From NCBI RefSeq assembly GCF_014268595.2, contig NZ_CP077091.1, forward strand, positions 1,386,501-1,450,500: a stretch of DNA of 64,000 bases, given 5' to 3'. Below the pieces are notes generated by a model, which did no database searches, was not told the origin of the DNA, and was given only the letters and a program-made list of their open reading frames with translations. Made by a program: the position numbers and the translations under genes. The stretch's first letter is position 1, and each line of letters opens with the position of its first letter. The stretch comes from Pseudomonas hamedanensis (GTDB taxonomy: Bacteria > Pseudomonadota > Gammaproteobacteria > Pseudomonadales > Pseudomonadaceae). Positions 1 through 64,000 of the stretch are shown here, piece after piece.

Positions 1-689
1 TCCGCAATAACCCGATGCAGAACACCGAGCCGACCATGCGCCTGTTCGGCCAATTGTTCGGCAAGGAACAACGTGCCCAAGCGTTCATTGATTTCCGTAA
101 CCAGCAGATCCACCGCGTCACCGACGTCATCGAAAAACAGCACCCGCCGCGTCCGAACGTGTTCATCGAACGCATCGGCGGCTACACCGATGACTGTTGC
201 CTGAGTTTCGGCAACGAGAACTTTGGCCGGTTTGTCGACATGGCCGGCGGTAACAACATCGCCCGCGGCATCATCCCGACCACTTTCGGCCAGTTGAATC
301 CCGAGCAAGTCATCGTCGCCAATCCGGCCCATGTGGTGGTCACCACCGCCAACTGGGAAGCGTTTGCCCCCGGCGGTCATTGGGTCGGCGTCGGCCCCGG
401 TGCGGACATGGCACAAGCGCGCAAAAAGCTTGCCTGGTACACCCAGCGTCCGGCCTACGCCGGCATCAAGGCCCAGGAAGATCAGGCCTTCCACGCGATC
501 TGGCATCAGTTCTACAACAGTCCGTACCAGTTCGTCGCCATTCAACAATTGGCGAAATGGTTTCACCCGGACTTGTTTGCCGATCTCGACCCGGACGCCT
601 CGTTCCGCGAGCTGCACGAACGCTTCCTGCCCGTGCCGTATGAGTCAGGCTACTTTGTCAGCCTGCGCAACCCTGAGGCCAAACCATGA
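1..689 (+). CDS. Iron-siderophore ABC transporter substrate-binding protein (5' partial)
   Basis: Periplasmic binding protein of the FecB/FhuD type (Peripla_BP_2 family) that would deliver a ferric siderophore to the inner-membrane importer. The reading frame is already open at the left edge, so the N-terminus and signal peptide lie outside the window and only about 229 C-terminal residues are visible. The C-terminal lobe contains the family-like stretch around MAGGNNIA, followed by NPEQVIVANP. It ends in an ATGA overlap with the permease gene, and permease and ATPase follow, which fixes the function class. The siderophore cannot be told from this sequence. Confidence 0.88.
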   Translation, partial: RNNPMQNTEPTMRLFGQLFGKEQRAQAFIDFRNQQIHRVTDVIEKQHPPRPNVFIERIGGYTDDCCLSFGNENFGRFVDMAGGNNIARGIIPTTFGQLNPEQVIVANPAHVVVTTANWEAFAPGGHWVGVGPGADMAQARKKLAWYTQRPAYAGIKAQEDQAFHAIWHQFYNSPYQFVAIQQLAKWFHPDLFADLDPDASFRELHERFLPVPYESGYFVSLRNPEAKP

Positions 690-1747
690 ACGCGATGACC
701 GAAACGGTGGTACTCCAAGGCGAAACCTATCGCCGCCTGGTGCTGCGTAAACGCCTGATCCTCGCCGGGCTGGTGATTCTGTTGCTGTGCAGCGTGCTGC
801 TCGATCTGGCGCTGGGCCCGGCGAGCTACAGCCTCGGCGAAGTGCTCGGCGCGCTGTTCTCACCCGACAGTGCTTCACCCCAAGTGCGCGTGGTGATGTG
901 GGACATTCGCCTGCCCGTGGCGTTGATGGCGGTGGCCGTCGGCGCAGCGCTGTCGCTGGCCGGCGCACAAATGCAGACAATCCTCAACAACCCGCTGGCC
1001 AGCCCGTTTACCCTGGGCATCTCCGCTGCCGCCAGTTTCGGCGCGGCCCTGGGTCTGGCGTTCGGCGTCGCGCTGTTTCCGCTGGCCGCGCAATTCATGG
1101 TGCCGCTCAATGCGTTCATCATGGCCATGCTCTCGGCGCTGCTGATTCATTTCCTGAGCATGCGCCGTGGCGTCACCGCAGAAACCATCGTGCTGCTCGG
1201 CATTGCGCTGGTGTTCACCTTCAACGCGCTGTTGGCGCTGGTGCAGTTCTTCGCCACCGAACAAGCCGTCGCCGCCGTGGTGTTCTGGACCATGGGCAGC
1301 CTGACCAAAGCGACGTGGCCGAAGCTGGGCATCATCTGCCTGGTGATTCTGATTACCCTGCCGATCTTCGCCAAACGCGCCTGGGCCTTGACCGCCCTGC
1401 GTCTGGGCGACGACAAGGCCGCCAGTTTCGGCATCAACGTGCGCAGCCTGCGTTTTCAGACGCTGATCATGGTCAGCCTGCTCGCCTCGTTTCCGGTGGC
1501 ATTTGTCGGCACCATCGGCTTCATCGGCCTGGTCGGGCCGCACATCGCGCGCATGTTGATTGGCGAAGACCAGCGTTTCTTCCTGCCGGCCTCGCTGCTC
1601 ACCGGTTCGTTGATCCTGTCCGCCAGTTCGGTGGTCAGCAAGACCCTGATCCCCGGCGCGATTTTCCCGATCGGCGTCGTCACGTCGCTGATCGGCGTGC
1701 CGTTCTTCATTTCACTGATTCTGGGCGGGAAGAAAAACTCATGGTGA
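686..1747 (+). CDS. FecCD-family siderophore ABC transporter permease
   Basis: Inner-membrane permease of an iron-siderophore ABC importer, 353 aa, the usual length for FecCD/BtuC proteins. About nine to ten hydrophobic segments can be counted. The family motifs are present: RLP at residues 75-77, LAGAQMQTILNNPLA from residue 91, and GFIGLVGPHIAR at 278-289, which forms the coupling helix that contacts the ATPase. A single permease gene suggests a homodimer. The start overlaps the stop of the binding-protein gene by 4 nt (ATGA), and the 3' end overlaps the ATPase gene by 7 nt, so the three genes are translationally coupled. Confidence 0.95.
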   Translation: MNAMTETVVLQGETYRRLVLRKRLILAGLVILLLCSVLLDLALGPASYSLGEVLGALFSPDSASPQVRVVMWDIRLPVALMAVAVGAALSLAGAQMQTILNNPLASPFTLGISAAASFGAALGLAFGVALFPLAAQFMVPLNAFIMAMLSALLIHFLSMRRGVTAETIVLLGIALVFTFNALLALVQFFATEQAVAAVVFWTMGSLTKATWPKLGIICLVILITLPIFAKRAWALTALRLGDDKAASFGINVRSLRFQTLIMVSLLASFPVAFVGTIGFIGLVGPHIARMLIGEDQRFFLPASLLTGSLILSASSVVSKTLIPGAIFPIGVVTSLIGVPFFISLILGGKKNSW

Positions 1748-2496
1748 AGCTGCAACTGGACAATCTCGGCGCGCGCTACGGCCAGCGCGAGATTATTCGC
1801 GGGGTCTCGACGGCAATGTTTTGCGGCGGGCAAGTGGTCGCGGTAGTCGGGCCGAACGCGGCCGGCAAGTCGACCCTGTTCAAGCGCATGGCCGGTTTGC
1901 TCGACGGCCCCGGCCAAGTGATTTTGCAGGATTCGAAAAAAGGCCCGACGGGCATCAGCTACATGCCCCAAGGCCTGAACGCCAGTGCGCGGTTGACGGT
2001 TTACGAGTCCGTGTTGCTGGCGCGCAAGCAACTGACGCCGGGCTGGGCGGTACACGATGACGAGCTGAAACTGGTCGACGAGATTCTCGCCGCGCTGGGC
2101 ATCACCGCCCTGTCGTTCCGCAACCTCGGTGAACTCAGCGGCGGCCAGCAACAGTTGGTGTCCATCGCCCAGACGCTGGTGCGCGAGCCGGAAATCCTGC
2201 TGATGGACGAGCCGACCAGCGCCCTCGACATGCATCGGCAAGTGCAGGTGCTGAACTTCATGCGCAGCCTGGCGCGCCAGCGCGAAGTGATTGTGTTCAT
2301 CGCCATCCATGACCTGAACCAGGCATTGCGCTTTGCCGATCAGGTACTGGTGATCGCCGACGGCACCAGCCAGGGCAGCGGCCCGAGCCATGAGGTGATC
2401 ACCGAGCAGATGCTGCGCAAGGTCTATAAGGTGGAAGCGCGGATCGAGCAGTGCAGCCGCGGACTGCACCATATCCTGATCGACGATATCGTCTGA
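1741..2496 (+). CDS. Siderophore ABC transporter ATP-binding protein
   Basis: Cytoplasmic ATPase of the importer, 251 aa, FecE/FhuC type. Walker A GPNAAGKST is at residues 37-45, the Q-loop Gln at 77, the signature LSGGQ at 132-136, Walker B LLMDEP at 153-158 and the switch His at 190. The start ATG at 1741 lies inside the last codons of the permease gene. The frame is open further upstream but that part runs antisense-like through the permease, and the domain begins exactly here. The last gene of the operon; a convergent transporter gene follows 10 bp later with no obvious terminator between. Confidence 0.95.
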   Translation: MVKLQLDNLGARYGQREIIRGVSTAMFCGGQVVAVVGPNAAGKSTLFKRMAGLLDGPGQVILQDSKKGPTGISYMPQGLNASARLTVYESVLLARKQLTPGWAVHDDELKLVDEILAALGITALSFRNLGELSGGQQQLVSIAQTLVREPEILLMDEPTSALDMHRQVQVLNFMRSLARQREVIVFIAIHDLNQALRFADQVLVIADGTSQGSGPSHEVITEQMLRKVYKVEARIEQCSRGLHHILIDDIV

Positions 2497-2506
2497 TGCC
2501 CGCAGG

Positions 2507-3505
2507 TCACGGATCGACCTGCGCCATCAACTCCGGCAGCGACTCCGGCCGCTTCGCGTACCGCTGCGCCAGCACCGCACACACCATCAGTTGAATCTGG
2601 TGGAACAGCATCAGCGGCAAAATCAGCACGCCAATCGTGCTGCCGGCAAACAGCACCTGCGCCATCGGCACGCCCGTGGCCAGGCTCTTTTTCGAACCGC
2701 AGAACAGAATGGTGATGCGGTCCTCCTGATTGAAACCGAAAACCTTACCCAGTAGCGTCGAGGCCAGCAGCACCAGCGCCAGCAGGATGCAGCAGACCAG
2801 CACCAGACCCAGCAACTCCCACAACGGAATCTGCTGCCAGATGCCCTCGTTGACCGCTTCGCTGAAGGCGCCATAAACCACCAGCAGAATCGAACCCTGA
2901 TCGACGAACTTAAGCCAGTTCTTGTTGCGCCCGACCCACGCACCGATCCAGCGGCGGGCGATCTGTCCGGCAATAAACGGCAGCAGCAATTGCACACTGA
3001 TTTTCACGATCGCATCAATCGTCGAGCCGCCATCGCCGTGAACGTTGAGCAGCAGCGTCACCAGCAGCGGCGTAAGGAAAATCCCGAACAGGCTCGACGC
3101 CGCCGCACTGCAAATCGCCGCAGGAATATTGCCCCGTGCCAGCGAAGTGAAGGCAATCGCCGACTGCACCGTGGCTGGCAGTGCACAGAGGTAAAGCATG
3201 CCCATGTACAACTGATCGCCGATCAACGGCGAAAGCAGCGGTTTGAGTGCCAGACCGAGGAGCGGAAACAGCACGAAGGTCAGGCCGAACACCAGCAAAT
3301 GCAGGCGCCAGTGTCCGGCGCCGGCAATGATCGATTCGCGGGACAGCTTGGCGCCGTGCAGGAAAAACAGCAGCGCGATGGCCAGGTTGGTCAGCCAGCC
3401 GAAACCGACCGCGACCTGCCCGCTGGCCGGCAGGAAGCTGGCGAGCAGAACAACGCCAATCAGCGTCAGGGTGAAGTTGTCAGGCAAAAAACGTGGGCGG
3501 GTCAT
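2507..3505 (-). CDS. Bile acid:sodium symporter (SBF-like) family transporter
   Basis: Polytopic inner-membrane protein, 332 aa, with about ten hydrophobic segments, matching the SBF-like group (PF13593-type) of the BASS superfamily. The segment FLHGAKLSRE near residue 47 and FCGSKKSLATG near residue 268 are typical of this group. Substrate is unknown; BASS relatives carry organic anions, pantoate or sulfur compounds. It is transcribed divergently from an AraC-type regulator 84 bp away, which is a good candidate controller. ACR3 arsenite pumps belong to the same superfamily, but this protein is of the SBF-like type and lies 57 kb from the ars genes, so I do not call it an arsenite pump. Confidence 0.85.
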   Translation of the reverse strand: MTRPRFLPDNFTLTLIGVVLLASFLPASGQVAVGFGWLTNLAIALLFFLHGAKLSRESIIAGAGHWRLHLLVFGLTFVLFPLLGLALKPLLSPLIGDQLYMGMLYLCALPATVQSAIAFTSLARGNIPAAICSAAASSLFGIFLTPLLVTLLLNVHGDGGSTIDAIVKISVQLLLPFIAGQIARRWIGAWVGRNKNWLKFVDQGSILLVVYGAFSEAVNEGIWQQIPLWELLGLVLVCCILLALVLLASTLLGKVFGFNQEDRITILFCGSKKSLATGVPMAQVLFAGSTIGVLILPLMLFHQIQLMVCAVLAQRYAKRPESLPELMAQVDP

Positions 3506-3589
3506 GGTCGGTTCATCCGGGGGTTGCCAGTGCGTGCCTAGGACTCTACCGTGACTGCCGATGACCGACTAACGCCGAAGGGCCACAGA

Positions 3590-4378
3590 ATGCCGCCTAA
3601 AGGACATGAGAAAAGCATCCGCCGCAGCATTCCCGGGCTGCCCAGCCTGCCGCGCCCGCTCTATGGGCGCACCGAATCGCTGCCCAATCGCGCCCTGACC
3701 CGTCGTCACAGTCATCCGTGGGTGCAGTTGTCCTACGCCATTCAGGGCGTGTTGGAAATCCAGACCGGCATCGGTCGTTTCGTCGCCCCGCCAGAGCGTG
3801 CCGTGTGGATTCCGGCGGGTGTGCCGCACCGCGTGTTCAGCGCGCCGCACACCGAGATGCGCAGCCTGTATATCGATTGCAGCGTGACCGGCTGGGCGCT
3901 TGAGCGCTGCCATGTGCTCGGGGTCAGCGATCTGCTCAAAGAACTGATCCGCGCGTTCAGTCAGGTCCCGGTGGAATACGACGAGAACGGCGCCCATGGC
4001 CGCCTCGCGCAAGTAATCCTCGATCAATTGGCCGAGGCCCCGCACATCAACCTGATGCTGCCGCTGCCGCAGGACCCGCGCCTGCGGCAGATCTATCAGA
4101 GTCTCGAACAGCATCCGGAACAACAAACCACGCTGAGCCACTGGAGCGACCGATTCGGCGTCACCGAAAAGACCCTCACCCGCCTGTTTCTGCGCGAAAC
4201 CGGCCTGACCTTTCGCGCCTGGCGCCAGCGTTTGCGCCTGCTCGGCGCGCTGACGCCGTTGGAGAATGGCGAGCGCGTGACCGACGTCGCGCTCGCCTGC
4301 GGTTACGACTCGACTTCGGCGTTTATCGCCGCGTTTCGCCAGCAATTTGGCGAAACACCGGGGGAATTTTTCCGCTGA
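3590..4378 (+). CDS. AraC-family transcriptional regulator with N-terminal cupin
   Basis: DNA-binding regulator, about 262 aa. The N-terminal half is a cupin-like sensor (RRHSHPWVQLSYAIQG, then VWIPAGVPHRV), and the C-terminal 100 residues hold the two helix-turn-helix motifs of AraC proteins, the second seen at VTDVALACGYDSTSAFIAAF. I chose the ATG at 3590, which has GAAGGG at a suitable distance; a GTG at 3551 in frame would add 13 residues. It is divergent from the SBF-like transporter gene and probably regulates it. The family usually activates in response to a small ligand, which is unknown here. Confidence 0.88.
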   Translation: MPPKGHEKSIRRSIPGLPSLPRPLYGRTESLPNRALTRRHSHPWVQLSYAIQGVLEIQTGIGRFVAPPERAVWIPAGVPHRVFSAPHTEMRSLYIDCSVTGWALERCHVLGVSDLLKELIRAFSQVPVEYDENGAHGRLAQVILDQLAEAPHINLMLPLPQDPRLRQIYQSLEQHPEQQTTLSHWSDRFGVTEKTLTRLFLRETGLTFRAWRQRLRLLGALTPLENGERVTDVALACGYDSTSAFIAAFRQQFGETPGEFFR

Positions 4379-4483
4379 AACTTCGGTTTTGTCGAACTAA
4401 CAGTCAGAAATAAACGATTTTTCTTACCTGTAAATCCGTCGTTAGCATGGCCCTGTCTGACTTGATCCAGAGGCAACGGTGAT

Positions 4484-4579
4484 CCCTGTGGGAGCGAGCT
4501 TGCTCGCGAACGCGGTGTGTCAGGCAGCCTCAACGTCACTGTTCCACCGCATTCGCGAGCAAGCCCGCTCCCACAGGGG
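4484..4579. repeat. REP pair (inverted, REPIN-like)
   Basis: Two REP elements in opposite orientation: CCCTGTGGGAGCGAGCTTGC at the left end and its near reverse complement ending CCCACAGGGG at the right. Each arm contains its own small palindrome. It lies between the AraC gene and terC, where it could act as a terminator or mRNA-stabilising hairpin. No gene is present between 4379 and 4634. Confidence 0.85.
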
Positions 4580-4634
4580 AATGTGCTTGCCGTTGGATCA
4601 GCGATAACGCAGCCACCAAGACAGGGAGCGTGCC

Positions 4635-5609
4635 ATGCCTGCCACGAACCTCAATATCGGCGAACCCTGGATGTGGGGCGCCTTCATCGTCTTTGTTCTG
4701 GCCATGCTGGCTCTGGACTTGTTTGTCTTCGGCGGCCGCAAGGCGCATCGGGTATCAGTGCGTGAGGCCCTGGCCTGGGTGATTGCCTGGTGTCTGTTGG
4801 CCCTGAGCTTCGCCGGTTTGCTCTGGTGGTATCTGCACGGCGAATTCGGCGGCGAGATCGCCCGGCAGAAATCCCTGGAATTCCTCACCGGTTATCTGAT
4901 CGAGCAGTCGCTGTCGATCGACAACATGTTCGTCTTCGTCATGATCTTCAGCTACTTCGCCGTGCCGCCAGAATTGCAGCGCCGGGTGCTGTTGTACGGT
5001 GTACTCGGGGCGATCGTGATGCGCGCGGTGATGATCTTCGCCGGCGTGTGGCTGGTGTCGCAGTTCGAGTGGCTACTGTATGCGTTCGGGGTGTTCCTGA
5101 TCTTCACCGGGATCAAAATGCTGGTGTTCGCCGATCAGCAACCTGATCTCGACAACAACCCGTTGCTGCGTTGGGTGCGCGGGCATCTGCGGATTACCAG
5201 CGGTTTTCATGGCGAGAAGTTTTTCATCCTGCAGAACGGCGTGCGCTGGGCGACGCCGATGTTCCTGGTGCTGGTGCTGATCGAGGCCAGCGACTTGATG
5301 TTCGCGGTCGACAGCATCCCGGCGATCTTCGCCGTGACCACCGACCCGTTTATTGTGTTCACCTCGAACATCTTCGCGATCATGGGCCTGCGGGCGCTGT
5401 ACTTCCTGCTGGCGGACATGGCCGACCGCTTCCACCTGCTCAAGTACGGTTTGGCGATTGTGCTGGTGTTTATCGGCGGCAAGATGGTCGCGATGCCGTG
5501 GTTCCACATGCCGGTGGAGTGGTCACTGGTGATAGTCGGGTCAGTGATTCTGGGGTCGGTGTTGTTGAGTCTGGTGACGACGCGCGAGGCTGAACGCAGC
5601 CCTGAATGA
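4635..5609 (+). CDS. TerC/Alx-family integral membrane protein (probable metal exporter)
   Basis: Inner-membrane protein of the TerC family, 324 aa, with nine or so hydrophobic segments. Conserved acidic residues inside membrane segments are present: E90 and D96 in EQSLSIDNMFV, and E217, D220, D226 in IEASDLMFAVDS, the paired motifs thought to bind metal. E. coli Alx, the closest well-studied relative, exports manganese and is controlled by an Mn/pH-responsive leader. The short leader here carries only a REP pair and no recognisable yybP-ykoY riboswitch. AGGGAG sits just before the start ATG. Monocistronic, converging on a polyamine-binding protein gene. Confidence 0.9.
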   Translation: MPATNLNIGEPWMWGAFIVFVLAMLALDLFVFGGRKAHRVSVREALAWVIAWCLLALSFAGLLWWYLHGEFGGEIARQKSLEFLTGYLIEQSLSIDNMFVFVMIFSYFAVPPELQRRVLLYGVLGAIVMRAVMIFAGVWLVSQFEWLLYAFGVFLIFTGIKMLVFADQQPDLDNNPLLRWVRGHLRITSGFHGEKFFILQNGVRWATPMFLVLVLIEASDLMFAVDSIPAIFAVTTDPFIVFTSNIFAIMGLRALYFLLADMADRFHLLKYGLAIVLVFIGGKMVAMPWFHMPVEWSLVIVGSVILGSVLLSLVTTREAERSPE

Positions 5610-5623
5610 CACCACACAACCCA

Positions 5624-5647
5624 ACTGTGGGAGCAGGCTCGCTCCCA
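5624..5647. repeat. Single REP hairpin between convergent genes
   Basis: Perfect palindrome with arms TGTGGGAGC and GCTCCCACA around a 6-base loop. It sits in the 57-bp gap between terC and the convergent polyamine-binding protein gene and probably serves as a bidirectional transcript end. There is no U-tract. Confidence 0.75.
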
Positions 5648-5666
5648 CATTGGATATGCGGTGTTC

Positions 5667-6767
5667 TTATTTGTCGGATTTGATACTGGTCCACACCCGC
5701 GTGCGCACCCGCTCCATTTTCTGCGGTAATGGCTGGACGACGTAAAGGGTTTTCAGCGCCTCGCTGGTCGGCGTCAGATTGGGGTTATCAGTAATCTCCT
5801 TGTTGACCAGCGGCATCGAGTCCTTGTTGGCATTCGGGTAACCGAGAAAATCGCTGATCGGCGCAATCACTTTCGGCTCAAGCAGATGGTTGAGAAATTC
5901 GTGGGCTTCGGCGACGTTCTTCGCGCTCTTTGGGATGGCGAACGTATCGAACCAGATCGGCGCGCCCTCCTTCGGCAAGCGCCAGTCGACCACCACGCCG
6001 TTGCCCGCCTCTTTGGCGCGATTGCCGAATTGGTAGAAGCTGCCGGAGTAACCGATGGCCACGCAGATGTCGCCGTTGGCGATGTCGGTCATGTACTTGG
6101 CCGAGTTGAAGTAGGTCACGTAAGGGCGGATCTTCATCATCAAGGCCTTGGCCTTTTCATAGTCCGCCGGGTTCTGGCTGTTCGGATCGAGGCCCAGGTA
6201 ATGCAGGGCCAGCGGCAGAATCTCCGAAGGCGAATCGAGCATCGCCACGCCACAGGCCTTGAGCTTTTCCATGTTCTCGGGCTTGAACACCAGATCCCAA
6301 CTGTCCACCGGCGCGTTGTCACCCAGTGCTGCCTTGACCTTGGCCGGGTTGAAGCCGATCAGCACCGTGCCGTACATGTAAGGCATGCCGTACTGATTGC
6401 CGGGGTCGTTGGCATCAAGCAGCTTGAGCAAGGCCGGATCCTGATGCTGCCAGTTCGGCAGTTTCGATTTGTCGAGTTTCTGGAACACACCCGCCTTGAT
6501 CTGGGTTTCGAGGAACTGGTTGGATGGCACCACCAGGTCGTAACCGGAGTTGCCGGTGAGCAGTTTGGCTTCCAGCGACTCGTTGGTGTCGAAGGTGTCC
6601 CAGGTCACTTTGATCTTGCTTTGCTCAGCGAAGTCCTTGGGCACCGCAGGCAGGATGTAATCCGCCCAGTTATACACCCGCAGTTCGCGCTGCTCGGCCT
6701 GGACGGCGCTGGCCAGCAGCGTCAGCCCACACACGGTGGCGCCCAGAATGCGTTTGATCGTGACCAT
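5667..6767 (-). CDS. Polyamine (putrescine/spermidine-type) ABC substrate-binding protein, PotF-like
   Basis: Periplasmic polyamine-binding protein, 366 aa, PotD/PotF/SpuD family. An N-terminal signal peptide of about 25 residues ends at VQA. Family landmarks are LRVYNWADYI just after the signal, the segment YDLVVPSNQFLETQ, and GMPYMYGTVLIGFNP in the middle. The aromatic and acidic residues that clamp polyamines appear to be kept (W and D in NWADYI, D near residue 250). No permease or ATPase gene lies beside it, so it must share transport components encoded elsewhere or act as a sensor. The 216 bp upstream of the gene hold nothing recognisable apart from its presumed promoter. Confidence 0.9.
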   Translation of the reverse strand: MVTIKRILGATVCGLTLLASAVQAEQRELRVYNWADYILPAVPKDFAEQSKIKVTWDTFDTNESLEAKLLTGNSGYDLVVPSNQFLETQIKAGVFQKLDKSKLPNWQHQDPALLKLLDANDPGNQYGMPYMYGTVLIGFNPAKVKAALGDNAPVDSWDLVFKPENMEKLKACGVAMLDSPSEILPLALHYLGLDPNSQNPADYEKAKALMMKIRPYVTYFNSAKYMTDIANGDICVAIGYSGSFYQFGNRAKEAGNGVVVDWRLPKEGAPIWFDTFAIPKSAKNVAEAHEFLNHLLEPKVIAPISDFLGYPNANKDSMPLVNKEITDNPNLTPTSEALKTLYVVQPLPQKMERVRTRVWTSIKSDK

Positions 6768-6983
6768 GGTTGTTTCCCCGAATGCGACGTGAGATCGATG
6801 GTTTTTATGTTCTGTACACGGCAGTGGCTGTAACGATAGCCAAGGGCAAAAAAGGTCGAGCGTGTTGTTATGGCTCCGATTCTTGCTGACAGCGTAGCGG
6901 GATCACAGTGGCGGATCGGCCAAAAGGGGATCGATATGGCCAATTTGAGTGACCGCTGAGATACGCAGAATCACAAAATCAAG

Positions 6984-7091
6984 TGTGGCGAGGGAGCTTG
7001 CTCCCGCTGAGGCGCGCAGCGGCCCCCTCTCTTCGCTTGAAAAAGCGGGGGCCCGCTGCGCAGTCCAGCGGGAGCAAGCTCCCTCGCCACA
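6984..7091. repeat. Long inverted repeat of the GGCGAGGGAGCTTGCTCCC type
   Basis: Outer arms of 26 bp (TGTGGCGAGGGAGCTTGCTC at the left, its complement ending CTCCCTCGCCACA at the right) enclose a second inverted segment built from CGCGCAGCGGCCCC and GGGGCCCGCTGCGC. The whole could fold into a long cruciform. It fills the end of the 332-bp gap between the polyamine-binding protein gene and the upstream permease gene and probably ends the permease transcript. Confidence 0.8.
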
Positions 7092-7099
7092 GTAATCGG

Positions 7100-8512
7100 T
7101 TATGAGCGATAGCTCAGTTTTGCCGCCCTGCTCTGCTGCACCTGCCCGCGGGTCGCCAGGCAGTAATACAGCGGAACCGTTACCACCAGGCCCACCAGCC
7201 ATGACAAATCGGCTCCCTCCACCAGATTGGCGTAAGGCCCGACGTACAGCGAGGTGTTGGCAAACGGCAACTGCACGATGATGCCAATAAAGTAGGCAAC
7301 GATCGCGTGCAGGTTGAAGCGCCCGTAGATACCGCCATCGGCGCGGAAGATCGAGGTGATGTCGTAGTGGCCGCGCTTGATCAGGTAAAAGTCGATCAAG
7401 TTGATCGAGGCCCACGGCACCAGCACCAACAACAACGCAAGAATCAGGCCGATGAACTCGGCAATGAAGTCCTCCGACGCGCCGAGCGCCACCACGCAGC
7501 AACCCGCCAGGATCACGCTCGACAACACCACGCGCACTTTGATGCTCGGCGTCCATTGGCTGGCGAAGGTCTGGATCGAGGTGATGATCGACAGCACCGC
7601 GCCATACAGATTCAGCGCGTTGTGGCTGATGATATTGAGCAGAAACAGCACCATCAGAATCGGCCCCAGCCAGCCAGTGGATTGCTTGACCGCCGCCATC
7701 GCTTCGGTGCCTTCCGGAGTTGCCAGCACCGCAACGGCGCCGAAGGTGAACGACAGAATTGTCCCCAGCGTCGCGCCCAGGTAAGTCGCCCAGAACGGCT
7801 TGGCAATGCCAATATCGGCCGGCAGGTAGCGCGAATAATCGGACACGTACGGCGAAAAGCTGATCTGCCAGATGATCCCCAGCGACACCGTCGCCAGCCA
7901 TCCGGACAGATTGAAACTGCCGCGAGTGAAGAAGTCCGCCGGCAAGTCATGGGCGAAGATGTATAGGAAGCCGGCAAGCAGCGCGCCGCCCATCACCCAG
8001 GTGCCAATGCGGTTGAGCGTGTGGATGAAGTTGTAGCCGATCACGCCAATCGCCGTGGCCGCCAGGGCGCCGATCAGAATGCTCAGCGGCGCCGGCACCG
8101 ACGGCGCAATGCCGACGATGGATTTACCCGCCAGCACGATGTTGGAAATGAAGAAACCGATGTAGATGATCGCGGCGAAGAACACGATCAGCAGCGCGCC
8201 GTAGCGGCCGAATTGTCCGCGACTCTGGACCATTTGCGGAATGCCCATGCGCGGCCCCTGGGCCGAGGCCAGCGCGATCACCACGCCGCCGATCATGTGC
8301 CCCAGCGCAATCGCCAGCAGCCCCCAAAACAGATCGAGATGGAACACCTGAACCACCATGGCGCCGGTGACAATGGGCAGTGGCGCGATGTTAGTGCTGA
8401 ACCAAAGGGTAAACAGGTCGCGGGCCTTCCCGTGGCGTTCCGCGAGTGGGACGTAGTCGACCGTATGATTCTCGATCAACGGATCTTGCCGGGACATCTG
8501 GGACATATGCAT
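7100..8512 (-). CDS. NCS1-family purine/cytosine-type permease
   Basis: Inner-membrane transporter, 470 aa, with about twelve hydrophobic segments, related to CodB and other nucleobase:cation symporter-1 proteins. Typical stretches are LWFSTNIAPLPIVTG near residue 37, the GPRMGIPQMVQSRGQFGRYG loop, and NTSLYVGP near the end. Likely substrates are purines, pyrimidines or related N-heterocycles; the sequence alone does not decide. Start codons at 8512, 8506 and 8497 are all possible. It is divergent from a flavin reductase/monooxygenase pair, and operator-like sites at 8597 and 8770 lie between, so the three may form one catabolic unit. Confidence 0.88.
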   Translation of the reverse strand: MHMSQMSRQDPLIENHTVDYVPLAERHGKARDLFTLWFSTNIAPLPIVTGAMVVQVFHLDLFWGLLAIALGHMIGGVVIALASAQGPRMGIPQMVQSRGQFGRYGALLIVFFAAIIYIGFFISNIVLAGKSIVGIAPSVPAPLSILIGALAATAIGVIGYNFIHTLNRIGTWVMGGALLAGFLYIFAHDLPADFFTRGSFNLSGWLATVSLGIIWQISFSPYVSDYSRYLPADIGIAKPFWATYLGATLGTILSFTFGAVAVLATPEGTEAMAAVKQSTGWLGPILMVLFLLNIISHNALNLYGAVLSIITSIQTFASQWTPSIKVRVVLSSVILAGCCVVALGASEDFIAEFIGLILALLLVLVPWASINLIDFYLIKRGHYDITSIFRADGGIYGRFNLHAIVAYFIGIIVQLPFANTSLYVGPYANLVEGADLSWLVGLVVTVPLYYCLATRGQVQQSRAAKLSYRS

Positions 8513-8596
8513 GAACTCGAGTTGGTCTGTTTTTATCGTTGTATGAAGCCAAACCGGGGGGACTCTCTGGTCGCCCCTCAGATGCAGACCATATTA

Positions 8597-8606
8597 TGGT
8601 ATTCCA
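8597..8606. promoter_or_regulatory. Operator-like site TGGTATTCCA
   Basis: A TGGTATNCCA motif 85 bp upstream of the permease start. This form is known for FCD-type GntR repressors. A second, perfect copy lies 173 bp away on the flavin-reductase side. No GntR gene is in this neighbourhood, so the regulator would be encoded elsewhere. The rest of the 318-bp gap shows no gene. Confidence 0.4.
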
Positions 8607-8769
8607 AACTTTTCACAAGGCTGATCCGTTGTTTGCAGCGCTATCTGATACGCCATCCTCGCTGATAGTGCGGCTGCTGGACCAGCCGTAAGCCCCGTAA
8701 ATGCTGAGTTTCCGACGAACGCAGCACGTTTATCGGTTCAGCTTAAAAGCCCTTGCAAAGATTGAATAC

Positions 8770-8779
8770 TGGTATACCA
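8770..8779. promoter_or_regulatory. Operator-like palindrome TGGTATACCA
   Basis: Perfect 10-bp palindrome 51 bp upstream of the flavin reductase start codon, at a position where a bound protein would overlap the promoter. It matches the TGGTATNCCA form found on the permease side of the same gap, which suggests one regulator for both directions. Confidence 0.45.
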
Positions 8780-8830
8780 TCAGACCAACAATCACATAAA
8801 AACAGCGTCACAACACCCGAGGACCGTCCA

Positions 8831-9316
8831 ATGATCGATGCCACCCTCTACAAACAAGTCATGGGCTCGTTCCCGTCTGGCGTTACCGTCATTACCACCC
8901 TGGATGACGACGGCCAGATCGTCGGCCTGACCGCCAGCGCGTTCAGTTCGCTGTCGATGGATCCGGCCTTGGTGCTGTTCTGCCCCAACTACAGCTCTGA
9001 TTCCTACCCCGTTCTGATCAAGAACAAACGCTTTGCGATTCATCTGTTGTCCAGCGGCCAGCAAAGCGAAGCCTATGCCTTCGCCCGAAAAGGCAAGGAC
9101 AAGGCGCAGGGCATCGAATGGACCTTGAGCGAACGGGGCAACCCGATCCTCGCCAACGCGACGGCTATCATCGAATGTGAACTGTGGCGCGAATACGAAG
9201 GCGGCGACCACGCCATCATGGTCGGCGCCGTAAAGAACCTGATCGTCCCCGAGCAAGTCGCCGGACCGCTGGTGTACTGCCACGGCAAGATGGGCGCCCT
9301 GCCCGTTCCGGCCTGA
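8831..9316 (+). CDS. Flavin reductase family protein (small component of a two-component monooxygenase)
   Basis: FMN-binding reductase of the HpaC/RutF-like type, 161 aa. It would use NAD(P)H to make reduced flavin for a partner monooxygenase. Family features are SFPSGVTVITT near the start, the flavin-binding LTASAFSSLSMDPALVLFC segment, and GDHAIMVGAV with the conserved GDH motif near residue 125. I start at the ATG at 8831 because the domain begins there; an earlier in-frame start at 8753 would only add unrelated residues. The monooxygenase gene follows after a REP pair, supporting a functional pair. Confidence 0.88.
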   Translation: MIDATLYKQVMGSFPSGVTVITTLDDDGQIVGLTASAFSSLSMDPALVLFCPNYSSDSYPVLIKNKRFAIHLLSSGQQSEAYAFARKGKDKAQGIEWTLSERGNPILANATAIIECELWREYEGGDHAIMVGAVKNLIVPEQVAGPLVYCHGKMGALPVPA

Positions 9317-9338
9317 TCGTCAGATCCGCACAAATCAA

Positions 9339-9428
9339 CTGTAGGAGTGAGCCTGCTCGCGATAGCGATTTATCCGATGTCGATGTGTTTTCTGACACAC
9401 CGCCATCGCGAGCAGGCTCGCTCCTACA
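9339..9428. repeat. REP pair (inverted, REPIN-like)
   Basis: CTGTAGGAGTGAGCCTGCTC at the left and its near complement ending GGCTCGCTCCTACA at the right, separated by about 35 bp. Located between flavin reductase and monooxygenase genes, where it may balance expression of the two by stabilising the upstream message. Confidence 0.8.
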
Positions 9429-9468
9429 AGTTTTGTAGCCACAACAACAAAAGATCCGAGGAAGCGTC

Positions 9469-10512
9469 ATGAAATTTTCCCTGTTCATTCACATGGAACG
9501 CTGGGACGAAAGCGTCAGCCACCGCCAACTGTTCGAAGACCTCACCGAACTGACCCTGATGGCCGAGGCTGGCGGTTTCAGCACCGTGTGGATCGGCGAA
9601 CACCACGCCATGGAATACACCATTTCCCCAAGCCCGATGCCACTGCTGGCCTATCTCGCGGCGAAAACCACCACCATTCACCTCGGCGCCGGCACCATCA
9701 TCGCGCCGTTCTGGCACCCGCTGCGCGTCGCCGGTGAATGCGCCCTGCTCGACGTGATCAGCAACGGCCGCATGGAAGTCGGCCTCGCCCGTGGCGCCTA
9801 CCAAGTGGAATTCGACCGCATGGCCGGCGGCATGCCCGCCTCCAGCGGCGGCCAGGCCCTGCGCGAAATGGTCCCGGTGGTCCGCGCCCTGTGGCAAGGC
9901 GACTACGCCCACGACGGCGACATCTGGAAATTCCCCACCTCCACCAGCGTGCCAAAACCGATCCAGAAGCCCAACCCACCGATGTGGATCGCCGCCCGCG
10001 ACCCCGACTCGCACAACTTCGCCGTGGCCAACGGCTGCAACGTGATGGTCACGCCATTGATGAAAGGCGACGAAGAAGTCGTCGACCTGAAGAACAAATT
10101 CCAGACCGCGCTGGATAACAACCCGGATGTACCGCGCCCGCAATTGATGGTGCTGCGTCATACGCATGTGCACACCGCCGACGATCCGGATGGCTGGAAG
10201 GTCGGCGCCAAAGCCATTTCGCGTTTCTATCGCACGTTCGACGCGTGGTTTGGTAACAAGCAAACGCCGGTCAATGGCTTTCTTGCGCCGAGTCCTGAAG
10301 AGAAATTTGCCGGGCGTCCTGAGTTTGAGCTGGAGAGCCTGCACAAGACCGCGATGATTGGTACGCCGGAAGAGATCATTCCGCGGATCAAGTACTACCA
10401 GGAACTGGGCGTGGATGAGTTCAGTTTCTGGTGTGATAACAGCTTGCCGCATGAGGAGAAGAAGAAGTCGCTGGAGCTGTTTATCCAGCAGGTGGTGCCG
10501 GCGTTTCGATAA
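9469..10512 (+). CDS. LLM-class (bacterial luciferase-like) flavin-dependent monooxygenase
   Basis: Oxidoreductase of the luciferase-like monooxygenase family, 347 aa, a TIM barrel using reduced FMN supplied by a separate reductase. Seen are WIGEHHAMEY near residue 43, LGAGTIIAPFWHPLRVA near 68, NGRMEVGLARGAYQVEF near 101, and MWIAARDPDSHNFA in the middle. AGGAAG precedes the ATG. The flavin reductase directly upstream is the probable partner, and the divergent nucleobase-type permease hints at an N-heterocyclic substrate, by analogy with RutA/RutF/RutG of uracil breakdown. The protein is not itself recognisably RutA. A clear terminator follows. Confidence 0.88.
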   Translation: MKFSLFIHMERWDESVSHRQLFEDLTELTLMAEAGGFSTVWIGEHHAMEYTISPSPMPLLAYLAAKTTTIHLGAGTIIAPFWHPLRVAGECALLDVISNGRMEVGLARGAYQVEFDRMAGGMPASSGGQALREMVPVVRALWQGDYAHDGDIWKFPTSTSVPKPIQKPNPPMWIAARDPDSHNFAVANGCNVMVTPLMKGDEEVVDLKNKFQTALDNNPDVPRPQLMVLRHTHVHTADDPDGWKVGAKAISRFYRTFDAWFGNKQTPVNGFLAPSPEEKFAGRPEFELESLHKTAMIGTPEEIIPRIKYYQELGVDEFSFWCDNSLPHEEKKKSLELFIQQVVPAFR

Positions 10513-10541
10513 TAATCCGACGATCCTTGACCGCTGAAAAA

Positions 10542-10573
10542 GGGTGATTTCCGTTGGGAAATCGCCCTTTTTT
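10542..10573 (+). terminator. Rho-independent terminator after the monooxygenase gene
   Basis: Eleven-pair stem GGGTGATTTCC / GGAAATCGCCC (one G-U pair) around the loop GTTG, followed by six T residues. It lies 29 bp after the monooxygenase stop codon and separates that transcript from the esterase gene. Confidence 0.88.
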
Positions 10574-10734
10574 CGTTGTGCCGATAGCGGCCGGTACGAC
10601 AACAGGCGAATCGAGCGACAATTTTCTTCCGTTGAGCCAGCACTTGCGTACAAGTGCCCTGCGCGGTTTGCGCGGATAGTGGCCGTTGCCCATTCGGCAT
10701 TCATGCATCCCACCAGCGATCACAAGGAGTTTTC

Positions 10735-11553
10735 ATGAGCACCTTCAAAACCCAAGACGGCACCGAGATCTATTACAAGGACTGGGGCAGTGGCAAACCC
10801 GTGCTGTTCAGCCATGGCTGGCCGCTGGATGCCGACATGTGGGAATACCAGATGGAATATCTGAGCAGCCGCGGCTACCGCACCATCGCGTTCGACCGCC
10901 GTGGTTTCGGCCGCTCGGATCAGCCATGGACCGGTTACGATTACGACACCTTTGCCGACGACATCGCCGGGCTGATCAACCACCTGGACCTGCGCGACGT
11001 GACCCTGGTCGGCTTTTCCATGGGTGGCGGTGACGTCAGCCGCTACATCGCCCGCCATGGTAGCGAGCGTGTTGCCGGTCTGGTATTGCTGGGCGCGGTG
11101 ACGCCGGTATTCGGCAAGCAAGCCGATTTTGCCGAAGGCGTCGACAAGTCGGTGTTCGACGGGATCAAGGCCGGTCTGCTGAAAGATCGCGCGCAGTTTA
11201 TCGCTGACTTCAATACGCCGTTCTTCGGTATCAATCAGGGCCAGAAAGTCTCTGACGGCGTACTCACGCAAACCCTCAACATTGCGCTGCTGGCCTCGCT
11301 CAAGGGCACCGTCGATTGCGTCACTGCGTTCTCGGAAACCGACTTCCGTCCCGACATGGCCGTGATTGATGTACCGACGCTGGTGATTCACGGCGACGGC
11401 GACCAGATCGTGCCGTTCGAAACCACTGGCAAGCAGGCGGCCGCGCAAATCAAGGGCGCCGAGTTGAAGGTTTACGCGGGCGCGCCGCACGGGTTTGCCG
11501 TGACCCACGCGCAGGCGCTGAACGAAGATCTCTTGGCGTTTCTTAATCGATAA
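10735..11553 (+). CDS. Alpha/beta hydrolase: aryl esterase / cofactor-free perhydrolase
   Basis: Serine hydrolase of 272 aa, the same length as the well-known P. fluorescens aryl esterase, which also makes peracids and was once called a non-haem chloroperoxidase. The catalytic triad is visible: Ser95 in GFSMGG, Asp223 in HGDGDQIVPFE, His252 in GAPHGF; allowing for the removed Met these match the published positions of that enzyme. Strand-turn FSHGWP supplies the oxyanion hole. The start at 10735 is set by AAGGAG six bases upstream. It has its own terminator, so it is probably a single-gene unit; the physiological substrate is unknown. Confidence 0.92.
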   Translation: MSTFKTQDGTEIYYKDWGSGKPVLFSHGWPLDADMWEYQMEYLSSRGYRTIAFDRRGFGRSDQPWTGYDYDTFADDIAGLINHLDLRDVTLVGFSMGGGDVSRYIARHGSERVAGLVLLGAVTPVFGKQADFAEGVDKSVFDGIKAGLLKDRAQFIADFNTPFFGINQGQKVSDGVLTQTLNIALLASLKGTVDCVTAFSETDFRPDMAVIDVPTLVIHGDGDQIVPFETTGKQAAAQIKGAELKVYAGAPHGFAVTHAQALNEDLLAFLNR

Positions 11554-11588
11554 ATTGCGCACCAGCCGTCTTTAAATGCCGATGCACC

Positions 11589-11618
11589 AAGGCCCGCGCA
11601 ATGCGGGCCTTGTGTTTT
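11589..11618 (+). terminator. Rho-independent terminator after the esterase gene
   Basis: Stem AAGGCCCGC / GCGGGCCTT with a 5-base loop, followed by TGTGTTTT. It lies 36 bp after the esterase stop codon and 50 bp before the glutathione transferase start. Confidence 0.85.
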
Positions 11619-11667
11619 GCGCTATGGTATTTCTCTGCGTTCGAGACCACCAAGACAGGGAGACCCC

Positions 11668-12291
11668 ATGCTGCGAATACTCGGAAAAGCCTCGTCGATC
11701 AACGTGCGCAAAGTGCTGTGGACCTGTGCTGAGCTGGACATTCCATTTACGCGCGAAGACTGGGGTTCCGGCTTCAAATCACCCAACACCCCGGAATTTC
11801 TCGCGCTCAATCCCTGCGCCATGGTGCCGGTGATTCAGGACGGCGATTTCACTCTCTGGGAATCCAACACGATCATCCGTTATCTGGCGACGCGTTACGC
11901 GGGCGTCCATCTGTACCCACCTGAGCCGATCGCCCGGGCGCGGGTCGATCAGTGGATCGACTGGCAGGCTTCGGAGCTGAACCGATCGTGGTCGTATCCG
12001 TTGATGGCGCTGGTGCGCAAATCGCCGGATTACCAGGACCGCGACGCCCTCGCGCAGGGTTGCCGCGACTGGGCGCGGAACATGGAAATTCTCGACCGGC
12101 AGTTGGACAAGACCGGTGCTTACGTCAGTGGTGAGCAGTTTTCGCTGGCGGACATCCCCATCGGGCTGTCGGTGAATCGCTGGTTCGAAACGCCGCTCGA
12201 TCATGCGAATTTTGCTGCGGTGCGCGCCTACTATGATCGCTTGGATCAGCGCGACGGTTATCGTCTGTACGGGCGCAACGGCACGCCATGA
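11668..12291 (+). CDS. Glutathione S-transferase family protein
   Basis: Cytosolic glutathione transferase, 207 aa. The N-terminal thioredoxin-like domain has [10 protein letters not shown] near residue 9, NPCAMVPVI with the cis-proline at about residue 53, and the glutathione-gamma-glutamyl binding pair in [10 protein letters not shown] near 66-75. The C-terminal half is helical, with [14 protein letters not shown] holding the conserved N-capping Asp. ACAGGGAGA just upstream sets the start. The convergent HxlR regulator gene ends 1 bp downstream. Substrate unknown. Confidence 0.9.
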
Positions 12292-12292
12292 C

Positions 12293-12796
12293 TCACTTGC
12301 TCCGGAAGGCTTCGTGCCGCGCACGTCGTTCGGCTGCGTAAGCCTCTTGTGGGTGGCTGCTCAAGTCCTCGCGGCGCAACGGTTCGCCGCAGTGCTCGCA
12401 CAGCGGCCCGAGGCCGGCCGCATGGTTACAGCGTTTGTGCGTGAGGACCACCGCCAGACCTTCCTCAGGCGCCTTGCACCAGGTTTCGCCCCATGCCCGC
12501 AAAGCCATGATCACCGGATAGAACGCCTGGCCCTTTGCCGTGAGGTGGTATTCGTAGCGCTTCGGTCGCTCGTTGTACAAACGACGCTCGACCAGTCCAT
12601 CGGCCTCCAGGGTTTTGAGACGGGTCGCGATCATTTGCGGCGTACCGCCGGTCTGCGCCTGAATCTCGTCATAACGATGGCTACCCATAAACAACTCGCG
12701 TAGCACCAGCACTGTCCAGCGATCGCCAACGACCTCCTCGGCCCGGGAAATCGGACATAAGGTCTTCGCAGAACTATCGTTTACAGCCATCAACAC
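12293..12796 (-). CDS. HxlR-family transcriptional regulator
   Basis: Winged-helix regulator, 167 aa. The conserved N-terminal CPISRAEEVVGDRWTVLVLR is typical of HxlR proteins; the Cys at residue 14 is the redox/electrophile-sensing position in several relatives. The wing KRYEYHLTAKGQAF is also present. After the 110-residue core comes a tail with KRCNHAAGLGPLCEHCGEPL, a cysteine cluster that might bind metal; this extension is known from some HxlR proteins. It is divergent from the cysteine hydrolase gene 94 bp away, which is its most likely target. Confidence 0.9.
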   Translation of the reverse strand: MLMAVNDSSAKTLCPISRAEEVVGDRWTVLVLRELFMGSHRYDEIQAQTGGTPQMIATRLKTLEADGLVERRLYNERPKRYEYHLTAKGQAFYPVIMALRAWGETWCKAPEEGLAVVLTHKRCNHAAGLGPLCEHCGEPLRREDLSSHPQEAYAAERRARHEAFRSK

Positions 12797-12889
12797 TTGC
12801 CTCTTCTGTAGTTGCTATGATTATCATATTAACAAGTTTGCAGGACAAGCCCTGCACAACGATTCCATTTCCTGACCGGAGTTAACGTG

Positions 12890-13525
12890 ATGTCGAAGCC
12901 CCTTTATCCGCTGGACAGAACCGCCTATCTGCTCGTCGACCCGTACAACGATTTCCTTTCCGAGGGCGGCAAGGTTTTCCCGATGATCCAACCGATGGCT
13001 GAGCAGAACGGCTTGCTCGACAACCTGCGCAAACTCGATCGCGCCGTGCGCAGCCTGAAAATTCCGGTAGTGATCGTACCCCATCACCGTTGGGAAAAAG
13101 GCGACTACGAAGGCTGGGATCATCCCACGCCCACTCAGTGCAAGATCATGCACATGCACCATTTCGCCCGGGGTGAATGGGGCGGCGACTGGCATCCGGA
13201 CTTTGCCCCGCAAGAGGGCGACATCGTGGTGCAGGAGCACTGGGGTTCCAGCGGGTTCGCCAACACTGATCTGGATTTTCGTTTGAAGCAGCAAGGCATC
13301 ACCCATGTGATCATCGTCGGTCTGCTCGCCAATACCTGCATCGAAGCCACCGCCCGCTACGCCTCGGAACTGGGCTACCACGTCACCCTGGTACGCGATG
13401 CGACGGCCGCCTTCAAGGCGGAAATGATGCACGCGGCCCATGAACTCAACGGACCGACCTTTGCGCATGCCATTGTCAGCACACAGGAGTTGATCGACAG
13501 CCTCAACCGGCAACCTGTCGCGTAG
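12890..13525 (+). CDS. Isochorismatase-like cysteine hydrolase with substituted lysine
   Basis: Amidohydrolase-type enzyme of 211 aa. The nucleophile Cys150 is in [14 protein letters not shown] with the cis-peptide stretch before it, and the general acid/base Asp17 is in LLVDPYNDF. The usual third catalytic residue, a lysine after the third strand, is not there: the stretch reads [11 protein letters not shown], with Glu in its place. This EHW form recurs in a subgroup of the family as I remember it, so it may be a distinct activity rather than loss. A GTG at 12887 is an alternative start; GGAG fits the ATG better. Divergent from an HxlR gene; the 3' end overlaps the convergent LysR gene by 23 bp. 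Confidence 0.85.
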
Positions 13526-14426
13526 ATCCGTTTGCGGCAGACTCGGCTTCCGCACGCACCACGCCGCGCTCCTCGAGCAACCGTACAAACATGCTCAAAC
13601 TGCGCGACACCGTGCCCCGCCGCCACACCAGCCAGGTGGTCAAATAGCGGAAATCCGCGGCCAGCGGCCAGACGCTGACGGTCGCGCTGCCGGGCATGCT
13701 TTGCAGCATTTTGCGCGGCATCAGTGCCAGACCGGCACCGGCGCTGACGCAAGCGAGCATGCCGTGGTACGACTCCATTTCGAAGATCTTGCCCGGGACG
13801 GCGGCGTCAGTGCTGAACCATTTTTCGAAATGGTGACGGTAGGAACAGTTGGAACGAAAGGCATAGATATTCTCGCCGTTCACATCCGCCGCACGCTCGA
13901 CCGACGCGTGATTGAGCGGTGCGATGATGACCATTTCCTCTTCGAACGCCGGCACGCCTTCCAGCGCCGGATGCAGCACCGGGCCGTCGACAAACGCCGC
14001 GGCCAGACGCCCGGAGAGCACACCGTCGATCATCGTCCCCGAAGGCCCGGTGGACAGGTCCAGGTCGACCTTGGGATGCTGCTGGTTGTACGCAGCCAGC
14101 AATTCGGGAATGCGCACCGCCGCGGTACTTTCCAGCGACCCCAAGGGAAATGCACCTTGCGGCTCCTCACCCGCGACGGTGGCGCGGGCTTCCTGCACCA
14201 GATCGAGAATACGTCGCGCGTACTCAAGAAAACTCCACCCCGCCGGCGACAGACGCAAACGGCTTTTCTCGCGAATGAACAGATCGACGCCGAGGTCCTG
14301 TTCGAGCTGCTTGATCCGCGTGGTCAGGTTCGACGGCACGCGGTGAATCTGCGCGGCGGCGGCGCTGATGCTGCCGTGTTCGGCCACGGCTTTGAACATT
14401 TCCAGTTGCACGAGATCCACAGCCAT
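13503..14426 (-). CDS. LysR-family regulator, PtrR-like
   Basis: LysR-type regulator, 307 aa: winged helix-turn-helix in residues 1-60 ([20 protein letters not shown]) and an effector-binding domain after it. The earlier in-frame start at 14483 would add 19 residues that do not belong to the fold, so I take the ATG at 14426. It is divergent from a succinate-semialdehyde dehydrogenase gene 96 bp away. In E. coli the same arrangement is ptrR (yneJ) beside sad (yneI), where the regulator controls putrescine breakdown. Orthology is inferred from this arrangement and not proven. Confidence 0.85.
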
Positions 14427-14522
14427 TCTCCAATCGTGAAAGAAACGCTCTGTATTATTCAGTTTCCATAAAACAAACGCCACCCTACTCTAGGCCCATC
14501 CATCGAACAGCAGGACGACGCC

Positions 14523-15914
14523 ATGAGCCAGATTTCCAGCCAGACCCACGCTATTTCGATCAACCCCGCCACCGGCGAGCAGATCGGCCACTACGCTTTT
14601 GAATCCGCCGCCGACCTCGACGCGGCGCTGACTCGCGCGGCCTTCGGTTTCGGCAAATGGAAACGCCAGCCGCTGCAGGATCGCTCCCGCTTGTTGACCG
14701 CGCTGGCGGGTGCCCTGCGCGACGGCGCTGAAGCCATGGCAACGATGATCACTCAGGAAATGGGCAAGCCGATTGCTCAGGCCCGTGGCGAAGTCGAAAA
14801 ATGCGCCCGGCTCTGCGAGTGGTACGCCGAACACGGTCCGGCCATGCTTGATGCCGAAACCACTCAGGTCGAAGGCGGCAAGGCGCGCATCGAATACCGT
14901 CCGCTCGGGCCGATCCTCGCCGTGATGCCGTGGAACTTCCCGATCTGGCAAGTGCTGCGCGGCGCCGTCCCGACCCTGATCGCCGGCAACACCTACGTGC
15001 TCAAGCATGCGCCTAACGTCATGGGCAGCGCCTATCTGCTGCGCGATGCCTTCACCCGTGCCGGTTTCGCCGATGGTGTGTTTGAAGTGATCAACGTCAC
15101 CCCCGAAGGCGTATCCACAGCCATCGCCGACCCGCGCATCGCCGCCGTGACACTGACTGGCAGTGTCCGTGCCGGCATGGCTATCGGTGCGCAGGCCGGT
15201 GCAGCCTTGAAGAAGTGCGTGCTGGAACTGGGCGGCTCCGATCCGTTCATTGTGCTCAACGACGCCGATCTGGATGAGGCCGTGCAAGCGGCAGTGATCG
15301 GCCGCTATCAGAATTCCGGCCAGGTCTGCGCGGCCGCCAAACGTCTGATCATCGAACAGGGCGTGGTCGAGGAATTCACCCGCAAATTCGTTGAAGCGAC
15401 ACGTCAACTGAAGATGGGCGATCCACTGAACGCCGACACTTATATCGGGCCGATGGCACGATTCGATCTGCGTGACGAACTCGATCAGCAAGTGCGCGAC
15501 ACCCTTGAAGAAGGCGCGACGCTGCTGCTAGGTGGCGGCAAGGTTGAAGGAGCGGGTAACTACTACGAGCCGACCGTGCTGGCCAACGTCACCGACCGCA
15601 TGACCTCGTTCAAACAGGAACTGTTCGGGCCGGTCGCCTCGATCATCACCGCCCGCGATTGCGCGCATGCCGTGGCGCTGGCGAACGACAGCGAATTCGG
15701 CCTGACCGCCACGATCTACACCGCCAACGTGCCATTGGCCCAGCAACTCACCAGCGAACTGGAAACCGGCGGCGTGTTCATCAACGGCTACTCCGCCAGC
15801 GATCCACGGGTGACCTTCGGCGGTGTGAAGAAAAGCGGTTTCGGCCGCGAACTGTCGCACTTCGGCGTGCGTGAATTCTGCAATGCGCAAACCGTGTGGC
15901 TGGATCGCAAATAA
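14523..15914 (+). CDS. sad: NAD-dependent succinate-semialdehyde dehydrogenase, Sad/YneI type
   Basis: Aldehyde dehydrogenase, 463 aa, the length of E. coli Sad rather than the longer GabD. It would oxidise succinate semialdehyde, the last intermediate of putrescine and 4-aminobutyrate breakdown, to succinate. The oxyanion Asn138 (WNFP), general base Glu235 (LELGGSDPF) and nucleophile Cys269 (NSGQVCAAAK) are all present. The C-terminal NGYSASDPRVTFGGVKKSG is typical of the group. The divergent PtrR-like gene supports the assignment. A tandem REP array follows. Confidence 0.88.
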   Translation: MSQISSQTHAISINPATGEQIGHYAFESAADLDAALTRAAFGFGKWKRQPLQDRSRLLTALAGALRDGAEAMATMITQEMGKPIAQARGEVEKCARLCEWYAEHGPAMLDAETTQVEGGKARIEYRPLGPILAVMPWNFPIWQVLRGAVPTLIAGNTYVLKHAPNVMGSAYLLRDAFTRAGFADGVFEVINVTPEGVSTAIADPRIAAVTLTGSVRAGMAIGAQAGAALKKCVLELGGSDPFIVLNDADLDEAVQAAVIGRYQNSGQVCAAAKRLIIEQGVVEEFTRKFVEATRQLKMGDPLNADTYIGPMARFDLRDELDQQVRDTLEEGATLLLGGGKVEGAGNYYEPTVLANVTDRMTSFKQELFGPVASIITARDCAHAVALANDSEFGLTATIYTANVPLAQQLTSELETGGVFINGYSASDPRVTFGGVKKSGFGRELSHFGVREFCNAQTVWLDRK

Positions 15915-15932
15915 TCCAGGCAGTGTGAAACC

Positions 15933-16288
15933 TGTGGAAGCGCGCCTGCTCGCGAAAGCGGTGTGTCAGCTACAGACAAATCAACTGACCCGACGCCTTC
16001 ATGAGCAAGCTCACTCCCACAGGGAATGCCGGCGCGTGCGATTCGGCGGCACAACACCTGTCCATTGTGGGAGCGAGCCTGCTCGCGAAAGCGGTGTGTC
16101 AGCTACAGACAAATCAGTTGACCCGACGCCTTCGTGAGCAAGCTCACTCCCACAGGGGATGCCGGCGCATTCGATTCGGGGGCACAACACCTGTCCACTG
16201 TGGGAGCGAGCCTGCTCGCGAAAGCGGTGTGTCAGCTACAGACAAATCAGTTGACCCGACGCCTTCGTGAGCAGGCTCACTCCCACAA
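15933..16288. repeat. Tandem array of a 133-bp REP-pair unit (about 2.7 copies)
   Basis: Units begin at 15933, 16066 and 16199, exactly 133 bp apart. Each starts with TGTGGGAGCGAGCCTGCTCG (a degenerate TGTGGAAGCG form in the first), has the spacer GTGTGTCAGCTACAGAC, then an inverted REP ending TCACTCCCACA, and a 47-bp linker ending CACAACACCTGTCCA. The last copy stops after its second REP. Copies two and three are almost identical, pointing to recent duplication. Short open frames here are by-products of the repeat. The array fills the gap between sad and the convergent DUF1624 gene. Confidence 0.92.
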
Positions 16289-16299
16289 GTCCCCGCAAT

Positions 16300-17475
16300 T
16301 TACAGATATTTCAGCCAGCTGATGTCCCGGCGCCGCGATTTCAGTGCCGAGAACCAGCGCACCGCCGGGAACAGCACTACGGCCAGAACTACTGCCGCCA
16401 GCCACACCGCCGCCACCGTCGAAAAGCCGAAATAGCTGCCCTGATTCAGCCCGAACAACGCCACGGCAATCAGGTACAAGACTTTCAGCACATACAGATG
16501 CAACAGGTAAAAGAACATCGGCGCCGAACCAAAAACGGTCAGCCAACGGATCCAGCGGCGATCCTGAACACGCTCGAAAGCCAGTAGCAGCAACAGCCCG
16601 AGGCTGACGGTCAGCGCTAGAAACAGCAGCGACGGCGGGTATTTGGTGATGTTGAAAAAACTCATCAGGGTCTGTACCAGCGAATCGCTGACGGTCCAGG
16701 GTTTTTCGCCGTAGCCATTGAGCAAGCGCAGCCCCACAAACCCCAGCAGTCCACCCACGCCGGCAACCAGCAAACGTTGCTGGCGCACAGCCGCGTCCAT
16801 TCCCCGGGCAAACCACGGCCCCAGCGCATAGCCCAGACCGATCACGCCAATCCACGGCAACAGCGGATAGGAGGTGCGCAGCCGAAGGGTTTCGCTGATC
16901 TCGATCCAGCCACGGTCATGCAGAATTGCCCAAGGCACGTGCATGGCTGATTCGACCGGGAAATGCACTGCGTCGAGCAGGTTGTGCCCGGCGATGATCG
17001 CCACGCTCAAAGCGAGCAGTACGGCGCGCGGCAACCAGACCAGCAGCGCCAAAGCGATCATGCTCAGGCCGATGGCCCAAATCACTTGCAGGTAGATCAC
17101 GCTCGGTGGCAACTGAAACGTCCAGGCGAAATTGACCAGAGTGAATTCCAACACCACCAGGAACAATCCGCGCTTGAACAGAAACGCGCTGACATCGGTT
17201 CTGCCGGCGTATTTTTCTCCATACAACCACGCAGACAACCCGGTCAGAAGTACAAACACCGGCGCACACAAATGCGCGAGCGTGCGGCTGAAAAACAACG
17301 CTGGCTCGGTGCTGGCGATGTCCATCGGATCGCTGACCTGACGGTGCAGCAAAAAGGTTTCGCGGACGTGATCAAGCAGCATGAACAGGATGACCAAGCC
17401 TCTGAGGGCATCGATGGATAACAGCCGGCCAGTCGTCAACGGGGCAGAACGGGGGAGCGCAATCGTCATGGGCAT
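16300..17475 (-). CDS. DUF1624 / HGSNAT-like multi-pass membrane protein
   Basis: Inner-membrane protein, about 391 aa with around ten hydrophobic segments. The N-terminal SIDALRGLVILFMLLDHVRE is the landmark of the DUF1624 family, related to heparan-alpha-glucosaminide acetyltransferase and to YeiB-like proteins; the buried Asp and His in LLDHVR are conserved in acyl-transferring relatives. It may move acyl groups onto a cell-surface sugar, but the substrate is unknown. The start is uncertain: ATG codons at 17475 and 17469 and a TTG at 17511 are all in frame and none has a strong ribosome site. No operon partner is visible. Confidence 0.8.
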   Translation of the reverse strand: MPMTIALPRSAPLTTGRLLSIDALRGLVILFMLLDHVRETFLLHRQVSDPMDIASTEPALFFSRTLAHLCAPVFVLLTGLSAWLYGEKYAGRTDVSAFLFKRGLFLVVLEFTLVNFAWTFQLPPSVIYLQVIWAIGLSMIALALLVWLPRAVLLALSVAIIAGHNLLDAVHFPVESAMHVPWAILHDRGWIEISETLRLRTSYPLLPWIGVIGLGYALGPWFARGMDAAVRQQRLLVAGVGGLLGFVGLRLLNGYGEKPWTVSDSLVQTLMSFFNITKYPPSLLFLALTVSLGLLLLLAFERVQDRRWIRWLTVFGSAPMFFYLLHLYVLKVLYLIAVALFGLNQGSYFGFSTVAAVWLAAVVLAVVLFPAVRWFSALKSRRRDISWLKYL

Positions 17476-17678
17476 TTCGCAATCGAAGGGAAAAGCCAGG
17501 CTTCCAAACAAAGGCCCGGCAAAAAATTTGCGTTACCTTATAACAATACAAGCGCTGAATCGAGAGTAATTCTCAGAAAAATGCTCGACCCGGCGGCGTT
17601 TCCGAGTTGCCCAATAGCGTCAGGCTTCTATAGTGATCAAGTCCCCCTGCCCTTGTGGCCAGCAGTCGAGCGTTGTCC

Positions 17679-18275
17679 ATGGTCAACACCGAACACCTGA
17701 TCATCTGCGAGCACTGTGACTGCGTGTACGAAAAAGTCGCACTCGCCAAACATCAGAAAACCCTGTGCGTGCGCTGCAACGGCGTGCTTCAGCGCTACAA
17801 CGGACTGACCATCGAACAGCGCCTGGCGCTGACGTTCACGGCGACAATGCTGTGGCTGTTCGCCAATTTCTATCCGGTGATGAGCATCAGCCTCAAAGGC
17901 CTGAAAAACAGTGCGACGCTGTGGGACTCGGTGCTGGCCTTGAGTCAGGGGCCGATCACGTTTATCGCGCTGGTCGCAGCAATCTCGATCATCATTGCCC
18001 CGGCGTTTCAACTGGTGCTGCTGACCTGGGTGCTGAGCTTCGCCCTCGGCGGACGCCGCGCGCCGGGGTTCAAGTTGTGCATGCGCTGGCTGGAAACCCT
18101 GCGGCCGTGGAGCATGCTTGAAGTGTGTCTGCTGGGCGCCATGGTGGCGGTGTTCAAACTCGCCGGGCTACTCGATGTCTTGCCCGGCATCGGCCTGTTC
18201 GCGCTGGCGGTGCTGAGCCTGATGATGATCCGCATTGCCGGCCGCGACATCCGTGAACTCTGGGACATTCTATGA
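17679..18275 (+). CDS. PqiA-family membrane protein, first copy
   Basis: Inner-membrane protein of the paraquat-inducible protein A family, 198 aa. The N-terminus has two CxxC pairs (ICEHCDC and LCVRCNG), a zinc-ribbon or rubredoxin-like knuckle, followed by four hydrophobic segments. It corresponds to one half of E. coli PqiA, which is a two-domain protein; here the halves are separate genes. PqiA works with PqiB (MCE) and PqiC in lipid traffic between membranes, but no pqiB follows. A GTG at 17655 is an alternative start. The stop overlaps the next pqiA start by 4 nt (ATGA). Confidence 0.87.
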   Translation: MVNTEHLIICEHCDCVYEKVALAKHQKTLCVRCNGVLQRYNGLTIEQRLALTFTATMLWLFANFYPVMSISLKGLKNSATLWDSVLALSQGPITFIALVAAISIIIAPAFQLVLLTWVLSFALGGRRAPGFKLCMRWLETLRPWSMLEVCLLGAMVAVFKLAGLLDVLPGIGLFALAVLSLMMIRIAGRDIRELWDIL

Positions 18276-18958
18276 AGCGACCACCCACCGCCAGCGAGCT
18301 GAACCTGTGCCTGTGCCACAGCTGCGGCCTGGCCTGCGACATGACGGACGAGCCGCACCAATGCCCGCGCTGCGACGCGCCACTGCATCGACGCAAAACC
18401 AATTCGCTGACCCGCACCTGGGCCTACATGTTGGCGGCGCTGGCATTTTACGTGCCGGCCAATCTGCTGCCGGTGATGAACACCACCATGCTCGGCAGCG
18501 GCGCCGACAGCACGATCATGAGCGGCGTGCTGGAATTCTGGGAGGCCGGAGCGTGGGACATTGCCCTGATCATCTTCATCGCCAGCATCGCGGTGCCGGG
18601 GATCAAGTTTGTCGCCCTCACCTTGCTGCTGTTGACCGTGCAGCGCGACAGCGACTGGGCGCGCAAGGAGCGTTCGAAGCTGTACCGGTTCGTCGAGCTG
18701 ATCGGCTACTGGTCGATGCTCGACGTGCTGGTCGTCGCGCTGGTCGCGGCCCTGGTGAAGTTTCAGGCCCTGGGGGATATCGAGCCACGACCGGGCATCC
18801 TGTTTTTTGGCCTGGTCGTGGTGTTTACCATGCTCGCGGCGATGAGTTTCGACCCGCGCCTGATCTGGGACAGCGACGCCGACGAGCGCCTCAGCGACGC
18901 AGCACCTCAAGCACCACCTGCAATGGATGGCGTAGCGCCTGATCCGACTGGCGCTTGA
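18272..18958 (+). CDS. PqiA-family membrane protein, second copy
   Basis: Second PqiA-type protein, 228 aa, with CLCHSCGLACDM and QCPRCDAPL forming the two Cys pairs and then four hydrophobic segments. It is translationally coupled to the first copy (ATGA). The last 22 codons, a proline/alanine-rich tail (from about residue 206), run antisense through the end of the convergent FAD/Fe-S oxidoreductase gene, a 68-bp overlap. In many genomes a pqiB gene comes next on the same strand; here the downstream strand switches, so this pair is an orphan. Confidence 0.87.
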   Translation: MKRPPTASELNLCLCHSCGLACDMTDEPHQCPRCDAPLHRRKTNSLTRTWAYMLAALAFYVPANLLPVMNTTMLGSGADSTIMSGVLEFWEAGAWDIALIIFIASIAVPGIKFVALTLLLLTVQRDSDWARKERSKLYRFVELIGYWSMLDVLVVALVAALVKFQALGDIEPRPGILFFGLVVVFTMLAAMSFDPRLIWDSDADERLSDAAPQAPPAMDGVAPDPTGA

Positions 18959-21917
18959 CCTGACTGCGGCAGGAATAACCGGTGGCCAAGGCCTCGCCCT
19001 GCTCCGCCGGCGCCTGCACCTGACGCGCCCACGATTGCTCGTAAATCAGCGCCGACGTCTCGCGGTTGCGCGCCTCGTGGCCGTAAGTCCCTGACATGCC
19101 ACAGCAACCGGTGGCCTGGGTGGCGAGGTTCAGGCCAGCGCGCTCAAACACCAGCTCCCATTGCCGGGTCGCGGCACCAACGTTGGTTTTCTCGGTGCAG
19201 TGGGCGAGCAGTCGGTACTTTGCAGGTGTGTCCAGACGCGCCTGCTGCGGCATGACTTTGAGCAGCCACTCCTGCACCAGCGCCACTTCCGGGCAATGCT
19301 GCATGCCTGGAACCTTGAGGTACTCCTGGCGATAAACCAAAGTCATCGCCGGATCGAGCCCCAACAGCGGCACACCGACCTCGGCCAGTTCGCGCAACTG
19401 CCGGGCGTTGCGCAGCGCCGCGCGATTGAACGCCGACAGAAATCCCTGCACGTGCAACGGCTTGCCATTGGCACTGAACGGGGCCAGATAGACCTGATAA
19501 CCCAGACACGAAATCAGCTCGACCAGATCAGCCAGCAACGGCGCCTCGAAGTAGCGGGTAAAGGCGTCCTGAACGATCACCACGCTGCGCTCACGTTGCG
19601 CTGGCGTCAGCGCCGACAAGGCCGCGACCGTTGCCGATTGCACCTGCCAACGGCGCATCGCTGCGTGGAAATCGAAGCGGCTGAGCAGCGGCACATCGAC
19701 CATGCCCCCCAAGCGCTGCAACAGGCGGCGAACGAACGCAGCGCCCATCAATCCGTTGTACAACGCCGGAATCCGCGCCATGTACGGGATGCTGTATTCC
19801 AGCGAAGCGATCAGATAATCCCGCGCCGGACGCAGGTAACGGCTGTGGTACAGCTCCAGAAACCGCGAACGGAACTCCGGCACATTGACCTTCACCGGGC
19901 ACTGCCCTGCGCACGATTTGCACGCCAGGCAACCGGCCATGGCGTCGTAAACCTCATGGGAAAAGTCCTCGGCCTTAGCGCGGCTGTTGCGCCAACGCTG
20001 CCACAGCGTGCTGAAAAAAGCCGGGGTGCGCACGGCATCGGACAACACGTCGACGCCCGCCTCGCCCTGCAAACGCAGCCACTCGCGAATCAGCGAGGCG
20101 CGGCCCTTGGGCGACTGCGCGCGCTCGCGGGTAGCCTTCCACGACGGGCACATCGCATCGTCAGGATCGAAGTTGTAGCAGGCACCGTTGCCGTTGCAAT
20201 GCATCGCCGCGCCGTAGTCCTGCCAGACTTTTTCGTCGATCTGCCGGTCGAGTTCGCCACGCAGCGTGACGCCATCGATTTTCAGCAACGCCGCCTCGCT
20301 GTTGGCCGGCGTGGCGATCTTGCCCGGGTTGAACTGATTGAATGGGTCGAACGCCGCTTTCAGCGCTTGCAGCGCCGGATACAGTTCGCCGAAAAACTTT
20401 GGGGCATATTCCGAGCGCAACCCCTTGCCATGCTCGCCCCACAACAGGCCGCCGTAACGCTGGGTCAGCGCCGCGACGCCGTCGGAAACGGGACGCACCA
20501 GCGCCGCTTGTTGCGGGTCTTTCATGTCAAGAATCGGCCGTACGTGCAAGACGCCCGCGTCAACGTGGCCAAACATGCCGTACTGCAAGCCATGGCTGTC
20601 GAGCAGCTCGCGCAGTTCGGCAATGTACTCGGCCAGGTGTTGCGGCGGCACCGCGGTGTCTTCGACAAACGGCTGCGGCCGCGCTTCACCGGCGACATTG
20701 CCGAGCAGGCCCACCGCCCGTTTGCGCATGCCGTAGACTTTGCTCACCGCCGCTTGCCCGATAGCGAGCGTGTGCCCCAGGCGCTCAACCGTCTGGTCAT
20801 TTTTGAGGTGTTCGATGAATGCTTCGACGCGGCGTTGCACATCCTCGGGATCATCGCCGCAAAACTCGACGAGGTTGATGCCCAAGGTTGGTCGTCCGCC
20901 GCTGTCTGGAAAATACTCGGCGACGCCGTGCCAGACGATGTCCTGCATCGCCAGCAGCAAAACCTTCGAATCGACGGTTTCAATCGACAGCGGTTTGAGC
21001 GCCATCAACGCCCGCGCATCGCGCAAAGCATCCATGAACCCGGCATAGCGGATATTGACCAGCATCGTGTGTTTGGGAATCGGCAACACGTTCAGCCGCG
21101 CCTCGACCACAAACCCCAGCGAACCTTCAGCTCCGCAGAGCACGCTGTTGAGGTTGAAGCGGTTGTCGGCCTCGCGCAGGTGCGCCAGGTCATAGCCGGT
21201 CAGGCAGCGATTGAGATCGGGAAAACGCTCTTTGATCAACGCGCCTTGCTCATCGATGATCTTGCGTGCGCAACGATAGACCTCACCGACACGATCCTGA
21301 CGGGCGCAGTGCGCTTGCAGTTCACCTTCCTCCAGCGGCACGCTGTGCAGGCGCTCGCCGCCGCGCAGGACCATGTCCAACGCGAGCACGTGGTCGCGGG
21401 TCTTGCCGTAGGTGCAACTGCCCTGGCCGCTGGCATCAGTGTTGATCATGCCACCGACGGTGGCGCGGTTGGAGGTCGACAGTTCCGGGGCGAAAAACAG
21501 CCCTGCGGACTTCAGCGCCGCGTTCAACTGATCCTTGACGACGCCGGCCTGTACCCGCACCCAGCGCTCTTGCACGTTGATTTCGAGAATTCGGTTCATG
21601 TGCCGCGACAGGTCGACGACGATGCCGTCAGTCAGCGACTGGCCGTTAGTGCCAGTGCCGCCGCCACGCGGGGTGATCACCACCTGCTCAAAGGCCGGCT
21701 CGGCAATCAGCCGCGCCACCCGCGCGACGTCGTCTGCATCCATCGGAAACACCGCCGCTTGCGGCAGGCGCTGGTAGATCGAGTTGTCAGTGGCCAGTAC
21801 CACGCGGCTGGCGTAATCGGCGCTGATTTCACCGCGGAATCCGCTGGTTTTCAGGGCTTTGAGAAATTGCTGGTAATCCGTGGTCAGGGCTTTGGCGGGC
21901 GACAGCTGGGCAATCAT
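18891..21917 (-). CDS. FAD- and Fe-S-binding oxidoreductase, YdiJ / D-2-hydroxyacid dehydrogenase family
   Basis: Two-part flavoprotein, 1008 aa. The N-terminal 500 residues are an FAD_binding_4 plus FAD_oxidase_C unit: TPRGGGTGTNGQSLT near residue 102 holds the FAD phosphate loop. Further on are a ferredoxin-type cluster site CLACKSCAGQCP near residue 665 and C-terminal cysteine-rich motifs HCTEK and CCGMSGTYGHEARN. E. coli YdiJ, the same length and layout, is reported to oxidise D-2-hydroxyglutarate; related enzymes use D-lactate. No lldP or glycolate genes are nearby, so I prefer the YdiJ group. Divergent from a LysR gene 157 bp away. The ydiJ-like 3' end overlaps pqiA by 68 bp. Confidence 0.87.
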   Translation of the reverse strand: MIAQLSPAKALTTDYQQFLKALKTSGFRGEISADYASRVVLATDNSIYQRLPQAAVFPMDADDVARVARLIAEPAFEQVVITPRGGGTGTNGQSLTDGIVVDLSRHMNRILEINVQERWVRVQAGVVKDQLNAALKSAGLFFAPELSTSNRATVGGMINTDASGQGSCTYGKTRDHVLALDMVLRGGERLHSVPLEEGELQAHCARQDRVGEVYRCARKIIDEQGALIKERFPDLNRCLTGYDLAHLREADNRFNLNSVLCGAEGSLGFVVEARLNVLPIPKHTMLVNIRYAGFMDALRDARALMALKPLSIETVDSKVLLLAMQDIVWHGVAEYFPDSGGRPTLGINLVEFCGDDPEDVQRRVEAFIEHLKNDQTVERLGHTLAIGQAAVSKVYGMRKRAVGLLGNVAGEARPQPFVEDTAVPPQHLAEYIAELRELLDSHGLQYGMFGHVDAGVLHVRPILDMKDPQQAALVRPVSDGVAALTQRYGGLLWGEHGKGLRSEYAPKFFGELYPALQALKAAFDPFNQFNPGKIATPANSEAALLKIDGVTLRGELDRQIDEKVWQDYGAAMHCNGNGACYNFDPDDAMCPSWKATRERAQSPKGRASLIREWLRLQGEAGVDVLSDAVRTPAFFSTLWQRWRNSRAKAEDFSHEVYDAMAGCLACKSCAGQCPVKVNVPEFRSRFLELYHSRYLRPARDYLIASLEYSIPYMARIPALYNGLMGAAFVRRLLQRLGGMVDVPLLSRFDFHAAMRRWQVQSATVAALSALTPAQRERSVVIVQDAFTRYFEAPLLADLVELISCLGYQVYLAPFSANGKPLHVQGFLSAFNRAALRNARQLRELAEVGVPLLGLDPAMTLVYRQEYLKVPGMQHCPEVALVQEWLLKVMPQQARLDTPAKYRLLAHCTEKTNVGAATRQWELVFERAGLNLATQATGCCGMSGTYGHEARNRETSALIYEQSWARQVQAPAEQGEALATGYSCRSQVKRQSDQALRHPLQVVLEVLRR

Positions 21918-22074
21918 CGGTCAGGCATCTCGGTCAAAATCGGGCCGTGTGGCAGTGAACAGTTGTACGCAACGAATGATTGCGTCAGGCTCCGCCATCT
22001 CATGCCGTCCATGTTCATTGCCTGGCGCTGTGGGGACAACCGTAAATTCCACCCGCTAATCATGATAATTACGA

Positions 22075-22959
22075 ATGAATCCGCGCACCCTCACGCCGTC
22101 CATGTCGCTGCTGCTGGCTTTCGAAGCCGCCGCCCGCCACGAAAGCTACACCCGCGCCGCCCATGAGCTTTCGCTGACGCAAAGCGCGGTCAGCCGTCAG
22201 GTGCAGATTCTGGAAAAAATGCTTGGCATGCGCCTGTTCAACCGCGAGGGCCGCAAGGTCGTGCTGACCGATGTCGGCCGCATGTACCAACGCGAACTCG
22301 CCGAGGCACTGGGACAGATTCGAAGTGCAACCTTGCAGGCCATGGCATTTGGCTCAGGCATTCATAGCCTGCGCCTGGCGACGTTACCGACCTTCGGTTC
22401 GAAATGGTTGCTGCCGCGCCTGAAGGATTTCTACACGGCGCACCCGGGCATGACCGTGCATTTGCATTCACGCATCGAGAGCATCGATTTCGACACCAGC
22501 GAAATCGATGCTGCGATCTGCGTCGGTGGCGGCGAGTGGCCGGGGCTGAGCGCCCTGCCCCTGCACACCGAGGAACTGGTGGCGATCGCCAGCGCGCAGT
22601 TATCGGCTGCCGAGCGCGATGACGCCGAGCAGCATATCGCTGGACAGTTGCTGCTCAACGTCAGCAGTAACACGCAGGCCTGGGCCGAGTGGTTCAGCCA
22701 GCACGCACTGCCCCATCGCAGCATGCGCATCGGCCCCAGTTTCGAGATGACGGCCCATTTGATTCAAGCCGTACGGGCCAATATCGGCGTAGGCCTGGTG
22801 CCGCGGATTCTGGTCGAGGAGGAGTTGCTCAAGGGCGAGTTGCTGCAACTGGGCGAGGCGATTACCAGCCGCCGCCGCTACTATCTGGTGTATCCGCCGC
22901 GTAACGAGAATCTGCCGTCGTTGAAAGCGTTTCGGGACTGGTTGATAGAAACGCTTTGA
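22075..22959 (+). CDS. LysR-family regulator (GcvA/AmpR-like)
   Basis: LysR-type regulator, 294 aa. The segment LAFEAAARHESYTRAAHELSLTQSAVSRQVQILE is the helix-turn-helix of the GcvA/AmpR branch. A ligand-binding domain follows, with VGLVPRILVEEELLKGEL near the end. It is divergent from the YdiJ-like oxidoreductase gene and is the natural candidate for its control; the AT-rich stretch just before the start (near 22055) probably holds the overlapping promoters. A perfect inverted repeat directly after the stop may end the transcript. Confidence 0.9.
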   Translation: MNPRTLTPSMSLLLAFEAAARHESYTRAAHELSLTQSAVSRQVQILEKMLGMRLFNREGRKVVLTDVGRMYQRELAEALGQIRSATLQAMAFGSGIHSLRLATLPTFGSKWLLPRLKDFYTAHPGMTVHLHSRIESIDFDTSEIDAAICVGGGEWPGLSALPLHTEELVAIASAQLSAAERDDAEQHIAGQLLLNVSSNTQAWAEWFSQHALPHRSMRIGPSFEMTAHLIQAVRANIGVGLVPRILVEEELLKGELLQLGEAITSRRRYYLVYPPRNENLPSLKAFRDWLIETL

Positions 22960-22961
22960 CA

Positions 22962-23049
22962 GGTCGGGCCCCATCGCGAGCAGGCTCACTCCTACAGGGG
23001 AACGCATTTCAAAATGTAGGAGTGAGCCTGCTCGCGATGGGGCCCGACC
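22962..23049. repeat. REP pair forming a perfect 35-bp inverted repeat
   Basis: Arms 22962-22996 and 23015-23049 are exact reverse complements, beginning GGTCGGGCCCCATCGCGAGC. The loop is 18 bp. The match extends beyond the REP core into the flanks. It lies between the convergent LysR and glucarate-dehydratase-family genes and would end both transcripts as a very stable hairpin. Confidence 0.88.
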
Positions 23050-23056
23050 CGGAACC

Positions 23057-24331
23057 TCAAAACCGCGGCTTGACCGCTTTCCAATCCGCCTTGTAACGCT
23101 GCATCTGCCGCACGTCATCACGCTGACGAATCCCGCAGCTCAGGTACTGGTCATGCAGTTTGCCCAATTGATCACGGTCCAGTTCCAGCCCCAGCCCTGG
23201 CGCACGGGAGATCTTCACGCAGCCATCGACAATCGGCAATTTGCCGCCCCTGATCACTTCCTCGTCCGGCTCTTGCCACGGGTAATGGGTGTCGCAGGCG
23301 TAATCGAGATTCGGCACTGCCGCCGCGACGTGAGCCATCGCCATCAGGCTGATGCCCAAGTGTGAATTGGAATGCATCGACACACCGAGACCAAACACAT
23401 CGCACATTTTCGCCAGCGTCTGGGTGTCGCGCAGGCCGCCCCAGTAATGGTGGTCGGCGAGGACGATCTGCACGCTGTCCTGCGCGATGCTGCGGCGTAG
23501 TTCATCGAAATCGGTGACCACCATATTGGTCGCCAGCGGCAACCCGGTGCGCTTGTGCAGTTCGGCCATGCCGCCGAGGCCCGGAGTCGGGTCTTCGTAA
23601 TACTGCAAGTCATCGCCGAGCAGTTCGGCCATGCGAATCGCTGTCTCCAGCGACCAGTTGCCGTTCGGATCGATGCGCAGCGGATATCCGGGAAAGGCTT
23701 TTTTCAGCGCCTTGACGCAAGCCACCTCATGCTCTGGCGGCAGGGTACCGGCCTTGAGCTTGATGCTCTTGAAACCGTACGCCTCGATCATCCGCGCCGC
23801 TTGCGCGACGATTTGCTGCTCGCTCAGCGCCTCGCCCCAGTTATCTGGCTTGTAGGGTGAATCGATATGTTCGGCATATTTGAAAAACAGGTAGGCGCTG
23901 AACGGCACTTCATCGCGTATCGCACCGCCGAGCAGATCCACCAGCGGCACATTCAGGTAATGCGCCTGCAAATCGAGGAAAGCCACCTCGAACGCCGAAT
24001 AAGCATTGCTCACCGCCTTGCTGGCATGGGAGCCGGGGGCCAGTTCGGCGCCAGCGATACTGGCGGGTTTATTTGCCGCAACTGTTGCCTGGACGATCGC
24101 GCGCAACTGGTTGAGGTCGAACGGATCAAGTCCGATCAATTGCGCCTGTAACTGCTGCTGGATCGCCAGCGCCGGGGCATCACCGTAGCTTTCGCCAAGG
24201 CCGATGTAGCCGTTGTCACTCTCGATCTCGATGATCGAGCGCAGGGCGAAGGGTTCGTGGATGCCGCTGGCATTGAGCAGCGGTGGATCACGAAAGGCGA
24301 TTGGAGTGACGCTGACACGGGTGATTTTCAA
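23057..24331 (-). CDS. Glucarate dehydratase-family enolase-superfamily enzyme
   Basis: Sugar-acid dehydratase of the enolase superfamily, 424 aa, a little shorter than typical GudD (about 450). The catalytic set is present: the KxK motif K191/K193 in IKLKAG, metal ligands Asp221 (RIDPNGNW), Glu246 (YYEDP) and Asn269 (ATNM), and the His general base at 320 (VSMHSN). It should remove water from D-glucarate or a related aldarate to give a 2-keto-3-deoxy product; some family members have other or weak activity, so the exact substrate is open. The start is TTG, supported by AGGAG seven bases upstream. It follows the MFS gene by 30 bp and is probably co-transcribed. Confidence 0.9.
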   Translation of the reverse strand: MKITRVSVTPIAFRDPPLLNASGIHEPFALRSIIEIESDNGYIGLGESYGDAPALAIQQQLQAQLIGLDPFDLNQLRAIVQATVAANKPASIAGAELAPGSHASKAVSNAYSAFEVAFLDLQAHYLNVPLVDLLGGAIRDEVPFSAYLFFKYAEHIDSPYKPDNWGEALSEQQIVAQAARMIEAYGFKSIKLKAGTLPPEHEVACVKALKKAFPGYPLRIDPNGNWSLETAIRMAELLGDDLQYYEDPTPGLGGMAELHKRTGLPLATNMVVTDFDELRRSIAQDSVQIVLADHHYWGGLRDTQTLAKMCDVFGLGVSMHSNSHLGISLMAMAHVAAAVPNLDYACDTHYPWQEPDEEVIRGGKLPIVDGCVKISRAPGLGLELDRDQLGKLHDQYLSCGIRQRDDVRQMQRYKADWKAVKPRF

Positions 24332-24361
24332 GATAACGCTCCTGACAGATCAACAATCAAT

Positions 24362-25729
24362 TCAATGGTTCGCCGCCGGACGGGCCGTCGCGACGACGGC
24401 GGCCACGTCAGCGGACTTTGCCCCGGTGTTGCCTTTGGCCCCCGGCGCGGTGCGGGCGAAGAAGATCACCACGGCAGCGATCAGCGATGTCGCCGCCAAG
24501 CCATACAAGCCGCCCTCAATGGAGCCAGTGGTCTGCTCAAGAATGCCGAACGCGGTCGGCGCAACGAAGCCGCCGAGGTTGCCGATGGAATTGATCAGCG
24601 CGATCACCGCCGCCGCGATTCGCGCATCCAGATAGCTCTGCGGAATCGGCCAGAACAGCGCGGATGCCGCTTTGAAACCGATCGCCGCGAAGCAGATGGC
24701 GACAAAGGCAAACACCGGCCCGCCGGTGGTCGACATGAACATGCCGATGGCCGCGATCACCAGGGTCAGCGCGACCCAGGCCTGCTGGAATTTCCACTTG
24801 CCGGCCATCGCCGCAAAACCGTACATGGCGACAATCGAAATGATCCACGGGATGGAGTTGAGCAGACCGACTTCAAAGTCGCCGAGATTGCCCATCTTCT
24901 TGATCATGCTCGGCAACCAAAAGGTCGCGCCGTAAATGGTCAGGGCGATGGAAAAATAGATAAAGCAGAACAGCGCAATCTGCCGGTCGGCCAACAGTTT
25001 GAACATCGATGGCTTGGCGGCCTGCACCGCTTCGCGGGCGCGCTGTTCCTCGGCAATCGCGGCCACCAGCGCCTCACGCTCCTCCTCGCTCAACCACTTG
25101 GCTTGCCGCGGATGCGACTGCAACCAGAACCAGACAAACGCGCACAGCACCACCGACGCCGCGCCCTCGATGAGGAACATCCACTGCCAGCCGTGCAGGC
25201 CCAGACCGCTGATGTGCAACAGCGCGCCGGACACCGGCCCGGAGATCACCGAAGCAATCGCCGAACCACTGAGAAACACCGCCATGGTTTTGCCGCGCTC
25301 GGAGGCCGGCAACCACTGGGTGAAGTAATAAATGATCCCCGGAAAGAACCCGGCCTCGGCGGCACCGAGAATAAAGCGCAGCACATAGAAACTGGTTTCA
25401 CCCTGAACAAACGCCATCGCCATTGCAGCAGCGCCCCAGGTGAACATGATCCGCGTCAGCCAGACCCGCGCACCGTAGCGCTGCAGAAGCAGGTTGGACG
25501 GCACTTCGAACAGCGCGTAGCCAATGAAAAACAAGCCGGCACCCAGACCGTACGCCGCCGCACCGATACCAAGATCGGTCTCTAGGTGACTGCGCACGAA
25601 ACCAATGTTGACCCGATCGATGTAGTTGACGATGAACATCACCACAAACAGCGGCAATACGTGGCGCTTGACCTTGGCGGCAGCGCGGGCCAGCACCGTG
25701 ACGTCCGAGGGACTCTGGAGGGTTTTCAA
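24362..25729 (-). CDS. MFS sugar-acid:H+ symporter (ACS family)
   Basis: Twelve-segment major facilitator protein, 455 aa, of the anion:cation symporter family that includes glucarate (GudP) and galactonate transporters. Landmarks are NYIDRVNIGF in helix 1 with the family-typical Asp and Arg, and RFILGAAEAGFFPGIIYY in helix 4. It probably imports the acid used by the adjacent dehydratase, the two genes being 30 bp apart. The start is a TTG at 25729 with GGGAG eight bases upstream; no suitable ATG exists before the first membrane segment. Divergent from a LysR regulator. Confidence 0.9.
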   Translation of the reverse strand: MKTLQSPSDVTVLARAAAKVKRHVLPLFVVMFIVNYIDRVNIGFVRSHLETDLGIGAAAYGLGAGLFFIGYALFEVPSNLLLQRYGARVWLTRIMFTWGAAAMAMAFVQGETSFYVLRFILGAAEAGFFPGIIYYFTQWLPASERGKTMAVFLSGSAIASVISGPVSGALLHISGLGLHGWQWMFLIEGAASVVLCAFVWFWLQSHPRQAKWLSEEEREALVAAIAEEQRAREAVQAAKPSMFKLLADRQIALFCFIYFSIALTIYGATFWLPSMIKKMGNLGDFEVGLLNSIPWIISIVAMYGFAAMAGKWKFQQAWVALTLVIAAIGMFMSTTGGPVFAFVAICFAAIGFKAASALFWPIPQSYLDARIAAAVIALINSIGNLGGFVAPTAFGILEQTTGSIEGGLYGLAATSLIAAVVIFFARTAPGAKGNTGAKSADVAAVVATARPAANH

Positions 25730-25848
25730 GGGGCGACTCCCGATCTTGTTTTTTTAGGGATGACTTGAGGCGATGGATCGATCATGGACGCCGGGCATTG
25801 ATCCCGTCTAATCTAAACTCGCACTCGATTGATACCTGGATTAGATCA

Positions 25849-26748
25849 ATGTTTGAATTGACCCAACTGCGCTGCTTCACCACGGTGGCCACCGAACTGA
25901 ACTTCCGCCGCGCCGCCGAGCGCCTGAACATGACCCAGCCACCGCTGAGCCGGCAGATACAATTGCTGGAACATCATCTGGGTGTGGAGTTGTTCACCCG
26001 CAGTACCCGCAGCGTTGCGCTGACCGCGGCTGGGCGGGCGTTTTTCGTTGAAGCGCAGAATCTGCTCGAGCGCGCCCAGCAGGCAGCGGTCACCGCTCGC
26101 CGGTTTGCCGAGGGCGACATCGGCACGGTGAACATCGCTTTTGTCGGGAGTGCGGTGTATGAGTTTTTGCCGAAGGTGATCGCCGAAGCACGCCTGAAAC
26201 AGCCGCAGGTGAAAATCGATCTATCGGAGATGAACACTTATCAGCAGCACGAGGCGTTGCGTGCGCGCCGCATCGATCTGGGGATCGCCCGCGCGCCGTT
26301 ACTGGAGCCGGGCTACGCCACCGAGTGCCTGGTGCGTGAACCGTTTGTGTTGGCGGTGCCACGTGAACACGCGCTGGCGAACGCGGTCGACGTTTCGGTC
26401 GCCGACCTCGACAAGCAGCCCTTCCTGATGTACTCCCACGCCGCGTATCCGCCGTTCAACGAACTGTTGACCGGCATGCTGCGCTCGGCGCGGGTCGCCC
26501 CCGATTACGTGCAATGGCTGGGGTCGTCACTGACGATTCTGGCGCTGGTCAACGCCGGCATGGGCCTGGCACTGGTGCCACGTTGCGCGACCAGTGTGGT
26601 GTTCAAGGATGTGGTGTTTCGCGAGGTCGACCTCGGCGAAGGGGTGCAAAGCGAACTGCACCTGATCTGGCGGGAGAACAACGACAACCCGGCGTTTGCG
26701 ATGCTGCTGGAGGCGATTCGCCGGGCTGTAGCGCAGGGTTGGGGCTGA
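25849..26748 (+). CDS. LysR-family regulator of the sugar-acid genes (BenM/CatR-like)
   Basis: LysR-type regulator, 299 aa. The motif MTQPPLSRQIQLLEHHLGVELF is the recognition helix region of the BenM/CatR branch. I take the ATG at 25849 because MFELTQLRCF begins the fold; an in-frame ATG at 25765 would add 28 unrelated residues. It is divergent from the MFS-dehydratase operon, 119 bp between starts, and presumably activates it in response to the sugar acid. The sequence between contains several short T-N11-A boxes, none decisive. Confidence 0.9.
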   Translation: MFELTQLRCFTTVATELNFRRAAERLNMTQPPLSRQIQLLEHHLGVELFTRSTRSVALTAAGRAFFVEAQNLLERAQQAAVTARRFAEGDIGTVNIAFVGSAVYEFLPKVIAEARLKQPQVKIDLSEMNTYQQHEALRARRIDLGIARAPLLEPGYATECLVREPFVLAVPREHALANAVDVSVADLDKQPFLMYSHAAYPPFNELLTGMLRSARVAPDYVQWLGSSLTILALVNAGMGLALVPRCATSVVFKDVVFREVDLGEGVQSELHLIWRENNDNPAFAMLLEAIRRAVAQGWG

Positions 26749-26753
26749 GAGAG

Positions 26754-26876
26754 TCAAATCTTCAGCGGCGGTGGAGCACTGGGTGCCTTGGGCTGCGCAT
26801 TCGCCACTGGCTTGCCATCCTTCGTGTAACGACGCGCCACCCAGTCTGGCATTGGTTGCGGTGCTCTGGCTGTCAT
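26754..26876 (-). CDS. Small proline-rich protein, 40 aa, coupled to the DUF6338 gene
   Basis: Short open frame that starts MTARAPQPMPDWVARRYTKD and ends with a proline/alanine-rich tail closing in PPPLKI. It begins inside the stop codon of the membrane-protein gene (ATGA overlap), the same translational coupling used by genuine operons, and it lies in a stretch otherwise left without a gene. No membrane segment or signal. Function unknown; it could be a partner or regulator of the membrane protein. Confidence 0.6.
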   Translation of the reverse strand: MTARAPQPMPDWVARRYTKDGKPVANAQPKAPSAPPPLKI

Positions 26877-27478
26877 AACGGAACCTCCAATTTCGGGCCG
26901 AACTCGACCCACTTGACCTTGCGGGAATCTATCAGCAAATACTCAGCGCCAAAAGGCACTTCTGCCCCCTCGGCATCTAGCCAACAAGGATTTTGCATTA
27001 CGAACTGACCATTGTCGGCCTCTGGCGGCCACTCCACGGGCCAGCCAAAAACACGCCTTTCATCGTTTAGATGCAGGGTGACCAGACGATGGTGTTGAGC
27101 AAAAATGCTGAACCACTCACTCGGGTAAGAAGATTGTTTCGTGACGTTTCGCCGGCGCAGCCAGCCATGCATTTTGTCATTGGTCGCCAGATAACAGGCA
27201 AGCAATCCCAGCATCAATGAGAACACAAACGCCCACAGCGTTTGCGCTCGACCATCCCAAACGCCTACAGAAAATCCCTTCGAGCCAATCCACAGGCACA
27301 AGGTGCCAATCGCCAACACGGCGCCCTGAATCACAAAGGTAAAAATCAACGCCTGCACAATCTGTCCGAACGTATCCGGTCGCTTGAACGCCGTGAGGGA
27401 ATAAAAGATCCAGGTCGATAAAAACCCGGGGACGAGGTACTGCAACAACGGAATAATATCTTTGACCAGATCATCCAT
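26873..27478 (-). CDS. DUF6338-like membrane protein
   Basis: Protein of 201 aa with three hydrophobic segments in the first 95 residues (LVPGFLSTWIFYSL, LIFTFVIQGAVLAIG, LWAFVFSLMLGLLACYL) and a soluble C-terminal half rich in aromatic residues, ending VKWVEFGPKLEVPL. This layout, including PGF in the first helix, resembles the DUF6338 family, whose role is unknown. The ATG at 27478 has AAGGAG nine bases upstream, preferred to the in-frame codon at 27511. A 40-aa frame is coupled at the 3' end. The 327-bp stretch upstream (27479-27805) holds no gene, only the hairpin at 27754. Confidence 0.75.
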   Translation of the reverse strand: MDDLVKDIIPLLQYLVPGFLSTWIFYSLTAFKRPDTFGQIVQALIFTFVIQGAVLAIGTLCLWIGSKGFSVGVWDGRAQTLWAFVFSLMLGLLACYLATNDKMHGWLRRRNVTKQSSYPSEWFSIFAQHHRLVTLHLNDERRVFGWPVEWPPEADNGQFVMQNPCWLDAEGAEVPFGAEYLLIDSRKVKWVEFGPKLEVPL

Positions 27479-27753
27479 GATCCGAGGCTCCTTGAACGAA
27501 GTGCCGGGCAATTATCGACCGGCAATCAAAAGCCTAGTGCACTCAGGGAAAACCCTTGGCGGGTAACTGTCACCGCTCATTGCGAGCGTTTAACAGGGTC
27601 TATGGGTGTGCTAATCCTTTCAGAGTCAACCCCACTTCGGCAGAGTAAACCGCTCGATCACACGTTCGCCGCCGTCAGCAAAAACAACATCTCACCTTCA
27701 CACTGCGAGTCTGCGCATTGTTAGGAACGCGCAAAGTTGCTCGATCTGAAAAC

Positions 27754-27786
27754 GCAGAAACCGTCGCTGCGGTCTCTGCTTTTTTT
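27754..27786 (+). terminator. Rho-independent terminator, strongest on the plus strand
   Basis: Stem GCAGAAACCG / CGGTCTCTGC (one mismatch) with a 6-base loop, followed on the plus strand by seven T. The strong T-run points rightward, but no plus-strand gene lies upstream within 1 kb. On the minus strand it sits 27 bp after the small lipoprotein gene with a weaker GTTTTC, so it may serve that gene, or end an unrecognised small RNA between about 27550 and 27786. Confidence 0.7.
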
Positions 27787-27805
27787 GCCGATCAAGGCGC
27801 CTTCG

Positions 27806-28141
27806 TTACAAGCAATCACGCACCGACTGGCGCAGCGACCCTGATTTGGCCCACGGCGGCCCCTGATACAACGACACTTTGCTGCCGTTTTTGTATTTGA
27901 CGATATCAAGAATTTCATCCGCGGTGATGATGCTCGGCGCGGTGATGCGATAGCCATTGGAAATCGATGTCTGCGAAGTCTTCGCGACATCCCGCTGCCA
28001 CAACGGCAATACGCACGCGGCATAGTCCCTGGGGGTCTTGTCACTGGTCTTGCTGACGTTGGGTTCACCCGGTACCAGCGAGGCCGGTAAAGAGCAACCC
28101 GTCAACAGGGCCAATGCCAGACTGCCGATCCATATCCGCAT
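27806..28141 (-). CDS. Small lipoprotein of unknown function
   Basis: Protein of 111 aa with a type II signal peptide: charged start MRIW, a hydrophobic run, and the lipobox LTGC with Cys16 as the lipidated residue. After it come a Pro/Ser/Lys-rich linker and a compact domain with two cysteines (AACVLPLW and VRDCL, the latter at the very end) that could form a disulfide in the periplasm. No family recognised. It stands alone, with a terminator-like hairpin downstream. Confidence 0.75.
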   Translation of the reverse strand: MRIWIGSLALALLTGCSLPASLVPGEPNVSKTSDKTPRDYAACVLPLWQRDVAKTSQTSISNGYRITAPSIITADEILDIVKYKNGSKVSLYQGPPWAKSGSLRQSVRDCL

Positions 28142-28325
28142 GTTATTTACCTGTTCGTAAAAACCGCGAATGTACCGTTAAACCGTCTGCACATCCATCG
28201 TGGCACCCCGCTGTTACGGGTGATTGGAGGTTTTTTTACATCCGTTCAGCCGGGCGTCAGAGGATCGCGCACAACCGCCGTAAATGCGGCTACTCTTTTC
28301 TACCGACAATGTTTCGGAGGTGATC

Positions 28326-28565
28326 ATGCGGCTTAATGAATACGAACACGAACTTCAACGCGACCTGCAAAGTGTTGCATCGGACTTGCGCTGGTCGGCC
28401 GTCGACCTCAAGCGAATCGCCGAGCAGTTGCGCAAATCAGGCAACGAAGCGGACGCCCAGGCCGTGCTCAGGTCTTGCGAGATCCTGCAAACCGACGAGG
28501 AACGACTGCAGGTCTATGCCAAGGAGGTAAAAGCCCGAGCCATCAGCCGAACCAAAGTCCACTGA
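28326..28565 (+). CDS. Small helical protein of unknown function
   Basis: Cytoplasmic protein of 79 aa, strongly helical and charged, beginning MRLNEYEHELQRDLQSVASD. The heptad-like spacing of Leu/Val/Ile suggests a two-helix hairpin or coiled coil. The start at 28326 is set by GGAGGTGATC immediately upstream, close to the ideal ribosome site; an in-frame ATG 42 bp earlier has none. A clear terminator follows 24 bp after the stop, so this is a real single-gene unit. No family recognised. Confidence 0.75.
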   Translation: MRLNEYEHELQRDLQSVASDLRWSAVDLKRIAEQLRKSGNEADAQAVLRSCEILQTDEERLQVYAKEVKARAISRTKVH

Positions 28566-28589
28566 CATCTATCGATTTTTGCCAAACAA

Positions 28590-28618
28590 AAGCCCCGGAA
28601 AAACCGGGGCTTCTTTTT
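28590..28618. terminator. Rho-independent terminator between convergent small genes
   Basis: Stem AAGCCCCGG / CCGGGGCTT with a 5-A loop, followed by TTCTTTTT on the plus strand. It ends the 79-aa gene and may also serve the convergent 65-aa gene, which stops 10 bp beyond. Confidence 0.9.
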
Positions 28619-28627
28619 GACAGCCGG

Positions 28628-28825
28628 TCAACCGGCGCTGTGATCCTGCACACGCTTGGCGCGTTTTTTATAGCCGGGAAGCGCCGCCGCATACGCCATC
28701 GCCTCCTCCCGGCTCGAGAACGAAGCCAATCGATCGCCCTGGGTGCAGACCCGCCACGGGCCATTGTTCACACTGAGCACGTCGTAACCGTTCATGTGCA
28801 GCTTGTTCAGCATTGGAATGCTCAT
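28628..28825 (-). CDS. Small DUF2188-like protein
   Basis: Protein of 65 aa. The pattern GPWRVCTQGDRLASFSSREE followed by an Ala-rich helix (AMAYAAAL) and a basic stretch resembles the small DUF2188-type fold, in which a beta hairpin ending in a Trp-x-Val precedes one helix. GGGAGGT seven bases upstream sets the ATG at 28825. Function unknown; the convergent helical gene shares its terminator region. Between this gene and the Nudix gene (28826-29047) nothing else is seen. Confidence 0.65.
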   Translation of the reverse strand: MSIPMLNKLHMNGYDVLSVNNGPWRVCTQGDRLASFSSREEAMAYAAALPGYKKRAKRVQDHSAG

Positions 28826-29047
28826 GAGCACCTCCCTTTTGCCAACGGTAGTTTCAATCTTGCGCGATTACCTTACACCCGGTTCCGGCGCGGGTGTGGA
28901 CCAGCTGTCGCGGCACCTGTCCGTCAATTCACTGGCACTTTTCGCTCAGGCCACAGCTCCCAACTCTGAGGGAACCTTTAAATCACCGTCCGGCTCGAAT
29001 ATTGCAGTTTAATTACAGTTTTGTGACAGGCATTCAATGAGTAATAG

Positions 29048-29410
29048 ATGAAAGTACGCGCAACCGTCATTTGCGAACAGGATCGACATATTCTCCTGGT
29101 GCGCAAACCTCGCCATCACTGGTCGCTGCCCGGCGGCAAGGTCGAGCCTGGAGAAACCCGGGCAGATGCCGCCGTACGCGAACTGCAAGAAGAAACCGGG
29201 CTGGATGCCGAGGCGTTGCTGTACTTGATGGAGCTTGAGGCCGGCAGCACGCGGCATCACGTCTACGAAGCGTCAGTGGTGAATATCGATGAGGTTCGAC
29301 CACAGAACGAAATAGCCGATTGCATCTGGTATCCGCTGGATGCCGTGCAGAACCTCAACACCAACGAAGCGACGCGGCGCATCGTTCAGGCTTTCCAGCG
29401 ACGTTTATAA
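29048..29410 (+). CDS. Nudix hydrolase
   Basis: Nucleotide or nucleotide-derivative pyrophosphohydrolase, 120 aa. The complete Nudix box is at residues 30-51: G30, E36, R44-E45-L46, E48-E49 and G51, in [20 protein letters not shown]. The last two acidic residues bind the catalytic magnesium. The size suits MutT- or ADP-ribose-type members; the substrate cannot be chosen from the sequence. No strong ribosome site precedes the ATG (AATAG). It converges on the DUF1652 gene 4 bp downstream. Confidence 0.9.
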
Positions 29411-29414
29411 AATT

Positions 29415-29657
29415 TTAGCCGGCGAACGCCCTGCGACCCGCGCTGATCTCGGTGCGCAGCTCTGCGATGAAATTGGAGATATCACGTATCGTGACGAGGT
29501 GCTCGGGGGAGACGCCATCGAGCAGCAGTTTGACGCGCCCTGTCTTCGGGTCATAGATCTTGATGGACAACAGCCCTTGCCCGGTTGGCATGCAATCGCA
29601 CTTATAAGCGGGAAACCCCGATTCGACGATGCGGCAAATGTCGGCAATGGCAAGCAT
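29415..29657 (-). CDS. DUF1652 family protein
   Basis: Small cytoplasmic protein of 80 aa. The pattern CDCMPTGQGLLSIKIYDP, then a LLLDGVSPEHL segment and a closing ISNFIAELRTEI helix is that of the Pseudomonas DUF1652 family, of unknown role. The start at 29657 gives the usual family length; the frame stays open upstream but those residues do not look like part of the protein. Confidence 0.8.
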   Translation of the reverse strand: MLAIADICRIVESGFPAYKCDCMPTGQGLLSIKIYDPKTGRVKLLLDGVSPEHLVTIRDISNFIAELRTEISAGRRAFAG

Positions 29658-29761
29658 GGACGGCCGCCTCGCAGGCGATGAGCTATCCCAGCAAGCATAG
29701 GCGAGCCTACTGCACTTGCCTGCCCCGAAAACGCCAACTGGCTCACAAACTGCGCAAGCAC

Positions 29762-30661
29762 TCAGTGGGCATCCTGGTCCCAGATCCAGTTCCACAGGCC
29801 CGGCAAATTGACCGGTTCGCTGCTTTGCTGAACCGTGCGCGCCAGCGCCGCCCTTTCCAGCGTAGCCCTTTCGTCATAGAACGGCTTTGCGTCCAGCCTC
29901 ACCCCGGTGGCCGCCGCACTGTCCAGCAGAATCTGCAAATACTCACGGGTGTGCCGTGCGGTATAGCGATTGAGATCATGAAACGTCACCACGACCGGAA
30001 TCACCCCCTCCACCGTCGGGAACTGGCCAAGTGCAATACGCTCACGCACCTCGGAGAGCTGGCGCAGCATGTTCGCTCGGCGCCGCGGACTGGCGTTGAA
30101 GCCCCAGATCTTGCCGTCATTGGCACTCAAGTCGGTCAGCAAAACGTGCAAGCCATGCTGTTGATACGCCGCGAAGGTGCGTTTGTCGTAGTTCCAGAAT
30201 GGCGGGCGCAGCAGCGTCGGCGACGCGCCGGTAATGGCGGCGATGTCTGCTGTGCCATCAGTCAGCGATTGTTCGAGTTCCTGCGGATCAAGCAAGCGAT
30301 GGTTGGTGTGCCAGTGGGTCGCCGTGTGGAAAGCCAGAATATGCCCCTCGTCGTGTTCGCGACGCATGAGGCTGCGGCCAATCTCGCTGTTGCCGGCCCT
30401 GGGCGCACGGGTCTGCACGAAAAACACCGCTTTGATGCCCGGTTGCACCGGATTGGTCTTGAGGCTGTCAAGCACGGTCGCCGTGGGATTCCACCACCCG
30501 GACGCACTCGGGCCATCGTCAAATGTCAGCAGAAAACGCACAGGCGCCTGCGTTTGCAGGCGGTTTTCGGTTTGCGCGGTCATTTCGATGGGCGCCGCGA
30601 TGCAGCCAGCCAGACCGAGGGCGATGAGCGCTGCACAAAAAACTTTGTATCCGGGGATCAT
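29762..30661 (-). CDS. Polysaccharide deacetylase (NodB-type) lipoprotein
   Basis: Membrane-anchored carbohydrate deacetylase, 299 aa. A type II signal peptide ends in the lipobox LAGC (Cys20). The NodB domain follows with motif 1 TFDDGP (catalytic Asp48, metal-binding Asp49), motif 2 HTATH (metal ligands His113 and His117) and motif 3 RPPFWNYD. Likely substrates are N-acetylated cell-envelope or exopolysaccharides such as poly-N-acetylglucosamine; no pga-type genes are nearby. It is a single gene; 130 bp separate it from the next gene upstream. Confidence 0.9.
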   Translation of the reverse strand: MIPGYKVFCAALIALGLAGCIAAPIEMTAQTENRLQTQAPVRFLLTFDDGPSASGWWNPTATVLDSLKTNPVQPGIKAVFFVQTRAPRAGNSEIGRSLMRREHDEGHILAFHTATHWHTNHRLLDPQELEQSLTDGTADIAAITGASPTLLRPPFWNYDKRTFAAYQQHGLHVLLTDLSANDGKIWGFNASPRRRANMLRQLSEVRERIALGQFPTVEGVIPVVVTFHDLNRYTARHTREYLQILLDSAAATGVRLDAKPFYDERATLERAALARTVQQSSEPVNLPGLWNWIWDQDAH

Positions 30662-30791
30662 GTTTTGCCTTGGGTCCGGCGCTAGCCGTTGTGTTGTCGA
30701 TTGGCAAAACTCCCTCGCCCTCGTCCATCCCTGCGCGGCGATGCGCGCGCAGGTTGGATAAGGTACACAGGGTTTGGTTCCGGCGCTCGTT

Positions 30792-31739
30792 TCAGTGCGT
30801 CAAGGCTTGTTGAAATGACGTGTCGATGATGCCTGCCGTGGCCAAGGGTGCCGGCAGCGCTTTGACTTTAAACAAAAAGTCCGCGGTGCTTTGCAGGTCC
30901 GCTGCCGCCTGCTGGTCTACCGGCCCGACGGTCATGTGCGCCTGGCGCAGCCAATGCCGCGAGACTTGCTGATCGAGATTGGCCTTCTTCGCCCAGAGAT
31001 CGGCGTATTCATCGGTGTGGCTGTCAACCCAGGCCCGTGCCTGTTTCAAGCGCCCGAGAAAATCGGCAATTGCTTCACGCTTGCTGTCGATGGCCGGCGA
31101 AGACGCGGCGATGGCGCTGAGCCCCGGCATCAGGTTTTTAGCGGTCAGAATCGGCCGGGCGCCAGAGAAAACGATCTGTTGCGAAATGTACGGTTCCCAG
31201 ACCGGAAACGCGTCAATGCTGCCTTGCGGCAGCGCTGCGGCCGCATCGATTGGCATCAGCTTGACGAACTCAACGTAATCCTCCGCCAGCCCGCCCTGCT
31301 CCAACGCACGCAACGTCAACTGCTGACTCCAGGCGCCGGGCCAATACGCAACTTTCTTGCCTTTAAGATCGGCAATGGTTTGCACCGGAGAATCCTTTGG
31401 GACCAACAAGGCGATGGTGTCCGGATTCTGCCGCGATACGCCGATCAATTTGACCGGCGCCTGTTTCGCCGCGAGGAACAGGAAGCCTGAGTCGCCGAGA
31501 AAGCCAAGGTCCAGGGCACCGGTCTGCAACGCCTCGGCCAGCGGCGCTGCGGCCTGGAAATGCTTCCAGTCGACCGTATAAGGCGCGCCCTTCAACACGC
31601 CGGACGCTTCTATCGAGGCGCGGATGTTGTAGTAATTCTGATCTCCAACGTGCAGGACCAAAGGCTCGGCCGCGTAGGCAAATGGAGAGGTCAGCACGGC
31701 AGCGGTCAGCACGCTGCACAGAAAACGAGAGAGCTTCAT
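30792..31739 (-). CDS. ABC transporter substrate-binding protein, aliphatic sulfonate/taurine (SsuA) type
   Basis: Periplasmic binding protein of 315 aa, with a signal peptide ending AYAAEP near residue 24. The body follows the SsuA/TauA/NMT1 pattern: LHVGDQNYYNIRASIE, ALQTGALDLGFLGDSG, SPVQTIADLKGKKVAYWPG, and QGSIDAFPVWEPYISQQ. Such proteins bring in organosulfonates or sulfate esters in sulfur starvation. The start at 31739 is set by the signal peptide; the frame is open 105 bp further upstream. No permease or ATPase gene is adjacent, so it is an orphan. The AT-rich upstream stretch near 31775-31805 probably holds the promoter. Confidence 0.87.
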   Translation of the reverse strand: MKLSRFLCSVLTAAVLTSPFAYAAEPLVLHVGDQNYYNIRASIEASGVLKGAPYTVDWKHFQAAAPLAEALQTGALDLGFLGDSGFLFLAAKQAPVKLIGVSRQNPDTIALLVPKDSPVQTIADLKGKKVAYWPGAWSQQLTLRALEQGGLAEDYVEFVKLMPIDAAAALPQGSIDAFPVWEPYISQQIVFSGARPILTAKNLMPGLSAIAASSPAIDSKREAIADFLGRLKQARAWVDSHTDEYADLWAKKANLDQQVSRHWLRQAHMTVGPVDQQAAADLQSTADFLFKVKALPAPLATAGIIDTSFQQALTH

Positions 31740-32047
31740 GGCGACTCCGAAACGAGATTTCCATAGACCATAACGTTCTTGATTTTTATTTTTAAATTCT
31801 ATTTGTGCATAACCTAAGCACCGAGTCGTCAATGGCGGCATCACGCAGGCCGGCTAAATAACGCGAGCACCAGCGCGTTATCCAGACATGCGTTCTACTG
31901 AATCCTTCGCGTTACAGTCGGTGTATCAATGGCGTAACAACTTCCCACAAAACAGTCGTTTGAGCGAACCAACCGCTTGTCTGACATTTGGATCGTCATA
32001 CATACATTTTCCTGCGCTACGGATAGCATGCGCGCCGCCTTTCCGAT

Positions 32048-32057
32048 TGGTATACCA
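32048..32057. promoter_or_regulatory. Operator-like palindrome TGGTATACCA
   Basis: Third copy of the motif seen at 8770, here inside the 381-bp gap between the sulfonate-type binding protein gene (minus) and a small plus-strand gene starting at 32121. The longer form is TTGGTATACCAG. It lies 64 bp before the GTG start. It could bind the same GntR-type regulator or be chance. Nothing else in this gap was recognised. Confidence 0.35.
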
Positions 32058-32120
32058 GTTGACCAAAGCGTCAACAAATCAGGAATCCCCCAACAACTTT
32101 CAAGCCTTGCAGAGAAATAA

Positions 32121-32393
32121 GTGAGCGACGATTTTGCAATCAAACAGGTCAACGGCCTGGAGTGGATCCATCTGTCCAAGACAGAGCGCCTGGAACTCGA
32201 CTGTTTTATCGGCCATTACATCAAGACCCGAAACCTGCACAGTGTTGCCGACATCGAACGCACCCTGCGCAACACCCTCGAAAGCTATCCTGGCCATCCG
32301 CCGGTGATGGTCAACGAACTCAATGCGTGGATCGACAAGACGCTGGGATATCGGGCAACACACCCGGACTTCACACAGCACGAAGACCTCTGA
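32121..32393 (+). CDS. Small protein of unknown function, 90 aa
   Basis: Cytoplasmic, mostly helical protein that begins MSDDFAIKQVNGLEWIHLSK and ends in an acidic His/Asp/Glu tail. GTG start with AGAGAAATAA upstream, so the ribosome site is weak. The protein-like composition, the terminator 7 bp after the stop and the lack of any competing frame support a real gene. No family recognised. Confidence 0.65.
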   Translation: MSDDFAIKQVNGLEWIHLSKTERLELDCFIGHYIKTRNLHSVADIERTLRNTLESYPGHPPVMVNELNAWIDKTLGYRATHPDFTQHEDL

Positions 32394-32399
32394 AATGCG

Positions 32400-32425
32400 A
32401 AAAGCCCCGCTCAGGCGGGGCTTTT
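32400..32425. terminator. Rho-independent terminator, symmetric
   Basis: Stem AAAAGCCCCGC / GCGGGGCTTTT with loop TCAG. The flanking A-run and T-run make it work in both directions, serving the 90-aa gene on the plus strand and the convergent 48-aa frame on the minus strand. Confidence 0.92.
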
Positions 32426-32437
32426 CGTATCCATGAT

Positions 32438-32584
32438 TCACGGCTTCAGAGGGCGTTCCTGGTCGCGGTCCGACAGTTCTCTGCTGTCGTCGCGCTTCCA
32501 GGTTTTCTCGTCCCGTTTCTTTTGCTGCTCGATCTCTTCTTCCGTAGGTTCATCATCGTCCGGTTGCGTTTGGTCGGTCCTCAT
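32438..32584 (-). CDS. Small, extremely charged protein, 48 aa
   Basis: Short open frame beginning MRTDQTQPDDDEPTEEEIEQ and ending in RPLKP. About two thirds of its residues are Asp, Glu, Lys, Arg or Gln, with acidic residues first and mixed charges after, so it is probably disordered. GCGAGGTGCAT precedes the ATG, giving a usable ribosome site, and the symmetric terminator at 32400 lies just after its stop. It fills an otherwise empty gap. Function unknown. Confidence 0.55.
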   Translation of the reverse strand: MRTDQTQPDDDEPTEEEIEQQKKRDEKTWKRDDSRELSDRDQERPLKP

Positions 32585-32693
32585 ATGCACCTCGCTTTCA
32601 CGTTGCTCGCTTGGACAAACTTGCGCACTGGCGCCGAATTTCCCCCAGACCGGCGTACCATGGCGCTATCTAATCTTACGTCAGGGAAACGAC

Positions 32694-33080
32694 ATGCTGT
32701 ACCGAATCGCAGCCGACGGGCTGGTGCTGTTCCATCTGGGTTTTATTGTCTTCGTACTGCTCGGCGGGCTGCTGGTGCTGAAGTGGCCACGGTTGCTGTG
32801 GCTGCATGTGCCGGCCGCTGCCTGGGGGGTCGCGGTCGAAGTGTTGCACCTGACCTGCCCGCTGACCTATTGGGAAAACCTGATGCGCCACGCTGCCGGG
32901 CAAACCGAATACGCCGGCGGTTTCATCGAACACTACATCTGGCCGATCATCTATCCGGCGGGGCTGACCCCGCAAATTCAACTGGCACTGGGCAGCGTAG
33001 TGCTGGCAGTGAACCTGCTGGTGTATGGGCGCCTGTTTCGCTTATGGAAACTGCGCCGCGCCCGACGTATCCCGTTTTAA
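32694..33080 (+). CDS. DUF2784 family membrane protein
   Basis: Inner-membrane protein of 128 aa with three to four hydrophobic segments. LVLFHLGFIVFVLLGG, LHLTCPLTYWENLMR and GFIEHYIWPIIYPAGL are the conserved stretches of DUF2784, with Cys and Glu residues facing each other between helices 2 and 3. Role unknown. The start at 32694 has AGGGA nine bases upstream; the frame is open for 260 bp before, but that part has no membrane-protein character. Its stop overlaps the convergent DUF3087 gene by 4 bp. Confidence 0.85.
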   Translation: MLYRIAADGLVLFHLGFIVFVLLGGLLVLKWPRLLWLHVPAAAWGVAVEVLHLTCPLTYWENLMRHAAGQTEYAGGFIEHYIWPIIYPAGLTPQIQLALGSVVLAVNLLVYGRLFRLWKLRRARRIPF

Positions 33081-33604
33081 CGCGACGCCGGTTTCAGCGC
33101 CTCGAGCCATTGCGGATCGAGGCGCGGCTGGTCAAGCTCCAGACCCAGCGCCTGCATCCGCTCCTTATGGGCTTCGACTTCACGAAACAGTTGCCCGTGG
33201 TCACTGGAGTTGCCGTCCAGCTCATGCATCTGCATCAACCCCAAGTGGTAGAAACGCAGCACCTTCATCGCCGTCGGATCGTTATTCTCCACCGCCGCCG
33301 TGACGTGGTGCATCACATTGGTGACGCTCATGAGATTGCGTTTGAGCCGCCAGCCATACACCGCTGGCGCCATCCAGCTCTGGTGCCAGAAACGACCGCG
33401 CAGCAACGCCGCAGTCAGCAGAAACGCCAGGAACACCCCGCCGACATTGAAGCGCAGATTATCCCCGCCCGGTTCACCGAACAGCGCCACCGCCGCACTG
33501 GAAAACAACATTGCCAGCACCAGGAACAACACGGCAATGATCACCGTGCTGCGGCGGGTCTGCTGGCGAAAGCTTGTGGCGTCCATCGGCTGAATCTCAA
33601 ACAT
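33077..33604 (-). CDS. DUF3087 family membrane protein
   Basis: Protein of 175 aa with two hydrophobic segments near the N-terminus (residues 21-42 and 53-68) and a cytoplasmic helical part containing LKRNLMSVTNVMHHVTAA and KVLRFYHLGLMQMHELDGNS. This matches the gamma-proteobacterial DUF3087 family. Function unknown. The 223 bp between this start and the divergent ppnN gene hold no other gene. Confidence 0.8.
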   Translation of the reverse strand: MFEIQPMDATSFRQQTRRSTVIIAVLFLVLAMLFSSAAVALFGEPGGDNLRFNVGGVFLAFLLTAALLRGRFWHQSWMAPAVYGWRLKRNLMSVTNVMHHVTAAVENNDPTAMKVLRFYHLGLMQMHELDGNSSDHGQLFREVEAHKERMQALGLELDQPRLDPQWLEALKPASR

Positions 33605-33827
33605 CTGCTGTGACTTCCTTGAACGACAAAAGGGGCAACGGAAAAAACTCGCCGGCGCATTATCGCATCGAAGAGGGATTTAGCTATGCTGGGGCTCCTT
33701 TTCATCTTTTCAGCGTCCAACGGGGACATGGCGGTACAGCGCAGATCGTGCCATCTTCATTCATGGATACACACTATTCGGATGCCATCCGCCCGGTACT
33801 GGATGACATCGTTTTAAGGATCATTGC

Positions 33828-35201
33828 ATGACCCAACGACACGTAATCAATGCTTCGGTCAGCCCGAAAGGCAGCCTGGAAACGCTTTCTCAACGTGAAG
33901 TCCAGCAACTGAGCGAAGCCGGTTCCGGCAGCATCTACAACCTGTTCCGCCAGTGCGCCCTGGCCATCCTCAACACCGGCGCGCATGTCGACAACGCCAA
34001 GACCATCCTTGAAGCCTACAAGGATTTTGAAATCCGCATTCACCAGCAAGATCGCGGCGTACGCCTGGAGCTGCTGAACGCTCCGGCCGATGCTTTCGTT
34101 GACGGCGAAATGATCGCCAGCACCCGAGAGATGCTCTTCAGCGCCCTGCGCGACATCGTCTACACCGAAAACGAACTCGACAGCCAACGTATCGACCTGA
34201 GCAATTCCCAAGGCATCAGCGACTACGTTTTCCACTTGCTGCGCAACGCCCGCACCCTGCGCCCGGGCGTCGAGCCGAAGATCGTGGTGTGCTGGGGCGG
34301 CCACTCGATCAACACCGAAGAATACAAATACACCAAGAAAGTCGGTCACGAACTGGGCCTGCGCAGCCTCGACATCTGCACCGGTTGCGGCCCCGGCGTG
34401 ATGAAAGGCCCGATGAAAGGCGCAACCATCGCCCATGCCAAGCAGCGTATTCACGGCGGCCGCTACCTTGGCTTGACCGAGCCGGGCATCATTGCCGCCG
34501 AAGCGCCGAACCCGATCGTCAACGAACTGGTGATCCTGCCTGACATCGAAAAACGTCTGGAAGCCTTCGTCCGTGTCGGCCACGGCATCATCATCTTCCC
34601 GGGCGGCGCCGGTACGGCGGAGGAGTTCCTCTATTTGCTGGGCATCCTCATGCACCCGGACAACGAAGGCCTGCCGTTCCCGGTGGTACTGACGGGGCCG
34701 AAACATGCCGCGCCGTATCTGGAGCAGCTCGACGCGTTCGTCACCGCAACCCTCGGCGAAGCAGCGAAGCAGCATTACGAGATCATCATCGACGATCCGG
34801 CCGAAGTGGCACGGCAGATGACCCAGGGCCTGAAGGCGGTGAAGCAGTTCCGCCGCGAGCGCAACGACGCGTTCCACTTCAACTGGTTGCTGAAAATCGA
34901 CGAAGGCTTCCAGCGCCCGTTCGATCCGACCCACGAAAACATGGCCAACCTCAAACTGCACCGCGACCAGCCACCGCACGAACTGGCGGCCAACCTGCGC
35001 CGGGCGTTCTCCGGGATCGTCGCCGGCAACGTCAAGGACAAAGGCATCCGCCTGATCGAAGAGCACGGGCCGTACCAGATCCGTGGCGATGCGGCGATCA
35101 TGCAGCCGCTTGATGCACTGCTCAAAGCCTTCGTCGCTCAGCACCGGATGAAATTGCCGGGTGGCGCGGCGTATGTGCCGTGTTACCAGGTCGTCGCGTA
35201 A
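33828..35201 (+). CDS. ppnN: Pyrimidine/purine nucleotide 5'-monophosphate nucleosidase
   Basis: LOG-family enzyme of 457 aa, the length of E. coli PpnN (YgdH), which splits nucleotide monophosphates into base and ribose-5-phosphate and is activated by (p)ppGpp. The Rossmann core has VVCWGGHSI near residue 149, the ligand loop CTGCGPGVMKGPMKGA near 184, and the LOG motif PGGAGTAEE near 258-266 with its catalytic Glu. N- and C-terminal extensions absent from shorter LOG proteins are present. Single gene; REP elements follow it. Confidence 0.93.
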   Translation: MTQRHVINASVSPKGSLETLSQREVQQLSEAGSGSIYNLFRQCALAILNTGAHVDNAKTILEAYKDFEIRIHQQDRGVRLELLNAPADAFVDGEMIASTREMLFSALRDIVYTENELDSQRIDLSNSQGISDYVFHLLRNARTLRPGVEPKIVVCWGGHSINTEEYKYTKKVGHELGLRSLDICTGCGPGVMKGPMKGATIAHAKQRIHGGRYLGLTEPGIIAAEAPNPIVNELVILPDIEKRLEAFVRVGHGIIIFPGGAGTAEEFLYLLGILMHPDNEGLPFPVVLTGPKHAAPYLEQLDAFVTATLGEAAKQHYEIIIDDPAEVARQMTQGLKAVKQFRRERNDAFHFNWLLKIDEGFQRPFDPTHENMANLKLHRDQPPHELAANLRRAFSGIVAGNVKDKGIRLIEEHGPYQIRGDAAIMQPLDALLKAFVAQHRMKLPGGAAYVPCYQVVA

Positions 35202-35226
35202 CTTTCAGCCACCACGCAACAAATGC

Positions 35227-35386
35227 AGGCCTTCGTCTGCTCGCGATAGCGGTCTATCAGTCACTTTTTATATCGACTGAACAACCGCTATCGCGAGCAG
35301 GCTCACGCCTACAGGATCCAGGGTGTGACGCATATTTTGTTCGCAACCCAAGCCCCTGTGGGAGCGAGCCTGCTCGCGAAGAGGCC
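35227..35386. repeat. REP pair plus a single REP
   Basis: A partly decayed inverted pair (TCTGCTCGCGATAGCGGT at 35235 and ACCGCTATCGCGAGCAGGC ending near 35302, extending to CGCCTACAG at 35314), then a separate REP CTGTGGGAGCGAGCCTGCTC from 35357. They occupy the whole gap between ppnN and the convergent FAD-protein gene and probably end both transcripts. Confidence 0.8.
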
Positions 35387-35399
35387 TGAAAGACCACCA

Positions 35400-36800
35400 T
35401 CAACCTCGGCTCGCCAACCGCCCCGCCAATGCCTTGGCCTGCAACGCCACGTCCGTCACCGCCGTACTCTCCCACCACATCCCTCGCAACGGTGGCCCCA
35501 TGGCAAACAAACGATTGCTGGCCTGTCCTTCGGCATTCAGTACCGCACCCTCCGCCGCTGCCGCAATCCCCAACGCCAACGGCCCCGGCTGCACCAGACC
35601 GCGCGCGAGCAACTGCTGCGGCAAAGGTCTGGCGACGCGCCGCCAGTCGTATTCGATACCGCTGGAGTTGATCAATGCCGCGCCCTTAACGACCCGGCTG
35701 TCGGTTTCGCCACGGGGACGGACGCGAATGTTCACACCGTCATTACAGCTGGCTTCAAGCCCCTTGAACGACGCCGCATGGATGCGCAAGCGCCCTTCGC
35801 CGTGCAGGCGCTCGACCAGCGCCGCGCTCAACGGCGGAGAACGATGGTGATGGCTCTCCCACCACGGCCGCACATGCCGTACGAATTGTCGACGCTGCAC
35901 GTCAGTCGCCTGGCTCCATAACCGCGCGATATGCACGCGAACCGTGTCCAGCGGCGCCTGCCAGTCGATCCCCTGGGCGATGGCGTCGCGACAGTGCCGA
36001 CGCAATTCGTGCAATAACTGGCGTGGCGTGCGGATGTTGTGATTCTCTGCCAGAAAATCCACCCAGGCCGGCGGTTGACGGCGTACATGCGGCAGCAAAC
36101 CGTGGCGCGAGAACACCTCGATCGGACCGCGATGCCCGGCCTGCTCCAGCGACACCACGGCATCGACCATGGTCAGGCCGGAACCGATGATCAGTACGGT
36201 GGATTGTGGATCAAGCTCGCGCATCGCAGCGACATCCCAAGGATCGAGCGCGGCGGCGTTGAGACCACTGGATTGCGTTTGCGGCGTACGAGCAGCGGGA
36301 AACATGCCGGTGGCAAGCACTGCGCGTTTGCCGCGTAACCGTTGGCCATTGCGCAATGTCAGCAGCACTGAATCGGCGTCGTCTTGCAAATCGATGGCTT
36401 CGGCGCAGACATGCTCGAGCGTCGAACCGTGCTGCGCGCCGACAACCCGAGCCTCAGCGAGACGCTGCTGCACATACACACCGAACAAACCACGGGGCGG
36501 AAACAGCTCACTGACCGGGACCTGCTGCTCCCGGGATTGCGGCCAGCCGCCTGCGGCGATGTGTTTGGTCAGCCATTGCGTCAGATCATTGGGGTTATCC
36601 GGGTCGACGCTCATTCGTGCCGCGTTGCCATTCAGCGTATGCCCCAACTCGACGGCGCTGTAAGCCTCGCCACGCCCCAGTTCGGCACGCGGCTCGATGA
36701 TCAAAATGCTGCGCTGTCCTGGCAAACGCAGCAACTGCACCGCCAGCGTTGTGCCGCTGAGACCGCCACCGATAATCAGAATGTCCGCGTACTGCTCCAT
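35400..36800 (-). CDS. FAD/NAD(P)-binding oxidoreductase
   Basis: Flavoprotein of 466 aa in the NAD_binding_9 group. The FAD-binding GGGLSG is at residues 11-16 after a first strand, and a second dinucleotide motif LIIGSGLTMVDAVVSL is near residue 204. HTLNGNAARMSV and the closing FAMGPPLRGMWWESTAV segment are typical of the group, which includes proteins annotated as hydroxylysine- or ornithine-hydroxylase-like. The reaction is unknown. The start abuts the stop of the XRE-cupin gene (TGA then ATG), so the two are one operon. Confidence 0.85.
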   Translation of the reverse strand: MEQYADILIIGGGLSGTTLAVQLLRLPGQRSILIIEPRAELGRGEAYSAVELGHTLNGNAARMSVDPDNPNDLTQWLTKHIAAGGWPQSREQQVPVSELFPPRGLFGVYVQQRLAEARVVGAQHGSTLEHVCAEAIDLQDDADSVLLTLRNGQRLRGKRAVLATGMFPAARTPQTQSSGLNAAALDPWDVAAMRELDPQSTVLIIGSGLTMVDAVVSLEQAGHRGPIEVFSRHGLLPHVRRQPPAWVDFLAENHNIRTPRQLLHELRRHCRDAIAQGIDWQAPLDTVRVHIARLWSQATDVQRRQFVRHVRPWWESHHHRSPPLSAALVERLHGEGRLRIHAASFKGLEASCNDGVNIRVRPRGETDSRVVKGAALINSSGIEYDWRRVARPLPQQLLARGLVQPGPLALGIAAAAEGAVLNAEGQASNRLFAMGPPLRGMWWESTAVTDVALQAKALAGRLASRG

Positions 36801-37376
36801 TCAGATCACCACATTGCGCACAAACCACGCCGCGACATCACCATCGTTGCGATAGGAGTGCGGCTGATCACTGGCAAACATAAAGAACTCGCCTTTGCCG
36901 ATGTGTTGCGGCTGATCCCCGAGCATCAGCGTCAGACGCCCTTCAAACACGTAAATTTGCTCGCTCCAGCCTGCGGCGTCCGGTTGCGAGGGATACACCT
37001 CGCCCGGTTGCAGGCACCATTCCCATTGTTCGACCTCGCGAGTGGCGGTGGCTTTGGACAGCAAGACCGCTTTGCTGCCGGGGATCGCTCCCGCCCACGC
37101 GACTTCGTTGATGCGGCTGGGATCGCGGGAATCTGCGGCCTGGATCAGGTCGCTGAACGCCACATCCAGCGCCTCGGCAACGCGGTCGAGGGTGGTCAGG
37201 CTGACATTTTTCTCGCCGGCCTCAATGGCGACCAGCATACGCCGACTGACCCCGGACTTTTCCGCCAGCGCGGTCTGGCTCATGTCCGCCGCGTGACGCA
37301 GGCGCCGCACGTTCTGGCTGACATGCTGAAGCACGGAAGTTCTTTGGCTGGAATCTTTGGGCACTATATTGCTCAC
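36801..37376 (-). CDS. XRE-family regulator with C-terminal cupin
   Basis: Regulator of about 191 aa: helix-turn-helix in residues 15-70 (MSQTALAEKSGVSRRMLVAI) and a cupin sensor domain after residue 95 (VYPSQPDAAGWSEQIYVFEG, then GKGEFFMFASDQPHSY). Proteins of this kind usually repress an amine or amino-acid export or breakdown gene. No ATG is well placed; I take the GTG at 37376, with GTG 37364 as alternative. It is divergent from a DMT exporter, with a perfect 20-bp palindrome at 37386, 10 bp before its own start, and co-transcribed with the FAD oxidoreductase. Confidence 0.83.
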   Translation of the reverse strand: MSNIVPKDSSQRTSVLQHVSQNVRRLRHAADMSQTALAEKSGVSRRMLVAIEAGEKNVSLTTLDRVAEALDVAFSDLIQAADSRDPSRINEVAWAGAIPGSKAVLLSKATATREVEQWEWCLQPGEVYPSQPDAAGWSEQIYVFEGRLTLMLGDQPQHIGKGEFFMFASDQPHSYRNDGDVAAWFVRNVVI

Positions 37377-37385
37377 TTGGTGGGA

Positions 37386-37405
37386 TTGGGCAGTATACTG
37401 CCCAA
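37386..37405. promoter_or_regulatory. Perfect 20-bp palindromic operator, probable XRE-cupin site
   Basis: TTGGGCAGTATACTGCCCAA reads the same on both strands. Its centre includes TATACT, a good -10 hexamer, so a bound protein would block transcription. A weaker related site, GGGCACTATATTGCTC, lies at 37360-37375 overlapping the regulator's start. Both fall in the gap between the XRE-cupin gene and the divergent DMT transporter, as expected for an autoregulating repressor. Confidence 0.7.
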
Positions 37406-37449
37406 CGTTGGATGCATTGTGCGTCCTGCCTTTTATAGTGCGCAAGGTC

Positions 37450-38385
37450 ATGACGTCGGCAAACAACTCCCCCACTTCCCTCCGTTTCTCCAGATTCAGC
37501 AAAGCCGAGTGCGTGCTGGTGCTGATCACCATGGTCTGGGGCGGCACCTTTTTGCTGGTGCAACACGCCATGACTGTCAGTGGGCCGATGTTTTTTGTCG
37601 GCCTGCGCTTTGCCGCTGCGGCGGTGATTGTCGCAATGTTTTCCTGGCGTCACCTGCGCGAGTTGACTTTGTTCGAAGTCAAGGCCGGGTCGTTTATCGG
37701 CGTAGCAATCATGCTTGGATACGGGCTGCAGACCGTCGGGCTACAGACTATTCCGAGCAGTCAGTCGGCTTTTATTACCGCGCTGTACGTGCCGTTCGTG
37801 CCGCTGTTGCAGTGGCTGGTGCTGGGCCGCCGCCCCGGATTGATGCCGAGTATCGGGATCATGCTGGCGTTTACCGGACTGATGCTGTTGTCAGGCCCGT
37901 CGGGTGCCGCATTGAATTTCAGCCCCGGTGAGATTGCTACGCTGATCAGCGCCGTTGCGATCGCGGCCGAAATCATCCTGATCAGCACGTTCGCCGGCCA
38001 GGTGGATGTGCGGCGAGTGACAGTGGTGCAACTGGCGGTAACGGCGGTGTTGTCGTTCCTGCTGGTAGTGCCGACCGGTGAAGTGATTCCAGATTTTTCC
38101 TGGCTGCTGCTTTCGAGCGCTCTGGGGCTGGGCGCGGCGAGCGCGGCGATCCAGGTGGCAATGAACTGGGCGCAGAAGAGCGTTTCGCCGACTCGGGCCA
38201 CGTTGATCTACGCCGGTGAGCCGGTCTGGGCAGGGATCGTCGGGCGGATCGCCGGGGAGCGACTGCCGGCGATTGCGCTGGTCGGCGCGGGGTTGATTGT
38301 TGCGGCGGTGATTGTCAGCGAGTTGAAGACCAAGGGGAAGGCTGCCGGGGCGGAGACTGAGCTGGAACGGGAGACGCTTGGTTAA
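37450..38385 (+). CDS. DMT-superfamily (EamA) exporter
   Basis: Inner-membrane transporter of 311 aa with ten hydrophobic segments forming two EamA repeats. LVLITMVWGGTFLLVQHA opens the first repeat, and the second contains NWAQKSVSPTRATLIYAGEPVW, the proline-glutamate signature of the group. Such proteins export amino acids, amines or other metabolites. AAGG lies close before the ATG at 37450; the frame is open to 37357 but that region holds the operator. The divergent XRE-cupin gene is its likely repressor. Confidence 0.88.
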   Translation: MTSANNSPTSLRFSRFSKAECVLVLITMVWGGTFLLVQHAMTVSGPMFFVGLRFAAAAVIVAMFSWRHLRELTLFEVKAGSFIGVAIMLGYGLQTVGLQTIPSSQSAFITALYVPFVPLLQWLVLGRRPGLMPSIGIMLAFTGLMLLSGPSGAALNFSPGEIATLISAVAIAAEIILISTFAGQVDVRRVTVVQLAVTAVLSFLLVVPTGEVIPDFSWLLLSSALGLGAASAAIQVAMNWAQKSVSPTRATLIYAGEPVWAGIVGRIAGERLPAIALVGAGLIVAAVIVSELKTKGKAAGAETELERETLG

Positions 38386-38402
38386 GGCCATGCTTGACAT
38401 AT

Positions 38403-38478
38403 GGCTATCGCGAGCAGGCTCACTCCTACAGGTGGATGCGTTTCAAATTGTAGGAGTGAGCCTGCTCGCGATGAGGCC
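38403..38478. repeat. REP pair (inverted, REPIN-like)
   Basis: Arms GGCTATCGCGAGCAGGCTCA and its near complement ending GCCTGCTCGCGATGAGGCC, with a 17-bp loop. It follows the DMT exporter gene and probably ends its transcript. The remaining 143 bp before mrpA presumably hold the antiporter promoter; TTGGTGATCGGGG near 38562 was noticed but no clear hexamer pair. Confidence 0.8.
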
Positions 38479-38621
38479 ATTGCACGCAACATCGATCTAC
38501 CTGAAATAAGGCCAAACATAAAATCCCGGACTACTTTGTAGGATTCTGAGACATCCTCGCGTTTGGTGATCGGGGAGCTGGCACGTATGATGCTTCACAA
38601 ACTTCCGCAGATTAGAAGCCT

Positions 38622-41540
38622 ATGTCCCTGATAGTTCTACTGCTTCTGCCATTCATTGGCAGCTGTCTGGCAGCGGTGCTGCCACACAACGCGCGTAATG
38701 CCGAATCCCTGCTGGCAGGCCTGGTCGCTCTGATCGGCACCGTTCAGGTCGCGCTGCTATACCCGCAGATCGCCCACGGTGGCGTCATTCGCGAAGAGTT
38801 CATGTGGTTGCCCAGCCTGAGCCTGAATTTCATCTTGCGCATGGACGGCTTCGCCTGGCTATTCTCGATGCTGGTGCTCGGCATCGGCACACTCGTGTCT
38901 TTATATGCCCGTTACTACATGTCGCCGGACGATCCGGTGCCGCGTTTCTTCGCGTTTTTTCTGGCCTTCATGGGCGCCATGCTCGGTCTGGTCATCTCTG
39001 GCAACCTGATCCAGATCGTGTTTTTCTGGGAGCTGACCAGCCTGTTCTCATTTCTGCTGATCGGCTACTGGCACCACCGCGCCGACGCCCGGCGTGGCGC
39101 CTACATGGCGTTGATGGTCACCGGTGCGGGTGGATTGTGCCTGCTGGCGGGGGTCATGATCCTCGGCCATGTCGTCGGCAGCTATGACCTGGACAAGGTC
39201 CTGGCCGCCGGCGAGTTGATTCGCGCACATGCCCTCTACCCTATCCTGCTACCCCTGATCCTGATCGGCGCACTGAGCAAAAGCGCGCAATTTCCCTTCC
39301 ACTTCTGGCTGCCCCACGCAATGGCGGCGCCCACCCCCGTTTCGGCGTATCTGCATTCGGCGACCATGGTCAAGGCCGGGGTCTTTCTGCTGGCACGTCT
39401 GTGGCCATCGCTGTCCGGCAGTGAAGAATGGTTCTACATCGTCAGCGGGGCCGGCGCCTGTACGCTGTTGCTTGGCGCGTACTGCGCGATGTTCCAGAAC
39501 GACCTCAAAGGACTGCTGGCGTACTCGACCATCAGCCACCTCGGCCTGATTACTTTGCTGCTGGGTTTGAACAGTCCGCTGGCCGCCGTCGCGGCGGTGT
39601 TTCACATTCTTAACCATGCCACGTTCAAGGCATCGCTGTTCATGGCCGCCGGCATCATCGACCACGAAAGCGGCACCCGTGACATCCGTAAGCTCAGCGG
39701 CCTGGTCAAACTGATTCCATTCACCGCGACCCTGGCCATGGTCGCCAGCGCCTCGATGGCCGGCGTACCGTTGCTCAACGGATTTCTGTCGAAAGAGATG
39801 TTCTTCGCCGAGACCGTGTTCATCAACGCCACGGCCTGGGTCGAAACCAGTCTGCCGATCGTGGCGACCATCGCCGGCATGTTCAGCGTCGCCTATTCCT
39901 TGCGGTTCACCGTCGATGTGTTCTTCGGCCCAACCGCTACCGACCTGCCGCACACGCCGCACGAACCGCCGCGCTGGATGCGCGCACCGGTCGAACTGCT
40001 GGTGTTCACCTGCCTGTTGGTGGGTATTTTTCCGGCACAGATTGTCGGGCCGTTGCTCGCCGCTGCGGCGCTGCCTGTGGTCGGTGGCGAATTGCCGGAA
40101 TACAGCCTCGCTATCTGGCACGGTCTGAACGCGCCGATGATCATGAGCCTGATCGCCATGTCTGGCGGCATCGTGCTTTATCTGTTGTTGCGCAACCAGT
40201 TCAAACTCGGCCGTTTCAAGTACCCGCCACTGGTGGGCCGCTTCAACGGCAAGCGCCTGTTCGAGCGCAGTCTGGTGATCATGATGCGCCTGGCCCGACG
40301 GGGCGAGCGGCGACTCGGCACTCGACGCCTGCAGATGCAGTTGTTCCTGATGGTCTCGGCAGCCGTGCTTGCCGGCCTGATCCCGATGTTGCACAGCAGC
40401 CTGAGCTGGGGCGACCGACCGAAGATTCCCGGTTCCATCGTCTTCGTGACGCTCTGGCTACTGGCGATTGCCTGCGCCCTGGGCGCCGCTTGGCAGGCCA
40501 AGTATCACCGTCTCGCCGCGCTGACCATGGTCAGCGTCTGCGGGCTGATGACCTGCGTAACCTTCGTCTGGTTCTCCGCGCCGGATCTGGCCCTGACGCA
40601 ACTGGCGGTCGAAGTGGTCACCACCGTGCTGATCCTGCTCGGCCTGCGCTGGCTGCCGCGGCGGATTGAAGAAGTCTCGCCACTGCCGAGCAGCTTGCGC
40701 AAGGCACGCATTCGTCGTCTGCGCGACTTGCTGCTGTCGATTGCCGTGGGCGCTGGCATGGCGCTGCTGTCCTACGCCATGCTCACCCGGCAGACGCCCA
40801 ACGACATTTCCTCGTTCTACCTCAGCCGCGCCTTGCCCGAAGGCGGCGGCAGCAACGTGGTCAACGTGATGCTGGTGGACTTCCGTGGTTTCGACACCCT
40901 CGGCGAAATCACCGTGCTGGTTGCCGTGGCGCTGACCGTATTCGCCCTGCTGCGCCGCTTCCGCCCACCGAAAGAAAGCCTGCAGTTGCCGGCCCAGCAA
41001 CGCCTGCTCGCGCCCGATGTGGTCACCGACCTGGTCAACCCACGGTCGGCAAGCGATACGGCGCTGGGTTTCATGATGGTGCCGGCGGTGCTGGTGCGCC
41101 TGTTGCTGCCGATTGCGCTGGTGGTGTCGTGCTATCTGTTCATGCGCGGGCACAACCAGCCAGGTGGCGGTTTTGTCGCCGGGCTGGTGATGTCGGTAGC
41201 ATTCATCCTGCAATACATGGTCGCCGGTACGCAGTGGGTCGAGGCGCAAATGAGCCTGCGTCCGTTGCGGTGGATGGGCACCGGGCTGCTGTTTGCTACC
41301 GCCACCGGGCTGGGGGCGATGCTGGTCGGTTATCCGTTCCTGACCACCCATACCTGGCATTTCGCATTACCGCTGCTGGGTGACATTCACATCGCCAGTG
41401 CGCTGTTCTTCGACATCGGCGTGTACGGCGTGGTGGTGGGTTCAACGCTGTTGATCCTTACCGCCCTCGCCCACCAGTCGGTGCGTGGCCATAAAACCGC
41501 ATCGCTGCCCAAATCCGTCGCCAGCAAAGGAGCCGTCTGA
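38622..41540 (+). CDS. Mrp/Pha cation:proton antiporter subunit A (A-B fusion)
   Basis: Large membrane subunit of a group of Na+(K+)/H+ antiporters that need all subunits to work, 972 aa with more than 20 hydrophobic segments. The first 650 residues resemble complex I subunit NuoL, with the lysine-containing GALSKSAQFPFHFWLPHAM near residue 214. The C-terminal part carries the MrpB domain (RGHNQPGGGFVAGLVMS near residue 842), so A and B are one protein, as in Pseudomonas and Sinorhizobium PhaAB. Six genes in a row overlap by 1-4 nt. The complex aids pH and salt tolerance. Confidence 0.95.
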   Translation: MSLIVLLLLPFIGSCLAAVLPHNARNAESLLAGLVALIGTVQVALLYPQIAHGGVIREEFMWLPSLSLNFILRMDGFAWLFSMLVLGIGTLVSLYARYYMSPDDPVPRFFAFFLAFMGAMLGLVISGNLIQIVFFWELTSLFSFLLIGYWHHRADARRGAYMALMVTGAGGLCLLAGVMILGHVVGSYDLDKVLAAGELIRAHALYPILLPLILIGALSKSAQFPFHFWLPHAMAAPTPVSAYLHSATMVKAGVFLLARLWPSLSGSEEWFYIVSGAGACTLLLGAYCAMFQNDLKGLLAYSTISHLGLITLLLGLNSPLAAVAAVFHILNHATFKASLFMAAGIIDHESGTRDIRKLSGLVKLIPFTATLAMVASASMAGVPLLNGFLSKEMFFAETVFINATAWVETSLPIVATIAGMFSVAYSLRFTVDVFFGPTATDLPHTPHEPPRWMRAPVELLVFTCLLVGIFPAQIVGPLLAAAALPVVGGELPEYSLAIWHGLNAPMIMSLIAMSGGIVLYLLLRNQFKLGRFKYPPLVGRFNGKRLFERSLVIMMRLARRGERRLGTRRLQMQLFLMVSAAVLAGLIPMLHSSLSWGDRPKIPGSIVFVTLWLLAIACALGAAWQAKYHRLAALTMVSVCGLMTCVTFVWFSAPDLALTQLAVEVVTTVLILLGLRWLPRRIEEVSPLPSSLRKARIRRLRDLLLSIAVGAGMALLSYAMLTRQTPNDISSFYLSRALPEGGGSNVVNVMLVDFRGFDTLGEITVLVAVALTVFALLRRFRPPKESLQLPAQQRLLAPDVVTDLVNPRSASDTALGFMMVPAVLVRLLLPIALVVSCYLFMRGHNQPGGGFVAGLVMSVAFILQYMVAGTQWVEAQMSLRPLRWMGTGLLFATATGLGAMLVGYPFLTTHTWHFALPLLGDIHIASALFFDIGVYGVVVGSTLLILTALAHQSVRGHKTASLPKSVASKGAV

Positions 41541-41884
41541 TGGAAGAAGTCATCGCAATCGCCATCGGCATTCTGGCTGCGTCCGGCGTCTGGCTGATCC
41601 TGCGGCCACGGACCTTCCAGGTGGTCATGGGCCTGTGCCTGCTGTCGTACGCGGTCAATCTGTTCATCTTCAGCATGGGCAGCCTGTTCATCGGAAAAGA
41701 ACCGGTGATCAAGGAGGGTGTGACCCAGGACCTGCTGCATTACACCGACCCCCTGCCCCAGGCACTGGTTTTGACTGCGATCGTTATCAGCTTCGCCATG
41801 ACTGCCCTGTTCCTCGTCGTGCTGCTCGCCTCACGCGGGCTGACCGGCACCGACCACGTCGACGGCCGGGAGCCTAAGGAATGA
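41540..41884 (+). CDS. Mrp/Pha antiporter subunit C
   Basis: Small membrane subunit of 114 aa, NuoK-like, with three hydrophobic segments. YAVNLFIFSMG in helix 2 and DPLPQALVLTAIVISFAMTA in helix 3 are the family signature. Its ATG overlaps the stop of subunit A by one base (TGATG). Confidence 0.94.
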   Translation: MEEVIAIAIGILAASGVWLILRPRTFQVVMGLCLLSYAVNLFIFSMGSLFIGKEPVIKEGVTQDLLHYTDPLPQALVLTAIVISFAMTALFLVVLLASRGLTGTDHVDGREPKE

Positions 41885-43560
41885 TGGCGATGACTCACCT
41901 GATCGCTGCGCCGATTTTGCTGCCGCTGCTGACGGCGGCGATCATGCTGATGCTCGGCGAGCGACACCGGCCGCTGAAAGCGAAAATCAACCTGTTCTCC
42001 AGCCTCGTCGGCCTGTTCATTTCGGTGATGCTGCTGCAATGGACGCAAACCACTGGCGTGCCCGGGAGCATCGGCGTGTACCTGCCGGGCAACTGGCAAG
42101 CGCCCTTCGGCATCGTGCTGGTGGTCGACCGGTTGTCAGCACTGATGCTGGTGCTGACCGGGATTATCGGTGTCAGCGCCCTGCTGTTTGCCATGGCGCG
42201 CTGGGACGGCGCGGGTTCGAGCTTCCACGCCCTGTTCCAGATTCAGTTGATGGGTCTGTATGGCGCGTTTCTGACGGCTGATCTGTTCAACCTGTTCGTG
42301 TTCTTCGAGGTACTGCTCGCGGCGTCCTACGGTCTGTTGCTGCATGGATCGGGCCGGGCACGGGTGTCGTCGGGGCTGCATTACATCTCGATCAACCTGC
42401 TGGCGTCGTCGCTGTTTCTGATCGGTGCGGCGCTCATCTATGGCGTCACCGGCACCCTGAACATGGCGGATCTGGCGCTGAAGATTCCTCTGGTGCCGGA
42501 AGCCGATCGGGGCTTGCTGCACGCGGGTGCAGGGATTCTGGCCGTCGCGTTCCTGGCCAAGGCCGGTATGTGGCCACTCAACTTCTGGCTGGTCCCGGCC
42601 TATTCGTCCGCCAGCGCCCCGGTCGCGGCGATGTTCGCAATCATGACCAAGGTCGGCGTCTACACCCTGCTGCGCCTGTGGACGCTGCTGTTCTCGGGAC
42701 AGGCCGGCGCTTCGGCATTCTTCGGTGGCGACTGGTTGATCTACGGCGGCATGGCGACCATCGCTTGCGCAGCGTTGGCGATTCTCGCCGCACAACGGCT
42801 GGAGCGCATGGCCAGCCTGAGCATTCTGGTATCGGCAGGTATTCTATTGTCAGCGGTCGGTTTCGCCCAACCGAACCTGATCGGCGCCGCGCTGTTCTAT
42901 CTGGTCAGCTCGACCCTGGCGTTGAGCGCGCTGTTCCTGCTGGCCGAATTGATCGAACGCTCGCGTTCGGCCAACGAAATCCCGCTGGAAGACGAAAGCG
43001 AGCTGCTACCGCGCCCGCAGGAGTCGCTGCAACCGCCCAAGGGCATCAACCTCGACGACGAGCAAAAAGCCGTGGTCGGCCAGGTGATCCCATGGACCAT
43101 GGCGTTTCTCGGCCTCAGCTTCATTGCTTGCGCGCTGTTGATCATCGGCATGCCCCCCTTGTCGGGTTTCATTGGCAAGCTCAGCCTGATCGGTGCCCTG
43201 CTCAACCCGCAGGGACTGGGCATCGACGCACCGATCTCCAGCGCGGCATGGGCGCTGTTGGCACTGTTGATCCTGTCGGGTCTGGCCTCCTTGATGGCCT
43301 TCTCGCGCCTGGGCATCCAGCGTTTCTGGACACCGGAGGAGCGCCCGTCGCCGCTGCTGCGCAAATTCGAATGCGCGCCGATCTTCCTGTTGCTGGGGCT
43401 GAGCATTGCCCTGACTTTCAGGGCTGAGCCGCTGCTGCGCTATACCCAGGCCACCGCTGATGCCCTGAACAATCCACAGCAATACGTCATGGCAGTCCTC
43501 GGCACCCGCGCTGTACCCGGCCCGGATGCCGCAGCCGCCACGCTGGAGGTGCGACCATGA
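41881..43560 (+). CDS. Mrp/Pha antiporter subunit D
   Basis: NuoN/NuoM-like membrane subunit of 559 aa with about fourteen hydrophobic segments. The conserved Glu in LFNLFVFFEVLLAASYGLL and Lys in LAKAGMWPLNFWLVPAYSSA are present; these carry protons in related proteins. A hydrophilic insert near residues 360-400 is typical. Two start codons (41881 and 41884) follow each other. It overlaps subunits C and E by 4 nt each. Confidence 0.95.
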   Translation: MMAMTHLIAAPILLPLLTAAIMLMLGERHRPLKAKINLFSSLVGLFISVMLLQWTQTTGVPGSIGVYLPGNWQAPFGIVLVVDRLSALMLVLTGIIGVSALLFAMARWDGAGSSFHALFQIQLMGLYGAFLTADLFNLFVFFEVLLAASYGLLLHGSGRARVSSGLHYISINLLASSLFLIGAALIYGVTGTLNMADLALKIPLVPEADRGLLHAGAGILAVAFLAKAGMWPLNFWLVPAYSSASAPVAAMFAIMTKVGVYTLLRLWTLLFSGQAGASAFFGGDWLIYGGMATIACAALAILAAQRLERMASLSILVSAGILLSAVGFAQPNLIGAALFYLVSSTLALSALFLLAELIERSRSANEIPLEDESELLPRPQESLQPPKGINLDDEQKAVVGQVIPWTMAFLGLSFIACALLIIGMPPLSGFIGKLSLIGALLNPQGLGIDAPISSAAWALLALLILSGLASLMAFSRLGIQRFWTPEERPSPLLRKFECAPIFLLLGLSIALTFRAEPLLRYTQATADALNNPQQYVMAVLGTRAVPGPDAAAATLEVRP

Positions 43561-44045
43561 GGCGTCTGTTTCCCGCGCCCTGGCTGTCGCTGGCGCTTTG
43601 GGTTCTGTGGCTGACATTGAACCTGTCAGTCAGCCCGGGCAATTTGCTGCTCGGCGCCGCGCTGGGTTTCGCGGCCCCGTTGATGATGCGCAAATTGCGT
43701 CCGAAACGCGCACGCATCCGTCGCCCGGAGACGGTTCTGCGTTTGTTCTGTCTGGTTGGTCGTGATGTGGTGATGTCCAACCTGATCGTTGCCTGGGGCG
43801 TACTCAAGGCCGGTCGCCAACCGCTGCGCCCGGGCTTCGTCAAAGTCCCGCTGGACCTGCGCGATGCCCACGGTCTGGCGACGCTGGCGATGATCTGCAC
43901 GGTGGTGCCCGGTACGGTCTGGTCAGAGCTGGCACTGGATCGCAGCATCCTGTTGCTGCACGTCTGGGATCTGGATGACGAGGCGCAATTCATCGATCAC
44001 TTCAAGACCACCTACGAGCGGCCGCTGATGGAGATTTTCGAATGA
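43557..44045 (+). CDS. Mrp/Pha antiporter subunit E
   Basis: Subunit of 162 aa with two N-terminal hydrophobic segments and a cytoplasmic alpha/beta part. LTLNLSVSPGNLLLGAALG and, later, MICTVVPGTVWSELALD are the MrpE landmarks. It has no counterpart in complex I and is needed for assembly and function of the complex. Confidence 0.93.
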   Translation: MRRLFPAPWLSLALWVLWLTLNLSVSPGNLLLGAALGFAAPLMMRKLRPKRARIRRPETVLRLFCLVGRDVVMSNLIVAWGVLKAGRQPLRPGFVKVPLDLRDAHGLATLAMICTVVPGTVWSELALDRSILLLHVWDLDDEAQFIDHFKTTYERPLMEIFE

Positions 44046-44320
44046 GCCCATTACTGTCGAACGCAATCCTGCTGACACTGTTCCTGTTTTCGCTGGCGAT
44101 GGTGCTGACCCTGATCCGCCTGTTCAAAGGCCCTTCCGCCCAGGATCGGGTACTGGCCCTGGATTACCTGTATATCGTCGCCATGTTGATGATGCTGACC
44201 CTGGGCATTCGCTACTCCAGCGACACCTATTTCGAAGCAGCGTTGCTGATCGCGCTGTTCGGCTTCGTCGGCTCGTTTGCTCTGGCAAAATTCCTGTTGC
44301 GTGGCGAGGTGATCGAATGA
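44042..44320 (+). CDS. Mrp/Pha antiporter subunit F
   Basis: Three-segment membrane subunit of 92 aa. LIRLFKGPSAQDRVLALDYL with its conserved Asp, and ALLIALFGFVGSFALAKFLL, identify MrpF. Overlaps both neighbours by 4 nt (ATGA), so all subunits are translated in step. Confidence 0.93.
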   Translation: MSPLLSNAILLTLFLFSLAMVLTLIRLFKGPSAQDRVLALDYLYIVAMLMMLTLGIRYSSDTYFEAALLIALFGFVGSFALAKFLLRGEVIE

Positions 44321-44679
44321 GTGCGCCATTGTCTTTGTGGGTCGAGATTCCCGTGGCGATTCTGCTGGTGCTCAGCGGCGTTTTCGCGCTGATCGGCGCC
44401 ACCGGGCTGTTGCGGATGAAAGACTTCTTCCAGCGCATGCACCCGCCCGCCCTGGCGTCGACGCTGGGTGCCTGGTGCGTGGCGCTGGCCTCCATTATCT
44501 GCTTTTCCGCGCTGAAGTCCGGGCCAGTGCTGCATGCCTGGCTGATTCCGATTCTGCTGGCAATCACCGTACCGGTAACCACACTGCTGCTGGCGCGAGC
44601 GGCGCTGTTTCGCAAGCGTATGGCGGGGGATGATGTGCCAGCGGAGGTCAGTAGCCGGCGTACCGAAAGTGGCGGCTAA
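44317..44679 (+). CDS. Mrp/Pha antiporter subunit G
   Basis: Last subunit of the operon, 120 aa with three hydrophobic segments. FALIGATGLLRMKDFFQRMHPPA is the MrpG signature. The C-terminal 25 residues are hydrophilic. A long perfect inverted repeat lies 24 bp after the stop and probably ends the operon transcript. Confidence 0.93.
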   Translation: MSAPLSLWVEIPVAILLVLSGVFALIGATGLLRMKDFFQRMHPPALASTLGAWCVALASIICFSALKSGPVLHAWLIPILLAITVPVTTLLLARAALFRKRMAGDDVPAEVSSRRTESGG

Positions 44680-44702
44680 GTCAGATTTTTGTGGTGTCGG
44701 TG

Positions 44703-44809
44703 CTGGCCTCTTCGCGGGCAAGCCCGCTCCCACAGTGATTGTGGGTTTACACAAATTCCGGGGGCAACCCAAGTCCCTGTGGGAGCGGGCTTGCCCGCGA
44801 AGAGGCCAG
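44703..44809. repeat. REP pair with perfect 33-bp arms
   Basis: Left arm 44703-44735 starts CTGGCCTCTTCGCGGGCAAG; the right arm 44777-44809 is its exact reverse complement. The 41-bp loop has no repeats. Located between the mrp operon and the convergent DUF3995 gene, where it can end both transcripts. Confidence 0.88.
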
Positions 44810-44838
44810 TTCAGCAACCACAAAAATCCGATCTGATC

Positions 44839-45279
44839 TCAAACCCAGGCAACCGCCAACAACCCCGCTCCCAGTGCCGCACACAGAGGCGAGTACACCC
44901 AGGTATCCAGCCGGGCGAACCGTGAATCCTTCACTTCCTTGAAGAAACCCACCAGATTGGAATCGCCAATCGCCCGGGCAAACATCAACAGCGCAATCGC
45001 GCTGATGACCCATTGCAGCGCTTTGTGGCTCACCGCCGGTATTCCCCAGCCAACCCGCATACATACCAATACAGCAATCACCAGCAATGCAGCCGCGACT
45101 ATCAGCGTGAGCCAGCCAGATGGATTGAAGGCCGGTCGCACGGTTTCCACAAAGCCCTTCACCGGCACTTGTGGCACCACCGCCGCTGCCGCCCATTGCC
45201 CACCCAGCGCCCAATACACGTGCATCAGACTGATCGCCGCGAAAATACTCACCAGCCATTGAGCCAACACAAAGGTCAT
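44839..45279 (-). CDS. DUF3995 family membrane protein
   Basis: Protein of 146 aa with four hydrophobic segments. LMHVYWALGGQWAAAAVVP in helix 1 and the closing FARLDTWVYSPLCAALGAGL are DUF3995 landmarks. Function unknown. The start at 45279 excludes ten in-frame upstream residues and puts the first membrane segment at the N-terminus. A gap of 144 bp with no gene lies upstream. Confidence 0.82.
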   Translation of the reverse strand: MTFVLAQWLVSIFAAISLMHVYWALGGQWAAAAVVPQVPVKGFVETVRPAFNPSGWLTLIVAAALLVIAVLVCMRVGWGIPAVSHKALQWVISAIALLMFARAIGDSNLVGFFKEVKDSRFARLDTWVYSPLCAALGAGLLAVAWV

Positions 45280-45423
45280 GGTTGAAATCCTTGAAAGGGA
45301 TTTGAACAAACCATCGTAGTCGGATTTTTTGCGCCTGCACGACCGGTCGGCGGTACGCTGCCCTGCACCTCGTATCGCCGGGCGGGTGCACGATCTACGT
45401 TAATCATGCAGCCGGAACCACTG

Positions 45424-46440
45424 TCAGTTCAGACCAGCCGCGACCTTGTCAGCCACATCCTTGGGCAACCATGCCTGCCACACCTGCGGATGTTCCTTCA
45501 TGAACGCCAGCGCGGCATCCCGAGGCGCGGTGTGCTTCTCACTCATCTGCGCCAGCGCCTTGTTCAGCGGCTCGATCGGGAAATCGACCTTGCTGAAGAA
45601 TTCGGCTATTTGCGGGTATTGCTTCTGAAAAGGTGTTGAAACACCGATCGACAGCTTCGACGCCAGCGACCGCGTCGGTTTCGGATCGCGATTGTCGGCA
45701 TCCGTCAGGGTCTTCCACGCCTCGGCATCAAACGGCGGCTCTTGCAGTTGCACCAGTTTGAACTTGCCCAGCAACGGCGTCGGCGACCAGTAATAGAACA
45801 ACACCGGTTTACCCCGACGAATCGATGAACTGATCTCGGCATCGAGCGCGGCACCCGAGCCGCTGCGGAAGTTGGTGAAGTCGTTTTGCAAGCCGTAAGC
45901 CGTCAGCTTCTGCTTGTTGACCACCTCCGAGGTCCACCCGATCGGGCTGTTGAGAAAGCGCCCCTTGCCTGGATTCTCCGGGTCCCTGAACACGTCCTTG
46001 TATTGTTTCAGATCACTGACACTGCGCAGCTCCGGCGCCAGCGGCTTGATGCCCTTGGCCGGGTCACCCTTGATTACGTACTCCGGCACCCACCAGCCCT
46101 CGGTGGCGCCCTTCACGATATCGCCCAGGCTGACAACCTTGCCCTCGGCCTCGGCCTTGATCCACACCGGGCTGCGTCCGGCCCACTCTTCGCCGATGAC
46201 CTGAATGTCATTGTTGGCCAGCGCGGTTTCCAGGGTGATGGTGGTGCCCGGCAAAGTGTCGGTGGGCAACCCGTAGCCCTTTTCGACGATGATGCGCAGT
46301 ACATCGGTGATCAGGCTGCCGCTTTCCCAATTCAGATCGGCAAAATGGATCGGTGCCTGAGCGGCCATCAGCGTTGGCGTTGAAGCCAGCAATGTCCATG
46401 CAGCCACACTGGCGGCCAATAACCGTCGAATTCCGTTCAT
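45424..46440 (-). CDS. Glycine betaine/choline-type ABC substrate-binding protein (OpuAC family)
   Basis: Periplasmic binding protein of 338 aa with a signal peptide of about 27 residues ending MAAQAP. The OpuAC pattern is present: IHFADLNWESGSLITDVLRI at the mature start, WVPEYVIKGDPAKGIK, and YYWSPTPLLGKFKLVQL, where Trp/Tyr residues can form a cation-pi box for quaternary amines. The start at 46440 is set by the signal peptide. It has no permease or ATPase gene beside it, so it may feed a shared importer or a different osmolyte system. Substrate not determined. Confidence 0.88.
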   Translation of the reverse strand: MNGIRRLLAASVAAWTLLASTPTLMAAQAPIHFADLNWESGSLITDVLRIIVEKGYGLPTDTLPGTTITLETALANNDIQVIGEEWAGRSPVWIKAEAEGKVVSLGDIVKGATEGWWVPEYVIKGDPAKGIKPLAPELRSVSDLKQYKDVFRDPENPGKGRFLNSPIGWTSEVVNKQKLTAYGLQNDFTNFRSGSGAALDAEISSSIRRGKPVLFYYWSPTPLLGKFKLVQLQEPPFDAEAWKTLTDADNRDPKPTRSLASKLSIGVSTPFQKQYPQIAEFFSKVDFPIEPLNKALAQMSEKHTAPRDAALAFMKEHPQVWQAWLPKDVADKVAAGLN

Positions 46441-46564
46441 GCATTGCACCTCGTGCTGTCCACAGCAATGACAGGATGGCCTGCCAGACCGCAAGCCTCT
46501 GAGTACTCAGTCAACTCACTGTAGCCGAGGTTCCTGCATTTTCAGGGACATGCACTGCGTGACG

Positions 46565-46762
46565 CTACGATTCAGAATTTTCCTGCAGGATTTGCAGCTC
46601 GCGTCTGACCATGCTCGCGTACTCCGCCGGGCGCAATGTATAGATCTGCGCAGCCACCCAGTTCAGCCACGCCCCTTGCAGCTCAGCCTTGGCCGCCAGC
46701 AAACGCCGGGCTTCCTGGCGTGCCGTGTCGAGATTGTGCGAATGAAACTGCGCCCTGTTCAC
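46565..46762 (-). CDS. Small helical protein coupled to the upstream gene, 65 aa
   Basis: Helical, cytoplasmic protein starting at a GTG that overlaps the stop of the preceding gene (GTGA, 4 nt). Contains LDTARQEARRLLAAKAELQG and a Trp-rich LNWVAAQIYTL segment. The coupling and the shared strand indicate a two-gene operon with the 149-aa protein. No family recognised. An alternative, longer frame from 46801 would overlap the neighbour much more and is unlikely. Confidence 0.65.
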   Translation of the reverse strand: MNRAQFHSHNLDTARQEARRLLAAKAELQGAWLNWVAAQIYTLRPAEYASMVRRELQILQENSES

Positions 46763-47208
46763 TCGCTGGCCTTGAACGTAATCAGCTCGCCCTTGCGCCA
46801 CTTGGCTGCTTTGGCGGTGACAGCCTTCAAGGTTTTGGTCAGGCCTTCCTGCAACTGGTCGTTTGCGGCGAATACGGTCACCACACTGTGGCCTTCCTTG
46901 AACAGGATCGCTTGGCCTTCGGCAGTCGTGACGAAGGCGTAGTCGCCCAGGCCGTAAACCGTCAGTTTGATATCGCGGAAACGAATGTCCAGCTTGCCGC
47001 CTTCACGACTGGGCAGGACCGAGGCGCTGAAATGATCGCCGACTTTAAGCTTGAGTCCGGGTTTGTCATCGACCACCAGGGCACTCTCGGTATCGATTTC
47101 GGCGACGTAAATGCCTTCGGCGTTTTGCTCGGTGATGTAAACAAAACGTGATTGAAACTGCTTGACCAGCTTTGCGCGTAAATCACCCAGCACGAACAAA
47201 GCATGCAT
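46759..47208 (-). CDS. Protein of unknown function, 149 aa, beta-rich
   Basis: Cytoplasmic protein with alternating hydrophobic residues suggesting a beta-sheet fold (FVYITEQNAEGIYVAEIDTE, then LKVGDHFSASVLPS), ending with a helical Lys/Ala-rich tail. The ATG at 47208 is my choice; a TTG at 47226 preceded by GGGGA is an alternative that adds six residues. First gene of a pair with the small helical protein. No family recognised. Confidence 0.65.
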   Translation of the reverse strand: MHALFVLGDLRAKLVKQFQSRFVYITEQNAEGIYVAEIDTESALVVDDKPGLKLKVGDHFSASVLPSREGGKLDIRFRDIKLTVYGLGDYAFVTTAEGQAILFKEGHSVVTVFAANDQLQEGLTKTLKAVTAKAAKWRKGELITFKASE

Positions 47209-47629
47209 ATCGAGGTTACTGACTGCCAAAGAAACATCCCCACATCTGAAAAAGCGCGTACGGAAAACGCGCACGGCAAAGAAACGGCCAGGCCGATGGA
47301 ACTGCCAGATAACTCAAAAATACCCGAAGTGAACAGAGCGCTCATTGATCGCGAGGTTCGTAGACTACTGGATTGTCAGTCATGAAACCCGCCCTGTAGT
47401 TCGACAAACCTTGAAGGAAAAAGCCTCAAGAGCGACCAGAGCAAAGCTGACTACGAACTTTAGGGAAATTTCTCACGAAAAAAAGCACTTTTCCGACATA
47501 TCCCTCGCGAAAAATTGCTTTAGATAAGCCCGGTCGTCAACAAGTATTGGCGATTTTAGAGCAGCGTTCCTCATTACGACTACCCGAACCGACCGGTAAA
47601 TGCCGGCCGACTGACGAAAAGGACTTCAT
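47209..47629. other. Gene-free interval, AT-rich
   Basis: A stretch of about 420 bp without a credible gene. The part from 47440 to 47530 is clearly richer in A and T than the surroundings (AAATTTCTCACGAAAAAAAG). It must hold the divergent promoters of the minus-strand pair and the plus-strand 91-aa gene. A weak GC hairpin near 47590-47612 lies just before the 91-aa gene's ribosome site. Confidence 0.5.
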
Positions 47630-47905
47630 ATGTGCACATTGACTCACTTTGCCATGTTGCCCGACGAACGTGTCACTGCCTCGATGATCATGCAGGCGGC
47701 CGACATGGACAACCCGCCAACACCGACCTGGAGCCACCGAACGCCGCGCTTTCGGGTCGTACCCGCCGGCAACGCTTTTTTTCACATCAAGGAAACGTCT
47801 ACCGGGCTTGTAAGAGGTTTCCGCGAAAACCACAACGAGGCCTGTGCCCTCGCGCGCTGGCTTGAATCAAAAATCGAACTCCATGGCGATGCTCGCCTCA
47901 GATAA
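47630..47905 (+). CDS. Small protein of unknown function, 91 aa
   Basis: Begins MCTLTHFAMLPDERVTASMI; the middle has FRVVPAGNAFFHIKETSTG, a beta-hairpin-like stretch, followed by a helix containing NEACALARWLE. The ending of a hairpin plus one helix resembles the layout of other small proteins in this window (28628, 48195). AAGGA nine bases before the ATG. Followed 44 bp later by the DUF2789 gene, perhaps co-transcribed. Confidence 0.65.
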   Translation: MCTLTHFAMLPDERVTASMIMQAADMDNPPTPTWSHRTPRFRVVPAGNAFFHIKETSTGLVRGFRENHNEACALARWLESKIELHGDARLR

Positions 47906-47949
47906 AGAAGTATCGACAAGCCGTACCGGCGCCCACCGAGGAGTACATG

Positions 47950-48189
47950 ATGGAACTGCCTACAGAACTGAATCTGACCACCGTTTTCGAACAACTGGGC
48001 CTGCCTTCGGATGAGGCGTCCATTAATGATTTTGTCGAAGCACATCCGCTGGACCCGGACACTAAACTCATCGATGCGGACTTCTGGACACCGCAACAGG
48101 CACAGTTACTAAAGGAATGGTTACGCGCCGACGGCGAGGAAGCGCCCTTTGTCGATGAACTGAACGTACGTCTGCACCGCGGCAAATAG
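47950..48189 (+). CDS. DUF2789 family protein
   Basis: Small acidic protein of 79 aa. FEQLGLPSDEASINDFVEAH, the FWTPQQAQLLKEWL segment and a closing VDELNVRLHRG match the DUF2789 family of Pseudomonas and relatives, role unknown. Two ATGs stand in tandem (47947, 47950); GAGGAG upstream fits the second better. Confidence 0.85.
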   Translation: MELPTELNLTTVFEQLGLPSDEASINDFVEAHPLDPDTKLIDADFWTPQQAQLLKEWLRADGEEAPFVDELNVRLHRGK

Positions 48190-48194
48190 TACGC

Positions 48195-48371
48195 TCAGTG
48201 CAAGCGGTCGCCCGACTCGATGTTCAGTTGCTCGAGCCAGGCGGCCCTGCATTCTTCTGCTTCACCCCGGCTGGCGAATGCGGTCCCGCGACGCTCGCCG
48301 TTGAGCAACACCACCCAGCAGACGCTTTGCCCCCTCGCACGCAAGCCAGCGGGCACGCCGCTGCCAATCAT
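48195..48371 (-). CDS. Small protein of unknown function, 58 aa
   Basis: Begins MIGSGVPAGLRARGQSVCWV; a beta-hairpin (SVCWVVLLNGERRGTAFAS) is followed by a helix GEAEECRAAWLEQL. This hairpin-helix layout with Trp-x-Val is like the DUF2188-type protein at 28628. Ribosome site weak, and a longer GTG-start frame from 48398 is possible. It converges with the DUF2789 gene 5 bp away. Confidence 0.5.
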   Translation of the reverse strand: MIGSGVPAGLRARGQSVCWVVLLNGERRGTAFASRGEAEECRAAWLEQLNIESGDRLH

Positions 48372-48512
48372 CACTGCAACATCAACCCTGCACTGCACGC
48401 CGGCCTCCGAGAGATAATTAGCTGCCTAACTAAGCGGGCAGATTAATGGTTTCCCCCGGACGGAAACAGCAACCGCCGTGCACAGCTTCATTGCGTCAAC
48501 CGTAACAATCAC

Positions 48513-50126
48513 TTAGCGCGGACTCTCCGGCCTGTAGCCCAGACGCAAACCACCCCAATGCCTGCCCTTGATCATGATCGGTACCGACAGGTCGTGCATC
48601 AGCTCGCCGGTATCGCGGGTGTACGTCTGCAACAGCACCGGTTGCTGGTGACTGCCGCAGCGGATCCCGGTGCGATCGGCAAACTTGCGCTTGGTGCGAT
48701 TGTTCACCGTGTCGACGGACGCATCCCCGGTCAATGGCTGGCTGAAAACCTGGTTATGCGTAGGCACATACCCTTGCTGCGTACAGGCAATCGCAAACAC
48801 CAGCCCCTCATGGCGCCGCAGCAATGGCTCCTGAATCGCAGGCAAGACCTGATCGGTGTAACGGTCGAAACGGGTCTGATACTTGGCCGGCTCCGTACCG
48901 GGAATCAGCTGGTAGTTGCGATCGAAAAGATCGTCCAGGCTGATTCGGCCCTGCTCGACATCCGCTTCGAACCGCGCCGCAATCTGACTCGCACCTTCGC
49001 GGGCCAGGTCGTAGACGCGCTGGTGATAGTCGTCCAGCCCCACTTCGGCGAGGCGCTCGCTGATGGTTTCGGCCTGGCCTTCCATTTGCACCGCCGCCTC
49101 GGCCAGGCGTCGGGTCTGTTGATCGCTGATTGCCAGATCACTGCGCATCTGCTCGACGGCCTTGAATAAACTGTCGAGCTGCTCGCGATTGGTTTGTGCG
49201 CCACGGGCGATCTCGCCGACTTGCCCTTCCACCCCGGCCGCCAGGCGAGCGATATTCTCCAAGTGCTGGCCGGTGCGCTCGACCTGTTCGACGCCGGTGT
49301 GCAAATCGCTCGACAACTGGCGAATCTGCTCGACCACCTGCGCAGTGCGCTGCTGGATGTCGGCGACCATTTCACCCACCTCACCCGTCGCCGACGCCGT
49401 GCGCGCCGCCAACCCGCGCACTTCATCCGCCACCACCGCGAAACCACGACCATGCTCGCCGGCCCGCGCCGCTTCTATCGCCGCGTTCAAGGCCAGCAGA
49501 TTGGTCTGGCTGGCGATCGATTGAATCACCAGGGTCACTCGCTGGATATCGTCACTGCGCACGCTCAACGCCTCGATCAGTTCGCGGCTGGCATTGGCAC
49601 GCTGGCTGAGCTGATGCATGCGCGAAATCGAATCAATCAGTTCGTTGCGCCCCGCCGCGCTGCTCTGATGCGCCTCGGCGGCCGCCTCCAGGGCTTCGCG
49701 GCTGAGCTGCGACGTCGCGTGCTCAGTGGCAATCATCACCTCGGCGTTGCTGACGATCCGTGCTGCCGCGTCGAGTTGCGATTGCAGCTTGCTCGCCAGC
49801 GCCTTGACCGAAAATGCGACACCGGCCGCGGACAGCGCGTTATGGCTGGTGGTGCAGGAAAGGTCTCGGGTCAGCTCGGCGATGGCACTGCCGGTATCGA
49901 CAGGCGCGGCCTCGGGGGTGGCGCGGGAACGCAAGCGCGGCAGCCAGACAATCAGCATCGCCAACGGCATGCCGACGTACAACGACCAATCAGCCAGCGT
50001 CGTGGCGGCCAGCAACAGCATCAGGGCGATGCTTTGCAAGGTCGGAGCGATCCAGCGGTTTTTCGGCAAAAGCACTGGTGCAGGCAGAGCCGCAACCAGA
50101 GATCCGTCTCTCGTCATCTTCATCAC
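48513..50126 (-). CDS. Methyl-accepting chemotaxis protein with C-terminal sensor region
   Basis: Chemoreceptor of 537 aa with an unusual order. Two hydrophobic segments near residues 28-62 form an N-terminal membrane hairpin with almost no periplasmic loop. The signalling domain follows, with the conserved hairpin tip [20 protein letters not shown] near residue 205. After it, about 170 residues form a soluble C-terminal domain ([56 protein letters not shown]) resembling a Cache-like sensor. So it probably senses a cytoplasmic signal rather than a periplasmic ligand. Single gene. Confidence 0.88.
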
Positions 50127-50253
50127 CCCACGCTTGTTCTCATTGTTGTGACTGCATTAAACGCCACTACAACGCCATTATCCATGGTCCGTTAGTCGTG
50201 GGGCTGTGGCAGGTCAATGGAACGGCGCAGGATTGCTGCAGACGAGCAAAAGC

Positions 50254-50307
50254 AAAGATCGCAGCCGCCGGCAACCCATGTGGGGCTGCCGACGGCTGCG
50301 ATCTTTT
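50254..50307. repeat. Inverted repeat of the AAAGATCGCAGCC type
   Basis: Arms AAAGATCGCAGCCG (50254-50267) and CGGCTGCGATCTTT (50293-50306) pair over 14 bp. The loop contains a smaller GGCAACCC / GGGGCTGCC hairpin. This sequence type is repeated in Pseudomonas genomes. It lies between the dksA-like gene and the MCP gene on the minus strand and may end the former transcript. Confidence 0.75.
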
Positions 50308-50310
50308 CGG

Positions 50311-50334
50311 GGTAGTCCCTATTCAGGGACTACC
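50311..50334. terminator. Perfect 10-bp stem hairpin after the DksA-like gene
   Basis: GGTAGTCCCT and AGGGACTACC are exact complements with the loop ATTC, 8 bp after the end of the DksA-like gene. There is no U-tract directly behind it on either strand, so it is either a stabilising 3' hairpin or works with the adjacent long repeat. Confidence 0.5.
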
Positions 50335-50342
50335 GCACAGAA

Positions 50343-50747
50343 TCAGGCCTGACGCTGGTGCTTGTCGATCTGCTCGTGACGCTCTTGAGCTTCGATGCAG
50401 TATTTGGTGGTCGGGCTGATCAGCAGGCGCTTCAGGCCAATGGCCTCGCCGCTGTCGTCACACCAGCCAAAGCTGTCGTCCTTGATGCGCTCAAGGGCTT
50501 GTTCCAGTTGCGGCAGCATGCGCTGGTCGCGGTCGATCGCGTTGACCAGCCAGGTGCGCTCTTCTTCAACCGAAGCCGCGTCCGCCGGGTCAGCCGGGGT
50601 GTCCAGGCTTTCGATGGCGATACGATTTTGCTCAATGCGCTCGTGGGTTTCGACTTTCATGTTCTGCAACAGCTCAGTGAAGAAAGCGTGTTGCTCTGCA
50701 TTCATGTAGTCATCTGCCGGCATAGCCAGCAACTTGTCCTTTGTCAT
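50343..50747 (-). CDS. DksA-like RNA polymerase-binding protein lacking two zinc cysteines
   Basis: Protein of 134 aa with the DksA layout: long coiled coil, tip residues Asp53/Asp56/Ala58 (DPADAA), globular part and C-terminal helix. The four zinc Cys of classical DksA are reduced to two: Cys96 and Cys117 stay, while the partners are Ser99 and Ala120. P. aeruginosa DksA2 is likewise a zinc-independent paralogue of this size, so this protein probably supports the (p)ppGpp stringent response when zinc is scarce. I saw no Zur-box-like palindrome upstream. The start at 50747 is chosen because it gives the family length; the frame is open to 50846. Confidence 0.85.
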   Translation of the reverse strand: MTKDKLLAMPADDYMNAEQHAFFTELLQNMKVETHERIEQNRIAIESLDTPADPADAASVEEERTWLVNAIDRDQRMLPQLEQALERIKDDSFGWCDDSGEAIGLKRLLISPTTKYCIEAQERHEQIDKHQRQA

Positions 50748-51150
50748 TGATATCTCTATAAAAAAACGTGCATTAAGGCGAATTAGGGAGCGTTTCGGCG
50801 ATCCGTGTCCGGTCGACGAAAAGGCATCGTTTATTGCAAACGCCACCCGGCACTCAATTTACGAAGGGGCGGCAGTCTAAGGCCCGATTGAGGCCTCAGC
50901 AACTCTAAATACGGGAATTTGTCCGACACAGCCCGGAAACTGCTCTGACACTAGCGTCGCAGCGGTCATCGGAGTGCGTTTATAGCAAGAAATTCAGTCC
51001 AGCGGCGTTATATAGAAGACAAACGGCTAACTGCGCCGCGCCTGAGCACGAAATTTTCCGCGGTCGGTGCATCGTTTCAGCACAGCAGACCCCGCACAGC
51101 CCCACTACTATCAGGCCCAACGTGCGATCAATCAGCCTGAAGGATGCCTT

Positions 51151-52059
51151 ATGCCCCGCCCCGATCTGTCGGCCACCGACGAGGTTTCGCTCGCCAGCCC
51201 CCCGATCAATGCCGAGCGCTTGCTGCAACGGATCAGCGACGAATATGAAACCCTTCCGCGTCAACTCAAACGCGTCGCCAGCTATATGAGCCAACAGAGC
51301 GACCGGATCATGGTCGACCGCATCAGCGACATCGCGCGCGAATGCGAAGTCCATCCGTCCGCCATCGTGCGATTCTCGCAACGCTTCGGTTTCAGCGGCT
51401 TCAGCGAAATGCAGTCGCTGTTTCGTAGTGCCTACACCAACAAAGCCTCGCCGGTGCAAAACTACCAGCAGCGCATTCGCAGCATGATCACCAACCAGAC
51501 ACAAAAGGCCAGCGACGGCGACCTCGCCCGCGAATGCATCGATGCCACCCGCTCAGGCATCGAGCGCCTGGGCCGCGAACTCGACGACAGCGCCTTCGAA
51601 AAAGCCGTCAACCTCATCGCCCACGCCGAGAACATTTATGTGATTGGCGTGCGCCGCTCCTTCGCCGTGGCCGACTACCTCGTTTACAACCTGCAACACA
51701 CCGAGAAACGCATCCACCTGGTTTCGGGCCTCGGCGGCAGCTATCGGGAGCAAATGCGCAGCGTACGCGCCAATGACCTGGTCATCGCCATCAGTTTCGT
51801 ACCTTATGCCAAGGAAACCCGGCACTGCCTGCGCTTCGCCCGTCAGCAACAGGCCAACACGCTGATACTCACCGACAGCGCGCTCTCGCCGCTGGCAAAA
51901 CTGGCCGACAGCGTGCTGCTGGTCAACGAAGGCAGCGCCCTCGCCTTTCGTTCACTGAGCGCGACGCTGTGCCTGTGTCAGGCATTGTTTGTCGCGGTGG
52001 CGTATCGGTTGGGACTGAATGTCGATGAGATTCACGAACAGGCTGGATTCGATGACTGA
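51151..52059 (+). CDS. MurR/RpiR-family transcriptional regulator
   Basis: Regulator of 302 aa: N-terminal RpiR-type helix-turn-helix (HPSAIVRFSQRFGFSGFSEM near residue 68) and a C-terminal SIS phosphosugar-binding domain (ENIYVIGVRRSFAVADYLVY). AAGGA six bases before the ATG at 51151 sets the start. No sugar genes are nearby, so its target is unknown; the GST and AlkC-like genes follow on the same strand with gaps of 60 and 2 bp. The 403-bp gap upstream (50748-51150) contains only the divergent promoters as far as I can see. Confidence 0.88.
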   Translation: MPRPDLSATDEVSLASPPINAERLLQRISDEYETLPRQLKRVASYMSQQSDRIMVDRISDIARECEVHPSAIVRFSQRFGFSGFSEMQSLFRSAYTNKASPVQNYQQRIRSMITNQTQKASDGDLARECIDATRSGIERLGRELDDSAFEKAVNLIAHAENIYVIGVRRSFAVADYLVYNLQHTEKRIHLVSGLGGSYREQMRSVRANDLVIAISFVPYAKETRHCLRFARQQQANTLILTDSALSPLAKLADSVLLVNEGSALAFRSLSATLCLCQALFVAVAYRLGLNVDEIHEQAGFDD

Positions 52060-52119
52060 CAATTGCCGCCGGCTCGGCTAGGTTATGTGTCCCACCGATT
52101 CGACTTGAAGGAACGCGTC

Positions 52120-52725
52120 ATGAAACTGATCGGCCTGCTCGACTCCCCTTACGTGCGCCGCGTGGCCATCTCAGCCAAATGCCTGGGCATCGACCTGGAA
52201 CACGAGTCGGTCTCGGTGTTCCGGCATTTTGAGCAATTCCAGCAGATCAACCCGGTGGTCAAAGCGCCAACGCTGATCCTCGACGACGGCCTCGTGTTGA
52301 TGGACTCGACCCTCATCCTCGACTACCTCGAAAGCGCTTGCGGCAAGAGCCTGTTGCCGGCTGAATTGACGCGGCGCGCGCAAGCCTTGCGCCTGATCGG
52401 CCTGAGCCTCGCCGCGTGCGAAAAATCCGTGCAGCTCTACTACGAACGCAACCTGCGTCCGGCCGACATTCAATATCAACCTTGGGTTGAGCGCGTTGAA
52501 GGCCAACTCGCCGCCGCATTGACTGCACTGGAAAAAGAACTTGAGCACAGTGCCTTGCCCGAGGATGGCTCGCTCGCCCAGGACGGCATCAGCCTGGCGG
52601 TCGCGTGGAGCTTCACCGCACTGGTCGTGCCAGATCAGATCGATGCCACGCGCTATCCGCGTATCGCCCATTACACCGCTTACGCTGAAGGCACCGGCGC
52701 GTTCATCAGCACGCCGATGAACTGA
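52120..52725 (+). CDS. Glutathione S-transferase family protein
   Basis: Glutathione transferase of 201 aa. The thioredoxin-like domain has LLDSPYVRRVAISAKCLGID at the start, NPVVKAPTLI with the cis-Pro near residue 51, and the glutathione-binding MDSTLILDYL near 64. The Ser12 in DSPYVRR is the probable thiol-activating residue. GAAGGA before the ATG at 52120. The AlkC-like gene starts 2 bp after its stop, suggesting co-transcription. Confidence 0.88.
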   Translation: MKLIGLLDSPYVRRVAISAKCLGIDLEHESVSVFRHFEQFQQINPVVKAPTLILDDGLVLMDSTLILDYLESACGKSLLPAELTRRAQALRLIGLSLAACEKSVQLYYERNLRPADIQYQPWVERVEGQLAAALTALEKELEHSALPEDGSLAQDGISLAVAWSFTALVVPDQIDATRYPRIAHYTAYAEGTGAFISTPMN

Positions 52726-52727
52726 GC

Positions 52728-53831
52728 ATGAGCACCACCGACACCGCCGCCCCGGCGTTAAAAGAGATTTTCAACGCCGAACGTCTGCAGCACATCGCTA
52801 CCGAGACGGCCGCCGTTTACCCGGCGTTTAAAACCGAGGCGTTCCTCAAGCATGCCAGTCACGGCCTGGCCGAGCTATCGGTAATGCAACGCATGGCCCG
52901 CGTCGCCGAAAGCCTGCACGCCGTGCTGCCGCTGAATTACGAAGATTCCCTCGATGTATTACGCGCCCTCGCGCCACGGCTGAACAGCGGATTCGTCAGC
53001 ATGTGCCTGCCGCACTACGTTGCCAGCTACGGCGGGCATGCGTTCGAAACGTCCATGCAAGCCCTGAAGTACTTCACCACCTTCGGCTCCTCTGAATTCG
53101 CCATCCGCCACTTTCTGCGCACGGACCTTGAACGCTCGCTGGAATTGATGCACGACTGGACCCGAGACGAAAACCACCACGTCCGCCGCCTCGCCAGCGA
53201 AGGCAGCCGCCCTCGCCTGCCCTGGTCGTTTCGACTGGAGACGGTGCAGGCGAATCCGCAATTGGCCGCCGGGATACTGGATCGACTGAAAGCAGATGAG
53301 AGTTTGTATGTGCGCAAGTCCGTGGCGAATCATTTGAATGACGTAACCAAGGTGCATCCGGCGTGGGTGCTGAATGCGGTTGAAGGGTGGTCGCTGGAGA
53401 ACAGGCACACGGCCTGGATCGCCAGGCATGCGTTGCGCAGTTTGATCAAGCAGGGCGACCTGCGGGCGCTGACGGTCATTGGCGCGGGGGCGAAGGCCGA
53501 AGTTCAGTTGCTGGATTTTACGGTTACGCCGACGGCAGTTCGGTTGGGCGAGACAATTACTTTATCGTTCACGGTCAAGTCGATGGTGGCGCATGAGCAG
53601 AAGTTGGTGATTGATTATGCGATTGACTATGTAAAGGCGAATGGCAGTGTTTCGAGGAAGGTGTTCAAATTGAAGACGTTGGCGTTGCTGGGGTATGGCG
53701 AGGAACGTGTGAAGCGCAGTCAGCAGATCAAGGACTTTACGACGCGCAAGCATTTTGCCGGGCGACATGCTGTGCAGGTGATGGTGAATGGCGAGGTATT
53801 GGCTAACGCCGCATTCAGCGTTCTGACCTGA
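52728..53831 (+). CDS. AlkC-like DNA alkylation repair protein with C-terminal Ig-like domain
   Basis: Protein of 367 aa. The first 240 residues are helical HEAT-like repeats (ALKYFTTFGSSEFAIRHFLR; DENHHVRRLASEGSRPRLPW), the architecture of AlkC/AlkD glycosylases that remove 3-methyladenine; the RLASEGSRPRLPW stretch is a strong family match. The C-terminal 110 residues are beta-rich (FTVTPTAVRLGETITLSFTV) and look like the Ig-like domain described for one AlkC subgroup, which contacts DNA. It follows the GST gene by 2 bp. From about 53,260 the codons are less GC-rich than before. Confidence 0.85.
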   Translation: MSTTDTAAPALKEIFNAERLQHIATETAAVYPAFKTEAFLKHASHGLAELSVMQRMARVAESLHAVLPLNYEDSLDVLRALAPRLNSGFVSMCLPHYVASYGGHAFETSMQALKYFTTFGSSEFAIRHFLRTDLERSLELMHDWTRDENHHVRRLASEGSRPRLPWSFRLETVQANPQLAAGILDRLKADESLYVRKSVANHLNDVTKVHPAWVLNAVEGWSLENRHTAWIARHALRSLIKQGDLRALTVIGAGAKAEVQLLDFTVTPTAVRLGETITLSFTVKSMVAHEQKLVIDYAIDYVKANGSVSRKVFKLKTLALLGYGEERVKRSQQIKDFTTRKHFAGRHAVQVMVNGEVLANAAFSVLT

Positions 53832-53875
53832 GGCCTATCAGGAGGAGTGAAGGTTGCCCCCACTCCCCCTCGTCG

Positions 53876-55042
53876 TCACGCCACTGCCGCAGTGCGTGTT
53901 CTGGAGCGCCAGGCAAAAGCCAGGACCATCAGCAGGCCCAGAGCGGCCATCGCCGCGCCGGCCAGGGAAATTGACGGATAACCCAACCCGGCGTTGATCA
54001 CCGCTCCGCCCAGCGCCGCACCGATCGCGTTGCCAAAGTTGAAGGCACCGATATTCACCGCAGAGGCGAGATTGGGCGCGTCCTTGGCAGCTTCCATCAC
54101 TCGCATCTGCAGCGGCGGCACCAGGGCGAAGCTGGCGATACCCCAGATCAGGATGGCAACAGCGGCTGGCAGCGGCCAGCGCATCAGGAGCGTAAACGCC
54201 AGCAAGACCACAATCAGCGCGCTCAGCGAGACGATCAGGGTGCGATCGATCGAGCGGTCGGCAGCCTTGCCGCCCCACATGTTGCCCAGCGTCAACCCCA
54301 CACCGAATAGCACCAGCATGGCGGTGATGTAAGCGGTTGAGGCGTGGGTCTCGCTGCTGAGAATCGGTGCGATGTAAGTGAAGACGGTAAACATGGCACT
54401 TGATCCGACGACGGTCAGGGCCAGGGCTGCCAGCACCGGCCCTCGGCCCAGTGCGAGAATTTCCGCCAGCGCACCCACACTTTGTGGTGCCTTGAGGTTG
54501 GGCAGGGCGAACCACAACGCAGCCATGGTCAACACGCCGAGGCCGGTAATCCCCCAAAATGCCGTGCGCCAACCGAACAGCTCGCCAAACCAGGCGGCCA
54601 GCGGCACACCGCCAATGGTCGCCAGGGTCAGACCCATGAACATCGCCGCGACGGCGCCGGCACGTTTCTCTGGCGCGACCACACTGGCGGCGACAATGGA
54701 GCCAACGCCAAAGAACGCACCGTGGTTCAGTGAAGTCACCACCCTGGCGATCATGAGGCTGTAGTAATCGGTCGCCAGGGCTGACATCAGATTGCCCAAG
54801 GTGAAAATCGCCATGAGTCCGATCAGCAGGTAGCGCCGGGGAATCCTGCCGGTGGTCAGCGTCATCAGCGGCGCACCGAGCAGTACGCCCAAGGCGTAAG
54901 CACTGACCAAAAGACCCGCAGCAGGAATGGAAACGCCGAGATCGGCAGCGATGCCGGGCAACATGCCCATGGGCGCAAACTCGGTCACGCCGATGCCAAA
55001 GGCACCGATGGCGAGTGCAACAAGGGGTGGATTGATACGCAT
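53876..55042 (-). CDS. MFS transporter, sugar efflux/AraJ-like
   Basis: Twelve-segment major facilitator protein of 388 aa. IGAFGIGVTEFAPMGMLPGI opens helix 1, LLIGLMAIFTLGNLMSA follows in helix 3, and SLNHGAFFGVGSIVAA lies in helix 4, all typical of the DHA1 AraJ/arabinose-efflux group. GAGGAG seven bases before the ATG at 55042 sets the start, although the frame stays open for another 350 bp. Divergent from a LysR regulator that probably controls it. Export substrate unknown. Confidence 0.9.
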   Translation of the reverse strand: MRINPPLVALAIGAFGIGVTEFAPMGMLPGIAADLGVSIPAAGLLVSAYALGVLLGAPLMTLTTGRIPRRYLLIGLMAIFTLGNLMSALATDYYSLMIARVVTSLNHGAFFGVGSIVAASVVAPEKRAGAVAAMFMGLTLATIGGVPLAAWFGELFGWRTAFWGITGLGVLTMAALWFALPNLKAPQSVGALAEILALGRGPVLAALALTVVGSSAMFTVFTYIAPILSSETHASTAYITAMLVLFGVGLTLGNMWGGKAADRSIDRTLIVSLSALIVVLLAFTLLMRWPLPAAVAILIWGIASFALVPPLQMRVMEAAKDAPNLASAVNIGAFNFGNAIGAALGGAVINAGLGYPSISLAGAAMAALGLLMVLAFAWRSRTRTAAVA

Positions 55043-55136
55043 GGAAATCTCCTCATCTATGCCGCCAATGCTACGATCCATCGTTTTCAGGCGGTAGATA
55101 GCGATTTTGGCAATCACCTTTGCGTAAGAGGCACGA

Positions 55137-56030
55137 ATGGACTTCAACGGCAGGTCAGGTGAAATGAGCGTATTCGTCACCGTGGCCCGGGAAGGCAGCC
55201 TGTCGGCTGCTGCGCGTGCATTGGGGCTGACACCCTCGGCGGTCAGCCGGATCATTGCCCGCGCCGAACAACGTCTCGGCACGCGCTTGTTGTTGCGCAC
55301 CACCCGCGCGCTCACGTTCACCGCCGAGGGCGAGGCGTTCCTGCGTGGCGCGCGGCGCATTCTGGCCGACATGGACGAGGTCGAAGAAGCCATCGCCGAT
55401 CAGGGCGTGCCCAAGGGCCGGTTGCGGGTCAGCGCCGCACTTGGCCATGGGCGGCTGGCGATCGTTCCGCTGGTCGCCGACTTCAGCGCGCGCCACCCGA
55501 ACATCGTCGTTGACCTCAGCCTCGGTGACGAAGTGGTCGACATTCTCGCAGGCCAGGCGGACGTGGCGGTGCGCTTTGGTCACCTGCCCGACAGTCCGCT
55601 GACGGCACGCCGGATCGGCCATACCGGCCAAGTCGTGGTGGCGTCGCCCGACTATCTGCGGCGGCACGGCACCCCAAACGAACCGGAGGACCTGCTCCAG
55701 CACAACTGCCTGCGCTTCAATTTCCGACGTGCCGAACCCGACTGGCCGTTTGTCCGCGACGGAAAAGAATTCTCGCTGAAGGTCAATGGCAACATCGAAT
55801 GCTCCAGTGGTGAAGCACTGGCCCAATTTGCCAGAGTCGGTGCCGGCATTGCGCGCATTGGCGAGTTCAGCGTGAGAGAGGATTTGCAGCGCGGCGACTT
55901 GATACCGCTGGTCGAAGACTGGAACCCCGGCGACCAGGAGCCGATTCACGCGGTGTTCGTGGGTGGCTTGGCAATGCCGGCGCGGGTGCGGTTGTTCGTG
56001 GATTTCTTGCTGGAACATCACCGGATGTAA
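55137..56030 (+). CDS. LysR-family regulator
   Basis: LysR-type regulator of 297 aa. Helix-turn-helix: VTVAREGSLSAAARALGLTP, then AVSRIIARAEQRLGTRLLLR. The effector domain contains GRLRVSAALGHGRLAIVPLV and is of the type found in regulators beside efflux pumps. Start ATG at 55137, 94 bp from the divergent MFS gene start, so control of that exporter is likely. After this gene the GC content drops noticeably through the next genes. Confidence 0.9.
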   Translation: MDFNGRSGEMSVFVTVAREGSLSAAARALGLTPSAVSRIIARAEQRLGTRLLLRTTRALTFTAEGEAFLRGARRILADMDEVEEAIADQGVPKGRLRVSAALGHGRLAIVPLVADFSARHPNIVVDLSLGDEVVDILAGQADVAVRFGHLPDSPLTARRIGHTGQVVVASPDYLRRHGTPNEPEDLLQHNCLRFNFRRAEPDWPFVRDGKEFSLKVNGNIECSSGEALAQFARVGAGIARIGEFSVREDLQRGDLIPLVEDWNPGDQEPIHAVFVGGLAMPARVRLFVDFLLEHHRM

Positions 56031-56083
56031 GCGGTGATGGCCACGAGCCGACGTCACGGGTAGGCGCTTATAGCAATCATCAT

Positions 56084-56551
56084 TCAAGCGTCGCCACACC
56101 GTTTCAATGTCTTCGCCATGATGATCGTGCGCTCCGATTGATGAAATTCGTCGCGGATCTTTTTAAAACCAAGCGAAGCGTAGAAGCCTTCTGCCGTGAT
56201 TGAAGAGGGAACGCAAACGTGTTTTAGACCCCTGCCCAAGGCGATTGATTGAATCCTCTGCATCAAACGCCTTCCAATCCCCCTTCCTTGATAGAGCGGG
56301 TCGACAAACACGCTTCGAACAACGTTGTCATCGAGACTGGCCGTGGCAACGATACGACTGTCGATAACAGCCACCAGCACGTGACGCCCGGTCATCCGAT
56401 GGAGGACCGCTGCTGGTGAAAAATCTTGAACCAGTTGATCGATGATGTCGGATGAATAGTCCTGGGCATTTGATTCACGCAGCGCGTCAACGATCGTTCT
56501 ACTGATAGCCGGCGCATCCGCATTCGTCGCGTTTCGAATCTGAACTTCCAT
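56084..56551 (-). CDS. GNAT-family N-acetyltransferase
   Basis: Acetyl-CoA-dependent acyltransferase of 155 aa. The coenzyme-binding motif A is SVFVDPLYQGRGIGRRLMQR, with the QGRGIG pyrophosphate loop near residue 97; the closing EGFYASLGFKKI gives the conserved Tyr. Start at 56551 (MEVQIRNA) rather than ten residues earlier. Substrate unknown. Flanked by divergent thioesterase gene. Confidence 0.88.
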   Translation of the reverse strand: MEVQIRNATNADAPAISRTIVDALRESNAQDYSSDIIDQLVQDFSPAAVLHRMTGRHVLVAVIDSRIVATASLDDNVVRSVFVDPLYQGRGIGRRLMQRIQSIALGRGLKHVCVPSSITAEGFYASLGFKKIRDEFHQSERTIIMAKTLKRCGDA

Positions 56552-56717
56552 CACGTAGCTCCCTGCTTGCGCGCCGCCCATTCAGAGCACATGACTTATC
56601 GCTACCAATTCCCCATACGTATAGCGCTTGCGTCAGTGCGCGACTACCCATAAACCCATGTTGAATCGACGTATTCCAGTCAATGAAACCAGCTAATCGC
56701 CAGCAGAGGGGACGATC

Positions 56718-57131
56718 ATGAACACCACGACAATTCCTGAGGGTTTCGCTCCGTTTACCCGCTCCAGTCCGTTGCTTGATTTGCTTGGCCCGATTTACGC
56801 GAAGGGCCATGGGTTGCAATTGGAGCTGGGATTGCTCACCGACTCACGACATGCCAATGGCCGGGGCACCTTGCATGGCGGTGTACTGGCGACGTTAGCG
56901 GATGTCGGCATGGGCTACGCCATGGCCTTTTCCAGCGACCCTCCGCAGCCATTGATCACGGCGAGCATGACGCTTGATTATCTTGGCGCAGTACAAATCA
57001 ATGAGTGGCTGGTGGTACGTCTTGAGCTTTCCAAAAAAGGACGTCAACTGGCGTTTGCCGCCGTCAGTTTGCATGTCGGTGAGCGAACAGTTGCGCGCGC
57101 CAGTGCGGTGTTTGCTGTGCCCGTGAGTTGA
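56718..57131 (+). CDS. PaaI-family hotdog thioesterase
   Basis: Acyl-CoA thioesterase of 137 aa. The hotdog signature RGTLHGGVLATLADVGMGYA holds His53-Gly54-Gly55, the oxyanion hole, and Asp62, the likely catalytic acid. ITASMTLDYLGAVQ and the closing TVARASAVFAVPV strand complete the fold. GAGGGGAC before the ATG. Single gene; 65 bp later the convergent DUF2931 gene ends. Confidence 0.9.
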   Translation: MNTTTIPEGFAPFTRSSPLLDLLGPIYAKGHGLQLELGLLTDSRHANGRGTLHGGVLATLADVGMGYAMAFSSDPPQPLITASMTLDYLGAVQINEWLVVRLELSKKGRQLAFAAVSLHVGERTVARASAVFAVPVS

Positions 57132-57196
57132 AAGGCTTGTTCATCAAGGTGCTTGTGATTGATGAAGCTTCAGAATCATTTCACTGCTTCAGAGGA

Positions 57197-57850
57197 TTAC
57201 CAACTCCCATACGGGATGCCGAATTTTTCGATATAGCGTTTGGACTTTTCGCTTACGGGATACGCGTAGCGCCCTTGATTCTTACCTTGGCTAGGCCCTA
57301 GCGGTTCGATCTCTGCCTGTGCTCTCGCGACTTTGACGGGATGGTGGCACGAGTCTCTGACCCAGACTTGGACGACACCACCTGGCGCCAAACCCAAGTA
57401 AATAGACGCGTTATAACGCCCCTTTTGTTCGGGTGTTTTCACGCAGCGCTGGTTTACAGACTCAAGCATGAGTTGCCTGGCTTCTTCGGGAATATCCACC
57501 CAGACCTTATACGTCTGCGGTTCAACAATGGACTGCCACCGGACATAGATCCGTTTGGGAAGATCCGCGCCAACAACTGCCTTTCCGGTGCTTCCAACAC
57601 CGTGCCAACCGCGGGCGGAGTCTGTGCCGTCTTCGGGTTGGCCCCCTGAAGCGGATCCACCGCCGGTGCGTAAGAACGTGTCGCCCTTGACGTCTTCTAC
57701 GGCGGTATCTTCTACCCAAACCTTCATGTAATCAGGTTCGGTGAACGCCAGCTCCCACCATGGAGATCTAGGATCATTTCTTGTGGAAAGTGGATCGGCG
57801 TGACAGCCAGTCATGAAGATCGCACAGAGCAGACTTGGAAGTAGTCTCAT
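57197..57850 (-). CDS. DUF2931-type lipoprotein, probable immunity protein
   Basis: Lipoprotein of 217 aa: MRLLPSLLCAIFMTGC gives a signal peptide with the lipobox MTGC (Cys16), so the mature protein is anchored in the periplasm. The mature part has WWELAFTEPDYMKVWVEDT, RIYVRWQSIVEPQTYKVW and RYIEKFGIPYGSW, the DUF2931 pattern. Its ATG overlaps the stop of the phospholipase-like gene by one base (TGATG). In type VI systems an effector aimed at the periplasm is paired with such a lipoprotein to protect the producer. Immunity role is inferred from this pairing. Confidence 0.78.
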   Translation of the reverse strand: MRLLPSLLCAIFMTGCHADPLSTRNDPRSPWWELAFTEPDYMKVWVEDTAVEDVKGDTFLRTGGGSASGGQPEDGTDSARGWHGVGSTGKAVVGADLPKRIYVRWQSIVEPQTYKVWVDIPEEARQLMLESVNQRCVKTPEQKGRYNASIYLGLAPGGVVQVWVRDSCHHPVKVARAQAEIEPLGPSQGKNQGRYAYPVSEKSKRYIEKFGIPYGSW

Positions 57851-59391
57851 CAGAAAAGTGTCCAATCGGGTACGTGTGGATGTTGCACGCGTATGCCGTC
57901 AGGTGTGGGCGCATTGATGTACACCGCTTTCACACCGCCTCCATCTTTCCTGCCTAGCGGATGGTTCCAGTTTGCAGAAACATGAATGTATTTGAGTTTG
58001 AGCATGTGCTCCTCTTCTGGCGTGGTGCTGTAGTCACCGGCAACAAATCGATCACACAAAGCCTGAAGCTCTGCCGGAAGTGCCAGATCAGGCGTGTCTG
58101 AAATGTCATTAAAACGAACGCCTTTATCTTTTGCCATTTTATGCATCACGCGCAGATAGATTCGGGACAGCATGCCGCTAACCGGGCGTTTGAGCTGTAC
58201 AGCGGCATACACATGTTTGACACTTGGGCTCATCCGGTCTTGCGGGCTTCTCGGCATCACCAGTGCAGGAGGCGTTACGATTTCCAGCATTTCAGCAGGC
58301 CAGCCGTTTGCTAGCCATCGATTTCTTACTAACACCGCATCGCGGTAAATAGACGTGGAGAGAACATCAGTATGCAGTGAGACTTCCAATGCTTGCATAG
58401 GACTGACAAGCACACATTCCTGAGCTTCGTCGAGGTAACTACCGCCTATATCGGAGTGAACGCCGGGCAGAGTAATCTCTAGATGAGCTGGCTTCACGCG
58501 GTTTAGGGCAAAAATGCCTCGGCACTCATCGCGAGCAACCAAATGGACGACGTCGGTAAAAAAACGACGATCCAGATAGAGTTTGATGCCCGTTGCAATT
58601 GGACTTTTCACATTGCCGAGATTGGACCAACCAGCGATTGACGGAACTGTATCGAATAACCCGATAAACCCCATTCTGATGTCGCCATCGTATTGATCGT
58701 TGAAAGCCCTGCTAAACGCTTCAGAATGACTCCGTAGCACTTCACCCAAGGGGCCTTGTTTGCCACGCACTACCTGATTGGCAAAGTGGCGAGCGGCGGC
58801 TGCACCCCGGCTGAATCCAAAGCTGTCAAAGGTCAGCGAAGTCACTTCGCTACCCGGGTTATCCTCCAAGAGCTCTTTAATACGTAATCCAATCGATTCA
58901 AACGAAGACTGGACCCGACTTGCAACTCCGGTATCACCTCGTCCCGTGCCACCTCCGAAGGGACTATCTTTCTCCCCCGCGCGAGTGCCAATACCATCCA
59001 CATAAATCATACGGGCAGCTTGCTTTCGGAGGCCCTCACCTTCGGCCCTCTCCGGGGCATCATAGAGCTCACTCAGTTTTCTAATATTCGTCGGGCCCGC
59101 TCCATAGCTACTGTCCGGGTCACTCATATAAGGCTGGCAACTCGCAGGAATATCCTGCGGTGTAATCGGATGCTGCGCACCACACAACAACCCCGCACCC
59201 GAGTTATTCGCATTATTGCCCGTCCCATCAAAGAACACCCCAATCCTCAGCGCGATGCCAATTTTCTCAGGCGCGCGCGCGGGCTCTTTCCCATGCTTCT
59301 CATACTCAGCCCAACGCTGGGCATGAATATCGACGGGTTTGGCTTGTTCGTAGCGGTAGTTTTTCGGCGGGTTTGGAACGTAACCACTCAA
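57850..59391 (-). CDS. DUF2235 phospholipase, candidate Tle1-like type VI effector
   Basis: Hydrolase of about 513 aa. The DUF2235 landmarks are GVFFDGTGNN near residue 51, the nucleophile elbow FGFSRGAAAARHF with Ser194, LFDTVPS with Asp247, and VHSDIGGSY with His312. Tle1 effectors of type VI secretion share this fold and break phospholipids. No vgrG, hcp or PAAR gene is nearby. The start is uncertain: TTG at 59391 has AAGGA eight bases upstream; TTG at 59430 would add 13 residues, and there is no ATG near. Codons are visibly less GC-rich than in flanking genes, as for acquired DNA. Confidence 0.8.
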   Translation of the reverse strand: MSGYVPNPPKNYRYEQAKPVDIHAQRWAEYEKHGKEPARAPEKIGIALRIGVFFDGTGNNANNSGAGLLCGAQHPITPQDIPASCQPYMSDPDSSYGAGPTNIRKLSELYDAPERAEGEGLRKQAARMIYVDGIGTRAGEKDSPFGGGTGRGDTGVASRVQSSFESIGLRIKELLEDNPGSEVTSLTFDSFGFSRGAAAARHFANQVVRGKQGPLGEVLRSHSEAFSRAFNDQYDGDIRMGFIGLFDTVPSIAGWSNLGNVKSPIATGIKLYLDRRFFTDVVHLVARDECRGIFALNRVKPAHLEITLPGVHSDIGGSYLDEAQECVLVSPMQALEVSLHTDVLSTSIYRDAVLVRNRWLANGWPAEMLEIVTPPALVMPRSPQDRMSPSVKHVYAAVQLKRPVSGMLSRIYLRVMHKMAKDKGVRFNDISDTPDLALPAELQALCDRFVAGDYSTTPEEEHMLKLKYIHVSANWNHPLGRKDGGGVKAVYINAPTPDGIRVQHPHVPDWTLF

Positions 59392-59529
59392 TCCTTGATT
59401 CCTTGTTCTGATCCTTGAAGAACGGCCCAAAGGGTGACAGCCGGAGCCGGGCGGTGCAAGCCGTGGCTGTGTGCCAGCCGTGGCAGCATTGTGGGTTGCA
59501 ACGAGGGTTGGCCCTCGTCGCGCTGGCGG

Positions 59530-59889
59530 TTATTTGGCGATTTCGACGTTATCCAATGCCTGATTCACCGCGATTTCGCCAAGCATCACCACCTGGGCGA
59601 TGCCCAGCAGGGTCTTGCGGCGCGGGTTGTCGAGGAGCGCGGCGAAGTCGTAGAGCATGGTGGTGGCCGAGCCGAGTGATTCACTGGCGTTGGCGAGCAG
59701 TGATTCGGTGTCGTATTGCGGGTTGGCGAGGAACATCGGTTCCGGGGCGCTGGTGCTGGCGAGGACGTCGGCGGGGCCGAGGTGGTGGTCGAGGGCGCGC
59801 TCGGCGGCTTCGTGAAGTTTTTTTGAATCGAGGGATTCGTAGGGGGATGCCGGATCTGTTTCTGGCGGGTTGGGCGTGACTTTGAACAT
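59530..59889 (-). CDS. DUF6124 (formerly DUF3077-type) family protein
   Basis: Small protein of 119 aa. The conserved opening MFKVTPNPPETDPASPYESL, the SKKLHEAAERALDHHL helix and the closing helices with the ALDNVE ending match a family that is multi-copy in fluorescent pseudomonads, of unknown role. AGGAG before the ATG at 59889 sets the start. The 5' leader of this gene folds into a multibranched structure (59922-60012). It is followed by the effector gene 138 bp downstream on the same strand. Confidence 0.85.
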   Translation of the reverse strand: MFKVTPNPPETDPASPYESLDSKKLHEAAERALDHHLGPADVLASTSAPEPMFLANPQYDTESLLANASESLGSATTMLYDFAALLDNPRRKTLLGIAQVVMLGEIAVNQALDNVEIAK

Positions 59890-59921
59890 GGTGAGCTCCT
59901 GATTCTTCATATGAAGCGACC

Positions 59922-60012
59922 CCCATCACTCGCAGATAATGGGTGGCAGCTATGTGCGGGTCTGCAAGACCGGGAAATCAGGAACCCGGCAGACCCGAAG
60001 GTCTCCCGCACA
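59922..60012 (-). promoter_or_regulatory. Multibranched structured leader of the DUF6124 gene
   Basis: On the minus strand a closing stem UGUGCGGG/CCCGCACA (60012-60005 with 59960-59953) encloses three hairpins: AGACC-UUCG-GGUCU (60004-59991), CCGGG/CCCGG (59989-59970, 10-base loop) and GUCU/AGAC (59970-59960). A further hairpin, CCCAUUA/UGAUGGG with an 8-base loop (59943-59922), lies 33 bases before the start codon. The UUCG tetraloop and four-way geometry are typical of a functional RNA. Could be a riboswitch-like leader, protein-binding element or small RNA. The remaining 370 bp up to 60374 hold no gene. Confidence 0.65.
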
Positions 60013-60270
60013 GAGCCGCCATTAAGCGGACACGAACGAGCGTCCTATGGCAGGGCTATGCGTCTGATTTTCCGGCGGGCTTGCAGACCCGATCACTGAT
60101 GGCAGTGACGGGAACCAAGTTACGGAGGGCGTGCCAGACGCACAAGCCGGCGGATTCTGGCTTAGTCGTAGGTAACGGCGCAAGGCGTTGTAGCCCGTTG
60201 CTGATTACTGGCGCGCTGTTTAAACATGATGGGTGTTTTCTGTTTATCTGGCAGTGAATGGGCTGACGCA

Positions 60271-60366
60271 TTCGCGAGCAAGCCCGCTCCCACAGGGGAT
60301 CGCGGGCTGGTCTGGGATTGCAGGTGTCAGGACTGGCATCTTCGCGAGCAGGCTCGCTCCCACAGG
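60271..60366. repeat. Two REP elements in the same orientation
   Basis: TTCGCGAGCAAGCCCGCTCC at 60271 and TTCGCGAGCAGGCTCGCTCC at 60341, each followed by CACAGG, 70 bp apart. Both point the same way, unlike the inverted pairs elsewhere. Located just after the arsH stop codon on the minus strand, so they probably shape the 3' end of the ars transcript. Confidence 0.82.
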
Positions 60367-60374
60367 TCTGGCAG

Positions 60375-61073
60375 TCAAATCGACCGCTGATTGACCCGCG
60401 CCATCAACTGCTCGGCACTTTCCTTGCGCTCGGAATAGCGATCTACCAGATGTGCCTGCTGCCCGCGCAGCAAAACGGTGAACTTCACCAGTTCCTCCAT
60501 CACATCCACCACACGGTCATAGAACGGCGACGGCTTCATCCGCCCCGCTTCGTCGAATTCCATGTAGGCCTTGGGCACCGAGGACTGGTTGGGGATGGTG
60601 AACATGCGCATCCAGCGGCCCAGCACGCGCAGCTGGTTGACCACATTGAACGACTGCGAGCCTCCGCAGACTTGCATCACCGCGAGGGTTTTGCCCTGGG
60701 TCGGGCGCACGGCGCCGAGTTCCAGCGGGACCCAGTCGATCTGCGCCTTGAACACCGCCGACATGGCGCCGTGGCGTTCCGGCGAGCACCACACCTGCCC
60801 CTCTGACCACAGCACCAGATTGCGCAGTTCCTGGACTTTCGGGTGGTCGACGGGAGCGTCATCGGGCAGGGGCAGACCGGACGGGTTGAAGATACGGGTT
60901 TCGGCGCCGAAGTGCTCAAGCAGGCGGGCGCTCTCCTCGACCAGCAAACGGCTGAACGAGCGTTCGCGGGTCGAGCCGTACAGCAGCAGAATGCGCGGTT
61001 TGTGTTCGTCCGGTGCCGATGGCTTGGTCGCGTCGAACAGGGTTGCGTCGAGGTTGGGCAAAGCGTCTGACAT
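60375..61073 (-). CDS. arsH: Arsenical resistance protein ArsH (NADPH:FMN oxidoreductase)
   Basis: Flavoprotein of 232 aa. The phosphate-binding loop GSTRERSFS is at residues 33-41 and the [20 protein letters not shown] region is diagnostic of ArsH. It uses NADPH and FMN to oxidise trivalent organoarsenicals (such as methylarsenite) to the less toxic pentavalent form. Third gene of arsR-arsC-arsH, 9 bp after arsC. REP elements follow the stop. Confidence 0.95.
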
Positions 61074-61082
61074 GGGGCCTCC

Positions 61083-61553
61083 TTAAAGCGTGCCGATGCG
61101 GTCGAGTTCGACCTTCAGTTGTTCGCGACTGAGCGAGTGAAAAGGCAGATCGAGGAAGGCCTGGCAGCGCTGGCCGATGCGCATCAGGGTGGCGTGGAAG
61201 GCCGCCTCGATTGCGGCCTCGTCACCGATGACATCAGACGGATCTTCCAGGCCCCAGTGCGCTTTCAGGGCCGGGCCGAAGTACACCGGGCAAGTCTCGC
61301 CAGCCGCTTTATCGCAGACGGTGATGAGGATATCCGGCGGATTGTTTTCGAAGGCGTCGTTGCCTTTGCTGTGCAGACCGTCGATGGCGATGCCGTTCTT
61401 TTGCAGCGTCAACAGACTGCGCGGCAGGACTTGGCCTTTTGGATAACTGCCAGCACTCACCGCGGTGAACCCGGCGGGCGCCAGGTGATTGAACATGGCT
61501 TCGGAAAGAATGCTGCGGCAGCTGTTGGCCGTGCACATGAACAGAACTCGCAT
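61083..61553 (-). CDS. arsC: Arsenate reductase, thioredoxin-linked low-molecular-weight phosphatase type
   Basis: Reduces arsenate to arsenite; 156 aa. The CX5R loop is MCTANSCRS with nucleophile Cys7 and Arg13; the resolving cysteines are Cys80 and Cys88 in TVCDKAAGETCP; the general acid Asp104 is in GLEDPSD. This is the S. aureus pI258/B. subtilis type, which draws electrons from thioredoxin. It lies between arsR and arsH; no arsenite pump gene lies in the operon, so the arsenite formed must leave through a pump encoded elsewhere. Confidence 0.95.
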   Translation of the reverse strand: MRVLFMCTANSCRSILSEAMFNHLAPAGFTAVSAGSYPKGQVLPRSLLTLQKNGIAIDGLHSKGNDAFENNPPDILITVCDKAAGETCPVYFGPALKAHWGLEDPSDVIGDEAAIEAAFHATLMRIGQRCQAFLDLPFHSLSREQLKVELDRIGTL

Positions 61554-61579
61554 CGATGCGCTCCGTAAAAGTTAAAGAT

Positions 61580-61927
61580 TCAGCAACAGGCGCGTTCGCG
61601 CACGGGACGGCCATCCATGTGTTGCAGGCGCGCGGCATTGTCCTTGAGCCAATCACCGTTGGCCTTTGATGTCACCCGCAGGATCTCGCCAATCCACGCC
61701 GGCAGCTGCGGGTTGAGCCGGTAATAGACCCACTGGCCCTGACGGCGGTCGAGCAGCAAACCGTTGCTGCGCAATAGCGCGAGGTGGCGGCTGATTTTCG
61801 GCTGGCTGTCGTCGAGTGCACACATCAGCTCGCAGACGCACAGTTCGCCTTGCTCGGCGATCAGCAGAATCGCGCGGACTCGGGTTTCGTCGGCGAGGCT
61901 TTTGAAGACTTCGGTGGGGGTGATCAT
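61580..61927 (-). CDS. arsR: ArsR repressor
   Basis: Metalloregulator of 115 aa. The winged helix contains GELCVCEL, with Cys30 and Cys32 forming the As(III)-binding pair in the DNA-binding helix as in plasmid R773 ArsR, and a Cys-Cys pair ends the protein (residues 114-115) and may add a ligand. Binding of arsenite releases DNA. Likely target is the palindrome at 61959-61978 just upstream. First gene of the ars operon; arsC follows 26 bp later. Confidence 0.95.
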   Translation of the reverse strand: MITPTEVFKSLADETRVRAILLIAEQGELCVCELMCALDDSQPKISRHLALLRSNGLLLDRRQGQWVYYRLNPQLPAWIGEILRVTSKANGDWLKDNAARLQHMDGRPVRERACC

Positions 61928-61958
61928 AGGGTGCGGCTCGCAATATGCGGGAAATCGA

Positions 61959-61978
61959 ATATACGGATATCCATATAT
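61959..61978. promoter_or_regulatory. Probable ArsR operator
   Basis: ATATACGGATATCCATATAT: a 20-bp imperfect palindrome (one mismatch) centred on GATATC, 32 bp upstream of arsR. AT-rich palindromes at this position are the usual ArsR sites and would cover the promoter, whose -10 region probably lies inside. Confidence 0.7.
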
Positions 61979-61998
61979 TAATCAACCTGAAATGCGAT

Positions 61999-62095
61999 CC
62001 CCTGTAGGAGTGAGCCTGCTCGCGATAGCGGTGTATCAGTCAATATTTACGTGACAGATACAACGCTATCGCGAGCAGGCTCACTCCTACAGGGG
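61999..62095. repeat. REP pair (inverted, REPIN-like)
   Basis: CCCCTGTAGGAGTGAGCCTG at the left and its complement ending TCACTCCTACAGGGG at the right; arms of about 32 bp match exactly through CTCGCGATAGCG. The gap contains ATTTACGTGACAG. It separates the ars operon from the LysR gene and probably ends the LysR transcript. Confidence 0.88.
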
Positions 62096-62111
62096 ATTTC
62101 GGTGTATCCGG

Positions 62112-62996
62112 TCAACCGCGTAACAGGCCCTGCTCCGCTTCGCACAGTCCCACCACATAATCCCAGACCACCCGCAGCCGCACCGACTTGTGCAGTTCGC
62201 GCCGCGTGCTGATCCAGTAACTGCGCTCGATGCTCTCGTCCGGCAGCAAAGGCACCAGATCCGGGTCAGACGCGGCCATGTAGCACGGCAATACCGCGAT
62301 CCCCAATCCCGAGCGCGCCGCTTCCTGCTGGGCGATGACGCTGGTGCTGTGAAACACCACGCGCGGGCTGCGGCAGAAACTGTTGAGGAACATCAGTTCC
62401 TGACTGAACAGCAGATCATCCACGTAACCGATCCACGCATGCCGCGCGAGATCTTCGCGGCTTTGCAGCGGCGGCGCCTGATCGAGATAGGCCCGACTGG
62501 CGTACAGCGCCAGGCGATAGTCGGTGAGTTTGCGCGTGACCAGCATGTCGGCGGCAGGACGCTCAAGGTGAATGCTGATCTCGGCTTCGCGGTTGAGGAT
62601 GCTGACAAACCGCGGCACGGCGACCAGTTCCACCTCAAGCCCAGGGTAGCGCTCGAACAGGCCGATCATGCGGCTGGCAAGGAACTTGATGCCCAGCCCT
62701 TCAGTCACCCCGACGCGAATCTTGCCCAGTGGCGCCGTCGACTGGGTGATCTCTTCCTGCGCCAGCAACGCGACGTTTTCCATCGCTTCGGCATGTTTGA
62801 GCAGCGCCTCCCCCGCCGGGGTCATTTCATAGCCTTGCGCATGCTGGACGAACAGTGCGGTGCCAAGGCTTTTTTCGATGGCCTCGATATGCCGGGCGAC
62901 GGTGGCGTGCGTGGTGTTGAGGCGACGCGCTGCCGTCAGCAAGCGACCGCTGCGTTGCAGTTCGAGAAAAAACCTCAGGTCGTTCCAGTCGAACAT
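62112..62996 (-). CDS. LysR-family regulator of the GMC oxidoreductase
   Basis: LysR-type regulator of 294 aa, starting MFDWNDLRFFLELQRSGRLL; the recognition helix is NTTHATVARHIEAIEKSLGT. The ATG at 62996 begins the fold; 39 in-frame upstream residues are not part of it. The effector domain has VGVTEGLGIKFLASRMIGLF. Divergent from a GMC oxidoreductase gene 133 bp away, which it probably controls; the gap contains repeated CTAAC (63060 and 63083) that may be part of the binding site. Confidence 0.88.
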   Translation of the reverse strand: MFDWNDLRFFLELQRSGRLLTAARRLNTTHATVARHIEAIEKSLGTALFVQHAQGYEMTPAGEALLKHAEAMENVALLAQEEITQSTAPLGKIRVGVTEGLGIKFLASRMIGLFERYPGLEVELVAVPRFVSILNREAEISIHLERPAADMLVTRKLTDYRLALYASRAYLDQAPPLQSREDLARHAWIGYVDDLLFSQELMFLNSFCRSPRVVFHSTSVIAQQEAARSGLGIAVLPCYMAASDPDLVPLLPDESIERSYWISTRRELHKSVRLRVVWDYVVGLCEAEQGLLRG

Positions 62997-63129
62997 GGCG
63001 TGTCCTTGTCGGCTATCGTCTGGGAGCGCTGTTTGAAAACGCACAGCGGCTGCGCAAAAACTAACATTCTTTTGACGAAAGCTAACAACTAGAGTGTCCG
63101 ACAATAAAAACAAAAAACGAGGTCAGGGC

Positions 63130-64000
63130 ATGCAGACGTCCCTCGATGATTACGACTACATCGTAGTCGGCGCCGGCCCCGCCGGCTGTTTGCTGGCCAA
63201 TCGGCTGTCCGCAGATGCACAGCAGCGCGTGTTGCTGCTCGAAGCCGGCGGGCGCGACAACTATGCGTGGATCCACATCCCGGTGGGTTACCTGTTCTGC
63301 ATCGGTAATCCACGCACCGACTGGTGCTTCAAAACCGAAGAACAACCGGGCCTCAATGGTCGCGCCTTGAGCTATCCACGCGGCAAGGTGCTCGGCGGCT
63401 GCTCATCGATCAACGGCATGATCTACATGCGCGGCCAGGCCAGCGACTACGACGGTTGGGCCGCTGCGGGCAATCCGGGCTGGGCCTGGAAGGACGTGCT
63501 GCCGCTGTTCAAACAGAGCGAAAATCACTTTGCCGGCGCCGCTGAGTTTCACGGCGCCAACGGCGAGTGGCGCGTGGAACAACAGCGCCTGTCCTGGCCG
63601 ATTCTCGATGCGTTTCGCAGCGCTGCCGAACAAAGCGGCATTTCCAGCATCGATGACTTCAATCAGGGCGACAACGAAGGCTGCGGCTACTTTCAGGTCA
63701 ATCAGAAGGCCGGGGTGCGCTGGAACGCGGCGAAGGCATTTTTGAAACCCGTGCGTGGCCGGTCGAACCTGACCGTGCTGACGGGGGTTGAGGTTGATCG
63801 TGTCCTGTTGGAGAACGGCCGTGCTTCGAAAGTCAGCGCTCGTCACGATGGCCAGATCAAGCAGTTCAAGGCGCGCAAGGAGATTGTCCTGTGTGCCGGT
63901 TCCGTCGGCTCGCCGAGCATTTTGCAACGCTCGGGGATTGGCCCCCGGCCGCTGCTCGAACGCCTCGGCATCGGCGTAATCCATGAGTTACCGGGGGTGG
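63130..64000 (+). CDS. GMC-family oxidoreductase, choline-dehydrogenase-like (3' partial)
   Basis: FAD-dependent alcohol dehydrogenase; 290 residues are visible of a usual 530-550, the rest lying beyond the window. The FAD-binding GAGPAG is at residues 14-19, GGCSSINGMIYMRGQASDYD is the first GMC signature, and LCAGSVGSPSILQRSGIGP the second. Substrates of this group include choline, other alcohols and aldehydes; the catalytic His pair lies downstream and cannot be checked. The start follows GGTCAGGGC. Divergent LysR gene is the likely regulator. Confidence 0.9.
   Translation, partial: MQTSLDDYDYIVVGAGPAGCLLANRLSADAQQRVLLLEAGGRDNYAWIHIPVGYLFCIGNPRTDWCFKTEEQPGLNGRALSYPRGKVLGGCSSINGMIYMRGQASDYDGWAAAGNPGWAWKDVLPLFKQSENHFAGAAEFHGANGEWRVEQQRLSWPILDAFRSAAEQSGISSIDDFNQGDNEGCGYFQVNQKAGVRWNAAKAFLKPVRGRSNLTVLTGVEVDRVLLENGRASKVSARHDGQIKQFKARKEIVLCAGSVGSPSILQRSGIGPRPLLERLGIGVIHELPGV

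Follow-up and report, generated by a model that had tools for sequence, protein, structure and literature searches.

A C4-family antisense RNA upstream of a DUF6124 gene in Pseudomonas hamedanensis and its coevolving chromosomal relatives in Pseudomonas

The stretch of 64,000 nucleotides of Pseudomonas hamedanensis DNA analysed here (the window) carries a C4 RNA on its minus strand, directly upstream of a gene for a DUF6124 protein. By covariance model, the element belongs to the known C4 antisense family of phage P1 (RF01695) and is no new class of leader. Because the b′ loop of C4 is complementary to the ribosome-binding site of DUF6124, this RNA likely represses DUF6124 translation, as in phage P1; we put the probability of this reading at roughly 85%. 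Judging from its copies, the cassette has multiplied on Pseudomonas chromosomes.

The Rfam scan of the window returned a single gathering-level match, RF01695 (antisense RNA C4) at 60026–59939 (-), with 78.9 bits against a gathering threshold of 45, an E value of 8.5e-14 and model positions 1–87 of 87 covered. The fold of 59889–60012 scored better than those of dinucleotide shuffles, with a z of -2.88, and 1 of the 200 shuffled sequences did equally well. Both results confirm the structured element that an earlier note on this DNA had placed on the minus strand, proposing a comparison with Rfam, and both agree with its view that the stems are unlikely to be due to chance, the Rfam match being by far the stronger evidence. 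The boundaries were off: C4 starts at 60026, 14 nt upstream of the 60012 given in the note, and the supposed 8-bp closing stem is in fact the 17-position helix P1. The UUCG-capped stem described there is stem P2. The last hairpin (59943–59922) was seen correctly, but it lies outside the C4 core and shares 5 nt with the 3′ end of the C4 model; it ends about 32 nt before the start codon (33 nt according to the note), and its loop presents a2. As to the interpretation as a leader RNA, a conserved structure does precede DUF6124, but an antisense RNA fits better than a plain cis leader, since the loops of C4 are complementary to the leader and the ribosome-binding site, as in phage P1. The idea of a conserved cis-RNA new for this protein family is superseded by the match to RF01695: C4 and c4-a1b1 were already tabulated in 2010, C4 for Proteobacteria and phages (excerpt of PMC2864571). 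The coordinates of all features are listed in Table 1.

Table 1. Features of the C4–DUF6124 cassette in the window.
Feature	Position	Strand	Basis
Conserved block upstream of the promoter-like site, including the 17-mer CCAGAATCCGCCGGCTT at 60160-60144	60144..60175	-	
Putative promoter-like site, TTGTGC-17 nt-TAACTT	60117..60145	-	alignment position
Upstream hairpin with a1 (60091-60080) and b1 (60075-60064), copies of the C4 target sites	60064..60109	-	
C4 antisense RNA, stems P1/P2/P3	59939..60026	-	RF01695 78.9 bits, stem covariation
C4 helix P1, 17 positions	60021-60005 with 59960-59944	-	
C4 stem P2 (UUCG hairpin)	60004-59991	-	
C4 stem P3	59990-59969	-	
b′ loop of C4, predicted antisense to the Shine-Dalgarno region	59975..59987	-	13 pairs with 59905-59893, covariation
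a′ of C4	59961..59968	-	complementary to a1 and a2
Hairpin presenting a2 (59936-59929) in its loop	about 59922..59943	-	sequence; predicted in the 59889-60012 fold
b2 target containing Shine-Dalgarno AGGAG (59900-59896)	59893..59905	-	
DUF6124 gene, 119 aa, predicted target	59530..59889	-	PF19619 68.4 bits, cutoff 27

Read 5′ to 3′, the cassette consists of the conserved block, the promoter-like site, a1/b1, C4, a2, b2 and DUF6124, which is the layout of phage P1. Complementarity to C4 extends over 12 of 12 positions of a1 and 11 of 12 positions of b1. The start codon of DUF6124 follows C4 by 49 nt, and the C4-to-start distance is nearly constant among the loci compared (median 50 nt, 5–95% range 43–56). 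At 183 of 234 loci, a2 sits in a hairpin loop whose stem has 4 bp or more. When 96 distinct upstream regions are aligned (97 of the 147 loci allowed anchoring), the promoter-like site keeps its position; a strict sigma-70 consensus scan gave no sites, this one included.

Within the conserved block, the 17-mer CCAGAATCCGCCGGCTT (up to one mismatch) is found at 12 places in the P. hamedanensis genome, 11 of them 103–129 nt before a C4, while no C4 was found at the twelfth. Of the 119 genomes of the genus, 55 contain it (control matches total 2), and a C4 follows it at 35 of the 41 loci fetched for it (11 of 12 in the own genome and 24 of 29 in other genomes). The 17-mer may be a regulator site or merely part of the duplicated cassette. 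A short upstream coding region over the block was rejected, as there is no consistent ORF among the copies. Upstream of the cassette, the window also contains two diverged 37-nt direct repeats of REP-like look (60260–60296 and 60330–60366, 81% identity).

In the window C4, a′ is complementary to a2 and b′ to b2, at the DUF6124 ribosome-binding site. The b′ strand forms 13 uninterrupted pairs with its target, 3 of them G-U (-19.7 kcal/mol), and a′ matches a2 over 8 positions with one G-U and an exact run of only 5. By analogy with phage P1, one transcript would carry a1/b1, C4, a2/b2 and DUF6124, and RNase P would release C4 from it. The free RNA would then pair through a′ with the a2 hairpin and through b′ with the Shine-Dalgarno sequence, so that DUF6124 would be shut off on its own transcript and, if C4 acts in trans as in phage P1, on other transcripts with fitting sites. 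In phage P1, C4 represses the icd-ant mRNA, and the P1/P7 mechanism, with RNase P processing, is described in excerpts of PMC12197685, PMC8198154, PMC5320573 and PMC8546580; the processed RNA of about 77 nt acts in trans (excerpt of PMC5320573).

The stems of C4 were compared in 69 distinct C4-plus-leader sequences, comprising the window, 53 DUF6124 relatives and 15 other loci of the same genome. Stem cells are paired in 88.5%, against 80.4% in shuffles, and the compensatory changes proposed as a check in the earlier note are present: 185 cells are changed on both sides, where shuffles give 62 (sd 10) and slid registers no more than 28. The signal is carried by helices P1 (paired in 96.1% of cells) and P2 (97.4%), with double changes in 14 pairs; P3 is misaligned (17% of cells pair in helix 3 and 63% in helix 4) and was left unjudged.

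Covariation also links the loops with their targets. For the 161 of 175 loci with a start codon at the expected place, and with identical C4s removed, the b′ of each C4 was paired with positions -28 to +3 of its own and of permuted start codons. Within the own genome (n = 17), cognate pairing reached -15.4 kcal/mol against -10.7 for permuted pairs (z -7.4), and z was -26.2 in the genus (n = 102) and -13.2 in the class (n = 27); none of 5000 permutations matched the cognate value in any of these sets. The own target was ranked first by b′ in 5 of 17, 30 of 102 and 16 of 27 cases, respectively. For a′, cognate pairs were better than permuted ones both with the leader (z -3.5 in the own genome, -9.6 in the genus, -4.5 in the class) and with the upstream region (z -8.2, -21.2 and -11.4). 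Pairing of b′ with the upstream b1 is weak (z -5.6 in the genus, -4.8 in the class) and, in the own genome, no better than permutation (z -0.4; 1753 of 5000 as good).

In an extended set with relatives, comprising 234 loci and 200 distinct b′/leader combinations (L309, L311 and L313 were left out because C4 or the start could not be placed), Watson-Crick b′/leader runs of at least 7 occur in 130 of 200 combinations, against 2.8% of shuffled pairs, and runs of at least 8 allowing G-U occur in 171 of 200, against 23%. Exact a′ runs of at least 7 to a2 are present at 216 of the 234 loci. When combinations are anchored at CCU in b′ and AGG in the leader (n = 118), the next five positions pair in 93, 97, 93, 91 and 71%, compared with 40, 48, 42, 45 and 41% in a shuffled control treated by the same procedure, and A-U, U-A, G-C and C-G all occur at each of the first four of these positions. 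A stepwise switch is exemplified by CCUGAUU:AAUCAGG in the window, CCUGGUU:AAUCAGG with a G-U pair in L262, and CCUGGUU:AACCAGG in L274. At L265, L277 and L327 the pairing reaches the start codon. As the loci share descent, these counts do not stand for independent events. On this comparative evidence b′ and its target have changed together, and cognate pairs fit better than permuted ones.

The same covariation would be expected of a purely cis-acting leader, in which b′ folds onto the Shine-Dalgarno sequence or is released with each nascent transcript and a free antisense RNA is irrelevant, since C4 and its target share a strand, with C4 coming directly before the target. Folded alone, 59889–60012 does reach its minimum energy with b′ paired in cis to the Shine-Dalgarno sequence. 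Cis pairing, however, does not need a separate C4 fold with a 17-position helix P1 kept by compensatory changes, and C4 is processed to a separate RNA in phage P1 and in Acinetobacter baumannii (excerpt of PMC5320573); we therefore consider a leader acting in cis only improbable. When C4 and leader are co-folded, the minimum-energy structure contains no b′/b2 helix and keeps the stems of C4. The energy models do not settle the form of the C4/leader complex.

The 17 C4s of the own genome have 17 different b′ loops. Of the 16 cognate pairs, 8 combine a b′ run of at least 8 (G-U allowed) with an exact a′ run of at least 7, a joint criterion that 2 of the 240 non-cognate pairs of this genome also pass. 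One of these two joins the window C4 to the L005 leader. With its own leader the window C4 fails, because the exact a′ run is short (5), although b′ pairs over 13 positions. Ranked by two-site energy, the cognate target leads for 7 of 16 C4s and is never below rank 6; seen from the targets, the cognate C4 leads in 8 of 16 cases and is never below rank 10. Weak own-genome pairs, with b′ runs of 4–6, are those of L009, L011, L016 and L017. As predicted from complementarity, the specificity of C4 is strong on average and partial rather than absolute.

The P. hamedanensis genome contains 17 C4 matches, 16 of them above gathering, and 18 DUF6124 matches. Fifteen of the 17 C4s stand before DUF6124 genes, and 16 of the 18 DUF6124 genes are preceded by a C4, two of them in tandem behind a single one. 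The possibility raised in the earlier note that the element is a mobile REP-like repeat found away from DUF6124 is ruled out by this distribution; dispersed copies independent of DUF6124/C4 genes were not found in this genome, and the related repeats near the cassette are separate from it. At L003, C4 heads a DUF3077-like ORF (assigned by clustering with a DUF3077 member), and at L012 no recognised target ORF follows. The DUF6124 genes without C4 lie close to the sRNA PrrF (L024, C1 near 259111) and to P10 (L035, 4036532).

Across the genus, C4 is present in 110 of 119 genomes and DUF6124 in 95 of 119, with at least 20 C4 copies in 46 of the 119; the C4 search scored no more than 33 candidates in each genome. 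Some genomes are rich in C4 and poor in DUF6124, for example G009 with at least 33 C4s and 2 DUF6124 genes. Among 280 other gammaproteobacterial genomes (281 including the own), C4 was found in 21 and DUF6124 in none. The mention in the earlier note of similar leaders before other Pseudomonas copies proved correct: C4 lies within 400 nt upstream in 76 of 80 close DUF6124 relatives on Pseudomonas contigs, and about 550–610 nt upstream in the other 4. Among the best 30 DUF6124 loci by Pfam score in the genus sample, 19 have a C4 and 11 have none just upstream.

C4 is not tied to DUF6124 alone, as it also precedes other gene families. At 98 C4-selected genus loci with a placed start, the ORF after C4 is DUF6124/DUF3077-like in 50 cases, of a type of about 52 aa in 27 and Bro-N-like in 9 (assigned by Pfam and PHROGs for one member, L045); 8 more belong to a 90-aa family, and 4 fall outside these groups. 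In several Pseudomonas genomes the target slot is taken by a chromosomally encoded, antirepressor-like Bro-N protein about 175 aa long (L045, L047–L049, L052 and L055). Outside the genus the ORFs after C4 are diverse; one clusters with the Bro-N type, and several presumably resemble phage antirepressors, as judged by eye.

These antirepressor-like ORFs, the Bro-N type within the genus and the lack of a recognised target ORF at L012 would also suit functionless C4 modules left in the chromosome by old prophages. Such remnants are very unlikely in view of the stem and antisense covariation across the genus, the purifying selection on DUF6124, the constant spacing, and the occurrence of DUF6124 in only 1 of 50,697 phage records (near one end, at 61–405 of 22,689 bases) and in no plasmid record searched. 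The range of ORFs found after C4 would suit an immunity module of phage origin that the chromosome has adopted. Least probable of all is a riboswitch, protein-binding leader or other new cis-RNA class sensing a signal unrelated to antisense pairing, which would likewise place a conserved fold before a gene family but is contradicted by the match to an antisense RNA family and by the loops, which are the variable part of the RNA and change along with the ribosome-binding site, where a ligand pocket would be expected to stay constant.

The search for homologues of the DUF6124 protein gave 1821. Crude dN/dS values of the window gene are 0.12 against L250, 0.26 against L258 and 0.24 against L253, and such values below 0.3 argue for what looks like a real, conserved protein. 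Residues M1, K3, P6, P8 and P9 are kept in 58 of 58 aligned members (window 59889–59863), while the linker that follows varies freely; they lie ahead of the helical hairpin predicted for the protein. The AlphaFold2 model is confident only for a two-helix hairpin (mean pLDDT 78.4, pTM 0.49); Foldseek found no match to it at E ≤0.001 in PDB or BFVD, and an assignment of function from the fold, which offers nothing beyond this hairpin, was abandoned. No PHROG match was obtained for DUF6124, and its profile is probably related to the DUF3077-like profile (hhalign probability 93). Downstream of DUF6124, the segment 57197–59430 (-) encodes a Tle1-like T6SS phospholipase (PF09994) and a DUF2931 protein. 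The order C4–DUF6124–Tle1-like is kept in G016, and DUF6124 precedes a Tle1-like gene also in G011, where a transposase-like insertion (by eye) follows C4; a functional link between the two genes was set aside, these cases being too few.

By covariance model, the RNA described here is of the same family as C4 of phages P1 and P7 (RF01695, with c4-a1b1 as RF03163), and it shares with them the order a1/b1, C4, a2/b2, ORF and the position of b′ over the ribosome-binding site. Unlike in these phages, C4 of Pseudomonas is chromosomal and occurs in many copies per genome, and the a1/b1 region of the window remains below the Rfam c4-a1b1 threshold (27.8 bits against 46.7). The target, DUF6124 instead of the icd-ant antirepressor operon of phage P1, is a difference of target and not of RNA family. 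The C4-like Group 1 sRNAs of A. baumannii are likewise numerous chromosomal copies with variable a′ loops; excerpts of PMC5320573 report 21 of them, which its authors believed to be the first large set within a single genome, and RNA-seq that suggests processing. Their targets are not identified in these excerpts, whereas most own-genome copies here precede DUF6124 and fit their own leader.

In type I toxin-antitoxin systems, small ORFs occur as paralogues, and the translation of each is opposed by an antisense RNA of its own. The C4–DUF6124 pairs resemble them in this respect and differ in that C4 is encoded upstream and in the same direction; a type I system would further require DUF6124 to be toxic in the absence of C4.

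In the open-licence literature searched, no account of C4–DUF6124 pairs was found and no paper names DUF6124. The family of the RNA has been described before; its expansion on chromosomes throughout the genus, with targets that coevolve, is undescribed within the scope of these searches. Whether Pseudomonas has domesticated the immunity RNA of phage P1 we judge to be evenly balanced. Under this proposal, up to tens of chromosomal C4 cassettes, many of them C4–DUF6124, would each have a largely private, coevolving code, with one promoter-proximal signal shared by many species, and would form a modular self-silencing family that could silence incoming DNA with a matching cassette. With C4 as its antisense RNA, DUF6124 gains a likely regulator and mechanism, and a textbook phage antisense RNA becomes one of the more widespread structured RNAs on Pseudomonas chromosomes. 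The many matched loop–target pairs are a natural data set on how specificity changes without loss of pairing, for example through G-U intermediates, and the dozens of copies per cell provide data on the limiting of cross-talk.

Terminator-like hairpins between a1b1 and C4 are found in 66 of 219 distinct spacers, against 0.6 in simple shuffles. An attenuator in the present cassette was dropped from consideration, as such a hairpin is absent from the window and occurs at 1 of 17 own-genome loci. Where the hairpins are present, pairing of C4 with a1/b1 might steer them. Among L036–L064 and L096–L123, terminator-like hairpins with T-runs occur in the last 85 nt before C4 at 21 of 28 loci outside the genus and, within it, at 26 of 27 loci with an ORF of the 52-aa type; of the 15 own-genome loci of the NPP/DPP type, 0 have one.
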